A stretch of DNA of 64,000 bases, from assembly GCF_009900765.1 (NCBI RefSeq), contig NZ_JAAABL010000007.1, positions 62,001 through 126,000 of the forward strand, in the 5' to 3' direction. The notes under the pieces are model-generated. The model was not told where the DNA came from. It saw only the letters and a list, made by a program, of their open reading frames with translations, and did not search any database. This document shows positions 1 through 64,000 of this stretch, piece by piece. A program made the translations under genes and the position numbers. Source of the stretch: Rhodovarius lipocyclicus (GTDB lineage Bacteria; Pseudomonadota; Alphaproteobacteria; Acetobacterales; Acetobacteraceae). Position 1 is the stretch's first letter. Each line of letters begins with the position of its first letter.

Positions 1-1125
1 GGCACCACCGGCCGGCCCAAGGGCACGGTGCACACCCATGCCGGGCTCGGCATCAAGATCGGCCAGGATGCGCGGCTGACGCTGGACCTGAAGCCGGGCG
101 AGCGCATGCTGTGGCCCACGGATTTCGGCTGGTTCGGCGGCACGGTGACCATCCTGGGCAGCCTGATGGCGGGAGCCACCCTGGTGATCGCGGAGGGCGC
201 GCCCACTTGGCCCCAGCCCGACCGGCTGCTGCGGCTGGCCGCCCAGCACCGGGTCACGCATTTCGGCACCGCCGCCACCCTGGCGCGCATGCTGCGGCGG
301 GATGCGGATGACGCCATCGAGCGCCATGACCTGCGTTCCATCCGCGCCTTCCCCTCCAGCGGCGAGGCCTGGGACCGCGAAACCTGGCTGTGGGTGATGC
401 ACCGCCTGGGCGGCGGACGCGCGCCGATCCTGAACTTCTCGGGCGGGACGGAGATGTGCGCCATCGTCGGCTCCAACATCCTGTTCCCGCAGAAGCCCGG
501 CAGTTTCAGCGGCCCGGTGCCGGGCACGGGCGGCGACATCGTGGGGCCGGACGGGGCCAGCCTGCCGCCCGGCGAGGTGGGGGAGCTGGTGATGCGGGAG
601 GCCTGCATCGGCACCACGCGGGGCCTGTGGCAGGACGAGGCGCGCTTCATCGACAGTTACTGGTCCCAGATCCCGGGGCTGTGGGTGCAGGGCGACCTCG
701 CCTCCCGCGACGCGGAGGGGTTCTGGTTCCTGCATGGCCGGTCGGACGACACGATGAAGGTGGCCGGCAAGCGCGTGGGGCCCACCGAGATCGAGGAGGC
801 GATGCTGGCCACCGGCACGGTGACGGAGGTGGCCGCTGTGGGCGTGCCCGACGCCGTGACCGGCACGGCCGTGATCTGCGTCGCGGTGGCAGCCCCCGGC
901 CACACCGGGGATGCGGCACTGCTGGCCAACGCCGTCGCCACCGCCCTCGGCCGCTCCTTCAAGCCCAAGCGGGTGATCTTCGTGCCCGACCTGCCGAAGA
1001 CCCGCTCGATGAAGATCATGCGCCGCGTCATCCGCGCGGCGCTGGCAGGCCAGCCGCCGGGCGACCTGTCGAGCCTCGTGAACCCCGAAGCGGTCGCCGC
1101 CCTGAGCAAGGAAATCCAGGCATGA
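1..1125 (+). CDS. AMP-forming acyl-CoA synthetase, C-terminal part (cut by window start)
   Basis: This gene activates a carboxylic acid with ATP and CoA to an acyl-CoA; the acid is unknown. The reading frame is open from the first base, and its first residues, GTTGRPKG, are the AMP-binding P-loop, so the N-terminal part lies outside the window. Further along come the adenine-site motif SGGTE (near nt 440), the hinge region GRSDDTMKVAGKRVG (near 740-780) and the C-terminal lysine motif KTRSMKIMRR (near 1000), where the lysine completes adenylation. The ending QPPGDLSSLVNPEA closely resembles that of the full synthetase at 5676-7574, so the two are paralogues. The stop overlaps the start of the enoyl-CoA hydratase gene (ATGA), indicating one operon. 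Confidence 0.92.
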   Translation, partial: GTTGRPKGTVHTHAGLGIKIGQDARLTLDLKPGERMLWPTDFGWFGGTVTILGSLMAGATLVIAEGAPTWPQPDRLLRLAAQHRVTHFGTAATLARMLRRDADDAIERHDLRSIRAFPSSGEAWDRETWLWVMHRLGGGRAPILNFSGGTEMCAIVGSNILFPQKPGSFSGPVPGTGGDIVGPDGASLPPGEVGELVMREACIGTTRGLWQDEARFIDSYWSQIPGLWVQGDLASRDAEGFWFLHGRSDDTMKVAGKRVGPTEIEEAMLATGTVTEVAAVGVPDAVTGTAVICVAVAAPGHTGDAALLANAVATALGRSFKPKRVIFVPDLPKTRSMKIMRRVIRAALAGQPPGDLSSLVNPEAVAALSKEIQA

Positions 1126-1925
1126 GCTATGAAGACACCTACCAGCGGCTGCGCTTCGACCGCCCGCACCCGCGCGTGCTGCGCATCACCATGGACAACG
1201 GCAAGATGAACACCGCCGACGCCATCATGCATGGGGAGCTGGTGCGGATCTGGCGCGACATCGACGGCGACGACAGCGTGGCCTGCGCCATCATCACCGG
1301 GGCGGGCGCGATGTTCTCGGCCGGCGGCGATTTCGAGATGGTGCGCGCCATCACGGAGGATTTCGAGACCCGCACCCGCGTGTGGCGGGAGGCCAAGGAC
1401 ATGGTCTATGGCATCATCAACTGCCGCAAGCCGGTGGTGAGTGCCATGCGCGGCGTGGCCGTGGGCGCGGGGTTGGTCTGCGGCATCCTGGCGGACGTCT
1501 CGATCGCGACCAAGGAATGCAAGATCACCGACGGCCACACAAGGCTGGGCGTGGCGGCGGGCGACCATGCGGCGATCATCTGGCCGCTGCTGTGCGGCAT
1601 GGCCAAGGCGAAATACTACCTGCTGACCTGCGACCTGCTGACGGGCGAGGAAGCGGAACGGATCGGCCTGATCTCCCTGGCGGTCGAGGACGGGGAGCTG
1701 GATGAGCGGGCGGTGAAGGTCGCCTCGCGCCTCGCGGACGGGGCGCAGAGCGCCATCCGCTGGACCAAGCATGCCCTGAACAACTGGCTGCGCAGCGCGG
1801 GCCCCGCCTTCGAGGCGTCGCTGGCCATGGAATTCATGGGGTTCAGCGGCCCGGAGGTGAAGGAAGGGCTGGCTTCCCACCTGGAGAAGCGCAAGCCCAG
1901 CTTTCCGCCCACCACCGAGGTCTAA
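1122..1925 (+). CDS. Enoyl-CoA hydratase/isomerase family protein
   Basis: A 267-residue crotonase-fold protein, expected to hydrate or isomerise an enoyl-CoA in the cytoplasm. The first oxyanion-hole segment [11 protein letters not shown] lies near residue 64, and the second, around [17 protein letters not shown], near 110. The C-terminal helical region resembles the family, and the length is normal. The ATG start overlaps the stop of the upstream acyl-CoA synthetase by four bases, so the product probably acts on the CoA ester made by that enzyme. The stop overlaps by a few bases the stop of the convergent SDR gene. The exact substrate cannot be told. Confidence 0.9.
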
Positions 1926-2704
1926 AAGGCCTTGCGCTTGCTCGCCATGCCGCCATCCACCGTCACGATGGTGCCGGTGGTGTAGCCGGACAGGTCGCTG
2001 GCCAGGAAGGCCACCAGCGCGCCGATCTCCCGCGCATGCCCGGCGCGGCCGAAGGGCATGTCCTTCATGGTCTCCGGCCAGCGCTCCGCGTCGCCCAAGG
2101 TCTCCAGCGCGCGGCGGCGCAGCAGCGTCTCCAGCCGGTCGGTCAGGATCGGGCCGGGGTTGATGCCAACCACGCGCAGATTGTCAGCGGGTGCGGCACC
2201 ACCTAGCGCGCGCGTCAGCGCCATCAGCGCCGCATTGCCGGCCGAACCCGCGATATAGGCCGCATCCGGGCTTTCGCCCGCGGCCCCGATCACGTTCACG
2301 ATCACCCCCCGCCCGCGCGCCCGCATCGCGGCGTAGAAGCGCCGGCACATGTCGGTGTAGCCGAACACCTTCAGATCCCAGGCGGCGCGCCAGCGGGGTT
2401 CGTCCACCTCCTCGATGGTGCCGCCCGGGATGGCGCCGGCATTGTTCACCAGGATGTCGATGTCGGGGAACTCGCGCGCCAGCGTCTCCGCGCCGCCGCT
2501 GACCGCCATGTCGATGGCGCGCACCACCACCCGCACCTGGTGCGCGGCGCGCAGCTTCGCCTGCGCCGCCTCCAGCTCCGGTGCGGTGCGGGAGACGAGG
2601 ACGACATCGCACCCCTCCCCCGCCAGCGCCTCGGCGGCGGCCAGCCCGATGCCCTTGGACCCGCCGGTGATCAGCGCCCGGCGGCCGCGCAGTCCCAGAT
2701 CCAT
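1922..2704 (-). CDS. Atypical short-chain dehydrogenase/reductase lacking the catalytic lysine
   Basis: A 260-residue SDR-fold protein. The nucleotide-binding motif TGGSKGIG is near residue 13 and the NNAG motif near residue 85. Where classical SDRs have YxxxK, this protein reads YIAGSAGN, so the residue four after the tyrosine is serine and the proton-relay lysine is absent. It may therefore bind NAD(P) with altered chemistry, or belong to a divergent SDR subgroup. The C-terminal part (TGTIVTVDGG) is normal. ATG at 2704 was chosen because it overlaps the stop of the upstream binding-protein gene (TGATG), showing translational coupling; a start 18 bases further upstream is less likely. Confidence 0.85.
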   Translation of the reverse strand: MDLGLRGRRALITGGSKGIGLAAAEALAGEGCDVVLVSRTAPELEAAQAKLRAAHQVRVVVRAIDMAVSGGAETLAREFPDIDILVNNAGAIPGGTIEEVDEPRWRAAWDLKVFGYTDMCRRFYAAMRARGRGVIVNVIGAAGESPDAAYIAGSAGNAALMALTRALGGAAPADNLRVVGINPGPILTDRLETLLRRRALETLGDAERWPETMKDMPFGRAGHAREIGALVAFLASDLSGYTTGTIVTVDGGMASKRKAF

Positions 2705-3918
2705 CAGAAGCGCGCCTGGCACCTGCTCTGCTCGATGGGGCGGAAGGCCTCGCCCGCACCGACCACGCCGGTGATCTCATAGTAATCCCAGGGGTGGCGC
2801 TGTTCGCCGGGCGCCTTGATGCGCGCGGTCAGCATGTCATGGATCAGCCGCCCATTGGGTTGCAGCCGTGCGTTGCGGGCGAAGAAATCCTCGAACGGGT
2901 TGTCGCGCATCCAGCCGCGCACATCCTCGGCCTTGGCGCTGCCCGTGGCCTTCACCGCCCGCAGGTAGCGCGTGACGGCGGAATAGACGCCCGCCTGGAA
3001 CATGGTCGGCGGCTTCTGCCGCAGCGGGAAGAACCGGCGGGAGAAGGCGCGGGTCTGCTCGTCGCGGTCCCAGTAGAAGGCGGTGACGAAGTTCAGGTTC
3101 TGCAACGCCTCCAGCCCGATGGCGTGCACATCGGTCAGCACGGTGAACATGGTGCCGATCTGCTGGCCGCGCTGCACCAGGCCGAATTCGCGCACCTGCT
3201 TCAGCGCGTTGATCAGGTCCGACCCGCCGGCGGTGAACATGATGAACTTGGCGCGGCTGGCCTGGGCCTGCAGCAGATAGGCCGCGTAGTCGGTGGTACC
3301 CAGCGGATGCGCGACGGAGCCCACCACGCGCCCGCCGCCCTGGGTCAGCATGTCCCGCGCCAGCGACGCCATGGCGGTGCCCGCCGCGTAGTCCTGGTGG
3401 ATGATGAACCAGGTATCCAGGCCGCGCCGCATCTGCAGCACCACGGAGCTGCGCGCGACCGAATAGATGTCCCAGGTCCAGGACAGGCCATAGCCGTTGC
3501 AATCCTCCTCGGTCAGCCGGTCGATGATGGCGGTGGAGAAGATGCACAGCTTCTTCGCCTGCCCCGCCACCGTGTTCACCGCGAGCGCCACCGAGGATGT
3601 CGGGCAGTCAAAGATCGCATCCACATTCTGGTCGCCATACCAGGCGCGGGCGAGGTTGGAGCCCACATCCGGCCGGTTCTGATGGTCGGCGGAGATCAGC
3701 TGCACCCGCTCACCCAGGCCGGAATCCGCGATGGCCATGCGCGCCGCATCGACGGAACCCTGCCCGGCATAATCGGCGTAGACGGAACTCATATCGGTCA
3801 GCACGCCGATCTTCACGTTGGGTGACTGCGCGCGGAGCGTGGTGGGGGCGGCGACGGCCGCGAGGCTGGTGCCGAGCAGGGCACGGCGGCGCGGCGCCGC
3901 GAAAAGCGACTGGACCAT
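2704..3918 (-). CDS. ABC transporter substrate-binding protein, branched-chain amino acid type
   Basis: A 404-residue periplasmic binding protein of the Leu/Ile/Val type (type I fold, Peripla_BP_6 family). The N-terminus RRRALLGTSLAAVAA looks like a Tat-type or Sec signal peptide cleaved near ALRAQS, followed by the typical first strand VKIGVLTDMSSVYADYAGQG. Such proteins bind small organic acids, amides or aromatics and deliver them to LivHMGF-type permeases, none of which is in this window. The start at 3918 is preceded by a strong ribosome site (GGGAGGA); an upstream extension of 45 residues has no signal-peptide character. It is coupled to the downstream SDR gene. Confidence 0.9.
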   Translation of the reverse strand: MVQSLFAAPRRRALLGTSLAAVAAPTTLRAQSPNVKIGVLTDMSSVYADYAGQGSVDAARMAIADSGLGERVQLISADHQNRPDVGSNLARAWYGDQNVDAIFDCPTSSVALAVNTVAGQAKKLCIFSTAIIDRLTEEDCNGYGLSWTWDIYSVARSSVVLQMRRGLDTWFIIHQDYAAGTAMASLARDMLTQGGGRVVGSVAHPLGTTDYAAYLLQAQASRAKFIMFTAGGSDLINALKQVREFGLVQRGQQIGTMFTVLTDVHAIGLEALQNLNFVTAFYWDRDEQTRAFSRRFFPLRQKPPTMFQAGVYSAVTRYLRAVKATGSAKAEDVRGWMRDNPFEDFFARNARLQPNGRLIHDMLTARIKAPGEQRHPWDYYEITGVVGAGEAFRPIEQSRCQARF

Positions 3919-4046
3919 GTGGTTCCTCCCGCTGCCTCGAACGGGCAGCCTGTTTCGCGGGATGCTGTCACAGCCGGTTGATGGCCGCAATCGCTTGCGC
4001 ACGCCGCGCGGCCGGGCCGATAGTCGGGCAAAACAGGGGAAACGCC

Positions 4047-4802
4047 ATGCCAAGACTGGCTGGAAAGGTCGCGCTCGTCACGGGTGCGGGCACCGGCATC
4101 GGCCGCGCCACGGCCGAGCTGTTCGCGCGCGAAGGCGCGCGCGTCGTCATCGCGGAGATCGACGCCACGACCGGCGAGGAAACCGCCCACCGCATCGCCA
4201 CGGCCGGTGGAGAGGCCATCGCCATCCCCACCGATGTGGGTGAGCCCGACAGCATCCAGGCCGCGATCGGCCGCGCCGTGTCGCATTACGGCGGGCTGCA
4301 TGTGCTGCACAACAATGCTGGCGGCTCCACCGGCGTGGATTCCGATGCGGTGAACGCCCCGCTGGAGGAATTCTGGCGCGCCATCCGGCTCGACCTGTTC
4401 GGCACCTTCCTGGGCTGCCGATTCGGCATTCCGGAAATCATCCGCAGCGGCGGCGGATCGGTGATCAACATGGCCTCCGTCGTCGCGCTGATGGGGTTTC
4501 CGGGGCGGGATTGCTACACGGCGGCCAAGGGCGGCATCGCGTCGCTCACACGCTCGCTGGCGGTGGAATTCGGGCGGCAGGGCGTGCGGGTGAACGCCAT
4601 CGCGCCCACCATCACCCTGACCGAGCGCGTGCGCGCGCTGGTGGAGGGCAACCCGGCCATGCAGGGCCTGGCGGACCAGCACCTGCTGGGGCTGGGCGAG
4701 GCGCGGGACATGGCGGAGGCGGCGCTCTACCTCGCCTCGGACGCATCGCGCATCGTCACCGGCATCATCCTGCCGGTGGATAGCGGGCTGGTGACGGTAT
4801 GA
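4047..4802 (+). CDS. SDR family NAD(P)-dependent oxidoreductase
   Basis: A 251-residue classical short-chain dehydrogenase, expected to oxidise or reduce an alcohol/ketone with NAD(P) in the cytoplasm. The motif TGAGTGIGRA follows the first strand near residue 12, NNAGG is near 90, the catalytic serine lies in NMASVV, and YTAAK supplies tyrosine and lysine. The length is typical. ATG at 4047 follows AGGGGAAACGCC. The stop overlaps the ATG of the next gene, a hydroxyisobutyrate-dehydrogenase-like enzyme, so the two are cotranscribed. The pair diverges from the binding-protein/SDR pair at 1922-3918. Confidence 0.92.
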   Translation: MPRLAGKVALVTGAGTGIGRATAELFAREGARVVIAEIDATTGEETAHRIATAGGEAIAIPTDVGEPDSIQAAIGRAVSHYGGLHVLHNNAGGSTGVDSDAVNAPLEEFWRAIRLDLFGTFLGCRFGIPEIIRSGGGSVINMASVVALMGFPGRDCYTAAKGGIASLTRSLAVEFGRQGVRVNAIAPTITLTERVRALVEGNPAMQGLADQHLLGLGEARDMAEAALYLASDASRIVTGIILPVDSGLVTV

Positions 4803-5698
4803 TCCATGTCGGTTTCCTGGGCCTCGGCCAGATGGGCGCGCCCATGGCCGAGCGCCTGTTCGGCGAGGGCATCCAGCTGCATGTCTTCGACCCGCGCCCG
4901 GAGGCGACGGCCCCCTTCATCGCGCGCGGCGCCATCGCCCATGACAGCCCGCGCGGCGTGGCGGATGCGGCCGGCATCGTGCTGGCCTGCCTGCCCTCCG
5001 GCGAGGTGAGCAAGGCCGCGGCGCTCGGCCCCCAGGGCGTGGTGCATGGCACGGCCATCCGCATCCATGCGGAGATGTCCACCATCGGGAGCGCCTGCGT
5101 GCGGCGCATCGAGGCGGGGCTGGCCACGCGCGGCATCGCGCTGGTGGACGCCCCCATCACCGGCGGCCCGCCCGGCGCGCGGGCCGGCACCCTGGCCATG
5201 ATGGCCGCCGGCAGCCCGGCGGCGGTGGAGGAGCTCAGCCCCCTGCTGCTGCGCATCGGCCGCGCCGTCTATCCGGTGGGCGAGCAGCCAGGCCAGGCGC
5301 AGGTGATGAAGCTGGTGAACAATGTGCTGGTCGCCACCCACATCGTCACCACGCTGGAGGCCTTCGCCATGGGCGCCAAGGCGGGGCTGGACCCGGACAT
5401 GATGGCCGCCCTGGTCAATGCCGGCACCGGGCGCAGCTATGTCAGCACCGATGTGATGGGCGATGTGCTGTCCGGGCGCTTCGCCTTCGGCGCCAGCGTC
5501 GCGGTGCTGGACAAGGACATCGCGCTGGGGGTGCAGACCGCGAGCGACCTGGGCGTGCCGATGTGGACCATCGAGCAGGCCGCGCGGGTCTGGCGCTTCG
5601 CCGCCAGCCATGGCCAGGCGGGCCAGGACATGACGGCGCTGGCGAAGCTGATCGAGGGCTGGGCCGGGGCCGAGATCAGGTCACGGCCGAAGCCCTGA
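4799..5698 (+). CDS. NAD(P)-dependent beta-hydroxyacid dehydrogenase (3-hydroxyisobutyrate dehydrogenase family)
   Basis: A 299-residue beta-hydroxyacid dehydrogenase. The N-terminal Rossmann motif GFLGLGQMGAPMA marks dinucleotide binding, the substrate loop DAPITGGPPGA lies near residue 120, and the catalytic lysine sits in KLVNN near 178. Family members oxidise 3-hydroxyisobutyrate, tartronate semialdehyde or related 3-hydroxy acids; the substrate here is not determined. The start overlaps the stop of the upstream SDR (ATGA). The 3' end overlaps the convergent acyl-CoA synthetase by about 23 bases, leaving no room for an intergenic terminator. Confidence 0.9.
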   Translation: MIHVGFLGLGQMGAPMAERLFGEGIQLHVFDPRPEATAPFIARGAIAHDSPRGVADAAGIVLACLPSGEVSKAAALGPQGVVHGTAIRIHAEMSTIGSACVRRIEAGLATRGIALVDAPITGGPPGARAGTLAMMAAGSPAAVEELSPLLLRIGRAVYPVGEQPGQAQVMKLVNNVLVATHIVTTLEAFAMGAKAGLDPDMMAALVNAGTGRSYVSTDVMGDVLSGRFAFGASVAVLDKDIALGVQTASDLGVPMWTIEQAARVWRFAASHGQAGQDMTALAKLIEGWAGAEIRSRPKP

Positions 5699-7574
5699 TC
5701 GCCTCCAGCGCCGAGGGATTGTCGAGGGAGCTGAGATCCCCCGGCGGCTTGCCGGTATAGAGGTTGCGGATGACGCGCCGCATGATCTTCTGGCTGCGCG
5801 TCTTGGGCATTTCCGCCACCAGGTGCACCGCGCCGGGGCGGAAGGCGCGGCCCAGATGCTGTTCCACCGCGAGCGCCGCGGCGGCCTCCAGCCCCGGCCC
5901 CGCATCGGGCTTGGCCACCAGGAACACCACCAGCTTCTGGCCCTTCAGCGCGTCCTCCACCCCGATCGCGGCGGCCTCCGCCACGCCGGGGATGGCCAGC
6001 ACCACCTCCTCCACCTCCGCCGAGCCCAGCCGCTTGCCCGCCACCTTCAACGTGTCGTCCGAACGCCCGCGCAGGAAGAACACGCCCTCCTCCTCGCGCA
6101 GCGCCAGGTCGCCATGCACCCAGATGTTGGGAAAGCGCGACCAGTAGGTGTCCAGATACCGCTCCCGGTCCTGCCAGAAGGAGCGCGTCATGCCCACGAA
6201 GGGGTCGAGGATCGCGAGCTCCCCCACCTCCTCGCGGATCGGCGCGCCGTCATCGCCCAGCACATCCAGCCTGATGCCCGGCGAGGCCGTGTTGAACCCC
6301 GAGGGCACGATCGGCAGCACCGGCACATTGGACAGCAACCCGCCCGAGACCTCGGTGCCGCCGGTGTAGTTGATGACCGGGCAGCGGCCGCCGCCGATGT
6401 GCCGCTGGAACCACAGGAAATGCTCGGGATCGATGCCCTCGCCCGCCGTGATCAGCAGCCGCAGGGATGACAGGTCCGCCGCCACGCTGGCCGGCATGTT
6501 CGCCGCCAGCCCCCGGATCAGCGTGGGCGAGGCGCCGTAATGGGTGACGCGGTGGCGCTCGATCAGCCGCGCCATGCGGCCCCAGTCGGGGTAGTCCGGC
6601 GCGCCGTCGTAGCAGACCAGCGTGGCGCCGCGCATCAGCGCGCTGCACAGGATCAGCGACCCCGCGATCCAGCCCATATCGGCCGGCCAGCAGAAGCGGT
6701 CTTCCGGTGCGATGTCGAAATGCACCGCCGCGTCATGCGCGATCTTCAGCGGGAAGCTGCCATGGGTGTGCACCGGCCCCTTGGGCTTGCCGGTGGTGCC
6801 GGAGGTGTAGATGACCATCATCGGGTCGTCCGGCCCCATGCGGGCGGGCAGGTCGGGCTCGGGGGGCGCGTCCACCTCGGCCCAGGGGATGGTGCCCGGG
6901 GCGGCGGCGCCCTTCATGATCACCGTGTCGAGTTCGGGCAGCAGCGGCCGCACCTGGCCGATCAGGCCCGCGATGTCGATGGGCCGCGCGCGGCGGGAAA
7001 AGCCCGCGGTGGCGACCAGCGCCCGCGCGCCGCAACCCGAGAGCCGGGCGCGGATCGCCTCCACCCCGAAGCCGCTGAACAGCGGCACGCAGATGGCCCC
7101 CAGCGCCGAGATGCCCATGAAGGTCACCACCGCCTCGATGCCCATTTCCATCAGCAGGCCGATGCGGTCCCCGCGCTGGAAGCCCCGCGCGCGCAGCCCG
7201 GCGGCGAAGCGCAGCACGCGGTCCTCCAGCCCGGCCCAGGTGATCTCGGTGACGGTGCCGTCCTCGCTCTCGGCGATGATGGCGGGCTGGTCGGCGCGGG
7301 TGCGGCCCCAGGCGAAGACCGTGTCCACCCAGTTCAGCTCGCCGCCGGGGAACCAGTCGGGGAAGGCGCGGCCCTGGGGCAGGTCGACATAGCCCAGCGG
7401 GTCCTTCGACCAGGCGATGTTCAGGAAGCCATGCAGGTGGCGCCAATAGGCGTCCGGGCGCTCCACCGAGAAGCGATACAAGGCCGCGTAATCGGCGCAG
7501 CCCAGCTCTCGCATCAGCCGCGTCACCTGCGCGCGCTCGACCGCTTCGGGCGCGGGAATCCACGATGCGTCCAC
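5676..7574 (-). CDS. AMP-forming acyl-CoA synthetase
   Basis: A 632-residue acetyl-CoA-synthetase-like enzyme that makes acyl-AMP and then acyl-CoA. It has the P-loop YTSGTTGKPKG near residue 255, the adenine motif NYTGGTE near 395, the hinge GRSDDTLKVAGKRLG near 515 and the C-terminal KTRSQKIMRR lysine motif near 600. The ending KPPGDLSSLDNPSALE mirrors the paralogue at 1-1125. The start is GTG at 7574, preceded by GGGGAGGACATC, a strong ribosome site. It follows the NDP-forming synthetase on the same strand after about 100 bases. The acid substrate cannot be read from sequence. Confidence 0.93.
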   Translation of the reverse strand: MDASWIPAPEAVERAQVTRLMRELGCADYAALYRFSVERPDAYWRHLHGFLNIAWSKDPLGYVDLPQGRAFPDWFPGGELNWVDTVFAWGRTRADQPAIIAESEDGTVTEITWAGLEDRVLRFAAGLRARGFQRGDRIGLLMEMGIEAVVTFMGISALGAICVPLFSGFGVEAIRARLSGCGARALVATAGFSRRARPIDIAGLIGQVRPLLPELDTVIMKGAAAPGTIPWAEVDAPPEPDLPARMGPDDPMMVIYTSGTTGKPKGPVHTHGSFPLKIAHDAAVHFDIAPEDRFCWPADMGWIAGSLILCSALMRGATLVCYDGAPDYPDWGRMARLIERHRVTHYGASPTLIRGLAANMPASVAADLSSLRLLITAGEGIDPEHFLWFQRHIGGGRCPVINYTGGTEVSGGLLSNVPVLPIVPSGFNTASPGIRLDVLGDDGAPIREEVGELAILDPFVGMTRSFWQDRERYLDTYWSRFPNIWVHGDLALREEEGVFFLRGRSDDTLKVAGKRLGSAEVEEVVLAIPGVAEAAAIGVEDALKGQKLVVFLVAKPDAGPGLEAAAALAVEQHLGRAFRPGAVHLVAEMPKTRSQKIMRRVIRNLYTGKPPGDLSSLDNPSALEAIRASAVT

Positions 7575-7615
7575 GATGTCCTCCCCGGACGATGTTCTTG
7601 CGGCCGAGATTGCGC

Positions 7616-7633
7616 GCCTCCGGCGGCGGAGGC
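7616..7633 (-). terminator. Hairpin downstream of the NDP-forming acyl-CoA synthetase gene
   Basis: A perfect 7-bp inverted repeat (GCCTCCG / CGGAGGC) with a 4-base loop lies in the 100-base gap between the two synthetase genes on the minus strand. No T-tract follows, so it may only weaken read-through or stabilise mRNA. Function is inferred from position. Confidence 0.35.
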
Positions 7634-7674
7634 TACCGCCGGGGCGCGCTTTTTCGCGCAGGCCCGCGCCCGCC

Positions 7675-9738
7675 TCAGCACCGCGTGCTGATGCTAACCA
7701 GCGCGTCCAGCGCCGCCGCCCCCTTCTCCCGCACCAGGAACGGGTTCACCTCCACGCTCGCCACCTCCGGATGCGCGGCGGCGAAGCGGGAGAGTGCCAC
7801 CAGCGCCTGCACCAGCGCGGCCTTGTCCAGCGGCGGCGCGCCGCGCCAGCCCTCGATCAGCCTGGCACCGCGGGATGCCGCGATCAGCGCCTCGGCCCGG
7901 TGCGGCGTCAGCGGCGCGCTGGCGAAGGCCACGTCGCGGAACAGTTCCACCGCCACCCCGCCCAACCCGAACATCACCATCGGCCCGAAGACCGGGTCGC
8001 GCAGCGTGCCCAGAATGGTCTCGACGCCGCCCTTCAGCATGGGTGCCACCAGCACGCCATCCAGCTTCGCATCGGGCCGCGCCTGGCGGGCGCGTTCCAT
8101 CAGCGTGGCGAAACCCCGCGCGGCCGCATCCGCATCGGCCACATTCAGCAGCACGCCGCCGACCTCGGTCTTGTGCGGGATGTCGTCGGACAGGATTTTC
8201 AGCACGACCGGGTAGCCCAGCGCCTCGGCCGCCGCGACCGCCGCCGTCGCGCTGGCACAGGCATGCTCGGGCGGCACCGGCACGCCGGCCTCGGCGATCA
8301 GGCGCTTGGCCTCGGCCTCATTGCAGGCGGACAGGGCGATGACGGGCACCGCCTCCGCGCCCAGTTGCAGGCGGCGCAGGCGCTCCGCCCCCGCCACCGC
8401 GCGCACGGCGCGGTTGGGGTCCTCGAACACCGCGATGCCCTCGGCCTCCAGCGCCAGGCGCACCTCGTCCACATGCGTCATCACGGCGACCACCGCGCGG
8501 TCCGGATAGTCCCGCCGCAGCCCGGTCAGCGCCTTGGCCAGGGGCGGGAAGCGCTTCAGGTCGCGCCCCAGATGCGCCAGATAGAACATGACAGCGCCCA
8601 GATCGGCGCCGCGCATCATGCTCTGGCTGATCGTCTCGACCACATGCAGGCGGCCGGCCAGTTGCGCCGTGGTGTCGATCGGGTTGCGCCCGCCCGCCAT
8701 GGGCTGCACGGCGCGGATCTCGGCCAATACCTCCGGCGGCATGGCCGGCACCTGCAGCCCGTTCTCGATGCAGGCATCGGCCATCAGCACGCCGATACCG
8801 CCCGAGACACTCAGTATGCCCACCCCGGCGTTCGGCGGCTGCGGCCCGACGGAGCACAGATAGGCGACATCCAGCATCTCCTCGATGGAGGAAACGCGCA
8901 GTGCCCCGCATTCGCGGAACACGGTGTCGATCACCCGGTCCTCACCGGCGAGCGAGCCGGTATGGGTCGCGGCGGCGGCCGCGCCCACCTCGGTGCTGCC
9001 GACCTTCATGATGATCACGGGCTTCCGCGCGGCAGCGGCCTTCAGCAGCGCGCGGCGCAACCCGTCGTCATTGGCGCAGCCCTCCAGCGAGGCGCAGATC
9101 ACCTTGGTGCCCGGGTCCTCGGCCAGATAGTCGATGGCGGTGGCCACATCCACATCGGCCTCATTGCCGGTGGCGATGGCGCGGCTGATGCCGATGCCGC
9201 GAAAGCCCGCGACGGCGTAGATGTGCGAGCCATAGGCGCCGCTCTGGGTCGCCACCCCCACCGTGCCCGGCCCCGGCCGTGCGGTGGCCAGCAGCGAGGA
9301 GAACGTACCGAAATACCCGTCGGGCGGGCTGATGCTGCCCAGGCAGTTGGGCCCGGTGAAGCGGATACCGTGGGCGCGCGCCTGCTCGGCCAGGCGCCGC
9401 TGCATGGCGACGCCCTCGCCGCCCTCCTCCGCGAAGCCGGAGGACAGCACCTGCATGTGCTTCACCCCCTTGGCCGCGCAATCCTCCACGGCCTTGGAAA
9501 CGAGCCCCGCCGGCAGCAGGATCAGCGCGCAATCCGGCACCTCCGGCAGATCCATCACGCTGCGGAAGGCGGGCAGGCCCTGCACCTCGGCCGCGCTGAC
9601 GTTGATGGGATAGATGCGCCCCTGATACCCCAGCGTCTTCAGGTGCAGCAGCGCGCGGCCGCCCAGCTTCTCCGGGTCGCCCGAGGCACCGACCACCGCC
9701 ACCGATTGCGGCCGGAACATCTTTGCCAGTTCGTGCAT
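7675..9738 (-). CDS. NDP-forming acyl-CoA synthetase (acetate-CoA ligase family, fused alpha and beta)
   Basis: A 687-residue fusion of the two subunits of ADP-forming acyl-CoA synthetase. The N-terminal CoA-binding domain begins FRPQSVAVVGASGDP; a flavodoxin-like ligase domain follows, with the likely phosphohistidine in THTGSLAG near residue 260; the C-terminal ATP-grasp domain has HKTEVGGVLLNV near 525. It converts acyl-CoA plus ADP and phosphate to acid plus ATP, or the reverse. Only 12 bases separate its ATG from the stop of the acyl-CoA dehydrogenase remnant upstream, so the two once formed an operon whose promoter end has been removed at about 9928. Confidence 0.92.
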   Translation of the reverse strand: MHELAKMFRPQSVAVVGASGDPEKLGGRALLHLKTLGYQGRIYPINVSAAEVQGLPAFRSVMDLPEVPDCALILLPAGLVSKAVEDCAAKGVKHMQVLSSGFAEEGGEGVAMQRRLAEQARAHGIRFTGPNCLGSISPPDGYFGTFSSLLATARPGPGTVGVATQSGAYGSHIYAVAGFRGIGISRAIATGNEADVDVATAIDYLAEDPGTKVICASLEGCANDDGLRRALLKAAAARKPVIIMKVGSTEVGAAAAATHTGSLAGEDRVIDTVFRECGALRVSSIEEMLDVAYLCSVGPQPPNAGVGILSVSGGIGVLMADACIENGLQVPAMPPEVLAEIRAVQPMAGGRNPIDTTAQLAGRLHVVETISQSMMRGADLGAVMFYLAHLGRDLKRFPPLAKALTGLRRDYPDRAVVAVMTHVDEVRLALEAEGIAVFEDPNRAVRAVAGAERLRRLQLGAEAVPVIALSACNEAEAKRLIAEAGVPVPPEHACASATAAVAAAEALGYPVVLKILSDDIPHKTEVGGVLLNVADADAAARGFATLMERARQARPDAKLDGVLVAPMLKGGVETILGTLRDPVFGPMVMFGLGGVAVELFRDVAFASAPLTPHRAEALIAASRGARLIEGWRGAPPLDKAALVQALVALSRFAAAHPEVASVEVNPFLVREKGAAALDALVSISTRC

Positions 9739-9750
9739 AGTGCTGTTCCC

Positions 9751-9930
9751 TCAGGCCGCCGCGCGATGCGCGTCGAGCAGGCGGCGGGCCTGGAAGCTGC
9801 GGTCGCCGAATTCGAACTCGGCCATCATGATGCGGCGCGCGAGGCGGATCGCGGCCACATCCTCGGTCATGCCCATGCCGCCATGGCACTGGATGGCGGC
9901 CTGCGCGATGAAGCGCCCGGCCTCGTGCAG
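9751..9930 (-). pseudogene. Acyl-CoA dehydrogenase, C-terminal remnant
   Basis: Only about 60 C-terminal residues remain. They include HEAGRFIAQAAIQCHGGMGMTED, where the (Q)xHGGxGMT stretch is the hallmark of acyl-CoA dehydrogenases near the FAD and active site; it is followed by the usual C-terminal helix (IRLARRIMMAEFEFGD). Upstream of about 9930 the frame no longer resembles the family, and the plus strand instead encodes a solute-binding-protein tail. The 5' four-fifths of the gene is missing, so it cannot make a working enzyme. The remnant is 12 bases upstream of the NDP-forming synthetase. Confidence 0.85.
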
Positions 9931-10380
9931 GCGGTGGGGCAGATGTGGACGCGCATCGGCGTGCGCACCATGGTGGAGGCCCAGCCCTATGCCACCTTCA
10001 TCGGCCGCGCCAGCCGGCGGGAGGCGCCCGCCGCCCTGCTGACCTGGGGCAATTCCACCGGCGAGGTCTCGGTGCTGCTGAATTCCGTGCTGCGCACGCC
10101 CGACCGCGACGCGGGGCACGGCCCGGCCAACCGCCTGCTCTATTCCAACGCGGAGATGGACCGCCAGCTCGCGGCCGCCCAGACCGAGATGGATGACGCG
10201 CGGCGCGAGGACCTGCTGCGCCGCGCCTCCCTGACCGCGCTGGAGGATGGGATGATCGTGCCGCTGTACCTGCAGAACGCCATCTGGGCGATGCGCGCGA
10301 ATCTGACCTATGAGGCGCGGATGGACGAGCGCAACGACCCGGCCGCCGTCCGCCTCATCGCGGCGCGACCAGCCCGTTGA
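9928..10380 (+). pseudogene. ABC substrate-binding protein (family 5), C-terminal remnant
   Basis: About 150 residues that match the C-terminal lobe of peptide/nickel-type (SBP_bac_5) binding proteins: QMWTRIGVRTMVEAQPYATF, then the tail with DxxxRxDLLRRAS, MIVPLYLQNAIWAMR and a final basic stretch. No signal peptide, no N-terminal lobe and no credible start exist, because the frame runs leftward into the antisense of an acyl-CoA dehydrogenase. The 3' end overlaps the convergent TetR gene by 26 bases, which is likely the ancestral arrangement. The fragment is a relic of a gene whose 5' part was deleted. Confidence 0.82.
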
Positions 10381-10975
10381 AGATCATGTCGCAATAGGCG
10401 TCGGCGATCTGCGGCGGCGCCATGCCCTTCTCGGGCTTGTACCAGCGGTGCATCCAGTTGAGGGATGAGAGGATGAGCCGCCCGGTCAGCGGCACATCCA
10501 ACGGGCGGAACTCGCCGGCCTCGATCGCTTCCTCGATCAGGGTGCGGATCAGCCCCTCATAGCGGTCGCGCCACATCATGCGCTCCTTCTGGCGGCGCTG
10601 CTCCGGGTCGTTCCAGAAGGCGGTGGTGGAGGCGATCCAGGCCCAGCGGTAGCGCTGGAAATACTCGCCCGTCGCGGTCATGAAGACGCGCACGCGCTCC
10701 GAAGGGCGGGCATCCGCGGGCAGGCGGTCGAACACGAAGTGGTACAGCTCCCGTGTGGAGCCCAGCGTCACCTTGGCGAAGATCTCATCCTTGTCGGTGA
10801 AGTGATGATAGAGCAGCGACTTCGAGATGCCACAGGCCTCGGAAATGTCGCGCATCGAGGTGCCGTCATAGCCATTGGTGGCGAACAGGCGCGCCGCTTC
10901 CGACAGGATCTGCAGCATGCGCTCGGCCCCATCCCCGCTCTCGGGGCTGGCTATCCTGGTGGCCGGACGCGCCAT
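10355..10975 (-). CDS. TetR/AcrR family transcriptional regulator
   Basis: A 206-residue repressor-type regulator. The N-terminal helix-turn-helix region reads AARLFATNGYDGTSMRDISEACGISKSLLYHHFTDK (residues about 27-62; only key parts matter: GYDGTS, ISKSLLYHHF). The C-terminal ligand-binding half includes a tryptophan-rich helix (RYRWAWIASTTAFW). ATG at 10975 follows a purine-rich GGGGGAATGGC; extra upstream residues lack homology. A palindrome resembling TetR operators lies about 50 bases upstream of the start (11027-11040), suggesting autoregulation and perhaps control of neighbouring CoA-ester genes. Confidence 0.9.
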   Translation of the reverse strand: MARPATRIASPESGDGAERMLQILSEAARLFATNGYDGTSMRDISEACGISKSLLYHHFTDKDEIFAKVTLGSTRELYHFVFDRLPADARPSERVRVFMTATGEYFQRYRWAWIASTTAFWNDPEQRRQKERMMWRDRYEGLIRTLIEEAIEAGEFRPLDVPLTGRLILSSLNWMHRWYKPEKGMAPPQIADAYCDMIFNGLVAPR

Positions 10976-11026
10976 GCCATTCCCCCGCCTTCCGCCGGCA
11001 ACCGGCGGTTCGCCTGACACATGCGC

Positions 11027-11040
11027 TGACCGACCGTTCA
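11027..11040. promoter_or_regulatory. Putative TetR operator
   Basis: The sequence TGACCGACCGTTCA forms an imperfect inverted repeat (TGACCGA / CCGTTCA, five of seven pairs) of the kind bound by TetR regulators. It sits between the SMP-30 gene end and the TetR start at 10975, where the TetR promoter must lie. Confidence 0.5.
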
Positions 11041-11069
11041 GTGCAAGCCCGCGGGCGGCGCCCCGGGCA

Positions 11070-12041
11070 TCACCCGCCCAGCGCCCCCTGCGCCTCCACA
11101 TACAGCGCATAGACGGACTGGCTGGCCGTCATGAACAGCCGGTTCCGCTTGCGCCCGCCAAAGCACAGGTTGGCGCAGCGTTCCGGCAACAGGATGCGGC
11201 CTAGCAACGTGCCGTCCGGCGCGAAGACGGCCACGCCATCCTGCCCCGGCCCGCCGGAGAAACCCGCCCACACATTGCCCTCGGTGTCGCAGCGGATGCC
11301 GTCGGCATGGCCCGCCCCGTCGAAGAACAGCCGGCCGTTGCGCGGCATGCCGTCCACCATGTCGTACACCCGGGTCAGCCGGTTCGCGGCCGGCGTGTCC
11401 ACCACATACAGCCGCGATTCATCGGGCGAGAAGCACAGCCCGTTCGGGCGCTCCATGTCGTCGATGGCGATGGTCAGGTCGCGGGTTTCGGGGTCCAGCC
11501 GATAGACGCGGAAGGGCATTTCCTTCGGCGCCTTGTCGCCCAGGTAATGGCCGCGGATGCCCGCCCCATTGTCGCTGAACCAGATGCTGCCGTCGGATTT
11601 CACCACCACATCGTTCGGCCCGGTCAGCCGCGTGCCCTGGAAGTGGGAGGCCAGGACGGTGACCGTGCCGTCATGCTCCGTGCGGGTCAGGGTGCGGCTG
11701 CCGAGCTCGGCGCTGATCAGCCGGCCCTGGCGGTCGCGGGTGTTGCCGTCGATGTTGCCGCAGGGCTGGCGCAAGGGCGCCACCTGGCCCGTCACCTCAT
11801 CCCAGCGCAGCAGCGCGTCGTTCGGGATGTCGGTGAACAGCAGGCCGCGGGTGTCGCCGAAATACACCGGCCCCTCGGTGAAGCGGAAGCCGGTGGCGAT
11901 GCGCTCGATGGCGGCCAGCGGCGTGATCAGCGCCTGGAAGCGCGGGTCCAGCACGATCACGTCCGGGTCCGGATAGCGCACGGGCGGCGCGTTGGCTTCC
12001 CAGCGGCCGGGAGCGGCGGGTGGGGTGGGGTGCGATGCCAT
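11070..12041 (-). CDS. SMP-30/gluconolactonase/LRE family lactonase
   Basis: A 323-residue six-bladed beta-propeller lactonase. Recognisable parts are the metal-ligand glutamate in FTEGPVYF near residue 54, the NDVVVKSDGSIWFSD segment near 145-160 with the conserved asparagine, the NGLCFSPDE segment near 200 and the aspartate in GHADGIRCDTEGNVW near 245. Family members hydrolyse sugar lactones or other lactones in a Ca/Zn-dependent way. There is no signal peptide, so it is cytoplasmic. It lies 70 bases downstream of a D-2-hydroxyacid dehydrogenase on the same strand; together they suggest handling of an acid or lactone product. Confidence 0.9.
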   Translation of the reverse strand: MASHPTPPAAPGRWEANAPPVRYPDPDVIVLDPRFQALITPLAAIERIATGFRFTEGPVYFGDTRGLLFTDIPNDALLRWDEVTGQVAPLRQPCGNIDGNTRDRQGRLISAELGSRTLTRTEHDGTVTVLASHFQGTRLTGPNDVVVKSDGSIWFSDNGAGIRGHYLGDKAPKEMPFRVYRLDPETRDLTIAIDDMERPNGLCFSPDESRLYVVDTPAANRLTRVYDMVDGMPRNGRLFFDGAGHADGIRCDTEGNVWAGFSGGPGQDGVAVFAPDGTLLGRILLPERCANLCFGGRKRNRLFMTASQSVYALYVEAQGALGG

Positions 12042-12111
12042 GTGCTCTCCTTGGTGGTGCCCGGCGGGCTGGGCGATCGGGGTGGCGCCGCAAGCCGGCT
12101 GCCCACGGGCC

Positions 12112-13077
12112 TTAGCGCAGCACCTCGCGGTTCACCACCGCGTCGATGTCGGGCTCCCCGGCCAGATAGGCCAGGGCATTGCCGGCCGAATCCCAGCTCA
12201 TGCGCTGCAGCCCCTCGGCGGTGCTGGCCGCGACATGCGGGGTGACGACCAAGTTCTCATGCGACAGCAGCGGCCCGGCTTCCCGCATCGGCTCCACCCG
12301 CAGCACGTCGATGCCCGCGCCCGAGAGATGGCCGGACCGCAGGGCGGCATCCAGCGCCGCCTCGTCCACCAGCGTGCCGCGCGCGGTGTTGATCAGCACG
12401 GCACCCGGCTTCATGGCGGCCAGGAAGGCGGCATCGACCATGCCGCGCGTGGCGTCGCTGGCCGGCAGGTGCAGGGTGACGATGTCGGCGGCCGCCAGCC
12501 CCGCGTCGCGGTCCTTCACCACCTCATACCCCGCGCCGCGAATGGTGCCGGCGGGGATGAAGGGGTCATGCACCCCCACCCGCATGCCGAAGGCCGCGCA
12601 CAGCCGCGCCACGCGCGTGCCGATGCGCCCGAAGCCCAGGATGAGCACGCGCCGCCCGCCCAGCTCGAAGGTGGCGGACTGGCCCTTCACGCGCCACTCG
12701 CCGCGCCGGACCCCCGCATCCACCGGCAGCACGCGCCGCGCGACGGACAGCATCAGCATCAGCGCGTGCTCGGCGACGGAGGCGGCATTGGCCTCCGGCG
12801 TGATCATCAGCGCGATGCCGCGCGCGGTCAGGGTCGGCACGTCCACCAGGTCGTAGCCCACGCCATGGCGCACCACGACCTTCAGCTTCGGCGCCTGGGC
12901 GACCAGCGCCGCATCCACCACCGTGCCGCGCACGATCAGCCCCTCGGCTTCCCGCAGCCGGTCAAGAAGGCCCGTGGCCACGCCATCGCCCGGATGGTCG
13001 AGGGTGACGCCGGGCGCGTCGAGCAGGCGCTGGATGCCGTCCGGATGGATCGGATCGGCGACGACGATATGGGGCAT
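12112..13077 (-). CDS. D-2-hydroxyacid dehydrogenase
   Basis: A 321-residue NAD-dependent 2-hydroxyacid dehydrogenase (phosphoglycerate-dehydrogenase-like). It has the Rossmann motif GFGRIGTRVA near residue 147, the catalytic arginine in NTARG near 228, the catalytic glutamate in RVEP near 257 and the active-site histidine in TPHVAAST near 277. It reduces a 2-keto acid to a D-2-hydroxy acid or the reverse. ATG at 13077 follows GGAGCGCCC; the 13 extra residues upstream are not family-like. About 158 bases separate it from the flavin monooxygenase gene upstream, including a 7-bp GC hairpin at 13093-13111. Confidence 0.92.
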   Translation of the reverse strand: MPHIVVADPIHPDGIQRLLDAPGVTLDHPGDGVATGLLDRLREAEGLIVRGTVVDAALVAQAPKLKVVVRHGVGYDLVDVPTLTARGIALMITPEANAASVAEHALMLMLSVARRVLPVDAGVRRGEWRVKGQSATFELGGRRVLILGFGRIGTRVARLCAAFGMRVGVHDPFIPAGTIRGAGYEVVKDRDAGLAAADIVTLHLPASDATRGMVDAAFLAAMKPGAVLINTARGTLVDEAALDAALRSGHLSGAGIDVLRVEPMREAGPLLSHENLVVTPHVAASTAEGLQRMSWDSAGNALAYLAGEPDIDAVVNREVLR

Positions 13078-13235
13078 GGGCGCTCCGTCAGGCTGCCGGT
13101 TCGGCCGGCAGGCCATGGTTCCGCGCGGCGGTGCCGGCGGAGGGGTTATGGCGGTCCTCCGCCGCCAAGCCCTTGGTAAGGCGCTTGCGGGCCTTCCACA
13201 ATCGCCGGTCCCCAGGCACCGCGCCCCGCCTGCCG

Positions 13236-14567
13236 TTACGCCGGGGCGTAGCGGTTGCGCGGCCTGGCCAGGCCCAGATGGTCGCGCAGGGTGGGGCCGC
13301 TGTATTCGGTGCGGAACATGCCCCGCGCCCGCAGCTCCGGCAGCACCAGCTCCACGAACTCATCCAGGCCATGCGGCAGCACCGGCGGGCACAGGTTGAA
13401 GCCGTCGGCAGCGCCGCCCTCCACCCAGGCCTGCATGTCGTCCACGATATCCTTCGGCGTGCCGACCACGCAGCGCCCGCCGAAGCCCGGGGTGATGGTC
13501 TGGTACAGCTGGCGGATGGTCAGGTTCTTCTGCCGCGCCAGGGCCAGCATGCGCCCCGCGGAGCTTTTGATGGTGGCGTTCGGCGGTTCGGGCACCGGCC
13601 CGTCGATGTCGAAACCGCTGAGGTCGCCCAGCGTCTGGTACAGGTAGGAAAGCCCGAGCTCCGGCGCCACCAGCGCGTTCAGCTCATCGTATTTCGCCTG
13701 GGCCTCCGCCCGGGTGCGGCCGATGAAGAGGGTGACGCCCGGCATCACCTTCAGCGCCTCCCGCTCGCGCCCATACTTGGCCAGCCGGCTTTTCAGATCG
13801 TCGTAATAGGCCTTGGCCGAGGCGATGTCGAAATGGGAGGAATAGACCACATCGGCGCTTTCGGCCGCGATCTCCATGCCCTGCTGGGCCGCCCCCGCCT
13901 GCACCAGCACCGGCCGGCCCTGGGGCGTGCGCTTGATGGTCAGCGGGCCCTCGACCTGGAAGTGCTTTCCCTTGTGGAACAGCGTGTGCATCTTCGACTG
14001 GTCGAACATGATGCCGCTCTCCTTGTCGAAGACCGGCGCATCTTCCTCCCAGCTATCCCACAGCCCCTTCACCACGGAGACGAACTCCGCCGCGCGCTCA
14101 TAGCGCGTGTCGTAGTCCATGTGCTTTTCGCGGTTGAAGTTGCGGGCCTCCACCTCGGACCAGGAGGTGACGATGTTCCACCCCGCGCGCCCGCCGCTGA
14201 GGTGGTCGAGCGAGGCGAATTTGCGCGCGATATGATAGGGCTCGTTGTAGGTGGTGCTGGCGGTGGAGACGAGGCCGATGCGCGACGTCACCGAGGACAG
14301 CGCCGAGAGCAGCGTCAGCGGCTCCAGCTCGAACACCTGGTGGGAGCGGCGCAGCGCCCCCGGGGGCTCGTCGCGCGTGCGCAGGCCGATGCCGTCGGCC
14401 AGGAACACCATGTCGAGCTTGGCGCGCTCGGCGGTCTCGGCGACACGGCGGTAGTGGCTCAGCTTGGAGGCCGCGTCCGGGTCCGCCGAGGGATGCCGCC
14501 AGGCAGCGGCGTGGTAACCCAGATAGCGCATCGAAAGGCCGAGGCTGATCTGCTTCGGGCTGGTCAT
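13236..14567 (-). CDS. LLM class flavin-dependent monooxygenase (NtaA/SnaA/DszA type)
   Basis: A 443-residue two-component flavin monooxygenase of the nitrilotriacetate/dibenzothiophene-sulfone group, which uses reduced flavin and oxygen to cleave C-N or C-S bonds. Typical segments are FLADGIGL near residue 53, ASTTYNEPYHIARKFA near 105, GWNIVTSWSE near 132, and VQAG near 230. No flavin reductase is present nearby. It is the last gene after an ABC peptide-type transporter operon, 55 bases from the binding-protein gene, and is very like the gene at 21689-23047. The substrate is probably something imported by that transporter. Confidence 0.92.
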   Translation of the reverse strand: MTSPKQISLGLSMRYLGYHAAAWRHPSADPDAASKLSHYRRVAETAERAKLDMVFLADGIGLRTRDEPPGALRRSHQVFELEPLTLLSALSSVTSRIGLVSTASTTYNEPYHIARKFASLDHLSGGRAGWNIVTSWSEVEARNFNREKHMDYDTRYERAAEFVSVVKGLWDSWEEDAPVFDKESGIMFDQSKMHTLFHKGKHFQVEGPLTIKRTPQGRPVLVQAGAAQQGMEIAAESADVVYSSHFDIASAKAYYDDLKSRLAKYGREREALKVMPGVTLFIGRTRAEAQAKYDELNALVAPELGLSYLYQTLGDLSGFDIDGPVPEPPNATIKSSAGRMLALARQKNLTIRQLYQTITPGFGGRCVVGTPKDIVDDMQAWVEGGAADGFNLCPPVLPHGLDEFVELVLPELRARGMFRTEYSGPTLRDHLGLARPRNRYAPA

Positions 14568-14622
14568 GGTGTCGTTCTCGTCTTTGGAAGGAGGAGCCGC
14601 ACCCGAAGGGCGCGGCCCGTGA

Positions 14623-16353
14623 TCAGTACTGGTAGCCGGCGCGTTGCAGGTATTCGCGCGCCTTGTCGAGGTCATAGGCGATGGGCTTCAGCAGATCGTG
14701 GTCGTACTGCTCCGAGGTGAAGGGCAGCGGCACCGTGCCTTCCTCGCCATAGCCGCCCGCGATCTCCTTGACGATCTGCTCGCGCGGCATGGCATGGCTG
14801 ATGGCCTTGCGGATATAGGCCGCGGCCTCCGCCGCGCGGGCGGGGTCCTGCCGGCCCAGCGGCGTATCGACGCCGGTGCCGAAGACCGGGTGGCGCAGGT
14901 TGTAGCAGATGTGCTGCCACTTGAAGCTGTCGAAGCTCTGCACCTTGCCCCAGCTCGGCTCGATGGTGCTGGCCAGGGGGCCGATGTCGTACATCGGGTC
15001 ATGCGCGTCGATGGCGCCCGAGCGCAGGGCCGACAGCACGGAATCCGTGCCCTGGATGTTGACCACGTAGAAGGTCTTCACATTGCCGGTGTGCGGCTTC
15101 CAGTAATTCTCGTTGCGCACGAATTTGTAGGCGCGGCGCTGCGGGTCATAGCCCTGCGCGATCCAGGGCCCGGTGCCCACGCCGCCCAGCGAGGTATAGG
15201 TCCGCCCGCCCGACACGCGCACCTGGAACCGCCCGTTCCAGGTCGAGGCCACATGGCCGCGCATGGAGGCCGGCGCGATCCCCTCATAGGCATGCTTGGG
15301 CATGATCGCCTGCGCGCCCAGCAACCAGTCGAGGAACAGCATGTCGTATTTCGGCAGTTCCACCGTGATCTCGTACTTGCCGGTCACGCGATAGCTCTCG
15401 GTGCCGCCCAGCACCTGCTCGGCGGTGGCCTGGATCGGCGCGCCATAGGCCTTGTTCAGGATGGTGTCCCAGGTGAACTTCACATCCTCGGCGGTGAATT
15501 CCTCGCCCGAATGCCAGCGCACATTGGGGCGCAGGGTGATCACCCACTTCTTGCCGTCGTCGGACATGGTGTGGCTGAGCGCGAGGCCGGGCTGCAGGCG
15601 CTTGTTCTCCCAGCTCTCATACTCGTACAGCCGGTTGTAGACCGGGCCGAAGATGTTGCTGTCCGAATAACCGTTGGAATACATCGGGATCAGCGACATG
15701 GGCGGCGCCCAGGAGGCGAAGGCGGCCGTCGCGTCATTGCCCGCGCCCTCGATGGTCCAGCTCTCGGGGTTGGGGAAGAACACCGGGTTGAAGGTGGTGG
15801 TGTCGAAGCCCCGCAGCTTCGGGTTCACCGCGATCACGTCCTTCGGATAGAACAGGATCGTCATCGGCTCTGTATCGTACCAGCGCTTGGCGAAGTCGCG
15901 GTAGGCGGCCTGGCGCCCGGCGGGGTCGATGGTGCTGCCCAGGCGGTCCAGTGCGTCGTCGATCTGCGGGTCGTTCACGTAATAGAAGTTCTGGCCGGAG
16001 GGCGGGGCCAGCCGGCTGTGGAACAGCGAGTTCGGCGTGGGCGTGATGGCGTTGTAGTAGTAGCGCTCCAGATAGGCGTCCCAGCCGCCCTCGGCATGCG
16101 GCTTGCCGTCGCCGCGCGACCGGCGGGGGGAGATGACGGTGAAGGGCACGAAGCTCGACACCACGTCGATGCCGATGCGCGACATCTGCTGGGCCGCCAG
16201 CGTGCCCCAGATCATCCGCGCCGGCTGGTTGTTCGGGATCATCAGGTACAGGCGGAAGAAGGGCGGCGCCGCCTGGGCCGGGCCGACCGCCGCGGTGACG
16301 AGGGATGCGGCCGAGGCCTGCAACATGGCGCGGCGCTTTGTGGTCATGCGCAT
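14623..16353 (-). CDS. ABC substrate-binding protein, family 5, with swapped (circularly permuted) halves
   Basis: A 576-residue exported binding protein. Residues 1-28 form a signal peptide (KRRAMLQASAASL ... AQA). Residues 30-205 match what is normally the C-terminal lobe of SBP_bac_5 proteins: QQMSRIGIDV, YYYNAITPTPNS, YYVNDPQIDDALD, RDFAKRWYDTEPM, and the usual tail NPVFFPNPESWTIEG. Residues 210-576 match what is normally the N-terminal part: GPVYNRLYEY, LRPNVRWHSGEEFTAEDV (276-291), VGTGPW (392-397), ENYW, then RKAISHAMPREQIV and finally KAREYLQRAGYQY, which in normal relatives leads into the segment that here follows the signal peptide. Total length is normal, as for a permutation. It follows the two ATPase genes in the operon. 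Confidence 0.88.
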   Translation of the reverse strand: MRMTTKRRAMLQASAASLVTAAVGPAQAAPPFFRLYLMIPNNQPARMIWGTLAAQQMSRIGIDVVSSFVPFTVISPRRSRGDGKPHAEGGWDAYLERYYYNAITPTPNSLFHSRLAPPSGQNFYYVNDPQIDDALDRLGSTIDPAGRQAAYRDFAKRWYDTEPMTILFYPKDVIAVNPKLRGFDTTTFNPVFFPNPESWTIEGAGNDATAAFASWAPPMSLIPMYSNGYSDSNIFGPVYNRLYEYESWENKRLQPGLALSHTMSDDGKKWVITLRPNVRWHSGEEFTAEDVKFTWDTILNKAYGAPIQATAEQVLGGTESYRVTGKYEITVELPKYDMLFLDWLLGAQAIMPKHAYEGIAPASMRGHVASTWNGRFQVRVSGGRTYTSLGGVGTGPWIAQGYDPQRRAYKFVRNENYWKPHTGNVKTFYVVNIQGTDSVLSALRSGAIDAHDPMYDIGPLASTIEPSWGKVQSFDSFKWQHICYNLRHPVFGTGVDTPLGRQDPARAAEAAAYIRKAISHAMPREQIVKEIAGGYGEEGTVPLPFTSEQYDHDLLKPIAYDLDKAREYLQRAGYQY

Positions 16354-16366
16354 GCGGTGTCTCCGT

Positions 16367-17350
16367 TCAAAGGGGGTTGTGGCAAGCGGCGCGATGCGGC
16401 GCGGAAGGCGGCATCAGCAGGGGTTCGCTCTGCGCGCACACCGGCAGGGCGGCCGCGCAGCGCGGGTGGAAGGGGCAGCCCGTGGGGCGGCGCATGGCGC
16501 TCGGCACCTCCCCCTGCAGCACGATGCGGTCCTGCGCGGCGCCAGGGCTCGGCACCGGGATCGCGCTGAGCAGGGCCCGCGTGTAGTGGTGCCGGGGGCG
16601 GGTGAAGATGTCGTCCACCGGCCCGATCTCGACCAGCTTGCCCAGATACATCACCGCCACATGGGTGCTGATGTAGCGGACCGAGCTGAGGTCGTGGGAG
16701 ATGTAGAGATAGGCGAGGCCCAGCCTGTCCTGCAGCTCCGCCAGCAGGTTCAGGATCTGCGCGCGCACCGAGACATCGAGCGAAGACACCGGCTCATCCA
16801 GGATCAGCAGGCGGGGCTCGATGGCCAGCGCGCGCGCGATGCCCACGCGCTGGCGCTGGCCGCCGCTGAATTCGTGCGGATAGCGCCAGGCATGATGAGG
16901 TTCGAGGCCCACCATCCGCAGCAACTCGCCGATGCGGGCGTCCCATGTCTCCGGCGCCTCGGGCCGGTGCACGCGCAGCGGTTCCTTCAGCGTCTCCCCG
17001 ATCGTCCAGCGCGGGTTCAGCGACAGGTACGGGTCCTGGAACACGTATTGCAGGGAACGGCGGATCGCGAGAATGCGCGCCCGGTCCCCGCCGCGGAACA
17101 CCGGCACGATGTCCTCCCCCTGGAAGCGCACCGCGCCGTCCGAGGGCTCGACCAGGTTCAGGATGGAGCGCGCGGTGGTGGTCTTGCCGCAGCCGGATTC
17201 GCCCACCAGGCCCAGCGTCTCGCCCTCGGCCACGCTGAAGGAGACGCCATCGACCGCGCGGATCTCCGTCTGCTTGCTGGCGCGGAACAGGCGGCGTTCC
17301 AGGACAGGGTAGTATTTCGACAGCCCGTCGACTTCCAGCAGCGCGCTCAT
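16367..17350 (-). CDS. ABC transporter ATP-binding protein (DppF/OppF-like)
   Basis: A 327-residue ATPase of a peptide/opine/nickel-type importer. Walker A is [12 protein letters not shown] near residue 50, the signature is [15 protein letters not shown] near 156, Walker B is [14 protein letters not shown] near 178, and the C-terminal oligopeptide-ABC extension contains the cysteine cluster [17 protein letters not shown] at 17350 overlaps the stop of the DppD-like gene (ATGA). It energises import through the two permeases of the same operon. The gene is followed after 13 bases by the binding protein. Confidence 0.94.
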
Positions 17351-18390
17351 GCCGCGATCCCCTCGCTGCCGCGCTTCAGGCAACTGACGGTGTGGCCCGG
17401 GCCGACCGGGGTTTCGAGCGGCAGCAGCCGGCGGCACTCGGGGGCTGCCTCCGGGCAGCGGTCATGGAAGCGGCAGCCCGGGGGCGGGTTCAGCAGGTTG
17501 GGCGGGCGGCCGGCGATGGTCGGCAGCGGCCGGCGCGCGGCCCCGGTATAGGAATGGTCGATGCGCGGCATGCTTTCCAGCAGCGCGCGGGTATAGGGGT
17601 GTCGCGGCGCGTTGAAGATGGTCGCGGCATCCGCGCTCTCGCACACCCGGCCGGCGTACATCACGGTGATCCGGCTCGCCATGCGCGCCACCACCCCCAT
17701 GTCGTGGGTGACCAGCACCATGGACATGCGGAAACGCTTCTGCAGGTCCGCCAGCAGTTCCAGGATCTGCGCCTGGATGGTCACGTCCAGCGCCGTCGTC
17801 GGCTCATCCGCCAGCACCAGCGACGGGTTGCACAGCAGGGCCCGCGCGATGCCCACGCGCTGCTTCATGCCGCCCGACAGCTCATGCGGGAATTGCCGCA
17901 GCCGGGCGCCGGGGTCGGAGATGCCGACCAGCCCCAGCAGTTCCACGACGCGCGCATCGGCCTCGGCCCGGCTCGCCTTCTCGTGCCACATCAGGATCTC
18001 GCCCAGCTGCGCGCCGATGGAATAGATCGGGTTCAGCGAGGTGGCGGGGTTCTGGAAGATCATGGCGATGCGGCGCCCGCGCAGGGCGGCCATCTCGGCG
18101 GGTTTCTTGGCCAGCAGGTCCTGGCCTTCGAACAGGATCTGGCCGCCGGCCATGCGCGCGGGCGGCGGCACCAGCCGCAGCGTGGCCAGGCTGGAGACGG
18201 TCTTGCCCGAGCCGGACTCCCCCACGATGCCCAGCGTCTCGGCCGGGTTCACGTGATAGTCCACACCATCCACCGCGCGCACCACACCCTCACGCGTGTG
18301 GAAATGCACACGCAGGTCGCGCACCTGCAGCAGGGGGGCGGGGGCGGCCACCACCGGCGGGCTACTGGCGGGTGCGAGGGTTGAAAGCAT
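17347..18390 (-). CDS. ABC transporter ATP-binding protein (DppD/OppD-like)
   Basis: A 347-residue ATPase partner of the DppF-like subunit. Walker A is GESGSGKTVSSL near residue 57, the signature is [15 protein letters not shown] near 168, Walker B is LVLADEPTTALDVT near 188, and the C-terminal cysteine-rich extension CRFHDRCPEAAPEC is typical of oligopeptide ABC ATPases. Its 5' end overlaps the 3' end of the permease gene by 29 bases, and its stop overlaps the next ATPase start, so the operon is translationally tight. Confidence 0.94.
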   Translation of the reverse strand: MLSTLAPASSPPVVAAPAPLLQVRDLRVHFHTREGVVRAVDGVDYHVNPAETLGIVGESGSGKTVSSLATLRLVPPPARMAGGQILFEGQDLLAKKPAEMAALRGRRIAMIFQNPATSLNPIYSIGAQLGEILMWHEKASRAEADARVVELLGLVGISDPGARLRQFPHELSGGMKQRVGIARALLCNPSLVLADEPTTALDVTIQAQILELLADLQKRFRMSMVLVTHDMGVVARMASRITVMYAGRVCESADAATIFNAPRHPYTRALLESMPRIDHSYTGAARRPLPTIAGRPPNLLNPPPGCRFHDRCPEAAPECRRLLPLETPVGPGHTVSCLKRGSEGIAA

Positions 18391-19294
18391 CGGTCAGTCC
18401 ATCCGCCAGCAGGTTGAACCCAAGCACCGTCACGAACAGCGCGGCCCCGGGCGACAGCACGGCCCAGGGGGCCACTTTCAGCGCCTCGTAGTTGAAATAC
18501 AGCGACTGGCCCCAGGAGACGGCGCGGGGGTCGCCGAAGCCCAGGAAGCTGACCATCGTCTCGGCCAGGATCGCCCCGCCGATGCCGAGTGCCACCAGCA
18601 CGATCAGCGGCGGCATGGCGTTGGGCAGGATGTGGCGCAGCAGGATGTCCCGGCGGGAGGAACCGATGCAGTGCGCGGCCTCCACGAATTCGGAGTTGCG
18701 CAGGCGCAGGAATTCCGCGCGGGCCATGCGGGCGATGGGCGGCCATTCGAAGCAGCCCAGCAGCACGATGATGGTCATCAGGTTGAGGTTGGGGATGTCC
18801 TCCAGCCAGGTGCCCACCACCACGATGCCGAACAGCCGCACCACGGCCAGGATCACGACGAAGACGGGGATGACCATGAAGAATTCGGCGAAGCGCATCA
18901 GCAGCTCATCCACCATGCCGCCGGCATAGCCCGCGATGCCGCCGATGATGACGCCGATGACGGAGGCGATGATCATGGCCCCCAGCCCGACCGCGAGCGC
19001 CGTGCGCGCGCCGTAGATCATGCGGGTGAACACGTCGTAGCCGTTGCGGTCGGTGCCCAGCCAATGCAGGGCGCTGGGCGCGCGCCGGGCGGCGCCGCGC
19101 AGCATGGCCGAGGTGTCGTCCGGCGCGAAGGGCGCGGCGAAGGGAGCCAGCAGCGCCACCAGCACCACCAGCGTGACCATGGCCAGCCCGATCAGTCCCG
19201 CGCGGTTGCGCCGGAACCGGTACCAGGATTGCCGCCAGATGCCCGGGGCGCGCTGCCGGGGGGCCGCGATGGCCGGAAGGGTCGCGTCGCTCAT
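18362..19294 (-). CDS. ABC transporter permease (DppC-like)
   Basis: A 310-residue inner-membrane permease. It has an N-terminal cytoplasmic segment with the OppC-type RFRRNRAGLIGL, then about six hydrophobic helices; the EAA loop is EAAHCIGSSRRDILLRHILPN, which docks the ATPases. ATG at 19294 lies 5 bases after the upstream permease stop; longer frames upstream are an overlap with that gene. Together with the DppB-like subunit it forms the transmembrane channel. Confidence 0.93.
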   Translation of the reverse strand: MSDATLPAIAAPRQRAPGIWRQSWYRFRRNRAGLIGLAMVTLVVLVALLAPFAAPFAPDDTSAMLRGAARRAPSALHWLGTDRNGYDVFTRMIYGARTALAVGLGAMIIASVIGVIIGGIAGYAGGMVDELLMRFAEFFMVIPVFVVILAVVRLFGIVVVGTWLEDIPNLNLMTIIVLLGCFEWPPIARMARAEFLRLRNSEFVEAAHCIGSSRRDILLRHILPNAMPPLIVLVALGIGGAILAETMVSFLGFGDPRAVSWGQSLYFNYEALKVAPWAVLSPGAALFVTVLGFNLLADGLTDAFNPRTRQ

Positions 19295-19299
19295 GTGCT

Positions 19300-20268
19300 T
19301 CAGCCCAGCCTGATACGCGGGTCGATCGCCACATAGGCGATGTCGGTCAGCAGGGTCGCCGTGACCAGCATGACGGTGATGACCATCGTGGCCCCCATGA
19401 TGAGCGGGTAGTCGAGCTGCTGGATCGCCATGATGTACAGCGCGCCGAGGCCCGGCCAAGTGAACACGGTTTCCGTCACCGGCGCGGTGCCCAGCATCAG
19501 CCCGAACAGGATGCCGAGGTAGGTGAGCACCGGGATGAAGGCATTGCGCAGGGCATGGCCGAACACCACCCGGCGTTCCGGCAGGCCGGAGGCGCGGGCA
19601 GCGGTGATGAAATCCTGCCGCAGCACGTCCACCAGCGAGGATCGCAGCAGCAGCGTCAGCGTCGCGCAGTTGAAGAACACCAGCATGCCGACCGGCAGCA
19701 CCATGTGCCACAGCGCGTCCGCCACATCGCTGCCCCACAGCGGGTTGCGGGTGGAATAGGCGCCATAGCTGGGCAGGATACCGAGCGAATAGGAGAAGAT
19801 CAGGATCAGGACGATGCCGAGCAGGAAGCCCGGCATGGAATGCCCGACCATGGCCGAGGCGATGACGCCGAAATCCACCCGGCTGTACTGCCGCGTGGCC
19901 GCCAGCACCGAGATCAGCACCGACACCAGCAGCGCGATCAGGATGGCCGGCACCTGGATCTTCAGCGTCTCCAGCCCATAGGTCACGAGCATCTCGGAGA
20001 CGGGCAGGTTGTAGATGATGGAGGTGCCGAAATCGAGGCGCAGCAGCGCCCAGATCCAGGTGAAGTACCTGTCCGTCACGCTGCCGTTCAGGCCGTAGTA
20101 TTCGGTCACGGCCTGGATCATTTCCTCGGTGATGCCGGGCCGTTCGGCCAGCAGCACCTCCACCGGGTTGCCGATGGCGTTGATCATCGCGAACAGGATG
20201 ACGCTGACGCCGAGGATGAGGCAGAGCGAGAAGATCAGGCGTCTCGCGATATAGCGGGCGGTCCCCAT
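19300..20268 (-). CDS. ABC transporter permease (DppB-like)
   Basis: A 322-residue inner-membrane permease and the first gene of the operon. The N-terminus YIARRLIFSLCLILGVSV is the usual first helix of DppB proteins, and the EAA loop reads AARASGLPERRVVFGHALRN near residue 222. Helices continue to the typical end DIAYVAIDPRIRLG. ATG at 20268 follows GGGAGAAACC. It diverges from a LysR gene across a 308-base control region, so that regulator may control this operon. Confidence 0.93.
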   Translation of the reverse strand: MGTARYIARRLIFSLCLILGVSVILFAMINAIGNPVEVLLAERPGITEEMIQAVTEYYGLNGSVTDRYFTWIWALLRLDFGTSIIYNLPVSEMLVTYGLETLKIQVPAILIALLVSVLISVLAATRQYSRVDFGVIASAMVGHSMPGFLLGIVLILIFSYSLGILPSYGAYSTRNPLWGSDVADALWHMVLPVGMLVFFNCATLTLLLRSSLVDVLRQDFITAARASGLPERRVVFGHALRNAFIPVLTYLGILFGLMLGTAPVTETVFTWPGLGALYIMAIQQLDYPLIMGATMVITVMLVTATLLTDIAYVAIDPRIRLG

Positions 20269-20358
20269 GGTTTCTCCCGGAAGGCGGCGACCATTGTGGA
20301 TCGGAGCCGCCGCCGCCCCCTCGCTCTCACCCTCGGGGACGGCGGCATGCTCCTGGAA

Positions 20359-20378
20359 CGGGGCGTGGTTACGCCCCG
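20359..20378. promoter_or_regulatory. Perfect inverted repeat in divergent control region
   Basis: CGGGGCGT and ACGCCCCG are perfectly complementary around the loop GGTT. It could be an operator or an RNA hairpin in either leader. No T-tract follows, which argues against a simple terminator. Confidence 0.45.
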
Positions 20379-20389
20379 CCCGAAGCGGT

Positions 20390-20413
20390 GCCCCCAGGGG
20401 CGCCCCCAGGGGC
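20390..20413. repeat. Tandem 12-base palindromic repeat
   Basis: GCCCCCAGGGGC occurs twice back to back without a mismatch, and each unit is itself nearly self-complementary. It sits 11 bases after the 8-bp hairpin, between divergent genes. It may be a regulator site or slipped-strand repeat. Confidence 0.6.
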
Positions 20414-20576
20414 GGTCATGTCGGTGTCGGGCGTCAGCCTCGAACGGATTTCCAGATGCAGCACGTCAGCAACTCCCCCACGGAGTGTGCCGCGACCTCA
20501 AGCATTCTTCCCTGCCGCACCGGTTGGCCCGGTTGCGCTGGATCAAACCGTGCGGCATGAAACCGAGGGGGGTCAA

Positions 20577-21536
20577 ATGCTGTTTTCACCCGTCTTCATG
20601 TCATTATATTATGAAGCGATGGCCCGCCGAATCACCCAGCGCCAGATCGAGGCTTTCCGCGGCGTGATGCTGCGCGGCTCGATCTCCGGCGCCGCCGAGA
20701 TGCTGGGCCTGACCCAGCCCGCCGTCAGCCGCCTGATGCGCGACCTGCAGGAGGTGCTGAAGCTGCGCCTGTTCGAGCCGCGCGGCACCGGCATCGTGCC
20801 CAACGCGGAGGCCAACCTGCTGTATGAGGAGGTCCAGCGCAGTTTCCTGGGCCTGGACCGCATCGAGCACACGGCCCAGGAGATCAAGCGCGCCCGGCGC
20901 GGCAACCTGCGCATCATCGCCATGGCGGGGCCGGCCCACGGCATCCTGCCGCGGCTGGTCGCGCGCTTCCTCGACGAACACCCAGACACCTTCGTGGCCC
21001 TGCACAACCACATCGCGCCCACGGTGCTGGAGCGCGTGGCGATGCGGCAATACGACCTGGGCATCGCCTATGCGCCGCTCGACTATCCGGGGGTGGATAT
21101 CGAGGTGCTGCCACAGCTGGACGCGGTGTGCGTGCTGCCGGCCAACCACCCGCTGGCGGCCAAGCGCGTGATCCGGCCGGAGGATCTGCACGAGCAGAAG
21201 CTGGTGAACCACGGCGCCGGCAGCCACATCACGGTGAAGCTGGATGCGATGCTGCGCCTGGCCGGCGCCGTGGCGCGGGAGGTGGCGGAATCCACCTCCG
21301 CCGAGGCGATGTGCCGGCTGGTCGGCCAGGGTGTGGGCATCGCCCTGCTGGACCCCTTCACCGTCACGGCGGTGCGCGATCCCGCCATCGCGCTGCGCCG
21401 TTTCGAGCCGCGCATCGACTACCCGGCGACCCTGGCCTTTCCCTCCGGCCAGCCGCGTTCGCGCGCGGTGGAGGAATTCACCGCCATGCTGCGGGCGGAG
21501 GCAACGATGGAACGGCTGCTGCCCGGGCTGACCTAG
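20577..21536 (+). CDS. LysR family transcriptional regulator
   Basis: A 319-residue regulator. The N-terminal winged helix-turn-helix reads RQIEAFRGVMLRGSISGAAEMLGLTQPAVSRLMRDLQ (key parts SISGAAEML and TQPAVSRLM), followed by the linker and a periplasmic-binding-like effector domain (PRLVARFLDEHPDTFVAL onwards). ATG at 20577 has the better ribosome site (GAGGGGGG); an ATG at 20619 would start directly at MARRITQRQ, which is closer to typical LysR length, so the start is not certain. It diverges from the ABC operon and precedes two flavin monooxygenases, and probably controls one or both. Confidence 0.92.
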   Translation: MLFSPVFMSLYYEAMARRITQRQIEAFRGVMLRGSISGAAEMLGLTQPAVSRLMRDLQEVLKLRLFEPRGTGIVPNAEANLLYEEVQRSFLGLDRIEHTAQEIKRARRGNLRIIAMAGPAHGILPRLVARFLDEHPDTFVALHNHIAPTVLERVAMRQYDLGIAYAPLDYPGVDIEVLPQLDAVCVLPANHPLAAKRVIRPEDLHEQKLVNHGAGSHITVKLDAMLRLAGAVAREVAESTSAEAMCRLVGQGVGIALLDPFTVTAVRDPAIALRRFEPRIDYPATLAFPSGQPRSRAVEEFTAMLRAEATMERLLPGLT

Positions 21537-21688
21537 GGTCGCTGTCCGCCTTCATACGTTTTCGTTTTGATAGGCCTTGCGCGCCCCTGCGGGCCTGTGC
21601 ATGCTGGCGCTCTCACCCTCTGGCTGCCTCGCGGCCATCGCATTCCGGCAATTGCAAGCGGCGCCCGGCGCGCCTTGAGGATGTGGGA

Positions 21689-23047
21689 ATGGCTCGGCAA
21701 GGAATGATGAAGCTCGGCATGTCGATGCGCGGGCTCGGCTACCACCCCGCCGCCTGGCGGCACCCAGATGTGCCCTCGGACGGCACGCTGCGCTTCGAGC
21801 ATTACGCGCACAACGCGAAGATGGCCGAACAGGGCCTGTTCGACATGATCTTCTTCGCCGACGGCATCGGCCTGCGCGAACGCGATGAGCCGCGCGGCTC
21901 GCTGGCGCGCTCGGGCTATGAGCTGGTGGAGATGGAGCCGCTGACGCTGCTGCCGGCGCTGTCGGTGCTGACGAAGCACATCGGCCTGGTGACCACGGCC
22001 AGCACCACCTACAACGAGCCCTATCACATCGCCCGCAAATTCGCGACGCTGGACCTGATCAGCGGCGGGCGCGCGGGGTGGAACATCGTCACCTCCTGGT
22101 CCGAGGCGGAAGCCAAGAATTTTTCGCGCGAGGAGCACCTCGAATACGACCTGCGCTACGAACGCGCAGCCGAATTCGTCGAGGTGGTGAAGGGGCTGTG
22201 GGATTGCTGGGAACCCGACGCCTTCGTCTACGACAAGCAGAGCGGCCTGTTCTACGACGAAAGCCGCATGCATCTGCTGAACCATCGGGGCAAGCACTTC
22301 CAGGTGCGCGGGCCACTGAACGTGGCGGGCATGCCGCAGGGCCGGCCCATCCTGGTGCAGGCCGGTGCCTCCGAACCCGGGCGCGAGATCGCGGCCGCCA
22401 CCGCCGATGTGGTCTATGCGGCGGCCGATTCCGTCAGCGCCGCCAAGGCCTATTACGACGACGTGAAGGGCCGCATGGCCAAGTATGGCCGCGACTGGGA
22501 TGAGCTGAAGATCATGCCCGGCGTGCGCACCATCGTGGGCGCCACCCGGGCCGAGGCCCAGGCCAAGTTCGACCGGCTGCAGGAACTGACGGACCCGCTG
22601 GTGGGCCTCGCCCGCGTCTATGCGGCCCTCGGCGACCTGTCGGGCTTCGACATCGACGGCCCGGTGCCCGAACCTCAGCGCGAGGCCCAGGTGAGGAGTG
22701 CCACCGAGCGCGTGATGAAGCGCGCCCGCGACGGCAACCTGACCATCCGCCAGCTGTACCAGCAGATCGTGGGCGGCGGCTTCTACCTGATCGGCACCGC
22801 CAGCGACATCGTGGACGGCATGCAGGAATGGTACGAGGCCGAGGCCTGCGACGGCTTCAACGTGCTGCCGCCCTATCTGCCCGGCTGCTGCGACGATTTC
22901 GTGGAGCACATCACCCCGGAGCTTCAGCGGCGCGGCCTGTTCCGCAAGGCTTACGAGGGCGCTACGCTGCGCGAGAATCTGGGGCTGAAGACGCCCGTGA
23001 ACCGCTGGGCGGCCGAACGCGCCGCCCGGTCAGCCGCCGCGGAGTAA
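21689..23047 (+). CDS. LLM class flavin-dependent monooxygenase (NtaA/SnaA/DszA type)
   Basis: A 452-residue flavin monooxygenase using FMNH2 and oxygen to attack C-N or C-S bonds. Motifs: FFADGIGL near residue 55, ASTTYNEPYHIARKFA near 107, GWNIVTSWSE near 134, VQAGASEPGREIAA near 226. The sequence is close to the gene at 13236-14567, so the two are recent paralogues on either side of the ABC operon. ATG at 21689 was chosen because GAGG precedes it at fair distance. The stop is 5 bases before the TTG start of the next monooxygenase. Confidence 0.92.
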   Translation: MARQGMMKLGMSMRGLGYHPAAWRHPDVPSDGTLRFEHYAHNAKMAEQGLFDMIFFADGIGLRERDEPRGSLARSGYELVEMEPLTLLPALSVLTKHIGLVTTASTTYNEPYHIARKFATLDLISGGRAGWNIVTSWSEAEAKNFSREEHLEYDLRYERAAEFVEVVKGLWDCWEPDAFVYDKQSGLFYDESRMHLLNHRGKHFQVRGPLNVAGMPQGRPILVQAGASEPGREIAAATADVVYAAADSVSAAKAYYDDVKGRMAKYGRDWDELKIMPGVRTIVGATRAEAQAKFDRLQELTDPLVGLARVYAALGDLSGFDIDGPVPEPQREAQVRSATERVMKRARDGNLTIRQLYQQIVGGGFYLIGTASDIVDGMQEWYEAEACDGFNVLPPYLPGCCDDFVEHITPELQRRGLFRKAYEGATLRENLGLKTPVNRWAAERAARSAAAE

Positions 23048-23052
23048 TCGCA

Positions 23053-24402
23053 TTGACCAGTCGCACCATGAAGCTCGGCCTGAACCTGGTGGCCAATGGC
23101 GCGCATGGCGGCGGCTGGCGCATGCCCGACGCGCTGCTGGGCGCGGCCATGGATATCGGCATGTGGAAGACGCTGGCCAGGGAGGCCGAGCGCGCCAAGT
23201 TCCACATGATGTTCTGGGCCGACGGCATGGCGGTGCGCAGCTCCGCCAAGGACAACGCCCAGCTCAGCTACGACAGCCGGATCGACGTGTTCGAGCCGAT
23301 GACCCTGCTCTCGGCGCTTTCGGCCGTGACGGAGCACATGGGCTACATCGCCACCGTCTCCACCACCTATTACGAGCCCTTCACGGTGGCGCGGCTGTTC
23401 GCCTCGCTGGACCACATCACCGAGGGCCGGGTGGGCTGGAATGTCGTGACCTCCTGGTCGGAGCAGGAGGCGCTGAACTACAACCGCGACAAGCACATGG
23501 AGCACGGCGCGCGCTATCGCCGGGCGCAGGAATTCGTCGATGTCGTGTTCGGGCTGTGGGACAGCTACGAGGACGACGCCTTCATCCGCAACCAGGCGAC
23601 GGGGCAGTATTTCGACCCCGCGAAGATCCATGTGCCCGACCACCGGGGCGAGCATTTCAAGGTGCGCGGGCCGCTGAACGCGCGCCGGCCGATCCAGGGC
23701 TATCCGGTCATCGTGCAGGCGGGGTCGTCCGGGCCGGGGCAGGATCTGGCGGGGCGCATCGCCGAACTCGTCTACACGATGCAGAAATCCCTGCCCGAGG
23801 CCCAGGCCTTCTACGCCGGCGTGAAGGAGAAGGTGGCGGCGCAGGGCCGCTCGCCCGACCATGCGCTGATCATGCCCGGCGTCATGCCCATCATGGCCGA
23901 CACCATGCAGGAAGCCCGCGACCTGAACGAGCGGTTGCAGGAACTGATCCACCCGCAGCTGGGGCTGGCGGCGCTGTATCCCTCCTTCGGGGATCTCAGC
24001 GGCTATGACCTCGACGCGCCGGTGCCGCAGATGCTGGCGGACACCAACAGCCTGAAAAGCGAGCACGCCAAGCTGGCGCGGAACCTGGCCGCCAACCAGG
24101 GGCTGACCATCCGCCAGCTGATCAACCAGCGCAGCGCCTCCGGCCACCATGTCATCGTCGGCACGCCCGAGAGCATCGCCGACGAGATGAGCGACTGGTT
24201 CCTGAACCGGGGCTGCGACGGCTGGAACATCCTGCCGCCCTATTTCCCCGGCCCGGTGCGCGACATCTTCGACAAGCTGATCCCCGCCTTGCAGCGGCGC
24301 GGCGTGTTCCACCGGGAGTATGAGGGCCGGACCCTGCGGGAAAACCTGGGCCTGCCGCGCCCCGAACACCCCGCGCGGCGCAAGGCCGCCGCGGCGGAAT
24401 AG
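23053..24402 (+). CDS. LLM class flavin-dependent monooxygenase, divergent paralogue
   Basis: A 449-residue member of the same group but more distant: FWADGMAV, VSTTYYEPFTVARLFAS, GWNVVTSWSE and VQAGSSGPGQDLAG occupy the usual positions. A TTG at 23053 is the preferred start because GGAG lies 8 bases upstream; an ATG at 23068 (MKLGLN) lacks a ribosome site. It follows its neighbour by 5 bases, so both are made together. The pair may act on different members of one compound class, or one may be an alternative-flavin partner. No flavin reductase gene is in the window. Confidence 0.9.
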   Translation: MTSRTMKLGLNLVANGAHGGGWRMPDALLGAAMDIGMWKTLAREAERAKFHMMFWADGMAVRSSAKDNAQLSYDSRIDVFEPMTLLSALSAVTEHMGYIATVSTTYYEPFTVARLFASLDHITEGRVGWNVVTSWSEQEALNYNRDKHMEHGARYRRAQEFVDVVFGLWDSYEDDAFIRNQATGQYFDPAKIHVPDHRGEHFKVRGPLNARRPIQGYPVIVQAGSSGPGQDLAGRIAELVYTMQKSLPEAQAFYAGVKEKVAAQGRSPDHALIMPGVMPIMADTMQEARDLNERLQELIHPQLGLAALYPSFGDLSGYDLDAPVPQMLADTNSLKSEHAKLARNLAANQGLTIRQLINQRSASGHHVIVGTPESIADEMSDWFLNRGCDGWNILPPYFPGPVRDIFDKLIPALQRRGVFHREYEGRTLRENLGLPRPEHPARRKAAAAE

Positions 24403-24407
24403 CCGCC

Positions 24408-25229
24408 TCAGAACCCGTAGAGCCGGGCCGGGTTCTCCACCAGCAGCTTCCGCAGCCCGGCCGCGTCGGCCATCAGCGGCAGCAGTTCCATCAGCCCCGC
24501 GTCATCCTCGATCAGGTGGCGCGGGTTGGAATGCGGATAGTCCGTGCCCCACACCACGCGGTCGGGTGCCGCCGCGATCAGCGCCCGGGCGAAGGGGATG
24601 GCGTCATGAAAAGGCGCGCCGGTGGCCGAGACCCGATCGCTGCCGGAGACCTTCACCCAGCAATTCTCCCGCTTCACCTGCTCCAGCAGGGCGCGGAAGG
24701 CGGGCTGGTCCAGCCCCTTCGCGGCATCGACGCGGCCCATATGGTCGATGACGAAGGGGATGGTCAGGCGGTCCAGCTCCTCCCGCAGCTCCAGCAGATC
24801 CGCGGAATCCAGGTGGATCTGCGCGTGCCAGCCCAGGGGGGCGATGCGCGCCACGGTGCGGCGGAAGAATGCCAGGTCCGGCCGCTTGCCCAGATGCCGC
24901 ACGAAGCCGAAGCGCACGCCCCGGATGCCGCCTTCATGCAGGCGGATCAGCGCTTTCTCGTCGAAGCTGTCGTCGATCAGCGCGATGCCGCGATAGCGCC
25001 CCTGGGAATGCGCGATGGCATCCAGCATCGCGCCATTGTCGGTGCCATAGACCACCGCCTGCACGATAACGGACCGCGCGATGCCCAGCCGCCGGTACAG
25101 CGCGGCCAGGTCGTCCTTCGTGCGCTCGGGCGGGGTGAAGGGCCGGTTTTCCGCGAAGGGAAAGCGCGCGACGGGGCCCCAGACATGGCAATGGGCGTCG
25201 CAGGTGTTTTCGGGCGGGATATAGGGCAT
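24408..25229 (-). CDS. Amidohydrolase, 2-pyrone-4,6-dicarboxylate hydrolase-like (LigI family)
   Basis: A 273-residue metal-dependent hydrolase of the amidohydrolase_2 group. It has the first metal motif CDAHCHVWGP near residue 10, VIDHMGR near 160 and WGTDYPHSNP near 228, as in 2-pyrone-4,6-dicarboxylate lactonase. It probably opens a lactone or pyrone ring in the cytoplasm. ATG at 25229 overlaps the stop of the Bug gene. Its neighbours, a carboxymuconolactone-decarboxylase-like protein and an SDR, fit an aromatic or lactone degradation route, but the substrate is not known. Confidence 0.9.
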   Translation of the reverse strand: MPYIPPENTCDAHCHVWGPVARFPFAENRPFTPPERTKDDLAALYRRLGIARSVIVQAVVYGTDNGAMLDAIAHSQGRYRGIALIDDSFDEKALIRLHEGGIRGVRFGFVRHLGKRPDLAFFRRTVARIAPLGWHAQIHLDSADLLELREELDRLTIPFVIDHMGRVDAAKGLDQPAFRALLEQVKRENCWVKVSGSDRVSATGAPFHDAIPFARALIAAAPDRVVWGTDYPHSNPRHLIEDDAGLMELLPLMADAAGLRKLLVENPARLYGF

Positions 25230-26194
25230 CACTCGGGCCTGATGTTGGCGCCGCGGACGACCTGGGCCCAGCGGTCCACCTCGGCCGAGATGAAGGTCGC
25301 CGCGTCCTCCGGCCGGCTGGCCACCACGCGGGCGCCCTGGCTGGTGATCTGGCGCTGGGTCTCGGGCCGGGCCAGGGCCGCGGCGGTGGCCGCGTGCAGC
25401 CGGGCCACGCGCCCGGCCGGCGTGCCGGCGGGGGCGAAGATGGCGTACCAGTTCTCCACCTCCATGCCGCTCACCCCGGCCTCGGCGAAGGTGGGGGTCT
25501 CGGGCAGCGCGGCCGAGCGCCCGGCGCTGGTCACGCCCAGCGGGCGCAGCCGCCCGGCCTGCACATGCGGCAGCAGCACCGGCACATCCAGGAAGGCCAT
25601 GTCCACCTCCTTGGCCAGCAGCGCCGTGATGGCGGGGGCGGCGCCGCGATAGGGCACATGGCCCATCTCGACCCCCGCGCGCATGGTGAACAGCGCCCCC
25701 GCAAGATGCGGCGTGCCGCCAGGGCCGGAGGAGCCGTAGTTCAGCCGCCCGGGCCGGGCTTTCGCCAGCGCCACCAGCTCCGCCACGCTGCGCGCCGGCA
25801 CATCCGGGTGCACCGCCAGCAGCGACGGCACGGCCGAGACGATGGAGATCGCCGCGATATCCCGCCGGGTGTCATAGGGGTTGTTGGGCATCAGCGTGAC
25901 GTTGACGGCCAGCGCCCCCGTGCTGGCGAAGCCCAGCGTGTAGCCATCGGGCGTGGCCTTCGCCACGGCATCCACACCCACCACGCCCCCGGCGCCGGAC
26001 CGGTTGTCGATCACCACGGAGCCGCGCAGTTCCTCGCCCAGCGGCTGGGCCAGGATGCGCGCGCCGAGATCGACCGGCCCGCCCGGCGGAAAGGGCACGA
26101 CCAGGCGCACCGGCCGGTCGGGGAAGGACTGCGCGAAGGCTGGCGTAGCCAAAGGGGCCGCGAGCAGGGCGCGGCGCGAAGCCATCAGTCGCAT
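25229..26194 (-). CDS. Bug family tripartite tricarboxylate transporter substrate-binding protein
   Basis: A 321-residue periplasmic binder with signal peptide ASRRALLAAPLATPAFAQ. The first strand is RPVRLVVPFPPGGPVD near residue 27, and later signatures are ATPDGYTLG, MGHVPYRGAAPA and RPLGVTSAGRSAALPETPTFAE. Bug proteins bind carboxylated or aromatic acids for TctAB-type permeases, none of which is nearby. ATG at 26194 and the in-frame ATG at 26185, which overlaps the SDR stop (TGATG), are both possible starts. It is coupled at its end to the hydrolase gene. Confidence 0.93.
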   Translation of the reverse strand: MRLMASRRALLAAPLATPAFAQSFPDRPVRLVVPFPPGGPVDLGARILAQPLGEELRGSVVIDNRSGAGGVVGVDAVAKATPDGYTLGFASTGALAVNVTLMPNNPYDTRRDIAAISIVSAVPSLLAVHPDVPARSVAELVALAKARPGRLNYGSSGPGGTPHLAGALFTMRAGVEMGHVPYRGAAPAITALLAKEVDMAFLDVPVLLPHVQAGRLRPLGVTSAGRSAALPETPTFAEAGVSGMEVENWYAIFAPAGTPAGRVARLHAATAAALARPETQRQITSQGARVVASRPEDAATFISAEVDRWAQVVRGANIRPE

Positions 26195-26985
26195 CTGGCT
26201 GACATCCCCCCATCCACCACGATTTCGGTGCCGGTCACGAAACGCGCCTCGTCGGAGGCGAGGAACAGCGCGGCGTGGGCCGTGTCCCGCCCATCGCCCG
26301 CGAAGCCCATGGGAATGCGCGACAGGCGCTGCTTCAGCAGCGCCTCCACATCGCCGCCGGAGCGCTGGCCCGCCAGCCGCACCTCCACCATCGGCGTGTG
26401 CATCTGCCCGGGCACCACCGTGTTCACCCGCACGTTGCGGCTGGCGTATTCCACGGCGACCACGCGCGAGAGCTGGATCACCCCCGCCTTGGACGCCGCA
26501 TAGGCGACCTGGGCCGAACCGGTCCAGCGGGTGCCGCTGGTCGAGGCCGTGTTGACGATCGCCCCGCCCCCCTGCGCCACCATGATGGGCAGCACATGCT
26601 TGCAGGCCAGGAAGACGCTTTTCAGGTTGTAGTCGATCTGGCTGTCCCAGACCTCCTCGCTCATCTCCACCGGCCCGCCCTTGGCGCTGCCGCCGACATT
26701 GTTCACCAGGATGTCGATGCGGCCGTGCAGCTTGTGGGCCTCGGCCACCATCGCCGCGATGGAGGCGGGCTGCATCACGTCGCACTGGCCCATGGTGAAG
26801 CTGCCGCCGAATTCCGCGATGCGGGCGGCGGTTTCCGCCATCGCGGCCGGGTCGCGGTCCACGCCATGGACGATCGCACCCTCCCGCGCGAACAGCACCG
26901 CGGCCGCGCGGCCATTGCCCCAGCCGGGGCCGACCGAGCCGGCGCCGGTGATGATGGCGACCTTGCCTTGCAGACGCCCGGCCAT
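26185..26985 (-). CDS. SDR family oxidoreductase
   Basis: A 266-residue classical short-chain dehydrogenase. The first glycine motif is TGAGSVGPGWGNG, with an insertion relative to TGxxxGIG; NNVGG lies near residue 92, the serine in NTASTSG and YAASK near 160 complete the active site, and the end TGTEIVVDGG is typical. It oxidises or reduces an unidentified pathway intermediate. Its ATG overlaps the stop of the CMD gene, and its stop overlaps the Bug start, so the five-gene unit is translationally linked. Confidence 0.92.
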   Translation of the reverse strand: MAGRLQGKVAIITGAGSVGPGWGNGRAAAVLFAREGAIVHGVDRDPAAMAETAARIAEFGGSFTMGQCDVMQPASIAAMVAEAHKLHGRIDILVNNVGGSAKGGPVEMSEEVWDSQIDYNLKSVFLACKHVLPIMVAQGGGAIVNTASTSGTRWTGSAQVAYAASKAGVIQLSRVVAVEYASRNVRVNTVVPGQMHTPMVEVRLAGQRSGGDVEALLKQRLSRIPMGFAGDGRDTAHAALFLASDEARFVTGTEIVVDGGMSARCD

Positions 26986-27560
26986 CAGTTGGGCACCTCA
27001 TCGCCGGGTTCCGCGCCAAGCTCGGTCTGGAAATGCTCCGGCAGGCCCAGCTCGAAGGTGTTCAGCGTCATGGAGACCAAGGAATAATAGCCGAGCATCC
27101 CGATCAGCTCGACCAGCCCCTTCTCCCCCAGCGCCGCCACGGCGCGGTCATACAGCGGGCGCGGCACGCGGCGGGTGGCCAGCAGGGTGGTGGCGACATC
27201 GTAGATCGCCTGTTCCTTCGCATCGCGCAGGGTGGGCACGCGGCGGGCGGCGATGTCCGCCACCACCTGGGGGTCCATCCCCGCCTCCAGCCCGATACGC
27301 TTGTGCGCGAACCACTCGTAATGCGCGCTCCAGTGCCGGGCCATGACCAGGATGGCCAGCTCGCTGTAACGCGGCTCCAGCGAGGTCTGGTAGCGCAGCA
27401 GCTCCCCCAGCTTCTGGGCGCGGCTGGCCAGTTCCGGGTTCTTCAGCCAAGCGATCATCGGCGCGGGCACGCGGCCACGGATGCCGCTGATGGCTTCCTG
27501 GCAGGCGCGCTGCTCCTCGGGCGTGCGCTGCCCCTCGGGGGTCAGTTCGATACGGGCCAT
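26985..27560 (-). CDS. Carboxymuconolactone decarboxylase (CMD/AhpD) family protein
   Basis: A 191-residue all-helical CMD-family protein. The core ELAILVMARHWSAHYEWFAHKRIG near residues 80-103 carries the conserved glutamate and histidine region; no CxxC of the AhpD peroxidase type is present, which favours a decarboxylase-like or other role over a peroxidase one. ATG at 27560 is preceded by GGAGGAAACGAAC; 39 extra upstream residues are unlikely. It is the first enzyme gene after the IclR gene on the same strand, 29 bases away. Confidence 0.88.
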   Translation of the reverse strand: MARIELTPEGQRTPEEQRACQEAISGIRGRVPAPMIAWLKNPELASRAQKLGELLRYQTSLEPRYSELAILVMARHWSAHYEWFAHKRIGLEAGMDPQVVADIAARRVPTLRDAKEQAIYDVATTLLATRRVPRPLYDRAVAALGEKGLVELIGMLGYYSLVSMTLNTFELGLPEHFQTELGAEPGDEVPN

Positions 27561-27589
27561 TGCTTGTTCGTTTCCTCCGGTTGGCGCGG

Positions 27590-28354
27590 TCAGCGCCGCA
27601 ATCGTTCCAAGGGGGTGGGGTCGCCGCCCAGGTCGCGGGTCATGGCGACCGCCTCCCGCATCACCAGCGGCACACAAAGGGCTTCGATCCCGGCATCGAA
27701 ACGATACAGCGGCACCGAGATGCCGATGGAACCCGCCACCTCGCCCGCCGCGTTCAGCACCGGGCAGGCGATGGCCGCGATCTGCGGCAGGCGCTCTCCG
27801 CGCGTGACGACGGGCAGGGGCTCATGGGTATCGAGCGCGACCAGCGAGCGGCCATGGGCCCCGCGCCCCAGCGGCTGCGCCTCGCCCACATGCGCCACCT
27901 CCCGCACGATCTGCGGGGAATCCAGGCGGAAGACGCAGCGGCGCTGCTCGCCCTCGCGCACGAAAAAGGCCGCGCTCTCCCGGCTTTCGGCGCGCAGGCG
28001 CTCCAGCGCCGGCATCACATGGTGTTCCAGCCGCAGGGAGCGGCGGAACAGATCCCCCAGCAGCAGCAGGGTGGGGCCCAGCAGATAGCCGCCGGCGGGC
28101 AGGCGTTTGACGAAGCCATGCCCCTCCAGCGTGCCCAGCAGGCGCAGCGCGGTGGTCATGTTCAGCCCGGCGCGGCGGGAAATCTCGGTCAGCGGCAGGG
28201 GGCCGTCATCCTCGCGGAAGGCGCGCAGGATCACCAGCGCGCGGTCCACGGCGCGCACGCTGTCCCCCACGCCCGAGACCTGGGCGGGGGGCGGAACCTC
28301 CCGCAGCAGGGGCTCCGTGGGCGTCTCGGCGGGTCTGGGCATGCGCTTGGCCAT
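27590..28354 (-). CDS. IclR family transcriptional regulator
   Basis: A 254-residue regulator with an N-terminal winged helix (RALVILRAFREDDGPLPLTEISRRAGLNMTTALRLLGTLE, residues about 38-77) and a C-terminal effector domain with SIGISVPLYRF. It begins 94 bases from a divergent Bug remnant and leads, on the same strand, into CMD, SDR, Bug and LigI-like genes. It is probably the local regulator of that aromatic-acid type operon. ATG at 28354 or at 28342 are both possible. Confidence 0.92.
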   Translation of the reverse strand: MAKRMPRPAETPTEPLLREVPPPAQVSGVGDSVRAVDRALVILRAFREDDGPLPLTEISRRAGLNMTTALRLLGTLEGHGFVKRLPAGGYLLGPTLLLLGDLFRRSLRLEHHVMPALERLRAESRESAAFFVREGEQRRCVFRLDSPQIVREVAHVGEAQPLGRGAHGRSLVALDTHEPLPVVTRGERLPQIAAIACPVLNAAGEVAGSIGISVPLYRFDAGIEALCVPLVMREAVAMTRDLGGDPTPLERLRR

Positions 28355-28447
28355 GGCGGAAGGCTAGCAGGCGATTCCACCAGACGGAAGTGACTTGCAC
28401 GGAATGGAAGCCCACGCCAGGATGCCCCAAAACTCCGAGGAAACGAC

Positions 28448-28927
28448 ATGCGGCTGAAACGGCGCGCGGCGCTGGGCCTGTGGGCGGCACCCGCCTTGGC
28501 CCAGGCCCAGACACCACCCTGGCCCAGCCGCGCGGTGCGCATCATCGTCCCCTTCCCGCCCGGCGGCAGCAACGATGCCGTGGCGCGCCCGCTGTGCGAC
28601 GAGATGCAGCGCGGCCTGGGCCAGCCCTTCGTGATCGAGAACAAGGGCGCCCCCCACGCCCCCACCCCGCGTGAGAGCGGCCTGCCGGATTATGAGGCCG
28701 CGATCTGGTGGGGGTTGCTGGGCAGGCGGGACATCCCGGCGGCGGCCCGTGCCCGCATCAACGCGGCCGCCAACGCGGCGCTGGGCGACAGCCGGCTGGC
28801 GGCCAGCCTGGCGCAGGAAGGCGCCCGGCCCAGCCCCGGCAGCCTGGAGGAATGCGAGCGCTTCATCGCCACCGACCTCTCCCGCTGGCGAGAGGTGGCG
28901 CAGGCCGCGAACATCCGCATGGAATAG
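28448..28927 (+). pseudogene. Bug family binding protein with large in-frame internal deletion
   Basis: The 159-residue product has a normal Bug start (signal peptide, RAVRIIVPFPPGGSNDAVARPL, FVIENKGAP) and a normal Bug end (WGLLGRRDIPAAARARINAAANAAL, ECERFIATDLSRWREVAQAANIRME), but the middle of about 160-170 residues is absent. The join is near nt 28650-28680. Both ligand-binding lobes are lost, so it should not bind anything. The frame is kept and there is no stop, so a short exported protein could still be made. It diverges from the IclR gene. Confidence 0.85.
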
Positions 28928-29035
28928 CCGGGGCTATGCCGGCACCCGCGCCATCCGGCGCGGCGGCCACCCGGGCGGCCGCATGCCGCGCGTGCCCCCC
29001 TCGACAATCCGGACAAGGTCAGGACATAGCGGATC

Positions 29036-30241
29036 ATGACCCCCGCCCAGACCGCCGACGCCCCGCCCCGGACGCACATGACCGTCCTGCTCATCCTGGC
29101 GCTGACGCATCTGCTGAACGACCTGATGCAGTCCCTGATCCCGGCCGTCTATCCGATCATCAAGGACGCCTACGGGCTGGATTTCGTGCAGATCGGCATG
29201 ATCACCCTCACCTTCCAGGTGGCGGGCTCGCTGTTCCAGCCGGCGGTGGGCTACTACACCGACCGCCACCCGATGCCCTATTCCACCGTCATCGGCATGC
29301 TGTTCACGCTGAGCGGGCTTGTGGGGCTGGCCTTCGCCTCCAGCTACGGCCTCATCATCGCCTCGGCGGGCTGCATCGGCATCGGTTCCTCGATCTTCCA
29401 CCCGGAGGCGACGCGCATGGCGCGCTATGCCTCGGGCGGGCGGCACGGCTTCGCGCAGGGCGTGTTCCAGGTGGGGGGCCAGGCGGGCGGGGCGCTGGGG
29501 CCGCTGTTCGCGGCCATCGTCATCGTGCCGCGCGGGCAGGACAGCCTGGTCTGGTTCGCCTCGGCCGCGCTGCTGGCCATGCTGCTGATGGTCTGGACGG
29601 CGGGCCAGCACAGCGCGATCCGCCAGCATGTGCTGCGCGCCAAGGCCACGCCCAAGGCGGGCGGCGCGGAGCGCCCAGCCTATTCGCGGGGCACGGTGGC
29701 GGTGGGGATCATCGTCCTCATGCTGCTGATGTTCTCCAAGAACGCCTATAGTGAGAGCTTCCGCTCCTTCTACACCTTCTACCTGATCGACCGCTTCGGG
29801 GTCTCGATCCAGATCTCGCAGCTGATGCTGTTCGTCTTCCTGCTGGCCTCGGCCGCCGGCGCGCTGCTGGGCGGCATCATCGGCGACCGCATCGGCCGCT
29901 ACCGCGTCATCTGGTTCTCGGTGCTGGGCCCGCTGCCGCTGACGCTGCTGCTGCCCTATGCCGACTTCTTCTGGACCGGCGTGCTGACCACCCTGATCAA
30001 CCTGATCATGGCCAGCGCCTTCGCCGCCATCATGCTGTACGCGATGGAGCTGATGCCCGGCCGGATCGGCCTGGTTGGCGGGCTGTTCTACGGGCTGAAC
30101 TTCGGGCTGGGCGGTATCGCGGCCGCCATGCTGGGCGGGCTGGCGGACAGCATCGGCATCGAGAGCGTGTACAGCCTGTGCTCCTTCCTGCCACTGGCCG
30201 GACTGCTGGCCTGGTTCCTGCCGCGGATCGAGCGGGGGTGA
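29036..30241 (+). CDS. MFS transporter, fosmidomycin-resistance (Fsr) type
   Basis: A 401-residue major facilitator with about twelve hydrophobic helices. The N-terminus LALTHLLNDLMQSLIPAVYPIIK, TFQVAGSLFQPAVGYYTDRHPMPY and IGSSIFHPEATRMA are characteristic of the Fsr group, which exports small compounds in exchange for protons. ATG at 29036 gives a 14-residue cytoplasmic lead. It stands alone and ends at a dispersed intergenic repeat that probably terminates transcription from both sides. Confidence 0.92.
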   Translation: MTPAQTADAPPRTHMTVLLILALTHLLNDLMQSLIPAVYPIIKDAYGLDFVQIGMITLTFQVAGSLFQPAVGYYTDRHPMPYSTVIGMLFTLSGLVGLAFASSYGLIIASAGCIGIGSSIFHPEATRMARYASGGRHGFAQGVFQVGGQAGGALGPLFAAIVIVPRGQDSLVWFASAALLAMLLMVWTAGQHSAIRQHVLRAKATPKAGGAERPAYSRGTVAVGIIVLMLLMFSKNAYSESFRSFYTFYLIDRFGVSIQISQLMLFVFLLASAAGALLGGIIGDRIGRYRVIWFSVLGPLPLTLLLPYADFFWTGVLTTLINLIMASAFAAIMLYAMELMPGRIGLVGGLFYGLNFGLGGIAAAMLGGLADSIGIESVYSLCSFLPLAGLLAWFLPRIERG

Positions 30242-30249
30242 CGCGCGCC

Positions 30250-30504
30250 CCGGGGGCTTCGCCCCCGAACCCCCGGTCAGGGGCGCTGCCCCCGACACCC
30301 CCGCCAGGACCGTGCTCGGTCCTGGACCTAGATCAGTTGGCGCTACACCTTGGTAAGGTTTTACCTATTGATTTTTATAATGAAAATGCTGGCCCGCCTG
30401 CCAGGATGAAGCGCCAAACTCCTGGGTTCCAAGGGCCTTTCGGCCTTTGGCGGGGTTGTCAGGGGCAGCGCCCCTGACTGGGGGTTCGGGGGCAAAGCCC
30501 CTGA
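30250..30504. repeat. Dispersed intergenic element, copy A
   Basis: A 255-base stretch between convergent genes. It contains several hairpins (GGGGGC-TTC-GCCCCC at 30252; CCAGGACCG-TGCT-CGGTCCTGG at 30304-30325) and an inner inverted repeat (AGTTGGCGCT at 30335-30344, AGCGCCAAACT at 30410-30420) around an AT-rich core. It is an inverted near-copy of the element at 48918-49152; about 95 bases of the right part match with only about three differences. It could stop transcription from both sides. Confidence 0.85.
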
Positions 30505-30508
30505 CGCC

Positions 30509-31969
30509 CTACGCCGCCTCCGCCGGGGGCACCGTGCCGCGCCGGGGGTCGATGGGCAGCTGCGCCGCCAGCCCCGTGACCTGTTCCAGCAGGGCCGCGG
30601 CTTGCAGGGCGATGTCATCGCGCCGGGGCGGGGCCACCACTTGAAGCCCCACCGGCCGCCCGTACTGGTCGAAGCCGCAGGGCACGGCCACGGCGGGGCA
30701 GCCGGCCAGCGTGATGGCGGCGTTGATCATGGACCCGGCCATGTAGTTTTCCAGCTTCACGCCCGCGATCGTCTCCGGGTTGCGCAGCATCACGTCGAAG
30801 GCCGGGGTGGCGGCACCGGGTGTGACGAACACGTCGTAGCGCGCGAACATCGCGGCCATGCGGCGGTAGAAGGCCGCGCGCTCCCGGTCGGCCCAGGCCA
30901 GCTGGCTGGGGGTCGCCTTCAGGCCGCGCTCGGTGTTCCAGATGATGTCGGGCTTGATCAGGTCGCGGTGGGTGGCCAGCTGCGCCTCCCGGTCCACGAC
31001 GAAGGCCTGGCTGCGCAGGATGAGGAAGGCCTCCCCCAACTCCGCCAGGTCGGGGGCGAATTCCTCCACGACGCAGCCCGCGGCCTCATAGGCGCGGACG
31101 GCGCGGGTGGAGATCTCCCGCGTTTCGCGGTCCACCGGCAGCTGGCCGTTGAAGTCGGCGGTGAAGGCGATGCGCTTCGGGCGCTCGGCCCCGGCCACCG
31201 CCACGGCCTGGGTATAGGAGCGCGCGGGCGCGTCATAGGTCAGCGGGTCCAGCACGCACCAGCCGGCCATGCTGTCCAGGAACAGCGCCAGGTCCGGCAC
31301 GTTGCGCGCCATCGGCCCCTGGACGGACAGGGTGGAGAACAGGTTGTTCACCGTCCCGCGCGTGACCCGCCCGGGCGAGGGCCGCAGCCCCACCACCCCG
31401 CAATAGGTGCCCGGCCGGCGCAGGCTGCCGCCATGGTCGGTGCCCTGGGCCAGCCAGACCTCTCCGGTGGCCAGCGACACGGCGCCGCCGCCGGTGCTGC
31501 CGCCACAGGTGAGGGATGTGTTCCAGGGGTTGCGGGTGCGGCCGAACACCTCGTTGAAGGTGGACCCGCCGGCGCCGAATTCCGGCGTGTTGGACTTGCC
31601 GACGACGATGCCGCCATGCGCCTCGATGCGCTTCACGACCGGGTGGGACGCCTGGGGCACATGGTCGCGGAAGATGGGCGAGCCATAGGTGGTGCGCACC
31701 CCCGCCACATCCGTCAGGTCCTTGATCGAGACCGGCAGCCCGCCGAGCCAACCCGCCTGGCCCTCCAGCTCCCGCCCCTCGCCGGCCATCAGCCGCCGGG
31801 CATGCGCGCGGGCCCGGTCGAAGCACAGGGTGGGCAGGGCGTTCACGGCGGGCTCGACCTGGGCGATGCGCGCCTCGGCGGCGTCGATGAGGTCGAGGGG
31901 CGAGACTTCCCCCCGCCGGAGCAGGGCCGTGGCCTCGGTGGCGGTCAGGCGGATCAGGTCGTCATGCAT
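30509..31969 (-). CDS. Amidase (amidase signature family)
   Basis: A 486-residue Ser-Ser-Lys amidase. The catalytic lysine is in SIKDLTDVAG near residue 82, the cis-serine region CGGSTGGGAVSLATG near 155, and the nucleophile serine in GTDHGGSLRRP near 180. It hydrolyses amides to acid and ammonia; GatA-like function is unlikely because GatB/GatC are absent and the gene is solitary. There is no signal peptide. Substrate unknown. Confidence 0.92.
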   Translation of the reverse strand: MHDDLIRLTATEATALLRRGEVSPLDLIDAAEARIAQVEPAVNALPTLCFDRARAHARRLMAGEGRELEGQAGWLGGLPVSIKDLTDVAGVRTTYGSPIFRDHVPQASHPVVKRIEAHGGIVVGKSNTPEFGAGGSTFNEVFGRTRNPWNTSLTCGGSTGGGAVSLATGEVWLAQGTDHGGSLRRPGTYCGVVGLRPSPGRVTRGTVNNLFSTLSVQGPMARNVPDLALFLDSMAGWCVLDPLTYDAPARSYTQAVAVAGAERPKRIAFTADFNGQLPVDRETREISTRAVRAYEAAGCVVEEFAPDLAELGEAFLILRSQAFVVDREAQLATHRDLIKPDIIWNTERGLKATPSQLAWADRERAAFYRRMAAMFARYDVFVTPGAATPAFDVMLRNPETIAGVKLENYMAGSMINAAITLAGCPAVAVPCGFDQYGRPVGLQVVAPPRRDDIALQAAALLEQVTGLAAQLPIDPRRGTVPPAEAA

Positions 31970-32011
31970 GGGCCGATCCTGCGGCCGCCCCGGCCGGGCG
32001 GCAAGATGGCC

Positions 32012-33190
32012 TCAGGCGGCCTCCCCCGCGCACCAGCCGCTGGCCCAGGCCCATTGGAAATTGTAGCCGCCCAGCCAGCCGGTGACGTCCACCGCCTCAC
32101 CCACCACGAACAGGCCGGGCACGTCGTTGGCCTGCATGTCGCGGGAGGAAAGCTGCGCCGTATCCACGCCGCCCAGCATCACCTCGGCCTTGGCGTAGCC
32201 CTCGGTGCCGGAGGGGGTGAGCGACATGGCCCGCAGCCGCTCCGCCAGCGCGCGCAGGCCGCGGTCGGGCTGGTTGGCCATTTCCATCCCCGGCAGGAAG
32301 GCCTCGGCCAGGGATTGCGCAAGGCGCTGCGGCAGGAATTCGGCCAGCACGGTGCGGGGCTCGGCCCGGGGCCGGGCCTGCTTGCGGGCCAGCAGCAGCG
32401 CCGCCGGGTCCTGCCCCGGCAGCAGGTTCAGCGAAATCGCCTGCCCCGGCCGCCAGTAGGAGGAAATCTGCAGGATCGCCGGCCCCGACAGGCCCCGGTG
32501 GGTGAACAGCATGGCCTCGGGGAAGCGCGGCCCCTCCGCCGCGCGGGCCAGCACCGGCAGTGCGACGCCCGCCAGCGGGCGCATCATCTCCAGCGCCTCG
32601 GCATCGAAGGTCAGCGGCACCAGGCCGGGGCGGGTTTCCACCACCCGCAGCCCGAAGCGCCGGGCGAGATCGAGCGAGAAGCCGGTGGCGCCCATCTTCG
32701 GGATGGACAGCCCGCCCGTGGCCAGCACCAGGGATTCGGAGGCCACGGTCCCGCGCCCGGTCACGGTGTGGAAGGGGCCGGGCTTCGTCACCTCCGTCAC
32801 CCGCGCGCCGGTCTCGATCGCCACGCCCACGGCGGCGCATTCGGCCAGCAGCATGGCCAGGATGTCCTTGGCGGAGCGGTCGCAGAACAGCTGGCCGAGG
32901 GTTTTCTCGTGCCAGGGGATGCGGTGCTTCTCCACCATCTCCAGGAAGTCGCGCGGGCGGAAGCGGGACAGCGCGGAGCGGGCGAAGCGCGGATTGGCGG
33001 AGATGAAGCGGTCCGGCGCCGTGCCGGTGTTGGTGAAATTGCACCGCCCGCCGCCGGAGATCAGGATCTTGGAGCCCGCCTGCGGCGCGTGGTCCAGCAC
33101 CAGCACGCGGCGGCCCCGGCGCCCGGCGCTGATGGCGCACATCAGCCCGGCGGCGCCGGCACCCAGGATGACGGCATCATAATGCTGCAT
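32012..33190 (-). CDS. NAD(P)/FAD-dependent oxidoreductase, BaiN/HI0933 family
   Basis: A 392-residue flavoprotein. The N-terminal FAD site VILGAGAAGLMCAI is followed by the family-specific SGGGRCNFTN near residue 47; the end QWAWASGWCAGEAA, with GLFVVGEAVDVTGWLGGYNFQ, is also typical of the HI0933 group. The physiological role of these proteins is poorly defined. It lies 42 bases downstream of nothing obvious and upstream of the amidase on the same strand, so a shared transcript is possible. Confidence 0.92.
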   Translation of the reverse strand: MQHYDAVILGAGAAGLMCAISAGRRGRRVLVLDHAPQAGSKILISGGGRCNFTNTGTAPDRFISANPRFARSALSRFRPRDFLEMVEKHRIPWHEKTLGQLFCDRSAKDILAMLLAECAAVGVAIETGARVTEVTKPGPFHTVTGRGTVASESLVLATGGLSIPKMGATGFSLDLARRFGLRVVETRPGLVPLTFDAEALEMMRPLAGVALPVLARAAEGPRFPEAMLFTHRGLSGPAILQISSYWRPGQAISLNLLPGQDPAALLLARKQARPRAEPRTVLAEFLPQRLAQSLAEAFLPGMEMANQPDRGLRALAERLRAMSLTPSGTEGYAKAEVMLGGVDTAQLSSRDMQANDVPGLFVVGEAVDVTGWLGGYNFQWAWASGWCAGEAA

Positions 33191-33362
33191 GGCCGGGATG
33201 TAGCCAGCCGCGGGCCCCGCCGCAACCGCGCCACCGCATCATAACCCCAGCGTATGATGTGGATGCGCAGGCTCGATTGGAGAGTCTTTTCGTGGAGGTG
33301 CATCTGTCTCTCAACGCCGGGCGGCAAGGGCCGCCCCGCCACAGAGAACCGAGACCCAGACC

Positions 33363-33662
33363 ATGAACCGCATCGCTTTCGCCGCCGCCGCCATCAGCCT
33401 GATGGCTTCCGCCCCCGCCTTCGCCCATCAGGCGCCCCGCCTGGAGGGCGACTTCGCCAGCCAGCATGTCGTCTATGACGACGCCTATCGCGGCAACATC
33501 GTGGGCGGCGGTCCCGTGACCATCAGCCGTATCGACCAGGGCCGGCCGGTGCTGAGCTACTCCATCCAAGGCCCCGCGCAGCGGGGCATCGCGGGCCAGG
33601 TGCCCGTGGTGCAGAACGTCGGCGGCCGTGACCGCACGGTGTGGGTGCCCAGCCGCGGCTGA
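33363..33662 (+). CDS. Small exported protein of unknown function
   Basis: A 99-residue protein with a clear signal peptide (MNRIAFAAAAISLMASAPAFA, cleaved before HQAP). The remaining 78 residues are rich in Gly, Val and Arg (GNIVGGGPVTISRIDQGRP, GGRDRTVWVPSRG), contain no cysteine, and show no recognised domain. It should be a small soluble periplasmic protein. A strong terminator follows at 33713, so it is a single-gene unit. Confidence 0.8.
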   Translation: MNRIAFAAAAISLMASAPAFAHQAPRLEGDFASQHVVYDDAYRGNIVGGGPVTISRIDQGRPVLSYSIQGPAQRGIAGQVPVVQNVGGRDRTVWVPSRG

Positions 33663-33712
33663 ACCTTCGGCCGGGGCGGCTCTCCCTAACCCTCCCCAAG
33701 CCCCGGCCCTTG

Positions 33713-33743
33713 AGCCGCCCCTCGCAAGAGGGGCGGCTTTTTT
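33713..33743 (+). terminator. Rho-independent terminator
   Basis: AGCCGCCCCTC and GAGGGGCGGCT form a perfect 11-bp stem with loop GCAA followed by six T residues. It ends the small exported-protein gene and insulates the GntR gene downstream. Confidence 0.9.
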
Positions 33744-33771
33744 GTGCCTGAAGCCCCCTCTTGCGCCCTGA

Positions 33772-33781
33772 ATGTATACAT
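33772..33781. promoter_or_regulatory. Putative GntR (FCD) operator
   Basis: ATGTATACAT is a perfect 10-base palindrome of the form commonly bound by FCD-type GntR regulators. It lies only 14 bases before the GntR start at 33796, so autorepression is likely. Further short repeats CATGAACTCATG follow. Confidence 0.6.
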
Positions 33782-33795
33782 GAACTCATGTGCCC

Positions 33796-34494
33796 ATGAG
33801 ATGGGACGCACCACCCCCCAGCCCGCTGGACAAGCCGCCCTCCGGCATCACCGCCGCCGAGCTGGTCTTCCGCCGCCTGCTGCACGCCATCCTCAATGGC
33901 GAACTGCCCGCCGATTCCCTCGAAACCGAGGAACGGCTGGCCACCCGCTACGATGTCAGCCGCACCCCCCTGCGCGACGCCCTCCGCCGGCTGGAGCAGC
34001 TGCGGCTGCTGCGGCGGGAGGCGAAGGGCCTGCGCATCCCGCCCTTGACCATGGCCGAGATGCACGAGCTGTCCGCCACCCGAGAGGTGCTGGAGGGGCT
34101 GCTCGCCGCCTCCGCCGCGCGGCGCGTGGCACAGGGCCTGGCCAACCCCGCCCGCCTGCGGGACATCCACGCCCGCCACAGCCGCGTGCAGGCGCTGGGC
34201 GACGCGGAACTCATCCTCTCCGTCGGGCTGGATTTCCACGAGGAGCTACGGCGCCTCGCGGCCAACCACTCCGCCGCCGCCTGCCATGAGCAGGTGATGC
34301 TGGGCTTCGAGCGCTACCGCCACCTCGCGCGCGGGGTGCCGGAACGCCCGGGCCATATCGCCGACGAACACTCGGAGATCCTGGACGCCATCGAGGCCGG
34401 GGATGCCCAGGCCGCCGAAACCGCCATGCGGCGCCATATCGCCGCGGGCCGCGAACTCTACGCCGCCGTGCTCTCGGGCACGCTGAAACCATAA
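33796..34494 (+). CDS. GntR family regulator, FCD domain
   Basis: A 232-residue regulator. The N-terminal winged helix has LVFRRLLHAILNGELP, TEERLATRYDVSRTPLRDALRRLEQL; the C-terminal helical FCD domain has MAEMHELSATREVLEGLLA and DEHSEILDAIEAGD. FCD proteins usually sense organic acids via a metal. ATG at 33796 or GTG at 33790 are possible starts. It precedes the Bug-hydantoinase-CoA transferase operon, which it likely controls. Confidence 0.92.
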   Translation: MRWDAPPPSPLDKPPSGITAAELVFRRLLHAILNGELPADSLETEERLATRYDVSRTPLRDALRRLEQLRLLRREAKGLRIPPLTMAEMHELSATREVLEGLLAASAARRVAQGLANPARLRDIHARHSRVQALGDAELILSVGLDFHEELRRLAANHSAAACHEQVMLGFERYRHLARGVPERPGHIADEHSEILDAIEAGDAQAAETAMRRHIAAGRELYAAVLSGTLKP

Positions 34495-34539
34495 GAAAAA
34501 ACGCCAGTCACGCGGCTGATCCCGCCAAGAGGACAAGCC

Positions 34540-35507
34540 ATGTATCGTCGTCTGCTTCCCGCGGCCCTCGCCGCGGTTCTGTCATGGGGCGCGCACGCCC
34601 CCGCGCATGCCCAGGAATTTCCCACCAAGCCGGTGCGCATCATCGTGCCGCTGGCCCCCGGTGGCTCGGGCGACGTGCTGGCCCGCATCGTGGGTGAGCA
34701 TCTGGGCACCCGCTGGGGCCAGCCCGTGGTGGTGGAAAACCGCCCGAGCGCCGGGGGCAATATCGGCGCGGAATACGTCGCGCGCTCACCGGGCGATGGC
34801 TACACGCTGCTGCTCGGCACGCTCGGCATCCACGCGGCCAGCGCGATCTACCCGCGCCTGAACTATGACCCGGCGCGGGAGCTGGCGCCGGTGACGGTGC
34901 TGGGCGAGCTGCCCAATGTCATCGTGGTGAACCCGCGGGTGCCCGCGCGCAATTTGCGGAAACTGCTGGAGCTGGCGCGCAGCCGGCCGGGCTCGCTCAG
35001 CTTCGGTTCCGCCGGCAATGGCAGCTCCACCCACATGGCGAGCTGTTCCTGCTGACGGCGGGGGTGCAGATCGCCCATGTGCCCTATCGCGGCAGCGGGC
35101 CCGCGCTGAACGACCTGGTGGCGGGCAACATCCAGATGATGTTCGAGAATCTGCCCACCATCCCGCCCCTGGCCCAGGCCGGTTCGGTGCGGCCGCTGGC
35201 TGTCACCTCCGCCACGCGCTCACCGGCCATGCCCGATGTGCCGACGGCCGAGGAAGCGGGCCTGCCCGGCTATGTCGCCACCGCCTGGCTGGCGCTGGCC
35301 GCCCCCGCCAGCGTCCCCGCCCCCCTGCTGGAACGCCTGAACGCCGACACCCGCGCCGTGCTGGCCGACCCCGCCGTGGTCCAGCGCCTGGCCGGCCTTG
35401 GCATCACCCCCGTGGGTGGCACCGTCGCCGAATCCCGCGCCTTCTTCGCCTCGGAGACCGAGAAGTGGAACCGCGTGATCCAGGCCGCCGGCATCCGGTT
35501 GAACTGA
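34540..35507 (+). pseudogene. Bug family binding protein, frameshifted
   Basis: Two consecutive frames together give a full Bug protein. The first (34540-35055) has the signal peptide, FPTKPVRIIVPLAPGGSGDVLARIV and ends SAGNGSSTHMA then out of frame; the second (from about 35046 to 35507) has IAHVPYRGSGPALN and the normal end WNRVIQAAGIRLN. Relatives read HMAGELF at the join; here four bases (of a GGCGGGCG-like run) appear missing near 35040. It sits between the GntR and hydantoinase B genes, where a functional binder would be expected. It may be a real mutation or a sequencing error. Confidence 0.88.
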
Positions 35508-35517
35508 GGATTTTTGG

Positions 35518-37137
35518 ATGACCATCAAGTTCGATCCCGTCACGCTTGAATTGCTCTGGACGCGCCTCGTCTCCATCGTGGACGAGGCAGCGGCGGCACT
35601 GCTGCGCACCTCCTTTTCCGTCATCGTGCGGGAAAGCCATGACTTCGCCTGCGTGCTGACCGACGCGCGCGGCCATTCCCTGGTGCAGGCGACGGATGGC
35701 GTGCCGTCCTTCCTGTGCACCGTGCCGCGCACCATCGGGCATTTCCTGGCCGAATTCCCGCCCGAGACGCTGCGCGAGGGCGATATCCTGATCACCAACG
35801 ATATCTGGCTAGGCACCGGCCACCTGCCGGACATCACGGTGGCCAAGCCGATCTTCCTCAATGGCAAGCTGCTGGCCTTCGCGGGCTCCGTGGCGCATGC
35901 GCCCGACATCGGCGGGCGCATCCGCACGGCCGAATCGCGTGAGGTGTATGAGGAAGGCCTGCAGATCCCGATCATGAAGGTGGTGCGGGAAGGCACCATC
36001 GACGACACCTTCGTGCGCTTCCTGCGCAAGAACACCCGCGTGCCGGACCAGGTGATGGGCGACCTTTATGCCCAGTTCACCGCGCTGGACCTGATGGAAC
36101 GCCGCCTGCGCGCCCTGCTGGGCGAGCATGGGCTGGAAGACCTGGTGGCGCTGGCCGACGAGATTCATGGCCGCTCCGAGGCCGCGACCCGCAAGGCGAT
36201 CCGCGCCGTGCCCGATGGCATCTATCACGCGGACGTCGTGACGGACGGCCTCGAACAGCCGATCCGGCTGAAGCTGGCGCTGCACAAGCAGGGCGACAGC
36301 ATCATGGCCGATTACGCGGGCACCGACCCGCAGGTGCCGCGCGGCATCAATGTCTGCCTCGCCTATACGCTGGCCTATACCGCCTTCGCGGTGAAGGCGG
36401 CGCTGTGCCCGGAGGTGCCGAACAATGAGGGCGCGTTCCGGCCGATCACCGTCTCGGCCCCCGTGGGCTGCATCCTGAATTCCACGCCGCCCTTCGCCGG
36501 GGCCAACCGCGCCCTGACCGGGCATTTCATCCCGCCCATGATCCTGCAGGCGCTGGCCGACGCCATCCCGGACAAGGTGATCGCGGGCGTGGGCTCCCCG
36601 CTCTGGAGCCTGAATTTCGCGGGGGTGCGGGCGGATGGCTCGCCGATCGCGAACCAGTTCTTCATGAATGGCGGCTACGGCGCCGGGGCCGCGCATGACG
36701 GCGCGAATGTGCTGTCCTGGCCGTCCAACGTGTCCGCCGCGCCGGTCGAGATGATCGAGCAGGGCGCGCCCTTCCGCATCCGCCACCGCCGCCTGCGGGT
36801 GGATACCGGCGGCACCGGCGAGCATCGCGGCGGCACCGGCCAGGAATGGGCCTTCGAGAGCCGCAACCCGACCCCCGTCGCCATCACCTTCATGGCCGAG
36901 CGCACGCGGCAGGAAGCGGCGGCCCCCGGCCTCGCGGGCGGCGGGGCGGGCACGCCCGGCGCCGTGCTGATCGACGGCACGGTAGTGGACCCCAAGCGCC
37001 AGCACATCCTGAACCCCGGCAGCACGGTCGAACTGCGCACCCCCGGCGGCGGCGGCTATGGCGACCCAGCCCAACGCGACGCGGCACTGGCCGCGCAGGA
37101 CATCGAGGACGGTCTGGTGACGGAGACCAAGCTATGA
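35518..37137 (+). CDS. Hydantoinase B/oxoprolinase family protein
   Basis: A 539-residue hydantoinase B subunit: MTIKFDPVTLELLWTRLVSIVDEAA and SHDFACVLTDARG near the N-terminus, NDIWLGTGHLPDITV near 98, and the glycine-rich end STVELRTPGGGGYGDP are typical. With the A subunit it performs ATP-dependent hydrolysis of a cyclic imide or hydantoin, or the related acetone carboxylase-like chemistry. ATG at 35518 follows GAGGATTTTTGG. The stop overlaps the hydantoinase A start (ATGA). Confidence 0.93.
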   Translation: MTIKFDPVTLELLWTRLVSIVDEAAAALLRTSFSVIVRESHDFACVLTDARGHSLVQATDGVPSFLCTVPRTIGHFLAEFPPETLREGDILITNDIWLGTGHLPDITVAKPIFLNGKLLAFAGSVAHAPDIGGRIRTAESREVYEEGLQIPIMKVVREGTIDDTFVRFLRKNTRVPDQVMGDLYAQFTALDLMERRLRALLGEHGLEDLVALADEIHGRSEAATRKAIRAVPDGIYHADVVTDGLEQPIRLKLALHKQGDSIMADYAGTDPQVPRGINVCLAYTLAYTAFAVKAALCPEVPNNEGAFRPITVSAPVGCILNSTPPFAGANRALTGHFIPPMILQALADAIPDKVIAGVGSPLWSLNFAGVRADGSPIANQFFMNGGYGAGAAHDGANVLSWPSNVSAAPVEMIEQGAPFRIRHRRLRVDTGGTGEHRGGTGQEWAFESRNPTPVAITFMAERTRQEAAAPGLAGGGAGTPGAVLIDGTVVDPKRQHILNPGSTVELRTPGGGGYGDPAQRDAALAAQDIEDGLVTETKL

Positions 37138-39209
37138 GCGCGCTGGCCATCGATATCGGCGGCACCTTCACGGATATCGTGCTGTACGACGACGCCACGG
37201 GCCGCTTCGCCGCCCACAAGGAACTGACCACCCCATCGGACCCCGCGCGCGGCGTGGTGGCGGGCATCGCGCACCTGTTCGCGGCGGAAAACACCGACGC
37301 CGCCCAGGTAGACCGCGTGGTGCACGCCACCACCCTGTTCACCAACGCGCTGATCGAGCGCCGCGGCGCCGTCACCGGCCTGCTGACCACCCAGGGTTTC
37401 CGCGACACGCTGGAAATCGGGCATGAGCGCAAATACGAGCTGTACGACCTGCACCTGCCGCTGCCCCAGCCCCTGGTGCGCCGGGCGCTCAGGCAGGAGG
37501 CGCTGGAGCGCCTGGCACCCGATGGCACGGTGGAAATCCCGCTGGATGCCGCCAGCGTGCTCGCCGCCGCCGACGCGCTGGTGGCCCAGGGCGTCGAGTC
37601 GCTCGCCATCTGCTTCCTGCATGCCTACGCCAACCCGGCGCATGAGCGTGAGGCGGCGCGGCTGATCGCGCAGCGCCACCCGGGGCTGATCCTGTCGCTG
37701 TCCTGCGACGTGTCGCCGCAGATCCGCGAATTCGACCGCAGCTCCACCACCGTCGCCAATGCCTATGTGAAGCCGCTGGCGGAGAAGTATCTGAACCGCC
37801 TGTCGGGCGACCTGGCCGGCATCGGCATCGCGGCACCCCTGTTCATGATGCTGTCCAATGGCGGGCTGACGCATGTGGATGAGGCCAAGCGCGTGCCGGT
37901 GCAGCTGCTGGAAAGCGGCCCGGCGGCGGGCGCGCTCTCGGCCGCCTTCTTCGGCGCGCGGTCCGGCAAGCGCGACCTGCTGGCCTTCGACCTGGGCGGC
38001 ACCACCGCCAAGCTGGCCCTGGTGCATGGCGGCGAGCCGCTGGTGGTTCATAAATTCGAGGCGGGGCGCGAACGCCGCTTCACCGCTGGCAGCGGCCTGC
38101 CGCTGAACATCTCGACCATCGAGCTGATCGAGATCGGCGCGGGCGGCGGCTCCATTGCCGCCCATGACGCGCTGGGGCTGCTGAAGGTCGGGCCGCGCAG
38201 CGCAAGCTCCGTCCCCGGCCCCGCCTGCTACGGGCGCGGCGGTACGGAACCCACGGTGACGGACGGCAATCTGCTGCTGGGCTATCTGGATGCCGAGACC
38301 TTCGCGGGCGGCACCATGAAGCTGTCCACCGAGGCCGCCGAAACCGCCGTGGGGGGGCTGGCGGCGCAAGCGGGGCTGGATGTGCCGCGCACCGCCGCCG
38401 GCATCCATGCCGTGGTGAACGAGACCATGGCGGCGGCGGCGCGCGTGCATGTGGCCGAACAGGGCCATGACCCGCGCGATTTCGCCCTGCTGGTCACCGG
38501 CGGCGGCGGCCCGCTGCATGGCTGCGAGCTGGCGCGGCGGCTGGGCATCTCCCAGGTGATCTGCCCACCGGGCGCGGGGGTGGCCTCGGCGCTCGGCCTG
38601 CTGCTGGCGCCCGCCCGGGTGGACCGGGTGGCGACCGTCACACGCCGGCTGGACGGGCTGGACTGGGCCGCGCTGGATGCCGAATACGCGGAGCTGGAAG
38701 CCCAGGCCCGCGCCGTGATCGGCGCCACGCTCGGCGCCGGGGCCGCACTGTCGATCCGCCGCGCGGCGGACCTGCGCTTCGTCGGCCAGGGCTATGAGCT
38801 GATCACCGAACTGCCCGCCGGCCCCTATGGCCCGGGCACGGAGGCCGGCATCCGCGAAGCCTTCCAGGCGGGCTATGAGCGCGTGTTCAGCCGCCGCCCG
38901 GCGGTGGCCGCGATCGAGATCATCAACATCCGCGTCTCCGTCACCGGCAGCACGGCCGAGGGCACGCTGGACCCCGAAGTGCCGGTGGCCGCCGAGGGCC
39001 AGGCGGCAACCGGCGCCCGCCAGGCCCGCTTCGGCGACAGCCCGTTCAGCGCCCCGGTGCTGGACCGCAGGCGGCTCGCCGCCGGTTCCGAGGTGATCGG
39101 CCCCGCCATCATCGAGGAAGCCATGTCCACCCTCCTGATCCCGCCCGGCGCTCGCGCCATGGTGGAAGCAGGCGGTAACATCGTGATCCACCTGCCGGAG
39201 ACGCGCTGA
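37134..39209 (+). CDS. Hydantoinase A/oxoprolinase family protein
   Basis: A 691-residue ATP-binding partner of hydantoinase B. It starts ALAIDIGGTFTDIVLYD, with the ASKHA phosphate motif, has DLGGTTAKLALV near residue 285 as second phosphate motif, then GAGGGSIA and GPACYGRGG. ATG at 37134 overlaps the stop of the B gene, and its own stop overlaps the CoA-transferase start (TGATG). The A and B subunits work as a complex in the cytoplasm. Confidence 0.94.
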   Translation: MSALAIDIGGTFTDIVLYDDATGRFAAHKELTTPSDPARGVVAGIAHLFAAENTDAAQVDRVVHATTLFTNALIERRGAVTGLLTTQGFRDTLEIGHERKYELYDLHLPLPQPLVRRALRQEALERLAPDGTVEIPLDAASVLAAADALVAQGVESLAICFLHAYANPAHEREAARLIAQRHPGLILSLSCDVSPQIREFDRSSTTVANAYVKPLAEKYLNRLSGDLAGIGIAAPLFMMLSNGGLTHVDEAKRVPVQLLESGPAAGALSAAFFGARSGKRDLLAFDLGGTTAKLALVHGGEPLVVHKFEAGRERRFTAGSGLPLNISTIELIEIGAGGGSIAAHDALGLLKVGPRSASSVPGPACYGRGGTEPTVTDGNLLLGYLDAETFAGGTMKLSTEAAETAVGGLAAQAGLDVPRTAAGIHAVVNETMAAAARVHVAEQGHDPRDFALLVTGGGGPLHGCELARRLGISQVICPPGAGVASALGLLLAPARVDRVATVTRRLDGLDWAALDAEYAELEAQARAVIGATLGAGAALSIRRAADLRFVGQGYELITELPAGPYGPGTEAGIREAFQAGYERVFSRRPAVAAIEIINIRVSVTGSTAEGTLDPEVPVAAEGQAATGARQARFGDSPFSAPVLDRRRLAAGSEVIGPAIIEEAMSTLLIPPGARAMVEAGGNIVIHLPETR

Positions 39210-40384
39210 TGTCCCTCCCTCTCTCCCATATCAAGGTGCTGGACCTGACGCGCGTGCGCTCGGGCCCCACCTGCGTGCGGCAGCTGGCCGATTGGGGCGC
39301 GGACTGCATCAAGATCGAGGCGCCGGACGAGGTCGATACCGGCAAGGGCATGGGCGGCGCGCGCAACGGCCCCGACTACCAGCATGTGCACCGGAACAAG
39401 CGCGGCATCACGCTGAACCTGAAGAAGCCCGAGGGGCTGGCCGTGTTCCAGCGGCTGGTCGCCCAGGCCGATGTGGTGGTGGAGAACTACCGCCCCGATG
39501 TGAAGGCGCGGCTCGGCATCGACTATGAGTCGCTGGCGAAGATCAATCCGCGCATCATCCTGGGGTCGATCTCGGGCTTCGGGCAGGACGGGCCCTATGC
39601 CCGCCGCCCGGGCTTCGACCAGATCGCCCAGGGCATGGGCGGGCTGATGAGCGTGACCGGCGAGCCCGGGCGCGGGCCCATGCGCGTGGGCATCCCGGTG
39701 GCGGACCTGACCAGCGGCATGTTCTGCGCCATCGGCATCCTGATCGCGCTGATCGACCGCCAGAAGACCGGCCAGGGGCGCTGGGTGCATACCTCGCTGC
39801 TGGAGGCGATGGTGGCGATGATGGACTTCCAGGCCACCCGCTGGACCATGGCGCATGAGGTGCCGCAGCAGGCGGGCAACGACCACCCCACCACCGTGCC
39901 CACCGGCCTGTTCCACACCGCCAATGGCGTGATCAACCTGGCCGCCGGCGGCGACGAGATGTGGCGCCGCATCGTGGAGACCCTGGGGCTGGAGGAGGAG
40001 ACCAAGGCCCCCGAGCTGGCGACCGAGAAGGCGCGCTCCGCCAACCGCGCCAAGGTGAATGCCACCTTGCAAGCCAAGCTGCTGGGCGACACGGCGCAGA
40101 ACTGGATCGAGCGGCTGAACAAGGCGGGCGTGCCCACCGGCCCGGTCTATTCCATGAACCAGGTCTTCGCCGACACCCAGGTGCGGCACCTGAACCTGTC
40201 CTTCCCCGTGCAGCACCCCAAGCTGGGCGAGCTCCATCTGGTCCGCACGCCGATCCAGATGCCGGGGGTGCGGAACCCCCGCAACCCCACCCCCGATCGC
40301 GGCCAGCACACGGATGAGGTGCTGGCGGAATTCGGCTTCTCGGCCGAGGAGATCGCCACGCTGCGCGCGGAGAAGGCACTGTGA
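39209..40384 (+). CDS. CaiB/BaiF CoA-transferase family protein
   Basis: A 391-residue class III CoA-transferase. Typical segments are KVLDLTRVRSGPTCVRQLADWGADCIKIE at the N-terminus, VENYRPDVKARLG near 92, and SISGFGQDGPYARRPGFD with the catalytic aspartate region near 116-132. It moves CoA between acids. Start overlaps the hydantoinase A stop, and the stop overlaps the GTG start of the hydratase, so an acid released by hydantoinase action would be activated here and then hydrated. Confidence 0.94.
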   Translation: MSLPLSHIKVLDLTRVRSGPTCVRQLADWGADCIKIEAPDEVDTGKGMGGARNGPDYQHVHRNKRGITLNLKKPEGLAVFQRLVAQADVVVENYRPDVKARLGIDYESLAKINPRIILGSISGFGQDGPYARRPGFDQIAQGMGGLMSVTGEPGRGPMRVGIPVADLTSGMFCAIGILIALIDRQKTGQGRWVHTSLLEAMVAMMDFQATRWTMAHEVPQQAGNDHPTTVPTGLFHTANGVINLAAGGDEMWRRIVETLGLEEETKAPELATEKARSANRAKVNATLQAKLLGDTAQNWIERLNKAGVPTGPVYSMNQVFADTQVRHLNLSFPVQHPKLGELHLVRTPIQMPGVRNPRNPTPDRGQHTDEVLAEFGFSAEEIATLRAEKAL

Positions 40385-41169
40385 CCGGCCTGATCCGCTT
40401 CGAGGTCACGGATGGCGTGGCGCGGCTGACGCTCGACAACCCGCGCCGCCTGAACGCGGTGAATGCCGAGATGTGGCAGGCCCTGCCCGGCTTCCTGGCG
40501 CGCGTGGCGGAAGACCCGGCCATCCGCGTGCTGGTGCTGGCCGGCGCGGGTGAGCGCGCCTTCTGCACCGGCAACGACATCAGCGAATTCGACACCATCC
40601 GCGCCAACCCGGAGGCCGCCGCGCGCTACAATGCCTGGCAGCGGGAGGTGGCCAATGCCCTGCAACGCATGGAAAAGCCCATCATCGCCGCCATGCACGG
40701 CTATTGCCTGGGAGCCGGGTTCGAATTCGCGCTGATGGCCGATTTCCGCCATGCCGCCGCCGACACGCGGGTGGGCATCCCCGCCGTGCGCCTCGGCCTG
40801 CCCTACCGGCTGGAGGATATCGAGAAGGTGGCCGACGTCGTGGGGCTTTCCCGCGCGCGGGAGATGGTGCTGCTCGGCCGGCAATATGGCGGGGAGGAGC
40901 TGCTCGCCCTGGGCCTGGCGCAGGCCGTGCTGCCCGATATCGCGGCGATGGAGGCCAGCGTGGCGGCGCTGGCGCGGGAACTGGCGGCCAATGCGCCGCT
41001 GAGCCTGCGCGCCGCCAAGATCGCCTTCCAGGAGCTGGCCCGGCGCGACGCGCCCCCCGACCGCGCCCGCACCCAGGTGGCGGAGGATGCCTGCTACGCC
41101 AGCGCCGACTACGCCGAGGGTCGCCGCGCCAAGGCCGAGAAGCGCCCGCCCGCCTTCACCGGGCACTGA
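40381..41169 (+). CDS. Enoyl-CoA hydratase/isomerase family protein
   Basis: A 262-residue crotonase-fold enzyme beginning with GTG that overlaps the CoA-transferase stop (GTGA). First oxyanion-hole segment AFCTGNDISEFD near residue 60; second GYCLGAGFEFALMADFRHAA near 104, with a carnitinyl-CoA-dehydratase-like tone. It ends the GntR-hydantoinase operon and converges with the LysR gene at 41156, overlapping by 14 bases. Substrate unknown, probably the CoA ester made by the transferase. Confidence 0.92.
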   Translation: MTGLIRFEVTDGVARLTLDNPRRLNAVNAEMWQALPGFLARVAEDPAIRVLVLAGAGERAFCTGNDISEFDTIRANPEAAARYNAWQREVANALQRMEKPIIAAMHGYCLGAGFEFALMADFRHAAADTRVGIPAVRLGLPYRLEDIEKVADVVGLSRAREMVLLGRQYGGEELLALGLAQAVLPDIAAMEASVAALARELAANAPLSLRAAKIAFQELARRDAPPDRARTQVAEDACYASADYAEGRRAKAEKRPPAFTGH

Positions 41170-42034
41170 GCGGGCGGCGCAGCCGGTCGGCGCTCGCCTC
41201 CAGCAACTGCGCCAGCGCGGCCGCCGGCCCCCGCCGCGCGCCCTGCCCCCCCTGCCGCGCGCCCTGCACGACGAACTCCACCTCCCCCAGCTCCGGCAGG
41301 CCGGGGCCGTGCAGGGTGGCCAGGCCCTGCGGCACCAGGCTGGCCGCGTGCGGCGCCACCCCCAGCCCGGCCAGCACGGCCGCGTCCACCCCGGTCTGGC
41401 TGCCGCTGGTGCAGGCCAAGCGCCAGGCACGGCCCGCGCGCTCCAGCGCCTCCAGCACGCGGGTGCGGGTGATGCTGGGGGCTGCCAGCAGGATCAGCGG
41501 CAGCGGCTCCGCGGGGTCGGGCGCGTAGCCGAGCCGGCCGATCCACACCAATGGCTCCCGCCATACCGTGCGGCCGCGCGCGTCGCCTTCCGGCCGCTTG
41601 GCCAGCACCAGGTCCAGCGCGCCCTCGGCCAGGCGGGCGTGCAGCAGGCCGCTCATGCCCACGGTCAGTTCCAGCTCCACGCCCGGATGGGCCTGGGTGA
41701 AGTCGCGCAGGATGTCGGGCAGGCCCTGCAGCAGCACGTCCTCCGACGCGCCGAAGCGCAGCCGGCCGCGCAGCTTGGCCGCCGAGAAATGCCGTCGCGC
41801 CCGCGCCTCCGTCTCCAGCACCGAGCGGGCGAAGCCCAGCATCGCCTCGCCATCGGCGGTCAGGGCCACGCTGTGCGTGTCCCGCAGGAACAGCCGCCGG
41901 CCGCAGCCCTGTTCCAGCCGGCGGATATGGCCGCTGACGGTGGATTGCTGCAACGCCAGGTGCCGCGCGGCCGCCGAGAAGCCGCCGCGCTCGGCCACGG
42001 CCAGGAAACTGCGCAACAGCATGGGTTCCAGCAT
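41156..42034 (-). CDS. LysR family transcriptional regulator
   Basis: A 292-residue LysR protein: LRSFLAVAERGGFSAAARHLALQQSTVSGHIRRLEQ (key parts GGFSAAARHL and QSTVSGHIRRLE) followed by an effector domain. ATG at 42034 follows GGAGGCCCCC, so it is preferred to a GTG at 42046. It diverges from an SBF-like transporter across about 80 bases and probably regulates it. Confidence 0.92.
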   Translation of the reverse strand: MLEPMLLRSFLAVAERGGFSAAARHLALQQSTVSGHIRRLEQGCGRRLFLRDTHSVALTADGEAMLGFARSVLETEARARRHFSAAKLRGRLRFGASEDVLLQGLPDILRDFTQAHPGVELELTVGMSGLLHARLAEGALDLVLAKRPEGDARGRTVWREPLVWIGRLGYAPDPAEPLPLILLAAPSITRTRVLEALERAGRAWRLACTSGSQTGVDAAVLAGLGVAPHAASLVPQGLATLHGPGLPELGEVEFVVQGARQGGQGARRGPAAALAQLLEASADRLRRPLSAR

Positions 42035-42115
42035 GGGGGCCTCCACTGCCCATCATGATTCACGATCACCATCAGTATGACAAGCACGGTTCACAATGGG
42101 TTCGCGGGGGCGCAG

Positions 42116-43120
42116 ATGCCCGTCATGCGCCTCCGCCTGCCTATCGATGCCTTCGTCGCCACGCTGCTGGCCACCGTCGCCCTCGCTTCCGTGTTGCCGG
42201 CCCGCGGGCTGGGGGCGGAGGTGCTGGAATACGCGACCGGGATCGCCATCGCCTTCCTGTTCTTCCTGTATGGTGCGCGGCTGGCGCCACAGGCGGCCTT
42301 GCAGGGGCTGGCGCAGTGGCGCCTGCACCTGACGGTGCTGGGCGTCACCTTCGTGGTGTTTCCCGCCCTGGGGGTGCTGACCGGGCTGCTCCCCAACGCG
42401 GTGTTGCCGGAAGGCCTGAAGGCCGGCGTGCTGTTCCTGTGCCTGCTGCCCTCCACCGTGCAATCCTCCATCGCCTTCACCTCCATCGCGCGCGGGCATG
42501 TGGCGGCGGCGGTGTGCAGCGCCTCGGCGTCCAACCTGCTGGGCATGGTGGTCACGCCGCTGCTGGTCGCGGCCCTGATGCCGGAGGCCTCGGGCAGCGG
42601 CGGGCTGTCCTTCGACGCCCTGCGCGGCATCGCGCTGCAACTGTTCCTACCCTTCGCGGCGGGCCAGGCGCTGCGCCCCTGGATCGGCGGGCTGGTGACG
42701 CGCAACAAGGCGCTGCTGGGCCGGATGGACCGGCTGTCCATCCTGCTCGTGGTCTATGCCGCCTTCAGCGAGGGCGTGCGCGAGGGGATCTGGCACCAGC
42801 TCTCGCCCGCGCAGCTGGCGGTGCTGGCGCTGTTGTGCTGCGCGCTGCTGGCCGTGGCCCTGGGCATCAGCCTGATGCTGTCGCGCGGGCTGGGCCTGGC
42901 GCGGGAGGACGACATCGTGCTGGTCTTTTGCGGGTCCAAGAAAAGCCTGGCCAGCGGCCTGCCCATGGCCAGCGTGCTGTTCGCCAGCAGCCAGGTGGGG
43001 CTGGTGGTGCTGCCGCTGATGCTGTTCCACCAGATCCAGCTGATCGTCTGCGCCTGGCTGGCGCGGCGCTACGCCCAGGGCGGCGAAGCCCAGCCCCTGG
43101 CGGCGCCGGCCGCTGGTTAA
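42116..43120 (+). CDS. Bile acid:sodium symporter-like (SBF-like) transporter
   Basis: A 334-residue membrane protein of about ten helices in the SBF-like family: GIAIAFLFFLYGARLAPQAALQGL near residue 40, and PSTVQSSIAFTSIARGHVAAAVCSASASNLLG near 110-140 holds the crossover region. Members move organic acids or similar solutes, often with sodium; the substrate is unknown. ATG at 42116 follows GCGGGGGCGCAG; an ATG at 42077 is possible but would lie inside the LysR promoter region. It converges with the FMO gene by a 4-base overlap. Confidence 0.88.
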   Translation: MPVMRLRLPIDAFVATLLATVALASVLPARGLGAEVLEYATGIAIAFLFFLYGARLAPQAALQGLAQWRLHLTVLGVTFVVFPALGVLTGLLPNAVLPEGLKAGVLFLCLLPSTVQSSIAFTSIARGHVAAAVCSASASNLLGMVVTPLLVAALMPEASGSGGLSFDALRGIALQLFLPFAAGQALRPWIGGLVTRNKALLGRMDRLSILLVVYAAFSEGVREGIWHQLSPAQLAVLALLCCALLAVALGISLMLSRGLGLAREDDIVLVFCGSKKSLASGLPMASVLFASSQVGLVVLPLMLFHQIQLIVCAWLARRYAQGGEAQPLAAPAAG

Positions 43121-44895
43121 CCCGTGAAGACCGGCGTGGGCAGCCCCTCCATCCGCGCCTTCAGCTGCAAGGCCAGGATGCGCGAGTAGAAGCGCGCCTG
43201 TTGCAGGTTGCCGCCCTGCAGCCACAGCCCGGGCTGGGCGGTGGGCTTCCACATGTTGCGCAGCTCGCCCGCCCAGGGCCCTGGGTCCTTCCGCGTGCCG
43301 GAGCCCAGCCCCCAGACATGCCCGACCCTGGCCGCGACCTCCGGCGAGATCAGCCGGGCGATCCAGCTTTCCATCGGCTCGAACCCAGTGGCGTGCACGA
43401 TCAGGTCGGCCTTCAGGGTGCTGCCGTCGTTCAGCTCCAGCCCGTCCGGCAGCAGGCGCGCCACCTGCACGCCGCTGCGCAGGGCGATCTCTCCCTGGCA
43501 GACCAGCTCGCTGGCGCCGACATCGATGTAGTAGCCCGAGCCGCGCCGGAAATACTTCATGGAATGGCCGGTCTCGTCCTCGCCGAAATCCAGCTGGAAG
43601 CCGGCCCGTTCCAGGCGCGCGTAGAAATCGGCGTCATGGGCGCGGATCTCGTCGTAGATGCCCTTCTGGATGCGCTCCACCAGCCGGAACGGGCGCGAGG
43701 CGATCATGAAATCCGCCTGTTCCGTGGTGATGCCGGCCGCCAGCGCCGCCTCCGAGAACAGCTTGCCGGAGCTGAACCGCATGACGGATTCGATCCGCAC
43801 CACGGTGGTGGGGGAGCGCTGCAACATCGTCACCCGCGCCCCGTGTTCCCACAGATCGGCGCAGATATCGTGCGCGGAGTTGTTGGACCCCACGACGACG
43901 CAGGTCTTGCCGGCGAAGGCCTCGCCGCCGGTATAGGCGCTGGAGTGCATCTGCCGGCCCAGGAACGCCTCGGCACCCGGCAGCCGCGGCATGGCGGGCG
44001 CGCCGGACATGCCGGTGGCGATCACCAGCTGCTTCGGGCGCAGCGTGACCGGCCGGCCTTCCCGCAGCACCTCCACCCGCCATTCGCCCGCCGCCTCGTC
44101 GTATTGGGCGGAGCGCGCCTCGGTGGAGCCCCAGATGTTGATCCCCATGATGCTGGCATAGGATTCCAGCCAGTCGCCCATCTGGTCCTTGGACAGGAAG
44201 ACGGGGAAATGGTCCGGGAAGGGCAGGTCCGGCAGGTGGTTGGCCCAGATCGGGTCGTGCAGGCACAGGGCGCGGTAGCGGCTGCGCCAGGTGTCGCCGG
44301 GCCGGGCCAGCTTGTCGATCACCAGCGCCGGCACCCGCAGCCGGTTCAGCCGCGCCGCCAGGGCCAGCCCGCCCTGCCCGCCCCCGATGATCAGGCAATA
44401 GGGCTGGATGCTGTCGCCCAGCGCGGCCTCATGGGCCTGCTTCTCCTCCAGCCAGCTGCGGCGGCCGCGCCGGGCGCCGTGCTCCACGCCGCGCGGGCGC
44501 CGGGGGCCGGCGGCTTCCTCATGGCCCTTCAGCTCCTGCATCGCGGTCAGCAGGGTCCAGCCCAGGCCATCCTTCAGGCGCAGATGGCCGCGCCCGCGGG
44601 CCTGGGCGGTCTCGAAGCGGAACCAGGCTTCCAGCACGCCCGCGTCTTCCCGCGCGGTGCCGGGTTCCAGGGCGAAGGCGACGGCGCCGGTGGGTTCCAG
44701 CCGCGCGGCCAGCATGGCGGCGATGGCGGGCGCGCCCTCCAGCGTCTCGATGGTCCAGGTGAAGGCCAGCATGTCGCGCCAGAAGCCGTCCGGCAGGAAC
44801 AGGGCGGCGGCGCCGGCGGCATCGCGGGCGGCCAGCCGCGCCTGAAGCCGGGCCAGCCATTCGCTGGCCTGAAGTTCCGCCTGAGCCTGTTGCAT
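43117..44895 (-). CDS. NTF2-like/flavin-containing monooxygenase fusion
   Basis: A 592-residue protein. Residues about 1-130 resemble an NTF2/SnoaL-like cone (DGFWRDMLAFTWTIETLEG); from about 165 on it is a group B flavin monooxygenase: CLIIGGGQGGLALAARL (FAD), then CVVVGSNNSAHDICADL near 340 (NADPH), with the linking VIDKLARPGDTWRSRY. Such enzymes oxygenate ketones, amines or sulfur groups. ATG at 44895 follows GGGGAAACC. It diverges from a TetR gene; putative operators lie between them. Confidence 0.9.
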   Translation of the reverse strand: MQQAQAELQASEWLARLQARLAARDAAGAAALFLPDGFWRDMLAFTWTIETLEGAPAIAAMLAARLEPTGAVAFALEPGTAREDAGVLEAWFRFETAQARGRGHLRLKDGLGWTLLTAMQELKGHEEAAGPRRPRGVEHGARRGRRSWLEEKQAHEAALGDSIQPYCLIIGGGQGGLALAARLNRLRVPALVIDKLARPGDTWRSRYRALCLHDPIWANHLPDLPFPDHFPVFLSKDQMGDWLESYASIMGINIWGSTEARSAQYDEAAGEWRVEVLREGRPVTLRPKQLVIATGMSGAPAMPRLPGAEAFLGRQMHSSAYTGGEAFAGKTCVVVGSNNSAHDICADLWEHGARVTMLQRSPTTVVRIESVMRFSSGKLFSEAALAAGITTEQADFMIASRPFRLVERIQKGIYDEIRAHDADFYARLERAGFQLDFGEDETGHSMKYFRRGSGYYIDVGASELVCQGEIALRSGVQVARLLPDGLELNDGSTLKADLIVHATGFEPMESWIARLISPEVAARVGHVWGLGSGTRKDPGPWAGELRNMWKPTAQPGLWLQGGNLQQARFYSRILALQLKARMEGLPTPVFTG

Positions 44896-44968
44896 GAAGG
44901 TTTCCCCGGTCGTGATGCGCCTTGCGCCGATCATGCCCAGCCCATGCCTGCCGGGCAATTGCAGGAGT

Positions 44969-44990
44969 CGATAAAATTCGATAAATTCCC
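44969..44990. promoter_or_regulatory. Putative operator between FMO and TetR genes
   Basis: Two copies of TCGATAAA nine bases apart (CGATAAAATTCG then CGATAAATTC). The AT-rich stretch stands out in this GC-rich DNA and resembles a second site at 45738, so both may bind the TetR protein encoded at 45008. Confidence 0.4.
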
Positions 44991-45007
44991 CGCCCCAGGA
45001 GACAGCC

Positions 45008-45661
45008 TTGCGTCAGCCCGCCGCCATCATCGAGGAACCGCACCGCCAGGCGAGGGGCCGCGCGCGGATGGAGAAGATCCTGGATGCCGCCGACCTCGTG
45101 ATCCGCCGGCAGGCGGGCACGGATGTCAGCCTGCAACAGGTGGCGGAGGAAGCGCGGCTGCCGCCGGCCTCGCTGTATCACTATTTCTCCACCAGCCAGT
45201 CCCTGCTGATGGGCCTGGCCCGCCGCTATCTGGCAGGCTTCGAGGCACTGGCCCTGAGCCCCATCCCCCACGACCGGCTGACGCATTGGAGCGACCTCAG
45301 CGCCATTCATGCCGAGATGTCCCTGCGCTTCTACCACGAGCATCCGGTGGCCATGCGCCTGTTCCTGGGGCCCGAGACCGGCTGGGAGATCCGCGCCGCC
45401 GACCTGAGCGCCAACCGGCGCATCGGCGGCATCTACTACCGCAAGCTGATCCAGCATTTCGTGGTGGCGGAAAGTCCCGCCCTGGAACAGGCGATGGCGG
45501 TCTCCGTCACCATCTCGGACGCGGTCTGGGCGCTGTCCTTCGCGCGCGGCGGCCAGGTGGAGCCGGACATGGCCGCCGAGGCGCTGCGGGCGAAGCTGGC
45601 CTATCTGCGCCTGTATGTGGGCGAATACGCCGAAAAGCGCGCGCAGCCGCTGGAGGGCTGA
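45008..45661 (+). CDS. TetR/AcrR family transcriptional regulator
   Basis: A 217-residue regulator with HTH EKILDAADLVIRRQAGTDVSLQQVAEEARLPPASLYHYFSTSQSL (key parts SLQQVAEEA and ASLYHYF). TTG at 45008 is the likely start because AGGAGA lies 5 bases upstream; a later ATG would cut off only the leading basic residues. It diverges from the FMO gene and precedes the deacetylase gene, and AT-rich inverted repeats lie in both promoters. Confidence 0.88.
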   Translation: MRQPAAIIEEPHRQARGRARMEKILDAADLVIRRQAGTDVSLQQVAEEARLPPASLYHYFSTSQSLLMGLARRYLAGFEALALSPIPHDRLTHWSDLSAIHAEMSLRFYHEHPVAMRLFLGPETGWEIRAADLSANRRIGGIYYRKLIQHFVVAESPALEQAMAVSVTISDAVWALSFARGGQVEPDMAAEALRAKLAYLRLYVGEYAEKRAQPLEG

Positions 45662-45737
45662 CCCTTCACGGGAATTCGATGTTTCCCGGCAAATTCCGCT
45701 TGCGGCGGCGAAGGCGCGCTGACATCCTCCCGAAAGT

Positions 45738-45749
45738 CGAATTTATTCG
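45738..45749. promoter_or_regulatory. Putative TetR operator upstream of deacetylase-like gene
   Basis: CGAATTTATTCG has perfect 5-base arms (CGAAT/ATTCG) around TT. It lies 25 bases before the deacetylase-like start at 45774 and is similar to the AT-rich site at 44969-44990. Confidence 0.45.
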
Positions 45750-45773
45750 GCTTCACGCGCCGGGACCTCGTTG

Positions 45774-46814
45774 ATGAAGGCCTTCTTCTCACCCCACCAT
45801 GCCGGGCATCGCCCCAGCGAGACCTTCCGCCATGGCAGGGTGGTGGCGAACCGGGACCTGCCGACGCGGGCGGAGAACATCCTGGCCGCCCTGCGCCAGG
45901 ACGGGCACACGCTGCTGAACGCCGCCCCGCACGGCATGAAGCCCGTCGCCGCCATCCACACCCCGGAATATCTCGACTTCCTGGAACATGCCTGGGGCGA
46001 GTGGCGGAAGATCGAGGGCGCCTCGCAGGATGTGTTCCCCTATATCTTCCCCGTGCGCGGCATGGACCATGGCTACCCGGTCTCGATCGTCGGGCGCGCG
46101 GGCTACCACATGCATGATTGCTGGGCCCCGATCGGGGAGCACACCTGGGCGGTGGCGCTCGATTCCGCCAATCTGGCCGTCGAGGCCGCCGAACATGTGC
46201 TGAAGGGGGAGCGCGCGGTCTATGCGCTGTGCCGCCCCTCGGGCCATCACGCCTCGGCCGATATGGGCGGGGGCAACTGCTTCCTGAACAACGCCGCCAT
46301 CGCGGCCCAGCACCTGCGCCAGCGCTTCGGCCGCGTCGCGCTGATCGATGTGGACGTGCATCACGGCAATGGCTCGCAGGCGGTGTTCTACCGGCGGGAC
46401 GACGTGCTGTTCGCCTCCCTGCACCGCGACCCCATCGACTACCATCCCTATTTCGTGGGCCACGCGCATGAGCGCGGCGAGGGTGCGGGGCTCGGCTTCA
46501 ACCTGAACCTGCCGCTGCCCAAGGGCACGGGCGACGCCGCCTTCCTGGCCGCGCTGGAGACCGCCTGCGCCCGGATCGCGGCCAGCCAGGCCGAGGCCCT
46601 GGTCGTCTCGCTCGGCGTCGATGCGCATGAGGCCGACCCGACCGAGGGCCTGTCCATCACCTTCGACGGGTTCCGGCGCATCGGCGCGCGGCTGGCCGCG
46701 CTGAACCTGCCGACCGTGCTGGTGCAGGAAGGCGGCTACAACATGGACACCATCGCGCGCTGCGTCGCGGGCGCGGTGGCGGGCTTCGAGGGACGGGAGA
46801 CGACGGCGGCATGA
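45774..46814 (+). CDS. Histone deacetylase-like hydrolase (acetylpolyamine amidohydrolase type)
   Basis: A 346-residue zinc deacetylase. Motifs: RPSGHHASADMGGGNCFLNNAAI near residue 155-177 (catalytic histidines), DVDVHHGNGSQAVFY near 192 (zinc ligands DxH), and VSLGVDAHEADPTEG near 280 (third ligand). Bacterial members remove acetyl from acetylpolyamines or similar amides. ATG at 45774, not the adjacent TTG, is assumed. The stop overlaps the aminotransferase start (ATGA), suggesting deacetylation then transamination of an amine. Confidence 0.9.
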   Translation: MKAFFSPHHAGHRPSETFRHGRVVANRDLPTRAENILAALRQDGHTLLNAAPHGMKPVAAIHTPEYLDFLEHAWGEWRKIEGASQDVFPYIFPVRGMDHGYPVSIVGRAGYHMHDCWAPIGEHTWAVALDSANLAVEAAEHVLKGERAVYALCRPSGHHASADMGGGNCFLNNAAIAAQHLRQRFGRVALIDVDVHHGNGSQAVFYRRDDVLFASLHRDPIDYHPYFVGHAHERGEGAGLGFNLNLPLPKGTGDAAFLAALETACARIAASQAEALVVSLGVDAHEADPTEGLSITFDGFRRIGARLAALNLPTVLVQEGGYNMDTIARCVAGAVAGFEGRETTAA

Positions 46815-47725
46815 ACGCGATCGACGAATTGGCCGCCGTGCAGGGCGTGGCCTATATGGATGGGCGCTACATGCCCCTCGCCGAGGCCTCCATCCCCATC
46901 CTGGACCGGGGCTTCCTGCGCTCCGACATCACCTATGACGCGCTGCATGTCTGGAAGGGGCGGATCTTCCGCCTGGCCGACCATATCGCGCGCTTCCGCG
47001 CCTCCATGGCCGGGCTGCGGATGTCCCTGCCGCACACGGACGGGGAACTGGCCGAGGTGCTGATGGAATGCGTCCGCCGCACCGGCTACCGGGATGCCTT
47101 CATCATGGTGATGTGCTCACGCGGGGTGCAGCCGCCGGGCACGCGCGACCCCCGCCTGTGCCGCAACCGGCTCTATGCCTATGTGCAGCCCTTCCTGTGG
47201 ATCGCGAACGAGGAACAGCGGCGCGACGGCCTGCGCATGGTCCTGGCCAAGACCCAGCGCATCCCGCCCGAATCCCTCGACCAGCGGATCAAGAACTTCC
47301 ACTGGCTGGACCTGACCATGAGCCTGTTCGAGGCCTACGACCGCGACGCCACCGTGACGGTGCTGCCGCTGGCCGACGGCACCGTGACCGAGGGGCCGGG
47401 CTTCAATATCTTCATCGTCAAGGACGGGGCGCTGGCCACGCCCGACCGCGGCATGTTCGAAGGCATCACCCGCCGCACCGTGACCGAGATCGCGGCCGAC
47501 CTGCAATTGCGCTGCGAGGTGCGGCCCGTCCGCGCCGAGGAAGTGGCCGAGGCCGACGAGATCTTCACCAGCACCACCGCCGGCGGCATCACCCCGGTCA
47601 CCTGGTACGAGGGCCGGAAGCTGGGCGACGGCCGGCCCGGCCCCATCACCACCCGCATCCTCGACCTGTACTGGAAGCGCCATGAGGATGACGCGCTGAA
47701 CACGCCCGTCCGCTACGACGACTGA
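46811..47725 (+). CDS. Class IV aminotransferase
   Basis: A 304-residue PLP enzyme of fold type IV (branched-chain/D-amino-acid aminotransferase or aminodeoxychorismate lyase group). The PLP lysine is in RIKNFHWLDL near 157, and EGPGFNIFIVKDG near 195, ATPDRGMFEGITRR near 213 are typical. It converts an amine or amino acid with pyruvate or 2-oxoglutarate. It is coupled to the deacetylase-like gene by a 4-base overlap. Confidence 0.92.
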   Translation: MNAIDELAAVQGVAYMDGRYMPLAEASIPILDRGFLRSDITYDALHVWKGRIFRLADHIARFRASMAGLRMSLPHTDGELAEVLMECVRRTGYRDAFIMVMCSRGVQPPGTRDPRLCRNRLYAYVQPFLWIANEEQRRDGLRMVLAKTQRIPPESLDQRIKNFHWLDLTMSLFEAYDRDATVTVLPLADGTVTEGPGFNIFIVKDGALATPDRGMFEGITRRTVTEIAADLQLRCEVRPVRAEEVAEADEIFTSTTAGGITPVTWYEGRKLGDGRPGPITTRILDLYWKRHEDDALNTPVRYDD

Positions 47726-47794
47726 ACCGGGCGGGCGCGGTTGCGTATTTCGCAAACCGCGCCAATTTGGGGCGATCCTATCGAGAGAACCCTG

Positions 47795-48127
47795 ATGACT
47801 GACATCAAGATCGGCACCGGCGAGACCGCCACCGCCGGCCGCTATGTGGCCGTCCACTACACCGGCTGGCTGTTCGACGAGGCGGCGCCCGAGAACAAGG
47901 GCCGCAAATTCGACAGCTCCCGCGACCGGGGCGACCCGTTCCGCTTCCCGCTGGGCGCCGGGCATGTGATCCAGGGCTGGGACCAGGGCGTGGTCGGCAT
48001 GCAGGTGGGCGGGCAGCGCCGCCTCGTGATCCCGCCCGAGCTGGGCTATGGCGCGCGCGGCGCCGGCGGCGTGATCCCGCCCAACGCCACGCTGGTCTTC
48101 GACGTGGAACTGCTCGAAGTCGGCTGA
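47795..48127 (+). CDS. FKBP-type peptidyl-prolyl cis-trans isomerase
   Basis: A 110-residue single-domain FKBP without signal peptide, so cytoplasmic. It has the family core [54 protein letters not shown] split across residues 18-80 (key parts [27 protein letters not shown]). ATG at 47795 follows GAGAGAACCCTG. It folds proteins by proline isomerisation and is not clearly linked to its neighbours. Confidence 0.93.
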
Positions 48128-48189
48128 TACCGGGGGGGCGGCGCGTGCCGCCCCTTTTCGCCCTGGTGCCAAGGCCCCAGGATGCGCGC

Positions 48190-48909
48190 ATGAACCCAGA
48201 CATCCTCTCCCAGCTCGCGCCGGGCGGCGTGTTGCGCGCGGCCATCAACCTCAGCAATTTCCTGCTGGTCACCGGGCGGGGCCCGGCGGGCGAGCCCCAG
48301 GGTGTCTCCCCGGACATGGCAGCCTTCATCGCCGGGCGGCTGGGCGTGCCGGTGCAGTACGTGCCCTATCCCCGCCCCGGCGCCCTGGCCGATGACGTGG
48401 GCACCGGCGCCTGGGATATCGGGCTGATCGGCGCCGAACCGCAGCGCGCCGAGCGCATCGCCTTCACCGACGCCTATTGCGAGATCGAGGCGACCTATCT
48501 GGTCCCGCCCCATTCCCCCATCACCCGGCTGGAGGAGGTGGACCAGCCCGGCCACCGCATCGCCGTCACGGCGCGCGCCGCCTATGACCTGTGGCTGGAA
48601 CGCAACATCCGCCACGCCCAGCTGCTGCACAGCGACAGCATCCCCGGCGCCTTCGAACTGTTCCGCGACCAGAAGCTGGAAGTCCTCGCCGGGCTGCGCC
48701 CCCGGCTGATCGAGGATGCCGCGGCCCTGCCCGGCGCGCGCATCCTGGAAGGGCGCTTCACCGCCGTGCAACAGGCCATCGGCACCGCGCGCGCCAACAC
48801 GGCCGGCGCCGCCTTCCTGCAAGCCTGCGTGGAGGAAGCCAAGGCCAGCGGGCTGGTGGCCGCGCTGATCGGGAAGCATAGGGTGAAAGGGTTGTCGGTC
48901 GCGGGGTGA
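48190..48909 (+). CDS. Substrate-binding domain protein (family 3) without signal peptide
   Basis: A 239-residue protein with the periplasmic amino-acid-binding fold: VLRAAINLSNFLLVTG, GVSPDMAAFIAGRLGVPVQYVPY, GTGAWDIGLIGAEPQRAERIAFTDAY and EATYLVPPHS. Unlike transport binders it has no signal peptide or membrane segment; the ATG at 48190 follows AGGATGCGCGC, and the upstream sequence also lacks a hydrophobic lead. It may be cytoplasmic, for instance a sensor, or its export signal may have been lost. Confidence 0.8.
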   Translation: MNPDILSQLAPGGVLRAAINLSNFLLVTGRGPAGEPQGVSPDMAAFIAGRLGVPVQYVPYPRPGALADDVGTGAWDIGLIGAEPQRAERIAFTDAYCEIEATYLVPPHSPITRLEEVDQPGHRIAVTARAAYDLWLERNIRHAQLLHSDSIPGAFELFRDQKLEVLAGLRPRLIEDAAALPGARILEGRFTAVQQAIGTARANTAGAAFLQACVEEAKASGLVAALIGKHRVKGLSVAG

Positions 48910-48917
48910 GGGGGCGC

Positions 48918-49152
48918 TCAGGGGCTTTGCCCCCGAACCCCCAGTCAGGGGCTCTGCCCCTGACCACCCCGCCAAAGGCCGAAAGGCCCTTGGAACCCAG
49001 GAGTTTGGCGCCTTACCTTCGCAGGCGGGGCGCCTTTTCCATTATAAAAATCAATGGGAAACACCTTCCCAGGATCAGCGCCAAACTGATCTAGGTCCAG
49101 GACCGTGCTCGGTCCTGGCGGGGGTGTCGGGGGCGGAGCCCCTGACTGGCGG
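48918..49152. repeat. Dispersed intergenic element, copy B
   Basis: A 235-base inverted near-copy of the element at 30250-30504, again between convergent genes. Inner arms GAGTTTGGCGCC (49001-49012) and GCGCCAAACT (49078-49087) flank an AT-rich core CCATTATAAAAATCAATGG. The same CCAGGACCG-TGCT-CGGTCCTGG hairpin occurs at 49097-49118. Confidence 0.85.
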
Positions 49153-49161
49153 CCCCCCCCC

Positions 49162-49740
49162 TCAGTAATGCGGCGGCGTGATCACCCACACCACCCGGGT
49201 GGGCACTTCGCCCGGGTTGGCGCAGCGGTGCCGCTCCGTGCTGCGGAAGGAGAAGCTGTCCCCCGCCTCCAGCCGGAAGCGCCTCTCCCCCACCCACAGG
49301 TCGAGCGTGCCCTCGATCACCAGCCCGGCTTCCGCGCCTTCATGGCTGTAGAAATCGCTGTCGGCCCCGGGTTCGATGGTGCTCAGCAGCATTTCCAGCG
49401 GGCCGGCCAGGTTGGGGGAGAGCAATTCCTCCTGGATGCCGAGCCCGGTGAAGGTCATGCGCCGGCGGCCGTTGGCACGCACGATGAACTCCACCTCCTC
49501 GGGCGGGCGTTCGGGCTGGGGCTGGAAGAACCAGTTGATATGCACCCCCAGCACGTCGCTGATCGCCTTCAGCGTGCCGATGCTGAGGCGCGAGCGGTCG
49601 CGCTCGATCTGGCTGAGATGCCCGATCGACACCCCCAGCCGCGCCGCCATCTCGGCCAGCGTCAGGCCCTTGATCTTGCGCAGTTCGCGGATCTGGCGGC
49701 CGATCAGCAGGGGCTCGGCGGGGGGTGTGTCGTCAGGCAT
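49162..49740 (-). CDS. XRE family regulator with cupin domain
   Basis: A 192-residue regulator: N-terminal HTH IRELRKIKGLTLAEMAARLGVSIGHLSQIERDRS and a C-terminal cupin (EGAEAGLVIEGTLDLWVGERRFRLEAGDSFSF). Such proteins usually repress amine or amino-acid catabolic genes and sense the substrate through the cupin. ATG at 49740 overlaps the end of the haem N-demethylase gene by 8 bases, so it is made together with it. Confidence 0.92.
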   Translation of the reverse strand: MPDDTPPAEPLLIGRQIRELRKIKGLTLAEMAARLGVSIGHLSQIERDRSRLSIGTLKAISDVLGVHINWFFQPQPERPPEEVEFIVRANGRRRMTFTGLGIQEELLSPNLAGPLEMLLSTIEPGADSDFYSHEGAEAGLVIEGTLDLWVGERRFRLEAGDSFSFRSTERHRCANPGEVPTRVVWVITPPHY

Positions 49741-50629
49741 GGCGTTCCAGATGGGCGAGCAGCGCCTCGCGGAAGGGAAGCATGCTCTTGTAGCGTTCCA
49801 TCTCCGGCGGCAAGGCGCGCACGGCGTCCAGCAGCCGCGCGCCCTCTCCCGGCGCGGCGATGACGGTGGCCAGCGGCGTGACATGCACGCGGATGCCGAA
49901 GGCGATGGCCCCCGTGCGCGGCAGGCGGCGGAAGGTCTGGCGCTCCACCCGCATCACCAGCGTCTCGCCGGCGTTTTCCGCCGTGACCACGGTGGCGAAG
50001 TCGTTCACCCCATGCCCCGTGGGCTGGAACAGGGTGGGGTCGTCCATGATCGACCAGTTCAGCCGCTGCGCGATGCGCCCCTGTTTCAGCGTGGACAGGA
50101 AGCGGTCCACCGGGCGTTCCAGCTTGTCCCTGTACAGCGGCACCGGGGTGTGGATGGCGCCCAGCGGCCGGCCCATCTTGCTCGACAGCCGCCAGCGGCT
50201 GGGAAAGCACAGCACCGCCGCCACCAGCGTCAGTGTGCCGTCGCCCTCGTCGCGCAGCAGGCAGACATCCTCCTGCACCAGCCGCCCCACCAGGTCGAGC
50301 GGCGGGGCATCCAGGGGCAGCGCCTCCCCCAGCAGATGGTTGCGCAGGGTGTTCCCCGCACGGGAAAACCAGGCGGGATGATGCTGGCACAGATGCTCGG
50401 CCAGCGTGTCCAGCAGCTCCGCCTGCATGGGCTCGGAACCGGGGACGGCCTCCACCACCTCCGGCGCATGGTCGCGCAGCAGGCGCCGGCGCTCGGCCAT
50501 ATGGGCCGGGTAGTGGCGGTCGAACTCGATCCAGTCCGGCTCCGCCACCGAGGTCAGGCCCAGCTGCATGCGGAAGGCGCCGGCCTCGTAGGGGCGGTGG
50601 ATGGTGGGCTCGGGCAGGGCGAGGGTCAC
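49733..50629 (-). CDS. Haem-dependent oxidative N-demethylase family protein (DUF3445)
   Basis: A 298-residue member of the HODM family, whose studied member demethylates dimethylamine with haem and oxygen. Family signatures are EDVCLLRDEGDGTLTLVAAVLCFPSRW near residue 123, ERPVDRFLSTLKQGRIAQRLNWSIMD near 170, and RVERQTFRRLPRTGAIAFGIRV near 225. Its start is next to a dispersed repeat in a divergent gap. It pairs with the XRE-cupin gene and with a divergent flavin/FeS oxidoreductase, suggesting methylated amine use. Confidence 0.88.
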   Translation of the reverse strand: MTLALPEPTIHRPYEAGAFRMQLGLTSVAEPDWIEFDRHYPAHMAERRRLLRDHAPEVVEAVPGSEPMQAELLDTLAEHLCQHHPAWFSRAGNTLRNHLLGEALPLDAPPLDLVGRLVQEDVCLLRDEGDGTLTLVAAVLCFPSRWRLSSKMGRPLGAIHTPVPLYRDKLERPVDRFLSTLKQGRIAQRLNWSIMDDPTLFQPTGHGVNDFATVVTAENAGETLVMRVERQTFRRLPRTGAIAFGIRVHVTPLATVIAAPGEGARLLDAVRALPPEMERYKSMLPFREALLAHLERHA

Positions 50630-51028
50630 GGCGGCGGTCCGGCTGTGGTGCGGTCTGGTTAGCGGGAGGCGGGGTGGGGCTCAAGGCAATTTCATGTTTG
50701 AGAAAAAATCTTTGGAATTTTCATGGACGGACTGGAGGCTTCGCCCCCAGACCCCCACCAGAGGGCGCCGCCCTCTGGACACCCGGCAGGAGCCGAATGG
50801 CCCCTGCACCCCAACCGTTTGGTGCCTTACCTTGGCAGATTTGACCCAATTTTCATTATAAAAAACAATGGGAAAAACCTCTCCAGGACCAGCACCAAAC
50901 TCCTGGGGTCCAGGGGCCTTTCGGCTCCTGGCAGGGAGGGTCCGGGAGGGGCGGCGCCCCTCCTGGTCTACCCTTCACTTCCGTGAAAAATATCCCTATC
51001 TTTTCACCGCCTTCCTGAGGAACATGCG
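50630..51028. repeat. Divergent gap holding dispersed intergenic element, copy C
   Basis: This 399-base gap has no gene. Most of it (about 50720-50975) is a copy of the dispersed element: inner arms GTTTGGTGC (50817-50825) and GCACCAAAC (50892-50900) enclose CATTATAAAAAACAATGGG. Unlike copies A, B and D it lies between divergent genes, so it sits inside the transcribed leaders or promoter region. Confidence 0.8.
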
Positions 51029-52983
51029 ATGCCCCCTCGCCTCGACCGCTTGTTCTCTCCGCTGCGCATCCGCGACCTGCAGATCCGCAACCGCATCCTC
51101 TCCACCGGGCATCAGACGTTCCTGGCCCAGGGCGGCGTCCCGGGTGAGGACATGATCGCCTATCACGCCGCCCGGGCGCGCGGCGGGGCGGGGCTGATCA
51201 TCGTGGAATCGGCGCGCTTCCATGCCTCCTCCTTCACGGATTCGCCCGAGCTGATCCTGACCAGCGACGACGCCATCCCCGGCTATCGTGCCTTGGCCCG
51301 GACGGTGCACGGGCATGGCGCGAGGATCTTCGGCCAGCTCTCCCACTCCGGCCGGGTCAGCCGCCGCATCCGGGGCGGGCTACGGGATATCGCCTTCGCG
51401 CCCTCGGCCGTGCCGGACCATCGCTTCCACACCATGCCACGCGAAATGCCGACGGAGATGGTGGAGGAGCTGGTCGCGGCCTGCGGCACCGCGGCGGGCC
51501 GCATGGCCGAGGCCGGGCTGGATGGGGTGGAGCTGGTGGCCAGCCATGCCCTGCTCTTCGCGCAGTTCCTGAACCCGCGCACCAATCTGCGCACGGACCG
51601 CTATGGCGGCTCGGCGGAAAACCGCTTGCGCTTCCTGGTGGAATGCCTGGGGGCCGCGCGGGCCGCGATCGGCACACGCATCCTGGGCATACGCATCTCG
51701 GCCGAGGAGCTGGAGCCGGAGGGCCTGCTCCCGGCCGAGGTCATCGCCGCCTGCACCTCGCTGGCGGAGATGGGGACGCTCGACTACCTGAACGTCACGG
51801 TGGGCTCCATGGCGGGGCATGGCGGGTCGATCCATGTGGTGCCGCCCATGGGCATTCCCCCGGCCTATGTGGCGCCGCAGGCGGGCGCGCTGCGCGCCGC
51901 GACCGGGCTGCCGGTCTTCGTCGCCGGGCGCATCAACCAGCCCCAGATCGCGGAGGCCGTGCTGCGCGCCGGCCAGGCCGACATGTGCGGCATGCGCGGG
52001 CCATGATCTCCGACCCCGAGATGCCCAACAAGGCGCGGGAGGGGCGCTTCGACGACATCCGCGCCTGCATCGCCTGCAACCAGGCCTGCATCGGGCATTT
52101 CCACGCGGGCTACGGCATTTCCTGCATCCAGAACCCGCTGACGGGGCGGGAGGCGAAGCTGCCGCCGCCTGCCCGCGGGCCCAGCCGCACCATCCTGGTG
52201 GCGGGCGGCGGGCCGGCCGGCATGAAGGCGGCGGTGACGGCGGCCGGGCGCGGCCATCGCGTGATCTTGTGCGAAGCCGGGCCGCGCCTGGGCGGCCAGG
52301 CCCTGCTGGCGCAGCTGCTGCCGGAGCGCGCGGAATTCGGCGGGCTGATCACCAATCTGGAACGCGAGATCGCGCAGGCCGGGGTGCAGGTGCGGCTGAA
52401 CACCCGGGTGGACCGCGCCTTGGTGGAGGCCCTGGCACCGGATGCCGTGATCGTCGCCACCGGCGCCACCCCCTATGAACCCCCGGTCGAGGGTCGGGAG
52501 GACGGCCATGTGACCGGCGCCTGGGCGGTGCTGCAAGGCAGCGCCAACACCGGCGCCCGGGTGCTGGTGGCCGATTGGCGGGCCGACTGGGTGGGAATGG
52601 GTGTCGCCGAAAAACTGGTGCTGGACGGGCACAGCGTGACCCTGGCGGTGGACGCGCCACATGCCGGCTTCAACCTGCAGATGTATCTGCGCAGCCACTG
52701 GATCGCGCGGCTGCACCGGCTGGGGGTGGAGATCGTGCCCGATGCCCGGCTGTATGGCGTGGACGGCACCACCGCCTACCTCATGCACAATGTCTCGGGC
52801 GAGGCGATGCCGCGCGAGGGGGTGGACACGGTGGTGCTGGCCACCGGCCATGCCTCCGAGACCGGGCTGGAACAGGCGCTGGCGGGCATCGGCGTGCCTG
52901 TTCTGCTGGCAGGTGACTGCCTGTCGCCCCGCAGTGCCGAAGAAGCGGTCCATGAGGGCTTCCTGGCGGGCCGGCAGGTGTAA
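51029..52983 (+). pseudogene. NADH:flavin oxidoreductase / FeS flavoprotein (TMADH/DCR type), frameshifted
   Basis: The 325-residue first frame is an old-yellow-enzyme-like TIM barrel (LFSPLRIRDLQIRNRI, FGQLSHSGRVS, NPRTNLRTDRYGGSAENR). It runs out of frame after DMCGM near 51994, where relatives read CGMTRAMISDP; a single base (A) appears missing. The second frame continues with DPEMPNKA, the [4Fe-4S] cysteines CIACNQACIG...C (near 52060-52130), a Rossmann FAD motif VAGGGPAGMKAAV and a NAD-binding part. Together they make a full trimethylamine-dehydrogenase/dienoyl-CoA-reductase-like protein. As written it cannot be made intact; it may also be a sequencing error. Confidence 0.88.
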
Positions 52984-53072
52984 AGGACACCCAGCCTGCC
53001 CCTTGTTTACCGCTGCGTTACGCCGCAGTCTGCCGCCACACCGCCTTGCCGCGCGAGAGACAGGAGAAGATC

Positions 53073-53873
53073 ATGAACATTGCCGTGACATCGGGGAGCA
53101 AGGGCCAGGTGCCCGCCGGCATCTCCGCCGAGGAATGGGAAGTCCGCTGCGACCTGGCCGCGCTGTACCGCCTGGTCGCGCATCATCGCATGACGGACCT
53201 GATCTACACCCACCTGTCCGCCCGCCTGCCGGGGCCCGAGCATCACTTCCTGATCAACCGCTACGGCGTGCTGTTCCATGAGATGCGCGCGAGCGACCTG
53301 GTGAAGGTGGACCTGCACGGCAACGTGCTGGAAGACGGCGCCGGCGATGCCATGTCCTCCCGCAAGGTGAACGCGGCCGGCTTCACCATCCACTCCGCCA
53401 TCCACATGGCGCGTGAGGACCTGATGTGCGTGGTGCACACCCACACCTCCGCCGGCATCGCGGTGTCCGCGCAGAAGCACGGGCTGCTGCCCATCAGCCA
53501 GCATGCGCTGCGCTTCTACGGCCACCTGGCCTATCACGGCTATGAGGGCATCGCGCTGGACCTGGATGAGCGCGAGCGCCTGATCGCCGACCTCGGCCCC
53601 AGCCACAAGGCGATGATCCTGGTGAACCACGGCCTGCTGGTCGGCGGCCGCACCATCCCCGAGGCCTGGTCGCAGATCTACTATCTGGAGCGCGCCTGCC
53701 AGGCGCAGGTGGCGGCGCTGGCCGGCGGCGCCGAGCTGATCCTGCCGCCCGAGGAAGTGCGCCTGAAGACCGCGGCGCAGTTCAACGGCCCGCGCACGCT
53801 AGAAAGCTCCCAGTTCGCCTGGGATTCCTCGCTGGCGCTGATCGAGGGCCAGGGCACCGACTGGCGCTCCTGA
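53073..53873 (+). CDS. Class II aldolase/adducin family protein
   Basis: A 266-residue aldolase_II protein. Zinc ligands lie in YTHLSARLPGPEHHFL and HTHTSAG (near residue 130), plus a later histidine in NHGLLVGG. It cleaves or decarboxylates a hydroxy-acid or sugar-like intermediate, or may be adducin-like. ATG at 53073 follows AGGAGAAGATC. A hairpin terminator at 53898-53932 ends the unit. Confidence 0.88.
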   Translation: MNIAVTSGSKGQVPAGISAEEWEVRCDLAALYRLVAHHRMTDLIYTHLSARLPGPEHHFLINRYGVLFHEMRASDLVKVDLHGNVLEDGAGDAMSSRKVNAAGFTIHSAIHMAREDLMCVVHTHTSAGIAVSAQKHGLLPISQHALRFYGHLAYHGYEGIALDLDERERLIADLGPSHKAMILVNHGLLVGGRTIPEAWSQIYYLERACQAQVAALAGGAELILPPEEVRLKTAAQFNGPRTLESSQFAWDSSLALIEGQGTDWRS

Positions 53874-53897
53874 GCGCCTCTCGCGAACGGCTGATGC

Positions 53898-53932
53898 GGG
53901 CGCTTCACCGGCCACGGTGAGGCGCCCTTTTT
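53898..53932 (+). terminator. Rho-independent terminator
   Basis: GGGCGCTTCACCG pairs with CGGTGAGGCGCCC (one G-T), loop GCCA, followed by TTTTT. It separates the aldolase gene from the convergent hydroxylase gene. Confidence 0.85.
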
Positions 53933-53940
53933 CGTGGCGG

Positions 53941-55437
53941 TCAGCCCAGCGCCAGCGCGCTGTCCACCAGCCCCGTCGCGCGCCGGAAGTCGTAGTTCCG
54001 GTACATGTTCTGCTTCACCAGATGCGACGCCCCGCCATAGAACTTCTCGTATTGCTGGTGCCGGTTGCCGAAATCGCTACCGATGAAATCCCAGGCCAGC
54101 CGCATCAGCGCGATGCGATCCCGCGCGCCGCTGACGCCGGAGCGCATGTAGCGCTCCATATCCGCCGCCGTCTCCGGGCTATCCAGATCCTTCACCGAGG
54201 ATGGCAGGGAGATCATCGCCGCCCCCGTCATCTCGCGCATGATGTCGATCATGCGCGGGTTCATCTCCGATTGCAGGGCCATCACGGCATACAGCGAGGC
54301 GCGGCAGGGCCAGACCACCCCGTTCGCGTCGATGGTGGCGCGGGTTTCCTGGGCCTCCAGCATCGTCTCCACCGTCTGGGCCAGGGCGGCGAGCTCGCCC
54401 ATCTGCACCTGCACGGGGGGCACGGCATCATTGCCCGTCGCCTCGTTCATGCGCTTGGCCAGGCCCATCATGAAGCGCAGCTTGGTCACGTAGCGCGCCT
54501 GGGCCTGGAGATTGCCATAGGCATGGGCGGGGGTCTTCCACCACTGGTCGCGGCAGACCTCCAGGTTGCGGTGGATGAAGACGTGTTCCCAGGGGATGAA
54601 CACCTCGTCCAGCACCACGAAGCAGTCGCTCTCGTCGAAGCGGCTGGTCAGGGGGTTGTCGAAGGCATTGTCCACCTGCAACGCGAAGGGGCGGCGCGGA
54701 TACAGGCGCAGGCCCGGCGCGTTCATCCGCATCGCCACGCCGATCGCGTAGTTCTCGTCGCCCGGTTGCAGCGGGTGGATGCAGGACAGGTACAGCCAGT
54801 CGGAGAACACCCCCGCCGTGGCCAGCTGCTGCGCGCCGGAGACGATGATGCCGCCCTCCACCTCCCGCACCACGCCGGCGTGCAGGGTGGGGTCGCTCTG
54901 CCGGTGGGCGGGCTTGGAGCGGTCGATCTGCGGCGGCACGATCGCGTAGGTGACCCATTGGTGGTTGTCGCGCAGATATTCGTAGAAGCGCACCACATTG
55001 CCGGCGAAGCGCTCGCCGCCGGCCGCGAACACCTCCGGCACCGCCGCGTAACCGCAGAAAAAGCCCGCCACATGGTCGGGCGTGCGGCCGATCAGGCCAT
55101 AGCTGACCTCGGACCAGGTCTCGCTGGCCAGGCGCTTGGCGCGCAGATCGGCATGGCTGCGCGGGATCTGATAGGCGCGCAGGATGGGGCGGCCGGTCTC
55201 GGGGCAGGGATAGGTCATGCGCTCGCGCATCGCGGGGTCCGCGGCGATGTCGAACAGGCGGGCGGCGGATTGGGCGGCACCGGCGAAGGCCGGGTGGGTG
55301 GCGACATTGGCCACGCGCTGCCCGTCCACCATCACCACCCGCCCATCATCCAGCGAGGCCAGGAACTCCGCCCCCGTGCGCAGCGGGCGCGGCCCCCCGG
55401 TGGTGGTGGCGGGCGGGGCTTCGGTCAGCACGGTCAT
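53941..55437 (-). CDS. 4-hydroxyphenylacetate 3-hydroxylase family (HpaB-type) oxygenase
   Basis: A 498-residue FADH2-using hydroxylase, acyl-CoA-dehydrogenase-like in fold. Recognisable are the N-terminal RTGAEFLASLDDGRVVMVDGQRV, the flavin/substrate region AGVVREVEGGIIVSGAQQLATAG, and DNAFDNPLTSRFDESDCFVVLDEVFIPWEHVFI. It hydroxylates phenolic or related rings using reduced FAD from a separate reductase; no hpaC-like gene is here. It diverges from a MarR gene; a palindrome in the gap may be the operator. Confidence 0.9.
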   Translation of the reverse strand: MTVLTEAPPATTTGGPRPLRTGAEFLASLDDGRVVMVDGQRVANVATHPAFAGAAQSAARLFDIAADPAMRERMTYPCPETGRPILRAYQIPRSHADLRAKRLASETWSEVSYGLIGRTPDHVAGFFCGYAAVPEVFAAGGERFAGNVVRFYEYLRDNHQWVTYAIVPPQIDRSKPAHRQSDPTLHAGVVREVEGGIIVSGAQQLATAGVFSDWLYLSCIHPLQPGDENYAIGVAMRMNAPGLRLYPRRPFALQVDNAFDNPLTSRFDESDCFVVLDEVFIPWEHVFIHRNLEVCRDQWWKTPAHAYGNLQAQARYVTKLRFMMGLAKRMNEATGNDAVPPVQVQMGELAALAQTVETMLEAQETRATIDANGVVWPCRASLYAVMALQSEMNPRMIDIMREMTGAAMISLPSSVKDLDSPETAADMERYMRSGVSGARDRIALMRLAWDFIGSDFGNRHQQYEKFYGGASHLVKQNMYRNYDFRRATGLVDSALALG

Positions 55438-55482
55438 GGCCTGGTTCTCCGGTGGTGCCGGAACGCCCGGCCGATTTAGCTA

Positions 55483-55498
55483 CGATATGTAGGTATCG
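55483..55498. promoter_or_regulatory. Putative MarR operator
   Basis: CGATATGTAGGTATCG is an imperfect palindrome (arms CGATA and TATCG). It lies in the 116-base divergent gap between the hydroxylase and MarR genes, so the regulator probably binds it. Confidence 0.5.
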
Positions 55499-55553
55499 GC
55501 GCGGCTGTCAAAGCCTTTTATGCTGCGCCCGGCGAATCACGGGGTGGATGGGT

Positions 55554-56078
55554 ATGGCGAAGCAACAGAAGGCCTATGTGCCGCCGCTGACGGTCTCCCA
55601 CCCCGCGCTGCTGCTGGAGGGGCGGGACATGCGGTTCCGCGACACGCTCTATTTGCTGGTGCTGGTGCTGGGGCAGCTGCTGGATTGCCGGGAGGCCTTC
55701 GGCAAACGCGCGGGGCTCACCGGTTCCCAGTTCGCGGTGCTGTTCGGCGTGGCCTACAGCCAGGGCGAGGCGGGCGTGACCATCCGCGCCCTGGCCCATC
55801 ACGTGCACATGGCCGACACGCATGTGACGACGGAGGTCGGCCGCATGGCCCGGCGCGGCCTGCTGGAGAAACGCCCGAACGCCGCCGATGGGCGTTCCGT
55901 GCTCGTCACCCTCTCCGGCGCCGGGCGGGCGCTGGTGGAGGAGCTGGCGCCTTATATCCGCTCGGTGAACGACAGCCTGTTCGAAGGCATCGGCGCCGAG
56001 GATCTGGAGCGGATGCGCGCCATCCTCGGCCGGCTGGCGGGCAACAACGCGGCCGTGCAGGCCGCGCTAAAGGGCTAG
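55554..56078 (+). CDS. MarR family transcriptional regulator
   Basis: A 174-residue winged-helix regulator: AGVTIRALAHHVHMADTHVTTEVGRMARRGLLEKRPNAADGRSVLVTLS (key parts VTIRALAHHV, THVTTEV, DGRSVLVTLS). MarR proteins usually respond to phenolic compounds, fitting its divergent HpaB-type neighbour. ATG at 55554 or 55548 are possible starts. Confidence 0.9.
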   Translation: MAKQQKAYVPPLTVSHPALLLEGRDMRFRDTLYLLVLVLGQLLDCREAFGKRAGLTGSQFAVLFGVAYSQGEAGVTIRALAHHVHMADTHVTTEVGRMARRGLLEKRPNAADGRSVLVTLSGAGRALVEELAPYIRSVNDSLFEGIGAEDLERMRAILGRLAGNNAAVQAALKG

Positions 56079-56182
56079 ATCATCATCCGATCAGATGAAA
56101 TCGTCTGATCGGATAAAGATGATCGTGAAAACATATACCTGGAGCGGTTGCCGTGAGCCGCTGCGAACGGAAACCGCTCTAG
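56079..56182. repeat. Two-palindrome intergenic mosaic element (RIME-like)
   Basis: Between convergent genes lie two large palindromes: CCGATCAGA/TCTGATCGG (56087-56095, 56104-56112), with further outer pairing ATCATC/GATGAT, and GAGCGGTTGCCGT/ACGGAAACCGCTC (from about 56142 to 56179), one mismatch in 13. This layout resembles the palindromic intergenic mosaic elements known in Rhizobiales. It fills the whole space to the next gene and may act as a transcription end. Confidence 0.7.
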
Positions 56183-56857
56183 CTACGCCACCAGCCCGGT
56201 CTGCCGCGCGCCGTGGCGGGCGAACACCTTGTAGCTGCCCTTGAACCAGGGCTCGGCGGCCAGCTTCGCGCGCCAGGGGGTGGCCCGCGCCTTCTCCCGC
56301 GCCGGGGAGGACATGGCGTCCATGCTGCCCAGGTAATGCAGTGCCAGGCGGTTGAAGGGCACCGGCTCCCCATCCGTGATGGCGAAGCGGCGGACCATCA
56401 GCCAGTCCGGGCTTTCCATCAGCAGGGGCACGTGGTCCTGCTCATACCAGGCGTCGAATTCGGCCAGCCGGTCCTCCGGCACCTGGAAGAACACGGCGTA
56501 GAGCAACGCCGCATCCAGCGCCGCCCCGCCCTGCTCGGGCTTGCGCTGCACCGACATCTCCCGCGCCAGATAGCGGGTGAAGCCCGAGACGTTCCTCAGC
56601 ATGTCCCGCGTGCGTTCGCTCGGCTGGTTCTTCACCACGCCATAGGCCGCGGAGCGCAGGGCCGAGAGGTCCGTCATCTCATACACCGCCAGGAAGCCCT
56701 GGGGCTCGCCCTCGGTCGCGGCATAGCGCTGGCCGCTGAGGAAGCCCGGCACCGCCATGCGCAGCGGGATGTGCTCCTCATCGTACCAGGCGTGGAACGC
56801 GTCCTCGCGCCCCGAGGGCGGCGTCATTTCCGAAAACAGAATGCCTGTGCCCTGCAT
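56183..56857 (-). CDS. Duplicated dimeric alpha-beta-barrel protein of unknown function
   Basis: A 224-residue protein made of two similar ferredoxin-like halves: AFHAWYDEEHIPLRM near residue 20 and EFDAWYEQDHVPLLM near 130. The WYxxxHxPL motif occurs in EthD-like and DUF4286-like alpha-beta-barrel proteins that bind small aromatic or fatty compounds, sometimes as cyclases or decarboxylases. No signal peptide. ATG at 56857 follows GAGAGGTCCCC. It diverges from the AA_synth-amidohydrolase pair. Confidence 0.7.
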   Translation of the reverse strand: MQGTGILFSEMTPPSGREDAFHAWYDEEHIPLRMAVPGFLSGQRYAATEGEPQGFLAVYEMTDLSALRSAAYGVVKNQPSERTRDMLRNVSGFTRYLAREMSVQRKPEQGGAALDAALLYAVFFQVPEDRLAEFDAWYEQDHVPLLMESPDWLMVRRFAITDGEPVPFNRLALHYLGSMDAMSSPAREKARATPWRAKLAAEPWFKGSYKVFARHGARQTGLVA

Positions 56858-56900
56858 GGGGACCTCTCGCGCTGCGTGGGTGGGCGTCCGAGTTGCCCGG

Positions 56901-56926
56901 CTTTTTGTCTGATGATAATACAAAGA
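56901..56926. promoter_or_regulatory. Putative operator/promoter in divergent gap
   Basis: CTTTTTGT and ACAAAGAG form an imperfect inverted repeat around an AT-rich centre containing GATAAT, a good -10-like hexamer. The gap separates the alpha-beta-barrel gene from the AA_synth gene. Confidence 0.35.
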
Positions 56927-56965
56927 GACCTCAGGCGCGCAACTCCACCGAACGAAGGAAGCCCC

Positions 56966-57538
56966 ATGCAGATCGAGATCCGCCGCTGGATGACCACCGT
57001 GGAAAACCGGCTGGCCGGCCCGGGCGAGGCCCCGCTGCGCAAGGTCGCGGCCATCGCCATCGTGGCCAACCCCTATGCCGGGAAGTTCGTCGAGGACCTG
57101 TCCCCCATCATCGCCGCCAGCGCCGTGGTGGGCGAAGTGCTGGCGAAGCTGGCCGTGGAGGCCATGGGCGGCCTGCCCGTCGAATCCTACGGCAAGGGCG
57201 GCGTGGTGGGCCTGGCGGGTGAGCAGGAACACGCCAACGCCATGCTGACCACCACCTTCGCCGAGCCCCTGCGGGTGGCCGTCGGCGGCGCCCAAGCCTG
57301 GATCCCGTCCTTCACCAAGCTCGCCGCCCCCGGCGCGCTGATCGACGTGCCGCTGGCGCACAAGGACGCGCTCTATGTCCGCTCCCACTACGATGGCGTC
57401 AGCGTGACCCTGCCCCCCGACAGCCCGGCCCCCGATGAGGTCGCCCTGATCGTCGTGCTGGCCAATCGCGGCCGCATCGGGGCGCGCGTCGGCGGGCTGA
57501 AGGCCAGCGAGATCGGCGGCAAGGACGGGCTGCGCTGA
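56966..57538 (+). CDS. AA_synth (DUF1185) family protein
   Basis: A 190-residue member of the amino-acid-synthesis family: RKVAAIAIVANPYAGKFVEDLSPIIAAS and PVESYGKGGVVGLAGEQEHANAMLTT, SFTKLAAPGALIDVPLAHKDALYVRSHYDG. The family's chemistry is not well established; members often sit beside amidohydrolases and Bug-type genes. ATG at 56966 follows AAGGAAGCCCC. One base separates it from the next gene, so the two are made together. Confidence 0.85.
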   Translation: MQIEIRRWMTTVENRLAGPGEAPLRKVAAIAIVANPYAGKFVEDLSPIIAASAVVGEVLAKLAVEAMGGLPVESYGKGGVVGLAGEQEHANAMLTTTFAEPLRVAVGGAQAWIPSFTKLAAPGALIDVPLAHKDALYVRSHYDGVSVTLPPDSPAPDEVALIVVLANRGRIGARVGGLKASEIGGKDGLR

Positions 57539-57539
57539 G

Positions 57540-58736
57540 ATGCGCACGGCCATCGTCAACCTGGGCGGCATCCTGACCGGGGACATCGCCGCCCCCACCG
57601 CCCCCGGCGACGCCATCCTGCTGGAGGATGGGCTGATCACCGCCCTGGGCAGCCTGACCGCCGCCCAGATCGAGGGTGCCGACGTGGTGGTGGACGCCGC
57701 CGGCACGCTGGCCATGCCCGGGCTGATCGACAGCCACGTCCACATCACCTTCGGCGACTACACCCCCCGCCAGCGCACCGTGGGCTTCCTGGAAAGCTAC
57801 CTGCATGGCGGCGTCACCAGCGCCATCACCGCCTCCGAGGTGCATGTGCCCGGCCGCCCGAAGGACCCCGCCGGGGTGAAGGCCCTGGCCCTGGCCGCGC
57901 GCGCCTGCTTCCTGAACTACCGCCCCGGCGGCATGCGGGTGCATGCGGGCTCCATCATCCTGGAACCCGGCCTGACCGAGGCCGATATCGCCGAGCTCGC
58001 GGCCGCCGGGCTGTGGCTGGCCAAGGCCGGCTTCGGCGCCTTCGACACCCCCTTCGGCTATGCCGAGCCCATGGCATGGGCCCGCAAGCACGGCATGGTC
58101 ACCACCATGCACACGGGCGGCTCCTCCATCCCCGGCTCCTCCGGCATCTGGGCGGAGCATGTGCTGGCGGCCAACGCCCATGTCTCCTTCCACGTCAACG
58201 GCGGCCCCGTCGCGATGCCCGAGCCCGGCTTCGCGCGGCTGGTGAACGAAAGCGACGTGGCGATGCAGATCTGCACCGCCGGCAACCTGCGCACCGCGCT
58301 CAAGACCATGAAACTGCTGGAAGAAGCCGGCCAGCCCGAGCGCCTGCTGATCGCGACCGACACCCCCACCGGCAGCGGCATCATGCCGCTGGGCATGCTC
58401 TACACCATCAGCCACCTGGCCAGCCTGGGCGGCATGGACCCTGCGCGCGCCATCGCGGCCGCCACCGGCAACAACGCCCGCACCTACCGCCTCAACAGCG
58501 GCTTCCTGGCCGTGGGCCGCGACGCCGACGTGGTGCTGATCGACGCCTGCGCGGGCGGAGCGTGCGAGGACGCACTCTCCGCCCTCAGCAACGGCGACGT
58601 GCCCGCCGTGGCGGCGGTGTTCACCGACGCCGTGCCGCGCTTCGTGGGGCGCAGCCGGAATACGCCGGCGGCGATCCGCACCGTGCGCGTGGCGCAGTGC
58701 AGGCTGCCGATGGATTTTTCGGGGGGCGCGCATTGA
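57540..58736 (+). CDS. Amidohydrolase, enamidase-like
   Basis: A 398-residue metal-dependent hydrolase: PGLIDSHVHITFGD near residue 61 (first ligands), TTMHTGGSS near 185, SFHVNGGP near 215, and ATDTPTGSG near 278 (last ligand aspartate). The spacing and the C-terminal SRNTPAAIRTVRV resemble enamidase of nicotinate breakdown, so a cyclic amide or imide is a plausible substrate. It follows the AA_synth gene directly. Confidence 0.85.
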   Translation: MRTAIVNLGGILTGDIAAPTAPGDAILLEDGLITALGSLTAAQIEGADVVVDAAGTLAMPGLIDSHVHITFGDYTPRQRTVGFLESYLHGGVTSAITASEVHVPGRPKDPAGVKALALAARACFLNYRPGGMRVHAGSIILEPGLTEADIAELAAAGLWLAKAGFGAFDTPFGYAEPMAWARKHGMVTTMHTGGSSIPGSSGIWAEHVLAANAHVSFHVNGGPVAMPEPGFARLVNESDVAMQICTAGNLRTALKTMKLLEEAGQPERLLIATDTPTGSGIMPLGMLYTISHLASLGGMDPARAIAAATGNNARTYRLNSGFLAVGRDADVVLIDACAGGACEDALSALSNGDVPAVAAVFTDAVPRFVGRSRNTPAAIRTVRVAQCRLPMDFSGGAH

Positions 58737-58970
58737 GGGCTCCGCCCTCAAACTCCCGTTGAGGGGGAAATGGCTTTCCCCCTCAAGCTCCCCCATTACT
58801 TTCCGAGAGTTTGGGGACGGCTCGAAACCTGCGAAGATTTCTCTGATAAATTTATATAATAATATCAATTATATAAAATGGTCGCTGTCCCCAAACTCCT
58901 CGCAGGGGCCTGGGGAGATCTTATCTCCCCAGCGGATGGGGTCTGGGGAAGGCGGCGCCTTCCCCAGCCT
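58737..58970. repeat. Dispersed intergenic element, copy D (diverged)
   Basis: Between convergent genes lies an element of the same build but different sequence: perfect 12-base inverted arms GAGTTTGGGGAC (58807-58818) and GTCCCCAAACTC (58887-58898) around a very AT-rich core, with further hairpins (GGGGGAAATGGCTTTCCCCC at about 58760) on both sides. Confidence 0.75.
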
Positions 58971-58973
58971 GCC

Positions 58974-59636
58974 TCACCCCTCATCCAGCACAGCCGCCCT
59001 GGCTTCATCCACATGCCGTGCCGCCGCTTCCACGGCTTTTTCCACATCCCCGACTTCGATCGCCGCGCACAGGGCTTCCATTTCCACCAGGCTTTTCGGC
59101 GCCCGTCCGGGGCGGGACATTGAAGCGCGGCGCAGGGCGCCGATGCGGGCCTGCAGCCGGGCGCCGACCGCGCGGATTTCGCCGTTGCCGCTGCCGCGGA
59201 ACAGGGTTTCGTAGAATTCGGCCATGGTTTCGACCATGGCGCTCAGCCGGCCTGCCGTGACGGCCGCGCGGAAGGCGTCGATCTGGGTGCGCAGCTGGCG
59301 GATCTCGGCGCGGGGGGCGCGCTCCATGAACAGCCGCACGGCGGTGGGTTCCAGCATGCGGCGGAATTCGTAGATGTCCTTCGCCTCGGTGGGGGTAATG
59401 GCGGTGACGACCGGGCCGCGGCGGGGTTCCACGCGGATCAGCTGTTCGGATTCCAGCTGGCGCAGCACTTCGCGCACGGAGGTGCGGCTGATGGCCATGC
59501 GCTCGCACAGCTCGCGCTCGATCAGCCGGTCGCCGGGGCCATAGACGCCCTCGACAATGGCCGCGCGCAGGCGGCGCAGCGCCTCGTCCCGCACCAGGTT
59601 CGGCCCCTCTGAGACACGGAGGTCGAGCTTGTTCAT
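58974..59636 (-). CDS. GntR family regulator, FCD domain
   Basis: A 220-residue regulator: RAAIVEGVYGPGDRLIERELCERMAISRTSVREVLRQLE (key parts GPGDRLIE, RTSVREVLRQLE) then a helical FCD domain (KDIYEFRRMLEPTAVRLFM). It diverges from the Bug/lyase pair and probably controls them. Confidence 0.92.
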   Translation of the reverse strand: MNKLDLRVSEGPNLVRDEALRRLRAAIVEGVYGPGDRLIERELCERMAISRTSVREVLRQLESEQLIRVEPRRGPVVTAITPTEAKDIYEFRRMLEPTAVRLFMERAPRAEIRQLRTQIDAFRAAVTAGRLSAMVETMAEFYETLFRGSGNGEIRAVGARLQARIGALRRASMSRPGRAPKSLVEMEALCAAIEVGDVEKAVEAAARHVDEARAAVLDEG

Positions 59637-59900
59637 CCGATATCATCCCCGATGGCGGCCCTGACCGGGGCCGCGTGAGCGAATCTGCCAGGCAAAGTGG
59701 CATGCCCGCCTGCCCGATAAGCACGGTTGGGGCGCGGGTGCCACCGCTGCCTGGAATGCGGCCCTGGTTTTGTTGACAGGGGCGGGGGGCGCTGTCCAGA
59801 TTGTCTTCTTGTATGACAGTCCGACCAGACATCCTCCGCGACGCGGGGTTGGACCGCCCCTGAACCGCCCACGAACCGCAGCCCTTCGGAGATGCCGGAA
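59637..59900. promoter_or_regulatory. Divergent control region of GntR and Bug/lyase genes
   Basis: The 264-base gap has no gene. TTGACA at 59773-59778 is a good -35 hexamer for the plus strand, with a weak -10 (CAGATT) about 18 bases on. TTGTATGACAG near 59809 resembles half-sites of FCD-type operators. Confidence 0.45.
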
Positions 59901-60869
59901 ATGCAGCCGTCCCGCCGCCAGAGCCTCGCCCTGTTGGCCGCCCCCCTGTTGGCCAGCCCCGCCGCCGCCCAGGGCTTCCCCGCCCGCCCCGTCACCATCG
60001 TGGTGCCGCTGGGCCCCGGCAGCGCCTCGGACATCATGGCCCGCGCCCTGGGCGCCGCCTTGCAGGAGGCCTGGGGCCACCCCGTGGTGGTGGACAACCG
60101 CCCGGGCGCCAGCGGCACGCTGGGCGCGGCGCAGGTGGCGCGCGCGGCCCCCGATGGCTACACGCTGCTGCTCGCCCCGCCGCCCTCCTACATCACGCCC
60201 ATGTTCATGCCGAACGCGGGCTATGACCCGGCGCGCGACCTGAAGCCGGTCTCGCTGGTCGCCTACTACCCGCTGGTGATGACGGTGAACCCCTCCGTCC
60301 CCGCCACCACCCTGCGGGAGTTCATCGCCTGGGCGAAGGCCAATCCCGGCGCCACCTACGGCTCGCCCGGCCCCGGCTCGCCGCTGCATCTGATGGCGGC
60401 CCTGCTGGCCAAGCAGGAGGGGCTGGAGATCGTCCAGGTCTCCTACCGCACCCCGGCCCAGGGCATGACGGATGTGATGGCCGGGCTGCTGCGCTTCTAT
60501 CCCGGCCCGACGCTGGAGGTGCTGCCCAATGTGCAGGCCGGCCGGCTGCGCGCCCTGGCCGTGATGGACCCGCACCGTTCCGCCGCCCTGCCCGATGTGC
60601 CCACGGCGGCCGAGCAGGGTTTCCCGGCGCTCTCGGCCTCCATCTGGTCCATGCTGATGGCCCCGGCGGCCACCCCCGCCCCCGTGCTGGCCAGCATCGC
60701 CCAGGCCGCGACCGCCGCCGCCCGCGCCCCCGCCTTCCGGGAGCGCCTGACGCAGCAGGGCGCGGAGGTGGTGGGCCTCGGCATGGCCGAGAGCGCGGCC
60801 TTCCTGCAGGCCGAGGACGCACGCTGGCGCCCGCTGGTGCGGGAGCTGGGGATCACCATCGCCGACTGA
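59901..60869 (+). CDS. Bug family tripartite tricarboxylate transporter substrate-binding protein
   Basis: A 322-residue exported binder: signal peptide SRRQSLALLAAPLLASPAAAQ, first strand RPVTIVVPLGPGSASDIMARALG, then APDGYTLLLAPPPSY, VQVSYRTPAQGMTDVMAG and GRLRALAVMDPHRSAALPDVPTAAEQG. It delivers a carboxylated compound to a TctAB-type permease encoded elsewhere. ATG at 59901 is preferred over 59892 because GGAG lies nine bases upstream. It is followed after 96 bases by the exported lyase. Confidence 0.93.
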   Translation: MQPSRRQSLALLAAPLLASPAAAQGFPARPVTIVVPLGPGSASDIMARALGAALQEAWGHPVVVDNRPGASGTLGAAQVARAAPDGYTLLLAPPPSYITPMFMPNAGYDPARDLKPVSLVAYYPLVMTVNPSVPATTLREFIAWAKANPGATYGSPGPGSPLHLMAALLAKQEGLEIVQVSYRTPAQGMTDVMAGLLRFYPGPTLEVLPNVQAGRLRALAVMDPHRSAALPDVPTAAEQGFPALSASIWSMLMAPAATPAPVLASIAQAATAAARAPAFRERLTQQGAEVVGLGMAESAAFLQAEDARWRPLVRELGITIAD

Positions 60870-60965
60870 CGCACCCGCTTACCCCGCGGCGGCGGGCGCG
60901 ATAGCCTGCCGGGCGGGAAGGCCGGCCAGCGGCACCTCCCCCAGAAACGACCGTCGGAGGAAGCC

Positions 60966-62477
60966 ATGCCGAAATTCTGGCCCTGCCTGGGAGCGCTGCT
61001 CATGTCCGCCATCACCCTGCCCGGTCTGTCCCAGACCGCGCCTGTCCGCGACGACTTCTTCTGGCTGGGAGAGATCAACAAGGCCAGCGCCGTGATCAAC
61101 ACCGAGGAAGGGCTGCTGGACCGCGCGATCGCGCCGCGCATCGCCGCCGGCCTGCAATCGGTGCTGCGGGCCGCGGCCCAACCCGGCGCCGCCCGCCCCA
61201 ACCTGGTCATCACCTTCGAGCCGCTGCTGATCCAGGCCGCGGGGGTGGAGGCGACCCTGCTGCATGCCGGGCGTTCCAGCCAGGACATGCTGGCCACCGT
61301 CCGCGCCGCGATGATGCGCGACGAGTTGCTGGGCCTGGCCAGCGCGCTGCGGCGGGTAAACGGCACGCTGGTGCGGCTGGCCGGGCAGCATGCGGGCACC
61401 ATCGTGCCGAACTATACCAACGGCGTGGCGGCCCAGCCCAACAGCTATGGCCATTACCTGCTGGGCCATGTCGCGGGCTTCGCGCGCGATGCGGAGCGCC
61501 TGCACCAGGCCTTCGCGCGGCTGGACCGCTCGCCCATGGGCACCACCGTGCTGAATGGCACCAGCTGGCCGCTGAACCGGGAGCGCATGGCCCATTACCT
61601 CGGCTTCCCCGCCACGGTGGACAATGCCTATGACGCCGCCCAGATCCTGGCCGCCGAGATGCCGGTGGAGATCGGCGCCGTGGTCAACAGCATGGCGGTG
61701 CATGTGGGCGGCTTCATCGAGGATGTGATGACGCAATACGCCCAGCCCCGCCCCTGGATCCTGCTGCGGGAGGGCAACGGCAACACCTATGTCTCCAGCG
61801 CCATGCCGCAGAAGCGCAACCCGGGCCTGCTGAACGACACCCGCGCCCAGGCCTCCCGCGTGATCGCGCTGGGGGTGGGGCGGCTGATCATGCAGCACAA
61901 CATCACCCCGGGCATGAGCGACACCAAGGGCACGCGCGACAACATGGCCGTGATCGGCGGCGCGGTGCGCATGCTGGAGGCGTTCGACCGCGTGCTGAAC
62001 GCCCTGGTCATCAACCCCGAACGCGCGCTGGAGGAGCTGAACCTGGACTGGACCGCCAGCCAGGAGGTGGCGGACGTGCTGATGCGCGAACACCGCCTGC
62101 CCTTCCGCGTCGGCCACCATTTCGCGTCGGAGATCGTGACCTACGCCCGCGACCACGACATCCGCCCCAGCGACTTCCCCTATGCCGAGGCCCAGCGCAT
62201 CTACACCGAGACGCTGCGCCACGAGATGCAGCAGGAGAACGGCGTGCTGCCGCTGAGCGAGGCGGAGTTCCGCGCGGCGCTGGACCCCGTGGCGATCGTG
62301 CGCGCCCGGGCCACCGCGGGCGGCCCGCAACCGGCGGAGATGACGCGCATGCTGGCCGCCGCCGAGCGGGAGCTGGCGGCCCAGGAAGGCTGGGTGCGGG
62401 AAGGCCGGGCGCGCATCGACGGCGCGCTGGCCGCGCTGGACGCCGATTTCCAGCGGCTGCTGGAGGCGGGGCGATAG
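60966..62477 (+). CDS. Exported argininosuccinate lyase-like (fumarase/aspartase superfamily) enzyme
   Basis: A 503-residue lyase. The signature SSAMPQKRNPG near residue 277 is the catalytic loop (usually SSxMPQKxNP), and HAGRSSQDM near 100 supplies the substrate-binding loop. The family releases fumarate from C-N adducts such as argininosuccinate or EDDS. Unusually, the N-terminus MPKFWPCLGALLMSAITLPGLSQT looks like a signal peptide; the normal lyase start (DDFFWLGEINKASAVINTEEG) follows it. ATG at 60966 follows GGAGGAAGCC. It lies next to a Bug gene and before a gamma-glutamyltransferase. Confidence 0.85.
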   Translation: MPKFWPCLGALLMSAITLPGLSQTAPVRDDFFWLGEINKASAVINTEEGLLDRAIAPRIAAGLQSVLRAAAQPGAARPNLVITFEPLLIQAAGVEATLLHAGRSSQDMLATVRAAMMRDELLGLASALRRVNGTLVRLAGQHAGTIVPNYTNGVAAQPNSYGHYLLGHVAGFARDAERLHQAFARLDRSPMGTTVLNGTSWPLNRERMAHYLGFPATVDNAYDAAQILAAEMPVEIGAVVNSMAVHVGGFIEDVMTQYAQPRPWILLREGNGNTYVSSAMPQKRNPGLLNDTRAQASRVIALGVGRLIMQHNITPGMSDTKGTRDNMAVIGGAVRMLEAFDRVLNALVINPERALEELNLDWTASQEVADVLMREHRLPFRVGHHFASEIVTYARDHDIRPSDFPYAEAQRIYTETLRHEMQQENGVLPLSEAEFRAALDPVAIVRARATAGGPQPAEMTRMLAAAERELAAQEGWVREGRARIDGALAALDADFQRLLEAGR

Positions 62478-62484
62478 GCCCCCG

Positions 62485-64000
62485 TCAGGCGACTCCCTCG
62501 GCATAGCCATCGCGCTGCGGGTCCGCGCCCCCCTCGATGCGGCCGTCGAACAGGGTGATGCCGTGCACCGCCGCGAAGGGGAAGGAGTGGTAGTTCCGCC
62601 GCACCCCATACCCCATCGCGGCCACCTGCTTCTCCACCGCGCGGGGAATGCGGTTGGAGATGTCGATGCTGTCGCTGGTGGCGCTGAAGCGCGGGGCCAT
62701 CACGGCCTCCTGCATCGTCATGCCCCAGTCCAGCACGTTCAGCAGCGCCTGCAGCACCGCGATGCCGATCCAGGCCCCGCCCGGCGCGCCCAGCGTCATC
62801 ACCGGCCGCCCGTCCTGGAACACGATGGCCGGCGTCATGGAGGAAAACCGCTTCTTGCCCGGCGCGATGGAGCCCGCGCGCCCCGGGCGCGGATCGTACC
62901 AGTTCATCGCCCCATTCAGCATGAAGCCGGTGCCCGGCGGGATCACGCCCGAGGGCACGCCCAGCGTGTGCGTCATCGACGCCACCAGCCCATCCCCATC
63001 CACGCAGGAGATGGTGGTGGTGTGCTTGGAATCCCCGCCCAGCCGGGTCAGGGAGGCTTTCTCCCCGGCCCGGATGCGCGCGGCGCAGGCGGCGGCGTAA
63101 TCGTCGGACAGCAGGCGCTCCAGCGGAGGCGGCATGAAGGCCGGGTCGCCGATATGCTCGTCCCGGTCCCGCCCCGCGATCTTCATCGCCTCCGCCAGCA
63201 CGCGGATGTATTCGGCCGAGTTGTGGCCCATCGCCACCAGGTCGAAATGCTCCAGGATGCGCAGCATCTCCGCCACCACGATGCCGCCCGCGGGCGGCGG
63301 CGGCAGGCTGATGGTGTAGCCGCGATAGGAGACCAGCAGGGGCTCCACCCGGCGCGGCCGGAACCCCGCGAGGTCCGCCGCCGAGAGCAGCCCGTCATGC
63401 GCGCGCATATCCGCCAGGATGCTGTCGGCCAGGCTGCCGGTGTAAAGCGCCTCCGCCCCATCCCGCGCCACCAGGCCCAGGCTGGCGGCCAGGGCCGGGT
63501 TGCGCACCGTCTCGCCGGGCTTCTTCGGGGTGCCGTCGGGGCGCGTGTACAGCGCCCGCCCCTCGGGCGTGAAGCGCAGCTTGTCGGCGTAGCTCAGCCG
63601 GCCATAGCCCGATTCATCCATGGTCCACATGGCCGAGACATGCGGGCGCACGATCCAGCCTTCCTCGGCGAAGGCGATGGCGGGGGCCATCAGCGACGAC
63701 CAGGGGCCGCGGCCCCATTCGGCATGGGCCTCGGCGAACAGGCGCAAGATGCCGGGGGTGGTGACGGCGCGGTGCCCGATCTCATTGGCGCGGCTGCCCA
63801 GGATATAGCCATAGCCATCGGAGCATTCGCGCTGGAAATCGGCCTGCCACATCGCGGGCGCGCAGGCGGCGGGGCAGGTGGACAGGCCGTCGATCACGCT
63901 GGTGCGGCCGGTGCGCGGGTCGAACACCTGGATCACGCCCAAGCCGCCGATGCCGCACATCATCGGGTCCACCACGCCCTGGGTGAAGGCGCAGGCCAGC
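62485..64000 (-). CDS. Gamma-glutamyltransferase family protein, N-terminus cut by window end
   Basis: An Ntn-hydrolase that transfers or hydrolyses gamma-glutamyl groups, normally outside the cytoplasm. The frame is open to the last base of the window, so the first part (signal peptide and first residues) is missing. The small-subunit nucleophile threonine is in HTTTISCVDGDG near 63010, after which SMTHTLGVPSG and the GGAMNWYDPRPGR-like region follow (NGAMNWYDPRPGR here). The oxyanion GG and the N-terminal DPMMCGIGGLGVI are typical. It converges with the lyase gene, seven bases apart. Confidence 0.9.
   Translation of the reverse strand, partial: LACAFTQGVVDPMMCGIGGLGVIQVFDPRTGRTSVIDGLSTCPAACAPAMWQADFQRECSDGYGYILGSRANEIGHRAVTTPGILRLFAEAHAEWGRGPWSSLMAPAIAFAEEGWIVRPHVSAMWTMDESGYGRLSYADKLRFTPEGRALYTRPDGTPKKPGETVRNPALAASLGLVARDGAEALYTGSLADSILADMRAHDGLLSAADLAGFRPRRVEPLLVSYRGYTISLPPPPAGGIVVAEMLRILEHFDLVAMGHNSAEYIRVLAEAMKIAGRDRDEHIGDPAFMPPPLERLLSDDYAAACAARIRAGEKASLTRLGGDSKHTTTISCVDGDGLVASMTHTLGVPSGVIPPGTGFMLNGAMNWYDPRPGRAGSIAPGKKRFSSMTPAIVFQDGRPVMTLGAPGGAWIGIAVLQALLNVLDWGMTMQEAVMAPRFSATSDSIDISNRIPRAVEKQVAAMGYGVRRNYHSFPFAAVHGITLFDGRIEGGADPQRDGYAEGVA

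Follow-up and report, generated by a model that had tools for sequence, protein, structure and literature searches.

A family-5 (cluster C) substrate-binding protein with swapped segment order: a probable natural circular permutant encoded in a Dpp-type importer operon

The substrate-binding protein of a Dpp/Opp-type ABC importer encoded in the window (the whole stretch of 64,000 nucleotides of DNA that was analysed) very probably has a family-5 (cluster C) fold that was circularly permuted in nature. Among the transport proteins of prokaryotes, binding proteins of family 5 are some of the most common. In the protein described here, the segment with which canonical members end comes behind the export signal and is followed by the N-terminal two thirds of the canonical chain.

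Segment order of the window protein

The proposal of a circular permutation was made in an earlier note on this DNA. The open reading frame, its coordinates and strand, and the peptides quoted from it were all found as that note describes them. The gene and the segments of its product are as follows.

14623..16353, minus strand: putative circularly permuted family-5 (SBP_bac_5) substrate-binding protein, 576 aa, ATG to stop
16267..16353, minus strand: N-terminal export signal, residues 1-29 (TTKRRAMLQ...AQA), read by eye
15787..16236, minus strand: residues 40-189, which correspond to the C-terminal segment of canonical members (canonical model 368-514 and profile-profile match)
15721..15786, minus strand: residues 190-211, the putative new junction, situated between the two matches, at which the ancestral C-terminal part runs into the ancestral N-terminal one
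14629..15720, minus strand: residues 212-575, which correspond to the first two thirds of the canonical chain and end in the KAREYLQRAGY helix (profile matches)

The window protein matches the Pfam model PF00496 (SBP_bac_5) with 190.6 bits, compared with a gathering score of 32.4, and the same model is matched by 21/21 orthologues at E<=0.001. On these matches the protein is classed as a member of family 5, cluster C, of the DppA/OppA/NikA type. Its export signal is one that we take, from the motif, to be of the twin-arginine (Tat-like) type. An RR-x-hydrophobic pattern was present in 33/41 permuted versus 19/76 canonical proteins, in a crude regular-expression count run on residues 1-90 of the longest ORF, with putative starts and with close relatives kept in.

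The order of the segments was analysed with a canonical model, a profile of 524 positions built from 22 canonical family-5 proteins. Residues 40-189 match model positions 368-514 (44.1 bits, domain E 1e-14) and residues 212-575 match positions 44-358 (189.1 bits, E 1.1e-58), while a third stretch, residues 3-30 at the signal peptide, is noise (-1.2 bits, E 0.53). When the protein was rotated, a single match to positions 44-514 with 247.7 bits was obtained, as compared with 189.1 bits for the best single stretch of the unrotated protein. Rotation by script at residue 200, 205 or 210 gave in each case one match, from position 44, 47 or 50 to 514, of ~247 bits. The reversal of segments described in the earlier note was thereby reproduced, and its suggestion to use PF00496 in both orders led to the same picture: the best stretch covers positions 2-279 of 368 in the protein as found, and one stretch covers 2-353 of 368 in the rotated protein. 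The full-sequence score rose little on rotation, from 236.0 to 248.1 bits with the canonical model and from 190.6 to 203.3 with PF00496, because HMMER already sums the separate pieces.

The N-terminal segment alone stays under the Pfam cut-off (15.4 bits, E 0.01). In profile-profile comparisons the same segment alone matched columns 377-525 of the 552 canonical columns (probability 96%, E 2.2e-9), and residues 214-575 matched columns 58-374 (E 2.3e-44). A profile of 11 permuted proteins was aligned with canonical PDB chains in two pieces of swapped order in the 5 alignments shown; in B. subtilis AppA (1xoc), profile positions 218-555 correspond to chain residues 21-345 and positions 38-190 to chain residues 358-503.

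The reversed order is confirmed far beyond chance. Judged by these tests, almost the entire canonical chain is present once, with its order alone altered. As the canonical N-to-C segment order of PF00496 is reversed in the window protein, the latter was therefore filed as a permuted variant of SBP_bac_5. Homologues of both orders exist and rotation yields one colinear match, the combination by which a permutant is recognised. In the junction, Trp199 is invariant in all of the permuted proteins of alignment A2 (11/11).

Relatives of both orders and origin of the permuted form

In the first 40 genomes searched, a colinear copy was detected in the window genome and in 3/39 others, at 95, 67 and 60% identity. 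Genome contigs were also scanned, and of the 21 loci obtained 20 are colinear relatives at 59-95% identity, their hosts being Acetobacteraceae and relatives, Reyranella, Enhydrobacter, Bosea and a few MAGs; the remaining locus (Planococcus) has the canonical order. The two-piece order test was passed by 19/20 colinear loci, the exception being L036, which fails because its N-terminal piece is too weak. The closely similar L037 passes, with an N-terminal piece of 10.9 bits. The permuted gene is also borne by plasmids of Salipiger and Neorhizobium, and an orthologue was found in 12/299 genomes of the window's family, an even sample in which the window genome is counted.

The hits are thus not limited to one genome, an outcome that the earlier note had named as speaking against its proposal. 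A second such outcome, two partial genes joined by the assembly, is ruled out by the orthologues. An assembly error, or the chance joining of two broken genes, has in its favour the odd segment order itself and nothing further, whereas the same order recurs in 20 contigs at 59-95% identity, in the two plasmids and in the 12/299 family genomes, the frame runs without a stop, and the gene is interior to a 134 kb contig. Because the orthologues share the order, the reading as an assembly join or a pseudogene was rejected, its probability being practically negligible. The swapped order is a genuine natural rearrangement, and the natural circular permutation put forward in the earlier note is supported by same-order relatives in many independent assemblies and by the Pfam comparison in both orders.

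A MAG labelled Desulfobacterales (L034; CP070697.1, ~10001-11692) carries a permuted binding protein that is 66% identical. Relatives of DppBC are absent nearby, and a run of unknown bases lies just upstream of the gene; this locus possibly reflects horizontal transfer, or a binning or assembly error.

Another family-5 match of the window genome, L114, the one put through the order test, is canonical. In the window itself, positions 9922-10380 on the plus strand encode an orphan fragment that corresponds to the last third of a family-5 binding protein of canonical type (model 380-515, 68.6 bits), and the canonical model matched nothing else upstream in the same frame. The abutting stretch on the minus strand resembles what we take to be the end of an acyl-CoA dehydrogenase. 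The fragment is probably a deletion remnant.

The same order and the same breakpoint were also observed in divergent relatives (21-24% identity) from other Alphaproteobacteria and from haloarchaea, to which a plasmid search gave weak yet colinear matches. Fourteen plasmid loci, picked from the hits mostly for colinear cover of the query, were fetched: 13 are permuted, including 6 haloarchaeal proteins, all permuted, and 1 (Cytobacillus, matched in two pieces) is canonical. In the class search, 7/7 fetched loci with full-length hits were permuted. Overall, the order test classed 46 ORF rows as permuted (41 distinct genes after removal of 5 second copies), 78 as canonical and 6 as neither, the last group including contig-cut ORFs, a fragment and L036. 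Over the 46 permuted rows, the N-side match starts at model positions 354-388 and the C-side match ends at 357-369. The window clade and the distant group are colinear over window residues 3-576 (E 3.4e-50).

A profile of the distant permuted homologues (A4) matched 36/299 family genomes at E<=1e-80, counted by profile span: 32 matches span from profile position <=52 to >=552 and 4 are partial, and the order test covered L015 (same gene as the first match). In the class sample, where <=7 candidates were scored, A4 gave a full-length colinear match in 7/190 genomes and one more that is cut at a contig end. In a phylum-wide A2 search of 299 genomes, which scored <=4 candidates per genome and gives no basis for a prevalence figure, a colinear match was seen, among the matches listed, only in the window genome. 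From these comparisons, the window protein is one member of a broad permuted subfamily that reaches the haloarchaea. The neighbours of the distant permuted genes differ (hydantoinase/oxoprolinase, M28 peptidase, CoA transferase and creatininase genes), and the permuted topology therefore does not seem to be tied to one substrate. M28 peptidase genes lie near L044, L077 and L078, and hydantoinase/oxoprolinase genes near L044 and L077, which suggests another substrate class for that permuted group.

We also considered that the permuted order might be the usual one for family 5, another outcome named in the earlier note. This was rejected, as the order test counted 56 canonical ORFs before the class-search loci were added and 78 afterwards.

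For the tree analysis, both orders were placed in one column frame, and unrooted trees of 78 and 93 rows were built, leaving out the 6 ORFs classed as neither, the 5 second copies, 2 short ORFs and near-duplicates (10 permuted in the 78-row tree; 12 permuted and 12 canonical in the 93-row tree). The permuted and canonical labels change 2 times in each whole-frame tree, as against shuffled means of 20.8 and 24.8. Part A alone (model 1-360) gave one permuted clade, with 1 change, and part B alone (164 columns) gave 3 changes. A tree in which all permuted rows are held as one clade was not rejected (p-AU 0.357). The exceptions are canonical proteins, L084 alone in the 78-row tree and L084 together with L113 in the 93-row tree, which share an unresolved fork with permuted ones. 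Given this fork and the 3 changes in part B, a strict single origin of the permuted proteins is favoured, not proven. L084 (2878-4677, Cytobacillus plasmid) and L113 (same class) may be the unpermuted proteins nearest to the permuted group.

Independent permutation events that hit one and the same loop several times, in bacteria and in archaea, would be in keeping with the divergence of the haloarchaeal rows and with the two canonical proteins in the fork, and new termini are generally tolerable in surface loops. They are nevertheless unlikely in view of the same breakpoint in the rows tested, the 2 label changes in the whole-frame trees and 1 on part A, the one clade that was not rejected, and the invariant junction Trp. 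Shuffling, in which partial genes of two different family-5 subfamilies were fused, could likewise account for a part B that is not cleanly one clade and that has other nearest canonical rows than part A. However, part B has just those 164 columns and long branches, part A is one clade, and the two parts tile the canonical model with almost no gap or overlap, as the permutation of one protein predicts; we regard such a fusion as very improbable. As to direction, the trees, being unrooted, are silent, which leaves room for a permuted ancestor from which the familiar order was derived. This is highly improbable, since permuted members occur in a minority of genomes (7 to 8/190 in the class; 12 and 36/299 in the family), family-5 matches overall are many per genome, and the PDB matches listed (60 of 114) are all canonical.

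We therefore return to a natural permutation of one canonical protein as the preferred reading. The ends of the ancestral protein would have been joined in lobe 1, while a new start and a new stop would have arisen in a loop of lobe 2; the route was probably a tandem duplication whose outer parts were subsequently lost.

Position of the cut and predicted fold

The cut corresponds to ~residue 340 of 1dpp (507 residues), two thirds along the canonical chain, and falls between residues 345 and 358 of 1xoc (520 residues). According to the available text on EppA (27-563), lobe 2 is domain III, continuous over 303-530, the N-terminus lies in domain I, and the C-terminus lies in domain IIb, which motion analysis groups with domain I (PMC7312458). 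For AliD (29-617), the available text gives lobe 2 as 297-582 and domain I as 29-63, 191-296 and 583-617 (PMC11192437). As described there, both chain ends of these cluster C structures are in lobe 1 (PMC7312458, PMC11192437). Because the published lobe 2 stretch covers the cut point, the lobe limits of EppA and AliD being carried over by relative position rather than by residue-level alignment, the cut would lie inside lobe 2 and not at the natural hinge, where the earlier note had placed the join point. The old termini would be joined in lobe 1, via residues ~190-211.

The full-length AlphaFold2 model, made with 21 sequences, has a pLDDT of 67.5 and a pTM of 0.70, with residues 522-562 under 50. 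In this model the cut is located between the C-terminal helix 562-571 (low confidence) and the first strand 33-40. Model residues ~201-576 superpose on canonical structures, from the N-terminus of the latter to ~345-375, for example with Z 19.9, rmsd 3.0 over 243 residues of 1xoc and with Z 18.5, rmsd 4.5 over 320 residues of 1dpp. In the 50 rows shown, Z for this part was 17.3-19.9, and the structural comparison was confined to residues ~203-574. The N-terminal segment folded alone gave a poor model (pLDDT 47.9). A Foldseek search against the PDB returned mainly family-5 proteins, mostly over ~245 columns, the sequential aligner being blind to permuted matches. None of the PDB matches listed (60 of 114) represents a solved structure of a permuted member; each is canonical and matched in one stretch. 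An assignment of range 203-480, seen in some VIA-align rows, to lobe 1 was dropped, as these rows omit the low-pLDDT stretches.

The earlier note had named a closed canonical fold as support for its proposal. With a moderate full-length model and a poor model of the N-terminal segment, we infer a closed fold from homology together with the model, so that the chain would close into a normal two-lobed Venus flytrap. In some haloarchaeal permuted proteins there are sequences that we take to be lipobox-like. The export signal, or the suggested lipid anchor of the haloarchaea, would then be attached to lobe 2.

Operon context and comparison with known systems

The genes around the binding protein gene are listed below.

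13236..14567, minus strand: NtaA/DmoA-family FMN-dependent (LLM class) monooxygenase (TIGR03860, 548.9 bits against a cut-off of 279.7)
16367..17437, minus strand: DppF-type ATPase
17347..18390, minus strand: DppD-type ATPase
18362..19294, minus strand: DppC-type permease (start inferred), with OppC_N and BPD_transp_1
19300..20268, minus strand: DppB-type permease
20619..21536, plus strand: divergent LysR-type regulator (start inferred)
21704-23047, plus strand: second NtaA/DmoA-family monooxygenase (TIGR03860, 536.8 bits)

Thus, dppB, dppC, dppD, dppF, the permuted binding protein gene and the gene of an NtaA/DmoA-family flavin monooxygenase form an operon-like row on the same strand, and the two features looked for in a member of this family, an export signal (read by eye) and an operon with Dpp-type permeases and ATPases, are both present. 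The LysR-type regulator gene and the second monooxygenase gene lie upstream on the opposite strand, divergent from the importer genes, and the LysR-type product, a putative regulator, likely acts on the operon. The arrangement is kept by relatives at 91-94% identity in L021, L023 and L039. On the strand of the operon, no promoter- or terminator-like site was found in a search that used the sigma-70 consensus only.

DppB and DppC at >=50% identity accompany the gene in 20/22 loci; L024 is cut by the contig end, and L034 is without them despite spare sequence. A monooxygenase relative lies directly downstream in 15/20 loci with enough sequence and is missing from that position in 5/20. In view of these five loci and of L034, the operon link is not universal. 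The downstream monooxygenase suggests uptake of a compound that is oxidised by the NtaA/DmoA-type family. The protein is predicted to be exported and then to bind a small organic substrate, which would be handed to the translocator DppBCDF, a product of this operon; ligand delivery to the translocator is described for E. coli DppABCDF in the available text of PMC12136057. Within the subfamily to which the window protein belongs, oxidation of the imported compound by the downstream NtaA/DmoA-type flavin monooxygenase would probably follow.

A working model for such a system is EppA-EmoA of Chelativorans BNC1, described in the available text of PMC7312458 as an EDTA uptake and oxidation system (PMC7312458). 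In both cases the operon encodes an FMNH2-dependent monooxygenase as well as a cluster C binding protein, and the parallel suggests that the window subfamily may import a compound oxidised by this monooxygenase family, as EppA/EmoA do. EppA itself is described as having the domains I, IIa, III and IIb in their usual order, and the likeness to the window system is one of description only.

The window protein shares with the known SBP_bac_5/cluster C proteins (DppA, OppA, AppA 1xoc, NikA) the Pfam family, the superposition of the model and an operon with DppB, C, D and F. It differs from them in that the segments are swapped, and also in that the mature N-terminus would enter lobe 2 instead of lobe 1, with the old termini fused. 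No report of a permuted family-5/cluster C binding protein was found in the open-access literature searched, subscription papers lying mostly outside its scope. In the available part of PMC2588589, SBP_bac_5 occurs only in a table and permutation only in a reference, and in the available text of PMC12667903, a large-scale permutation search, the words periplasmic, solute, ABC and transporter are absent. No matching NCBIfam model spans any of the six permuted proteins tested in one stretch, and annotated plasmid records label the permuted proteins "ABC transporter substrate-binding protein" or "peptide/nickel ABC transporter substrate-binding protein". A caution is therefore needed, as profile models split the permuted members. 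The permutation is a conserved one, without such marking in the annotations seen, and has a precedent in a sister class (cluster B).

With its many orthologues, this natural permutation offers a clean system for asking whether chain order or the lobe of attachment affects how a Venus flytrap is exported, folds, is anchored and docks. Permuted members are also natural designs for biosensors based on family-5 binding proteins.

The precedent is TpMglB-2 (Tp0684) of Treponema pallidum, a naturally circularly permuted glucose-binding protein that keeps the bilobed fold, with homologues of the same topology in other treponemes and in Gram-positive bacteria. According to the available text, its authors raised tethering as a possible reason for the permutation and proposed the designation "Type Ic/Cluster Bc" (PMC4990184). 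TpMglB-2 and the window protein are both natural permutants of ABC ligand-binding proteins with same-topology homologues. As described, the fold class differs: TpMglB-2 is a Type I/cluster B sugar binder with rearranged strands in the N lobe. It is conceivable, although we consider it rather doubtful, that one ancient permutation founded a cluster C class spread over Alphaproteobacteria and haloarchaea and over several importers, with the signal or lipid anchor on lobe 2, and that this class was selected for an altered presentation of the flytrap to the permease, in parallel to the cluster B proteins of treponemes. In terms of the naming proposed for TpMglB-2, the window protein would be the cluster C counterpart of "Cluster Bc".
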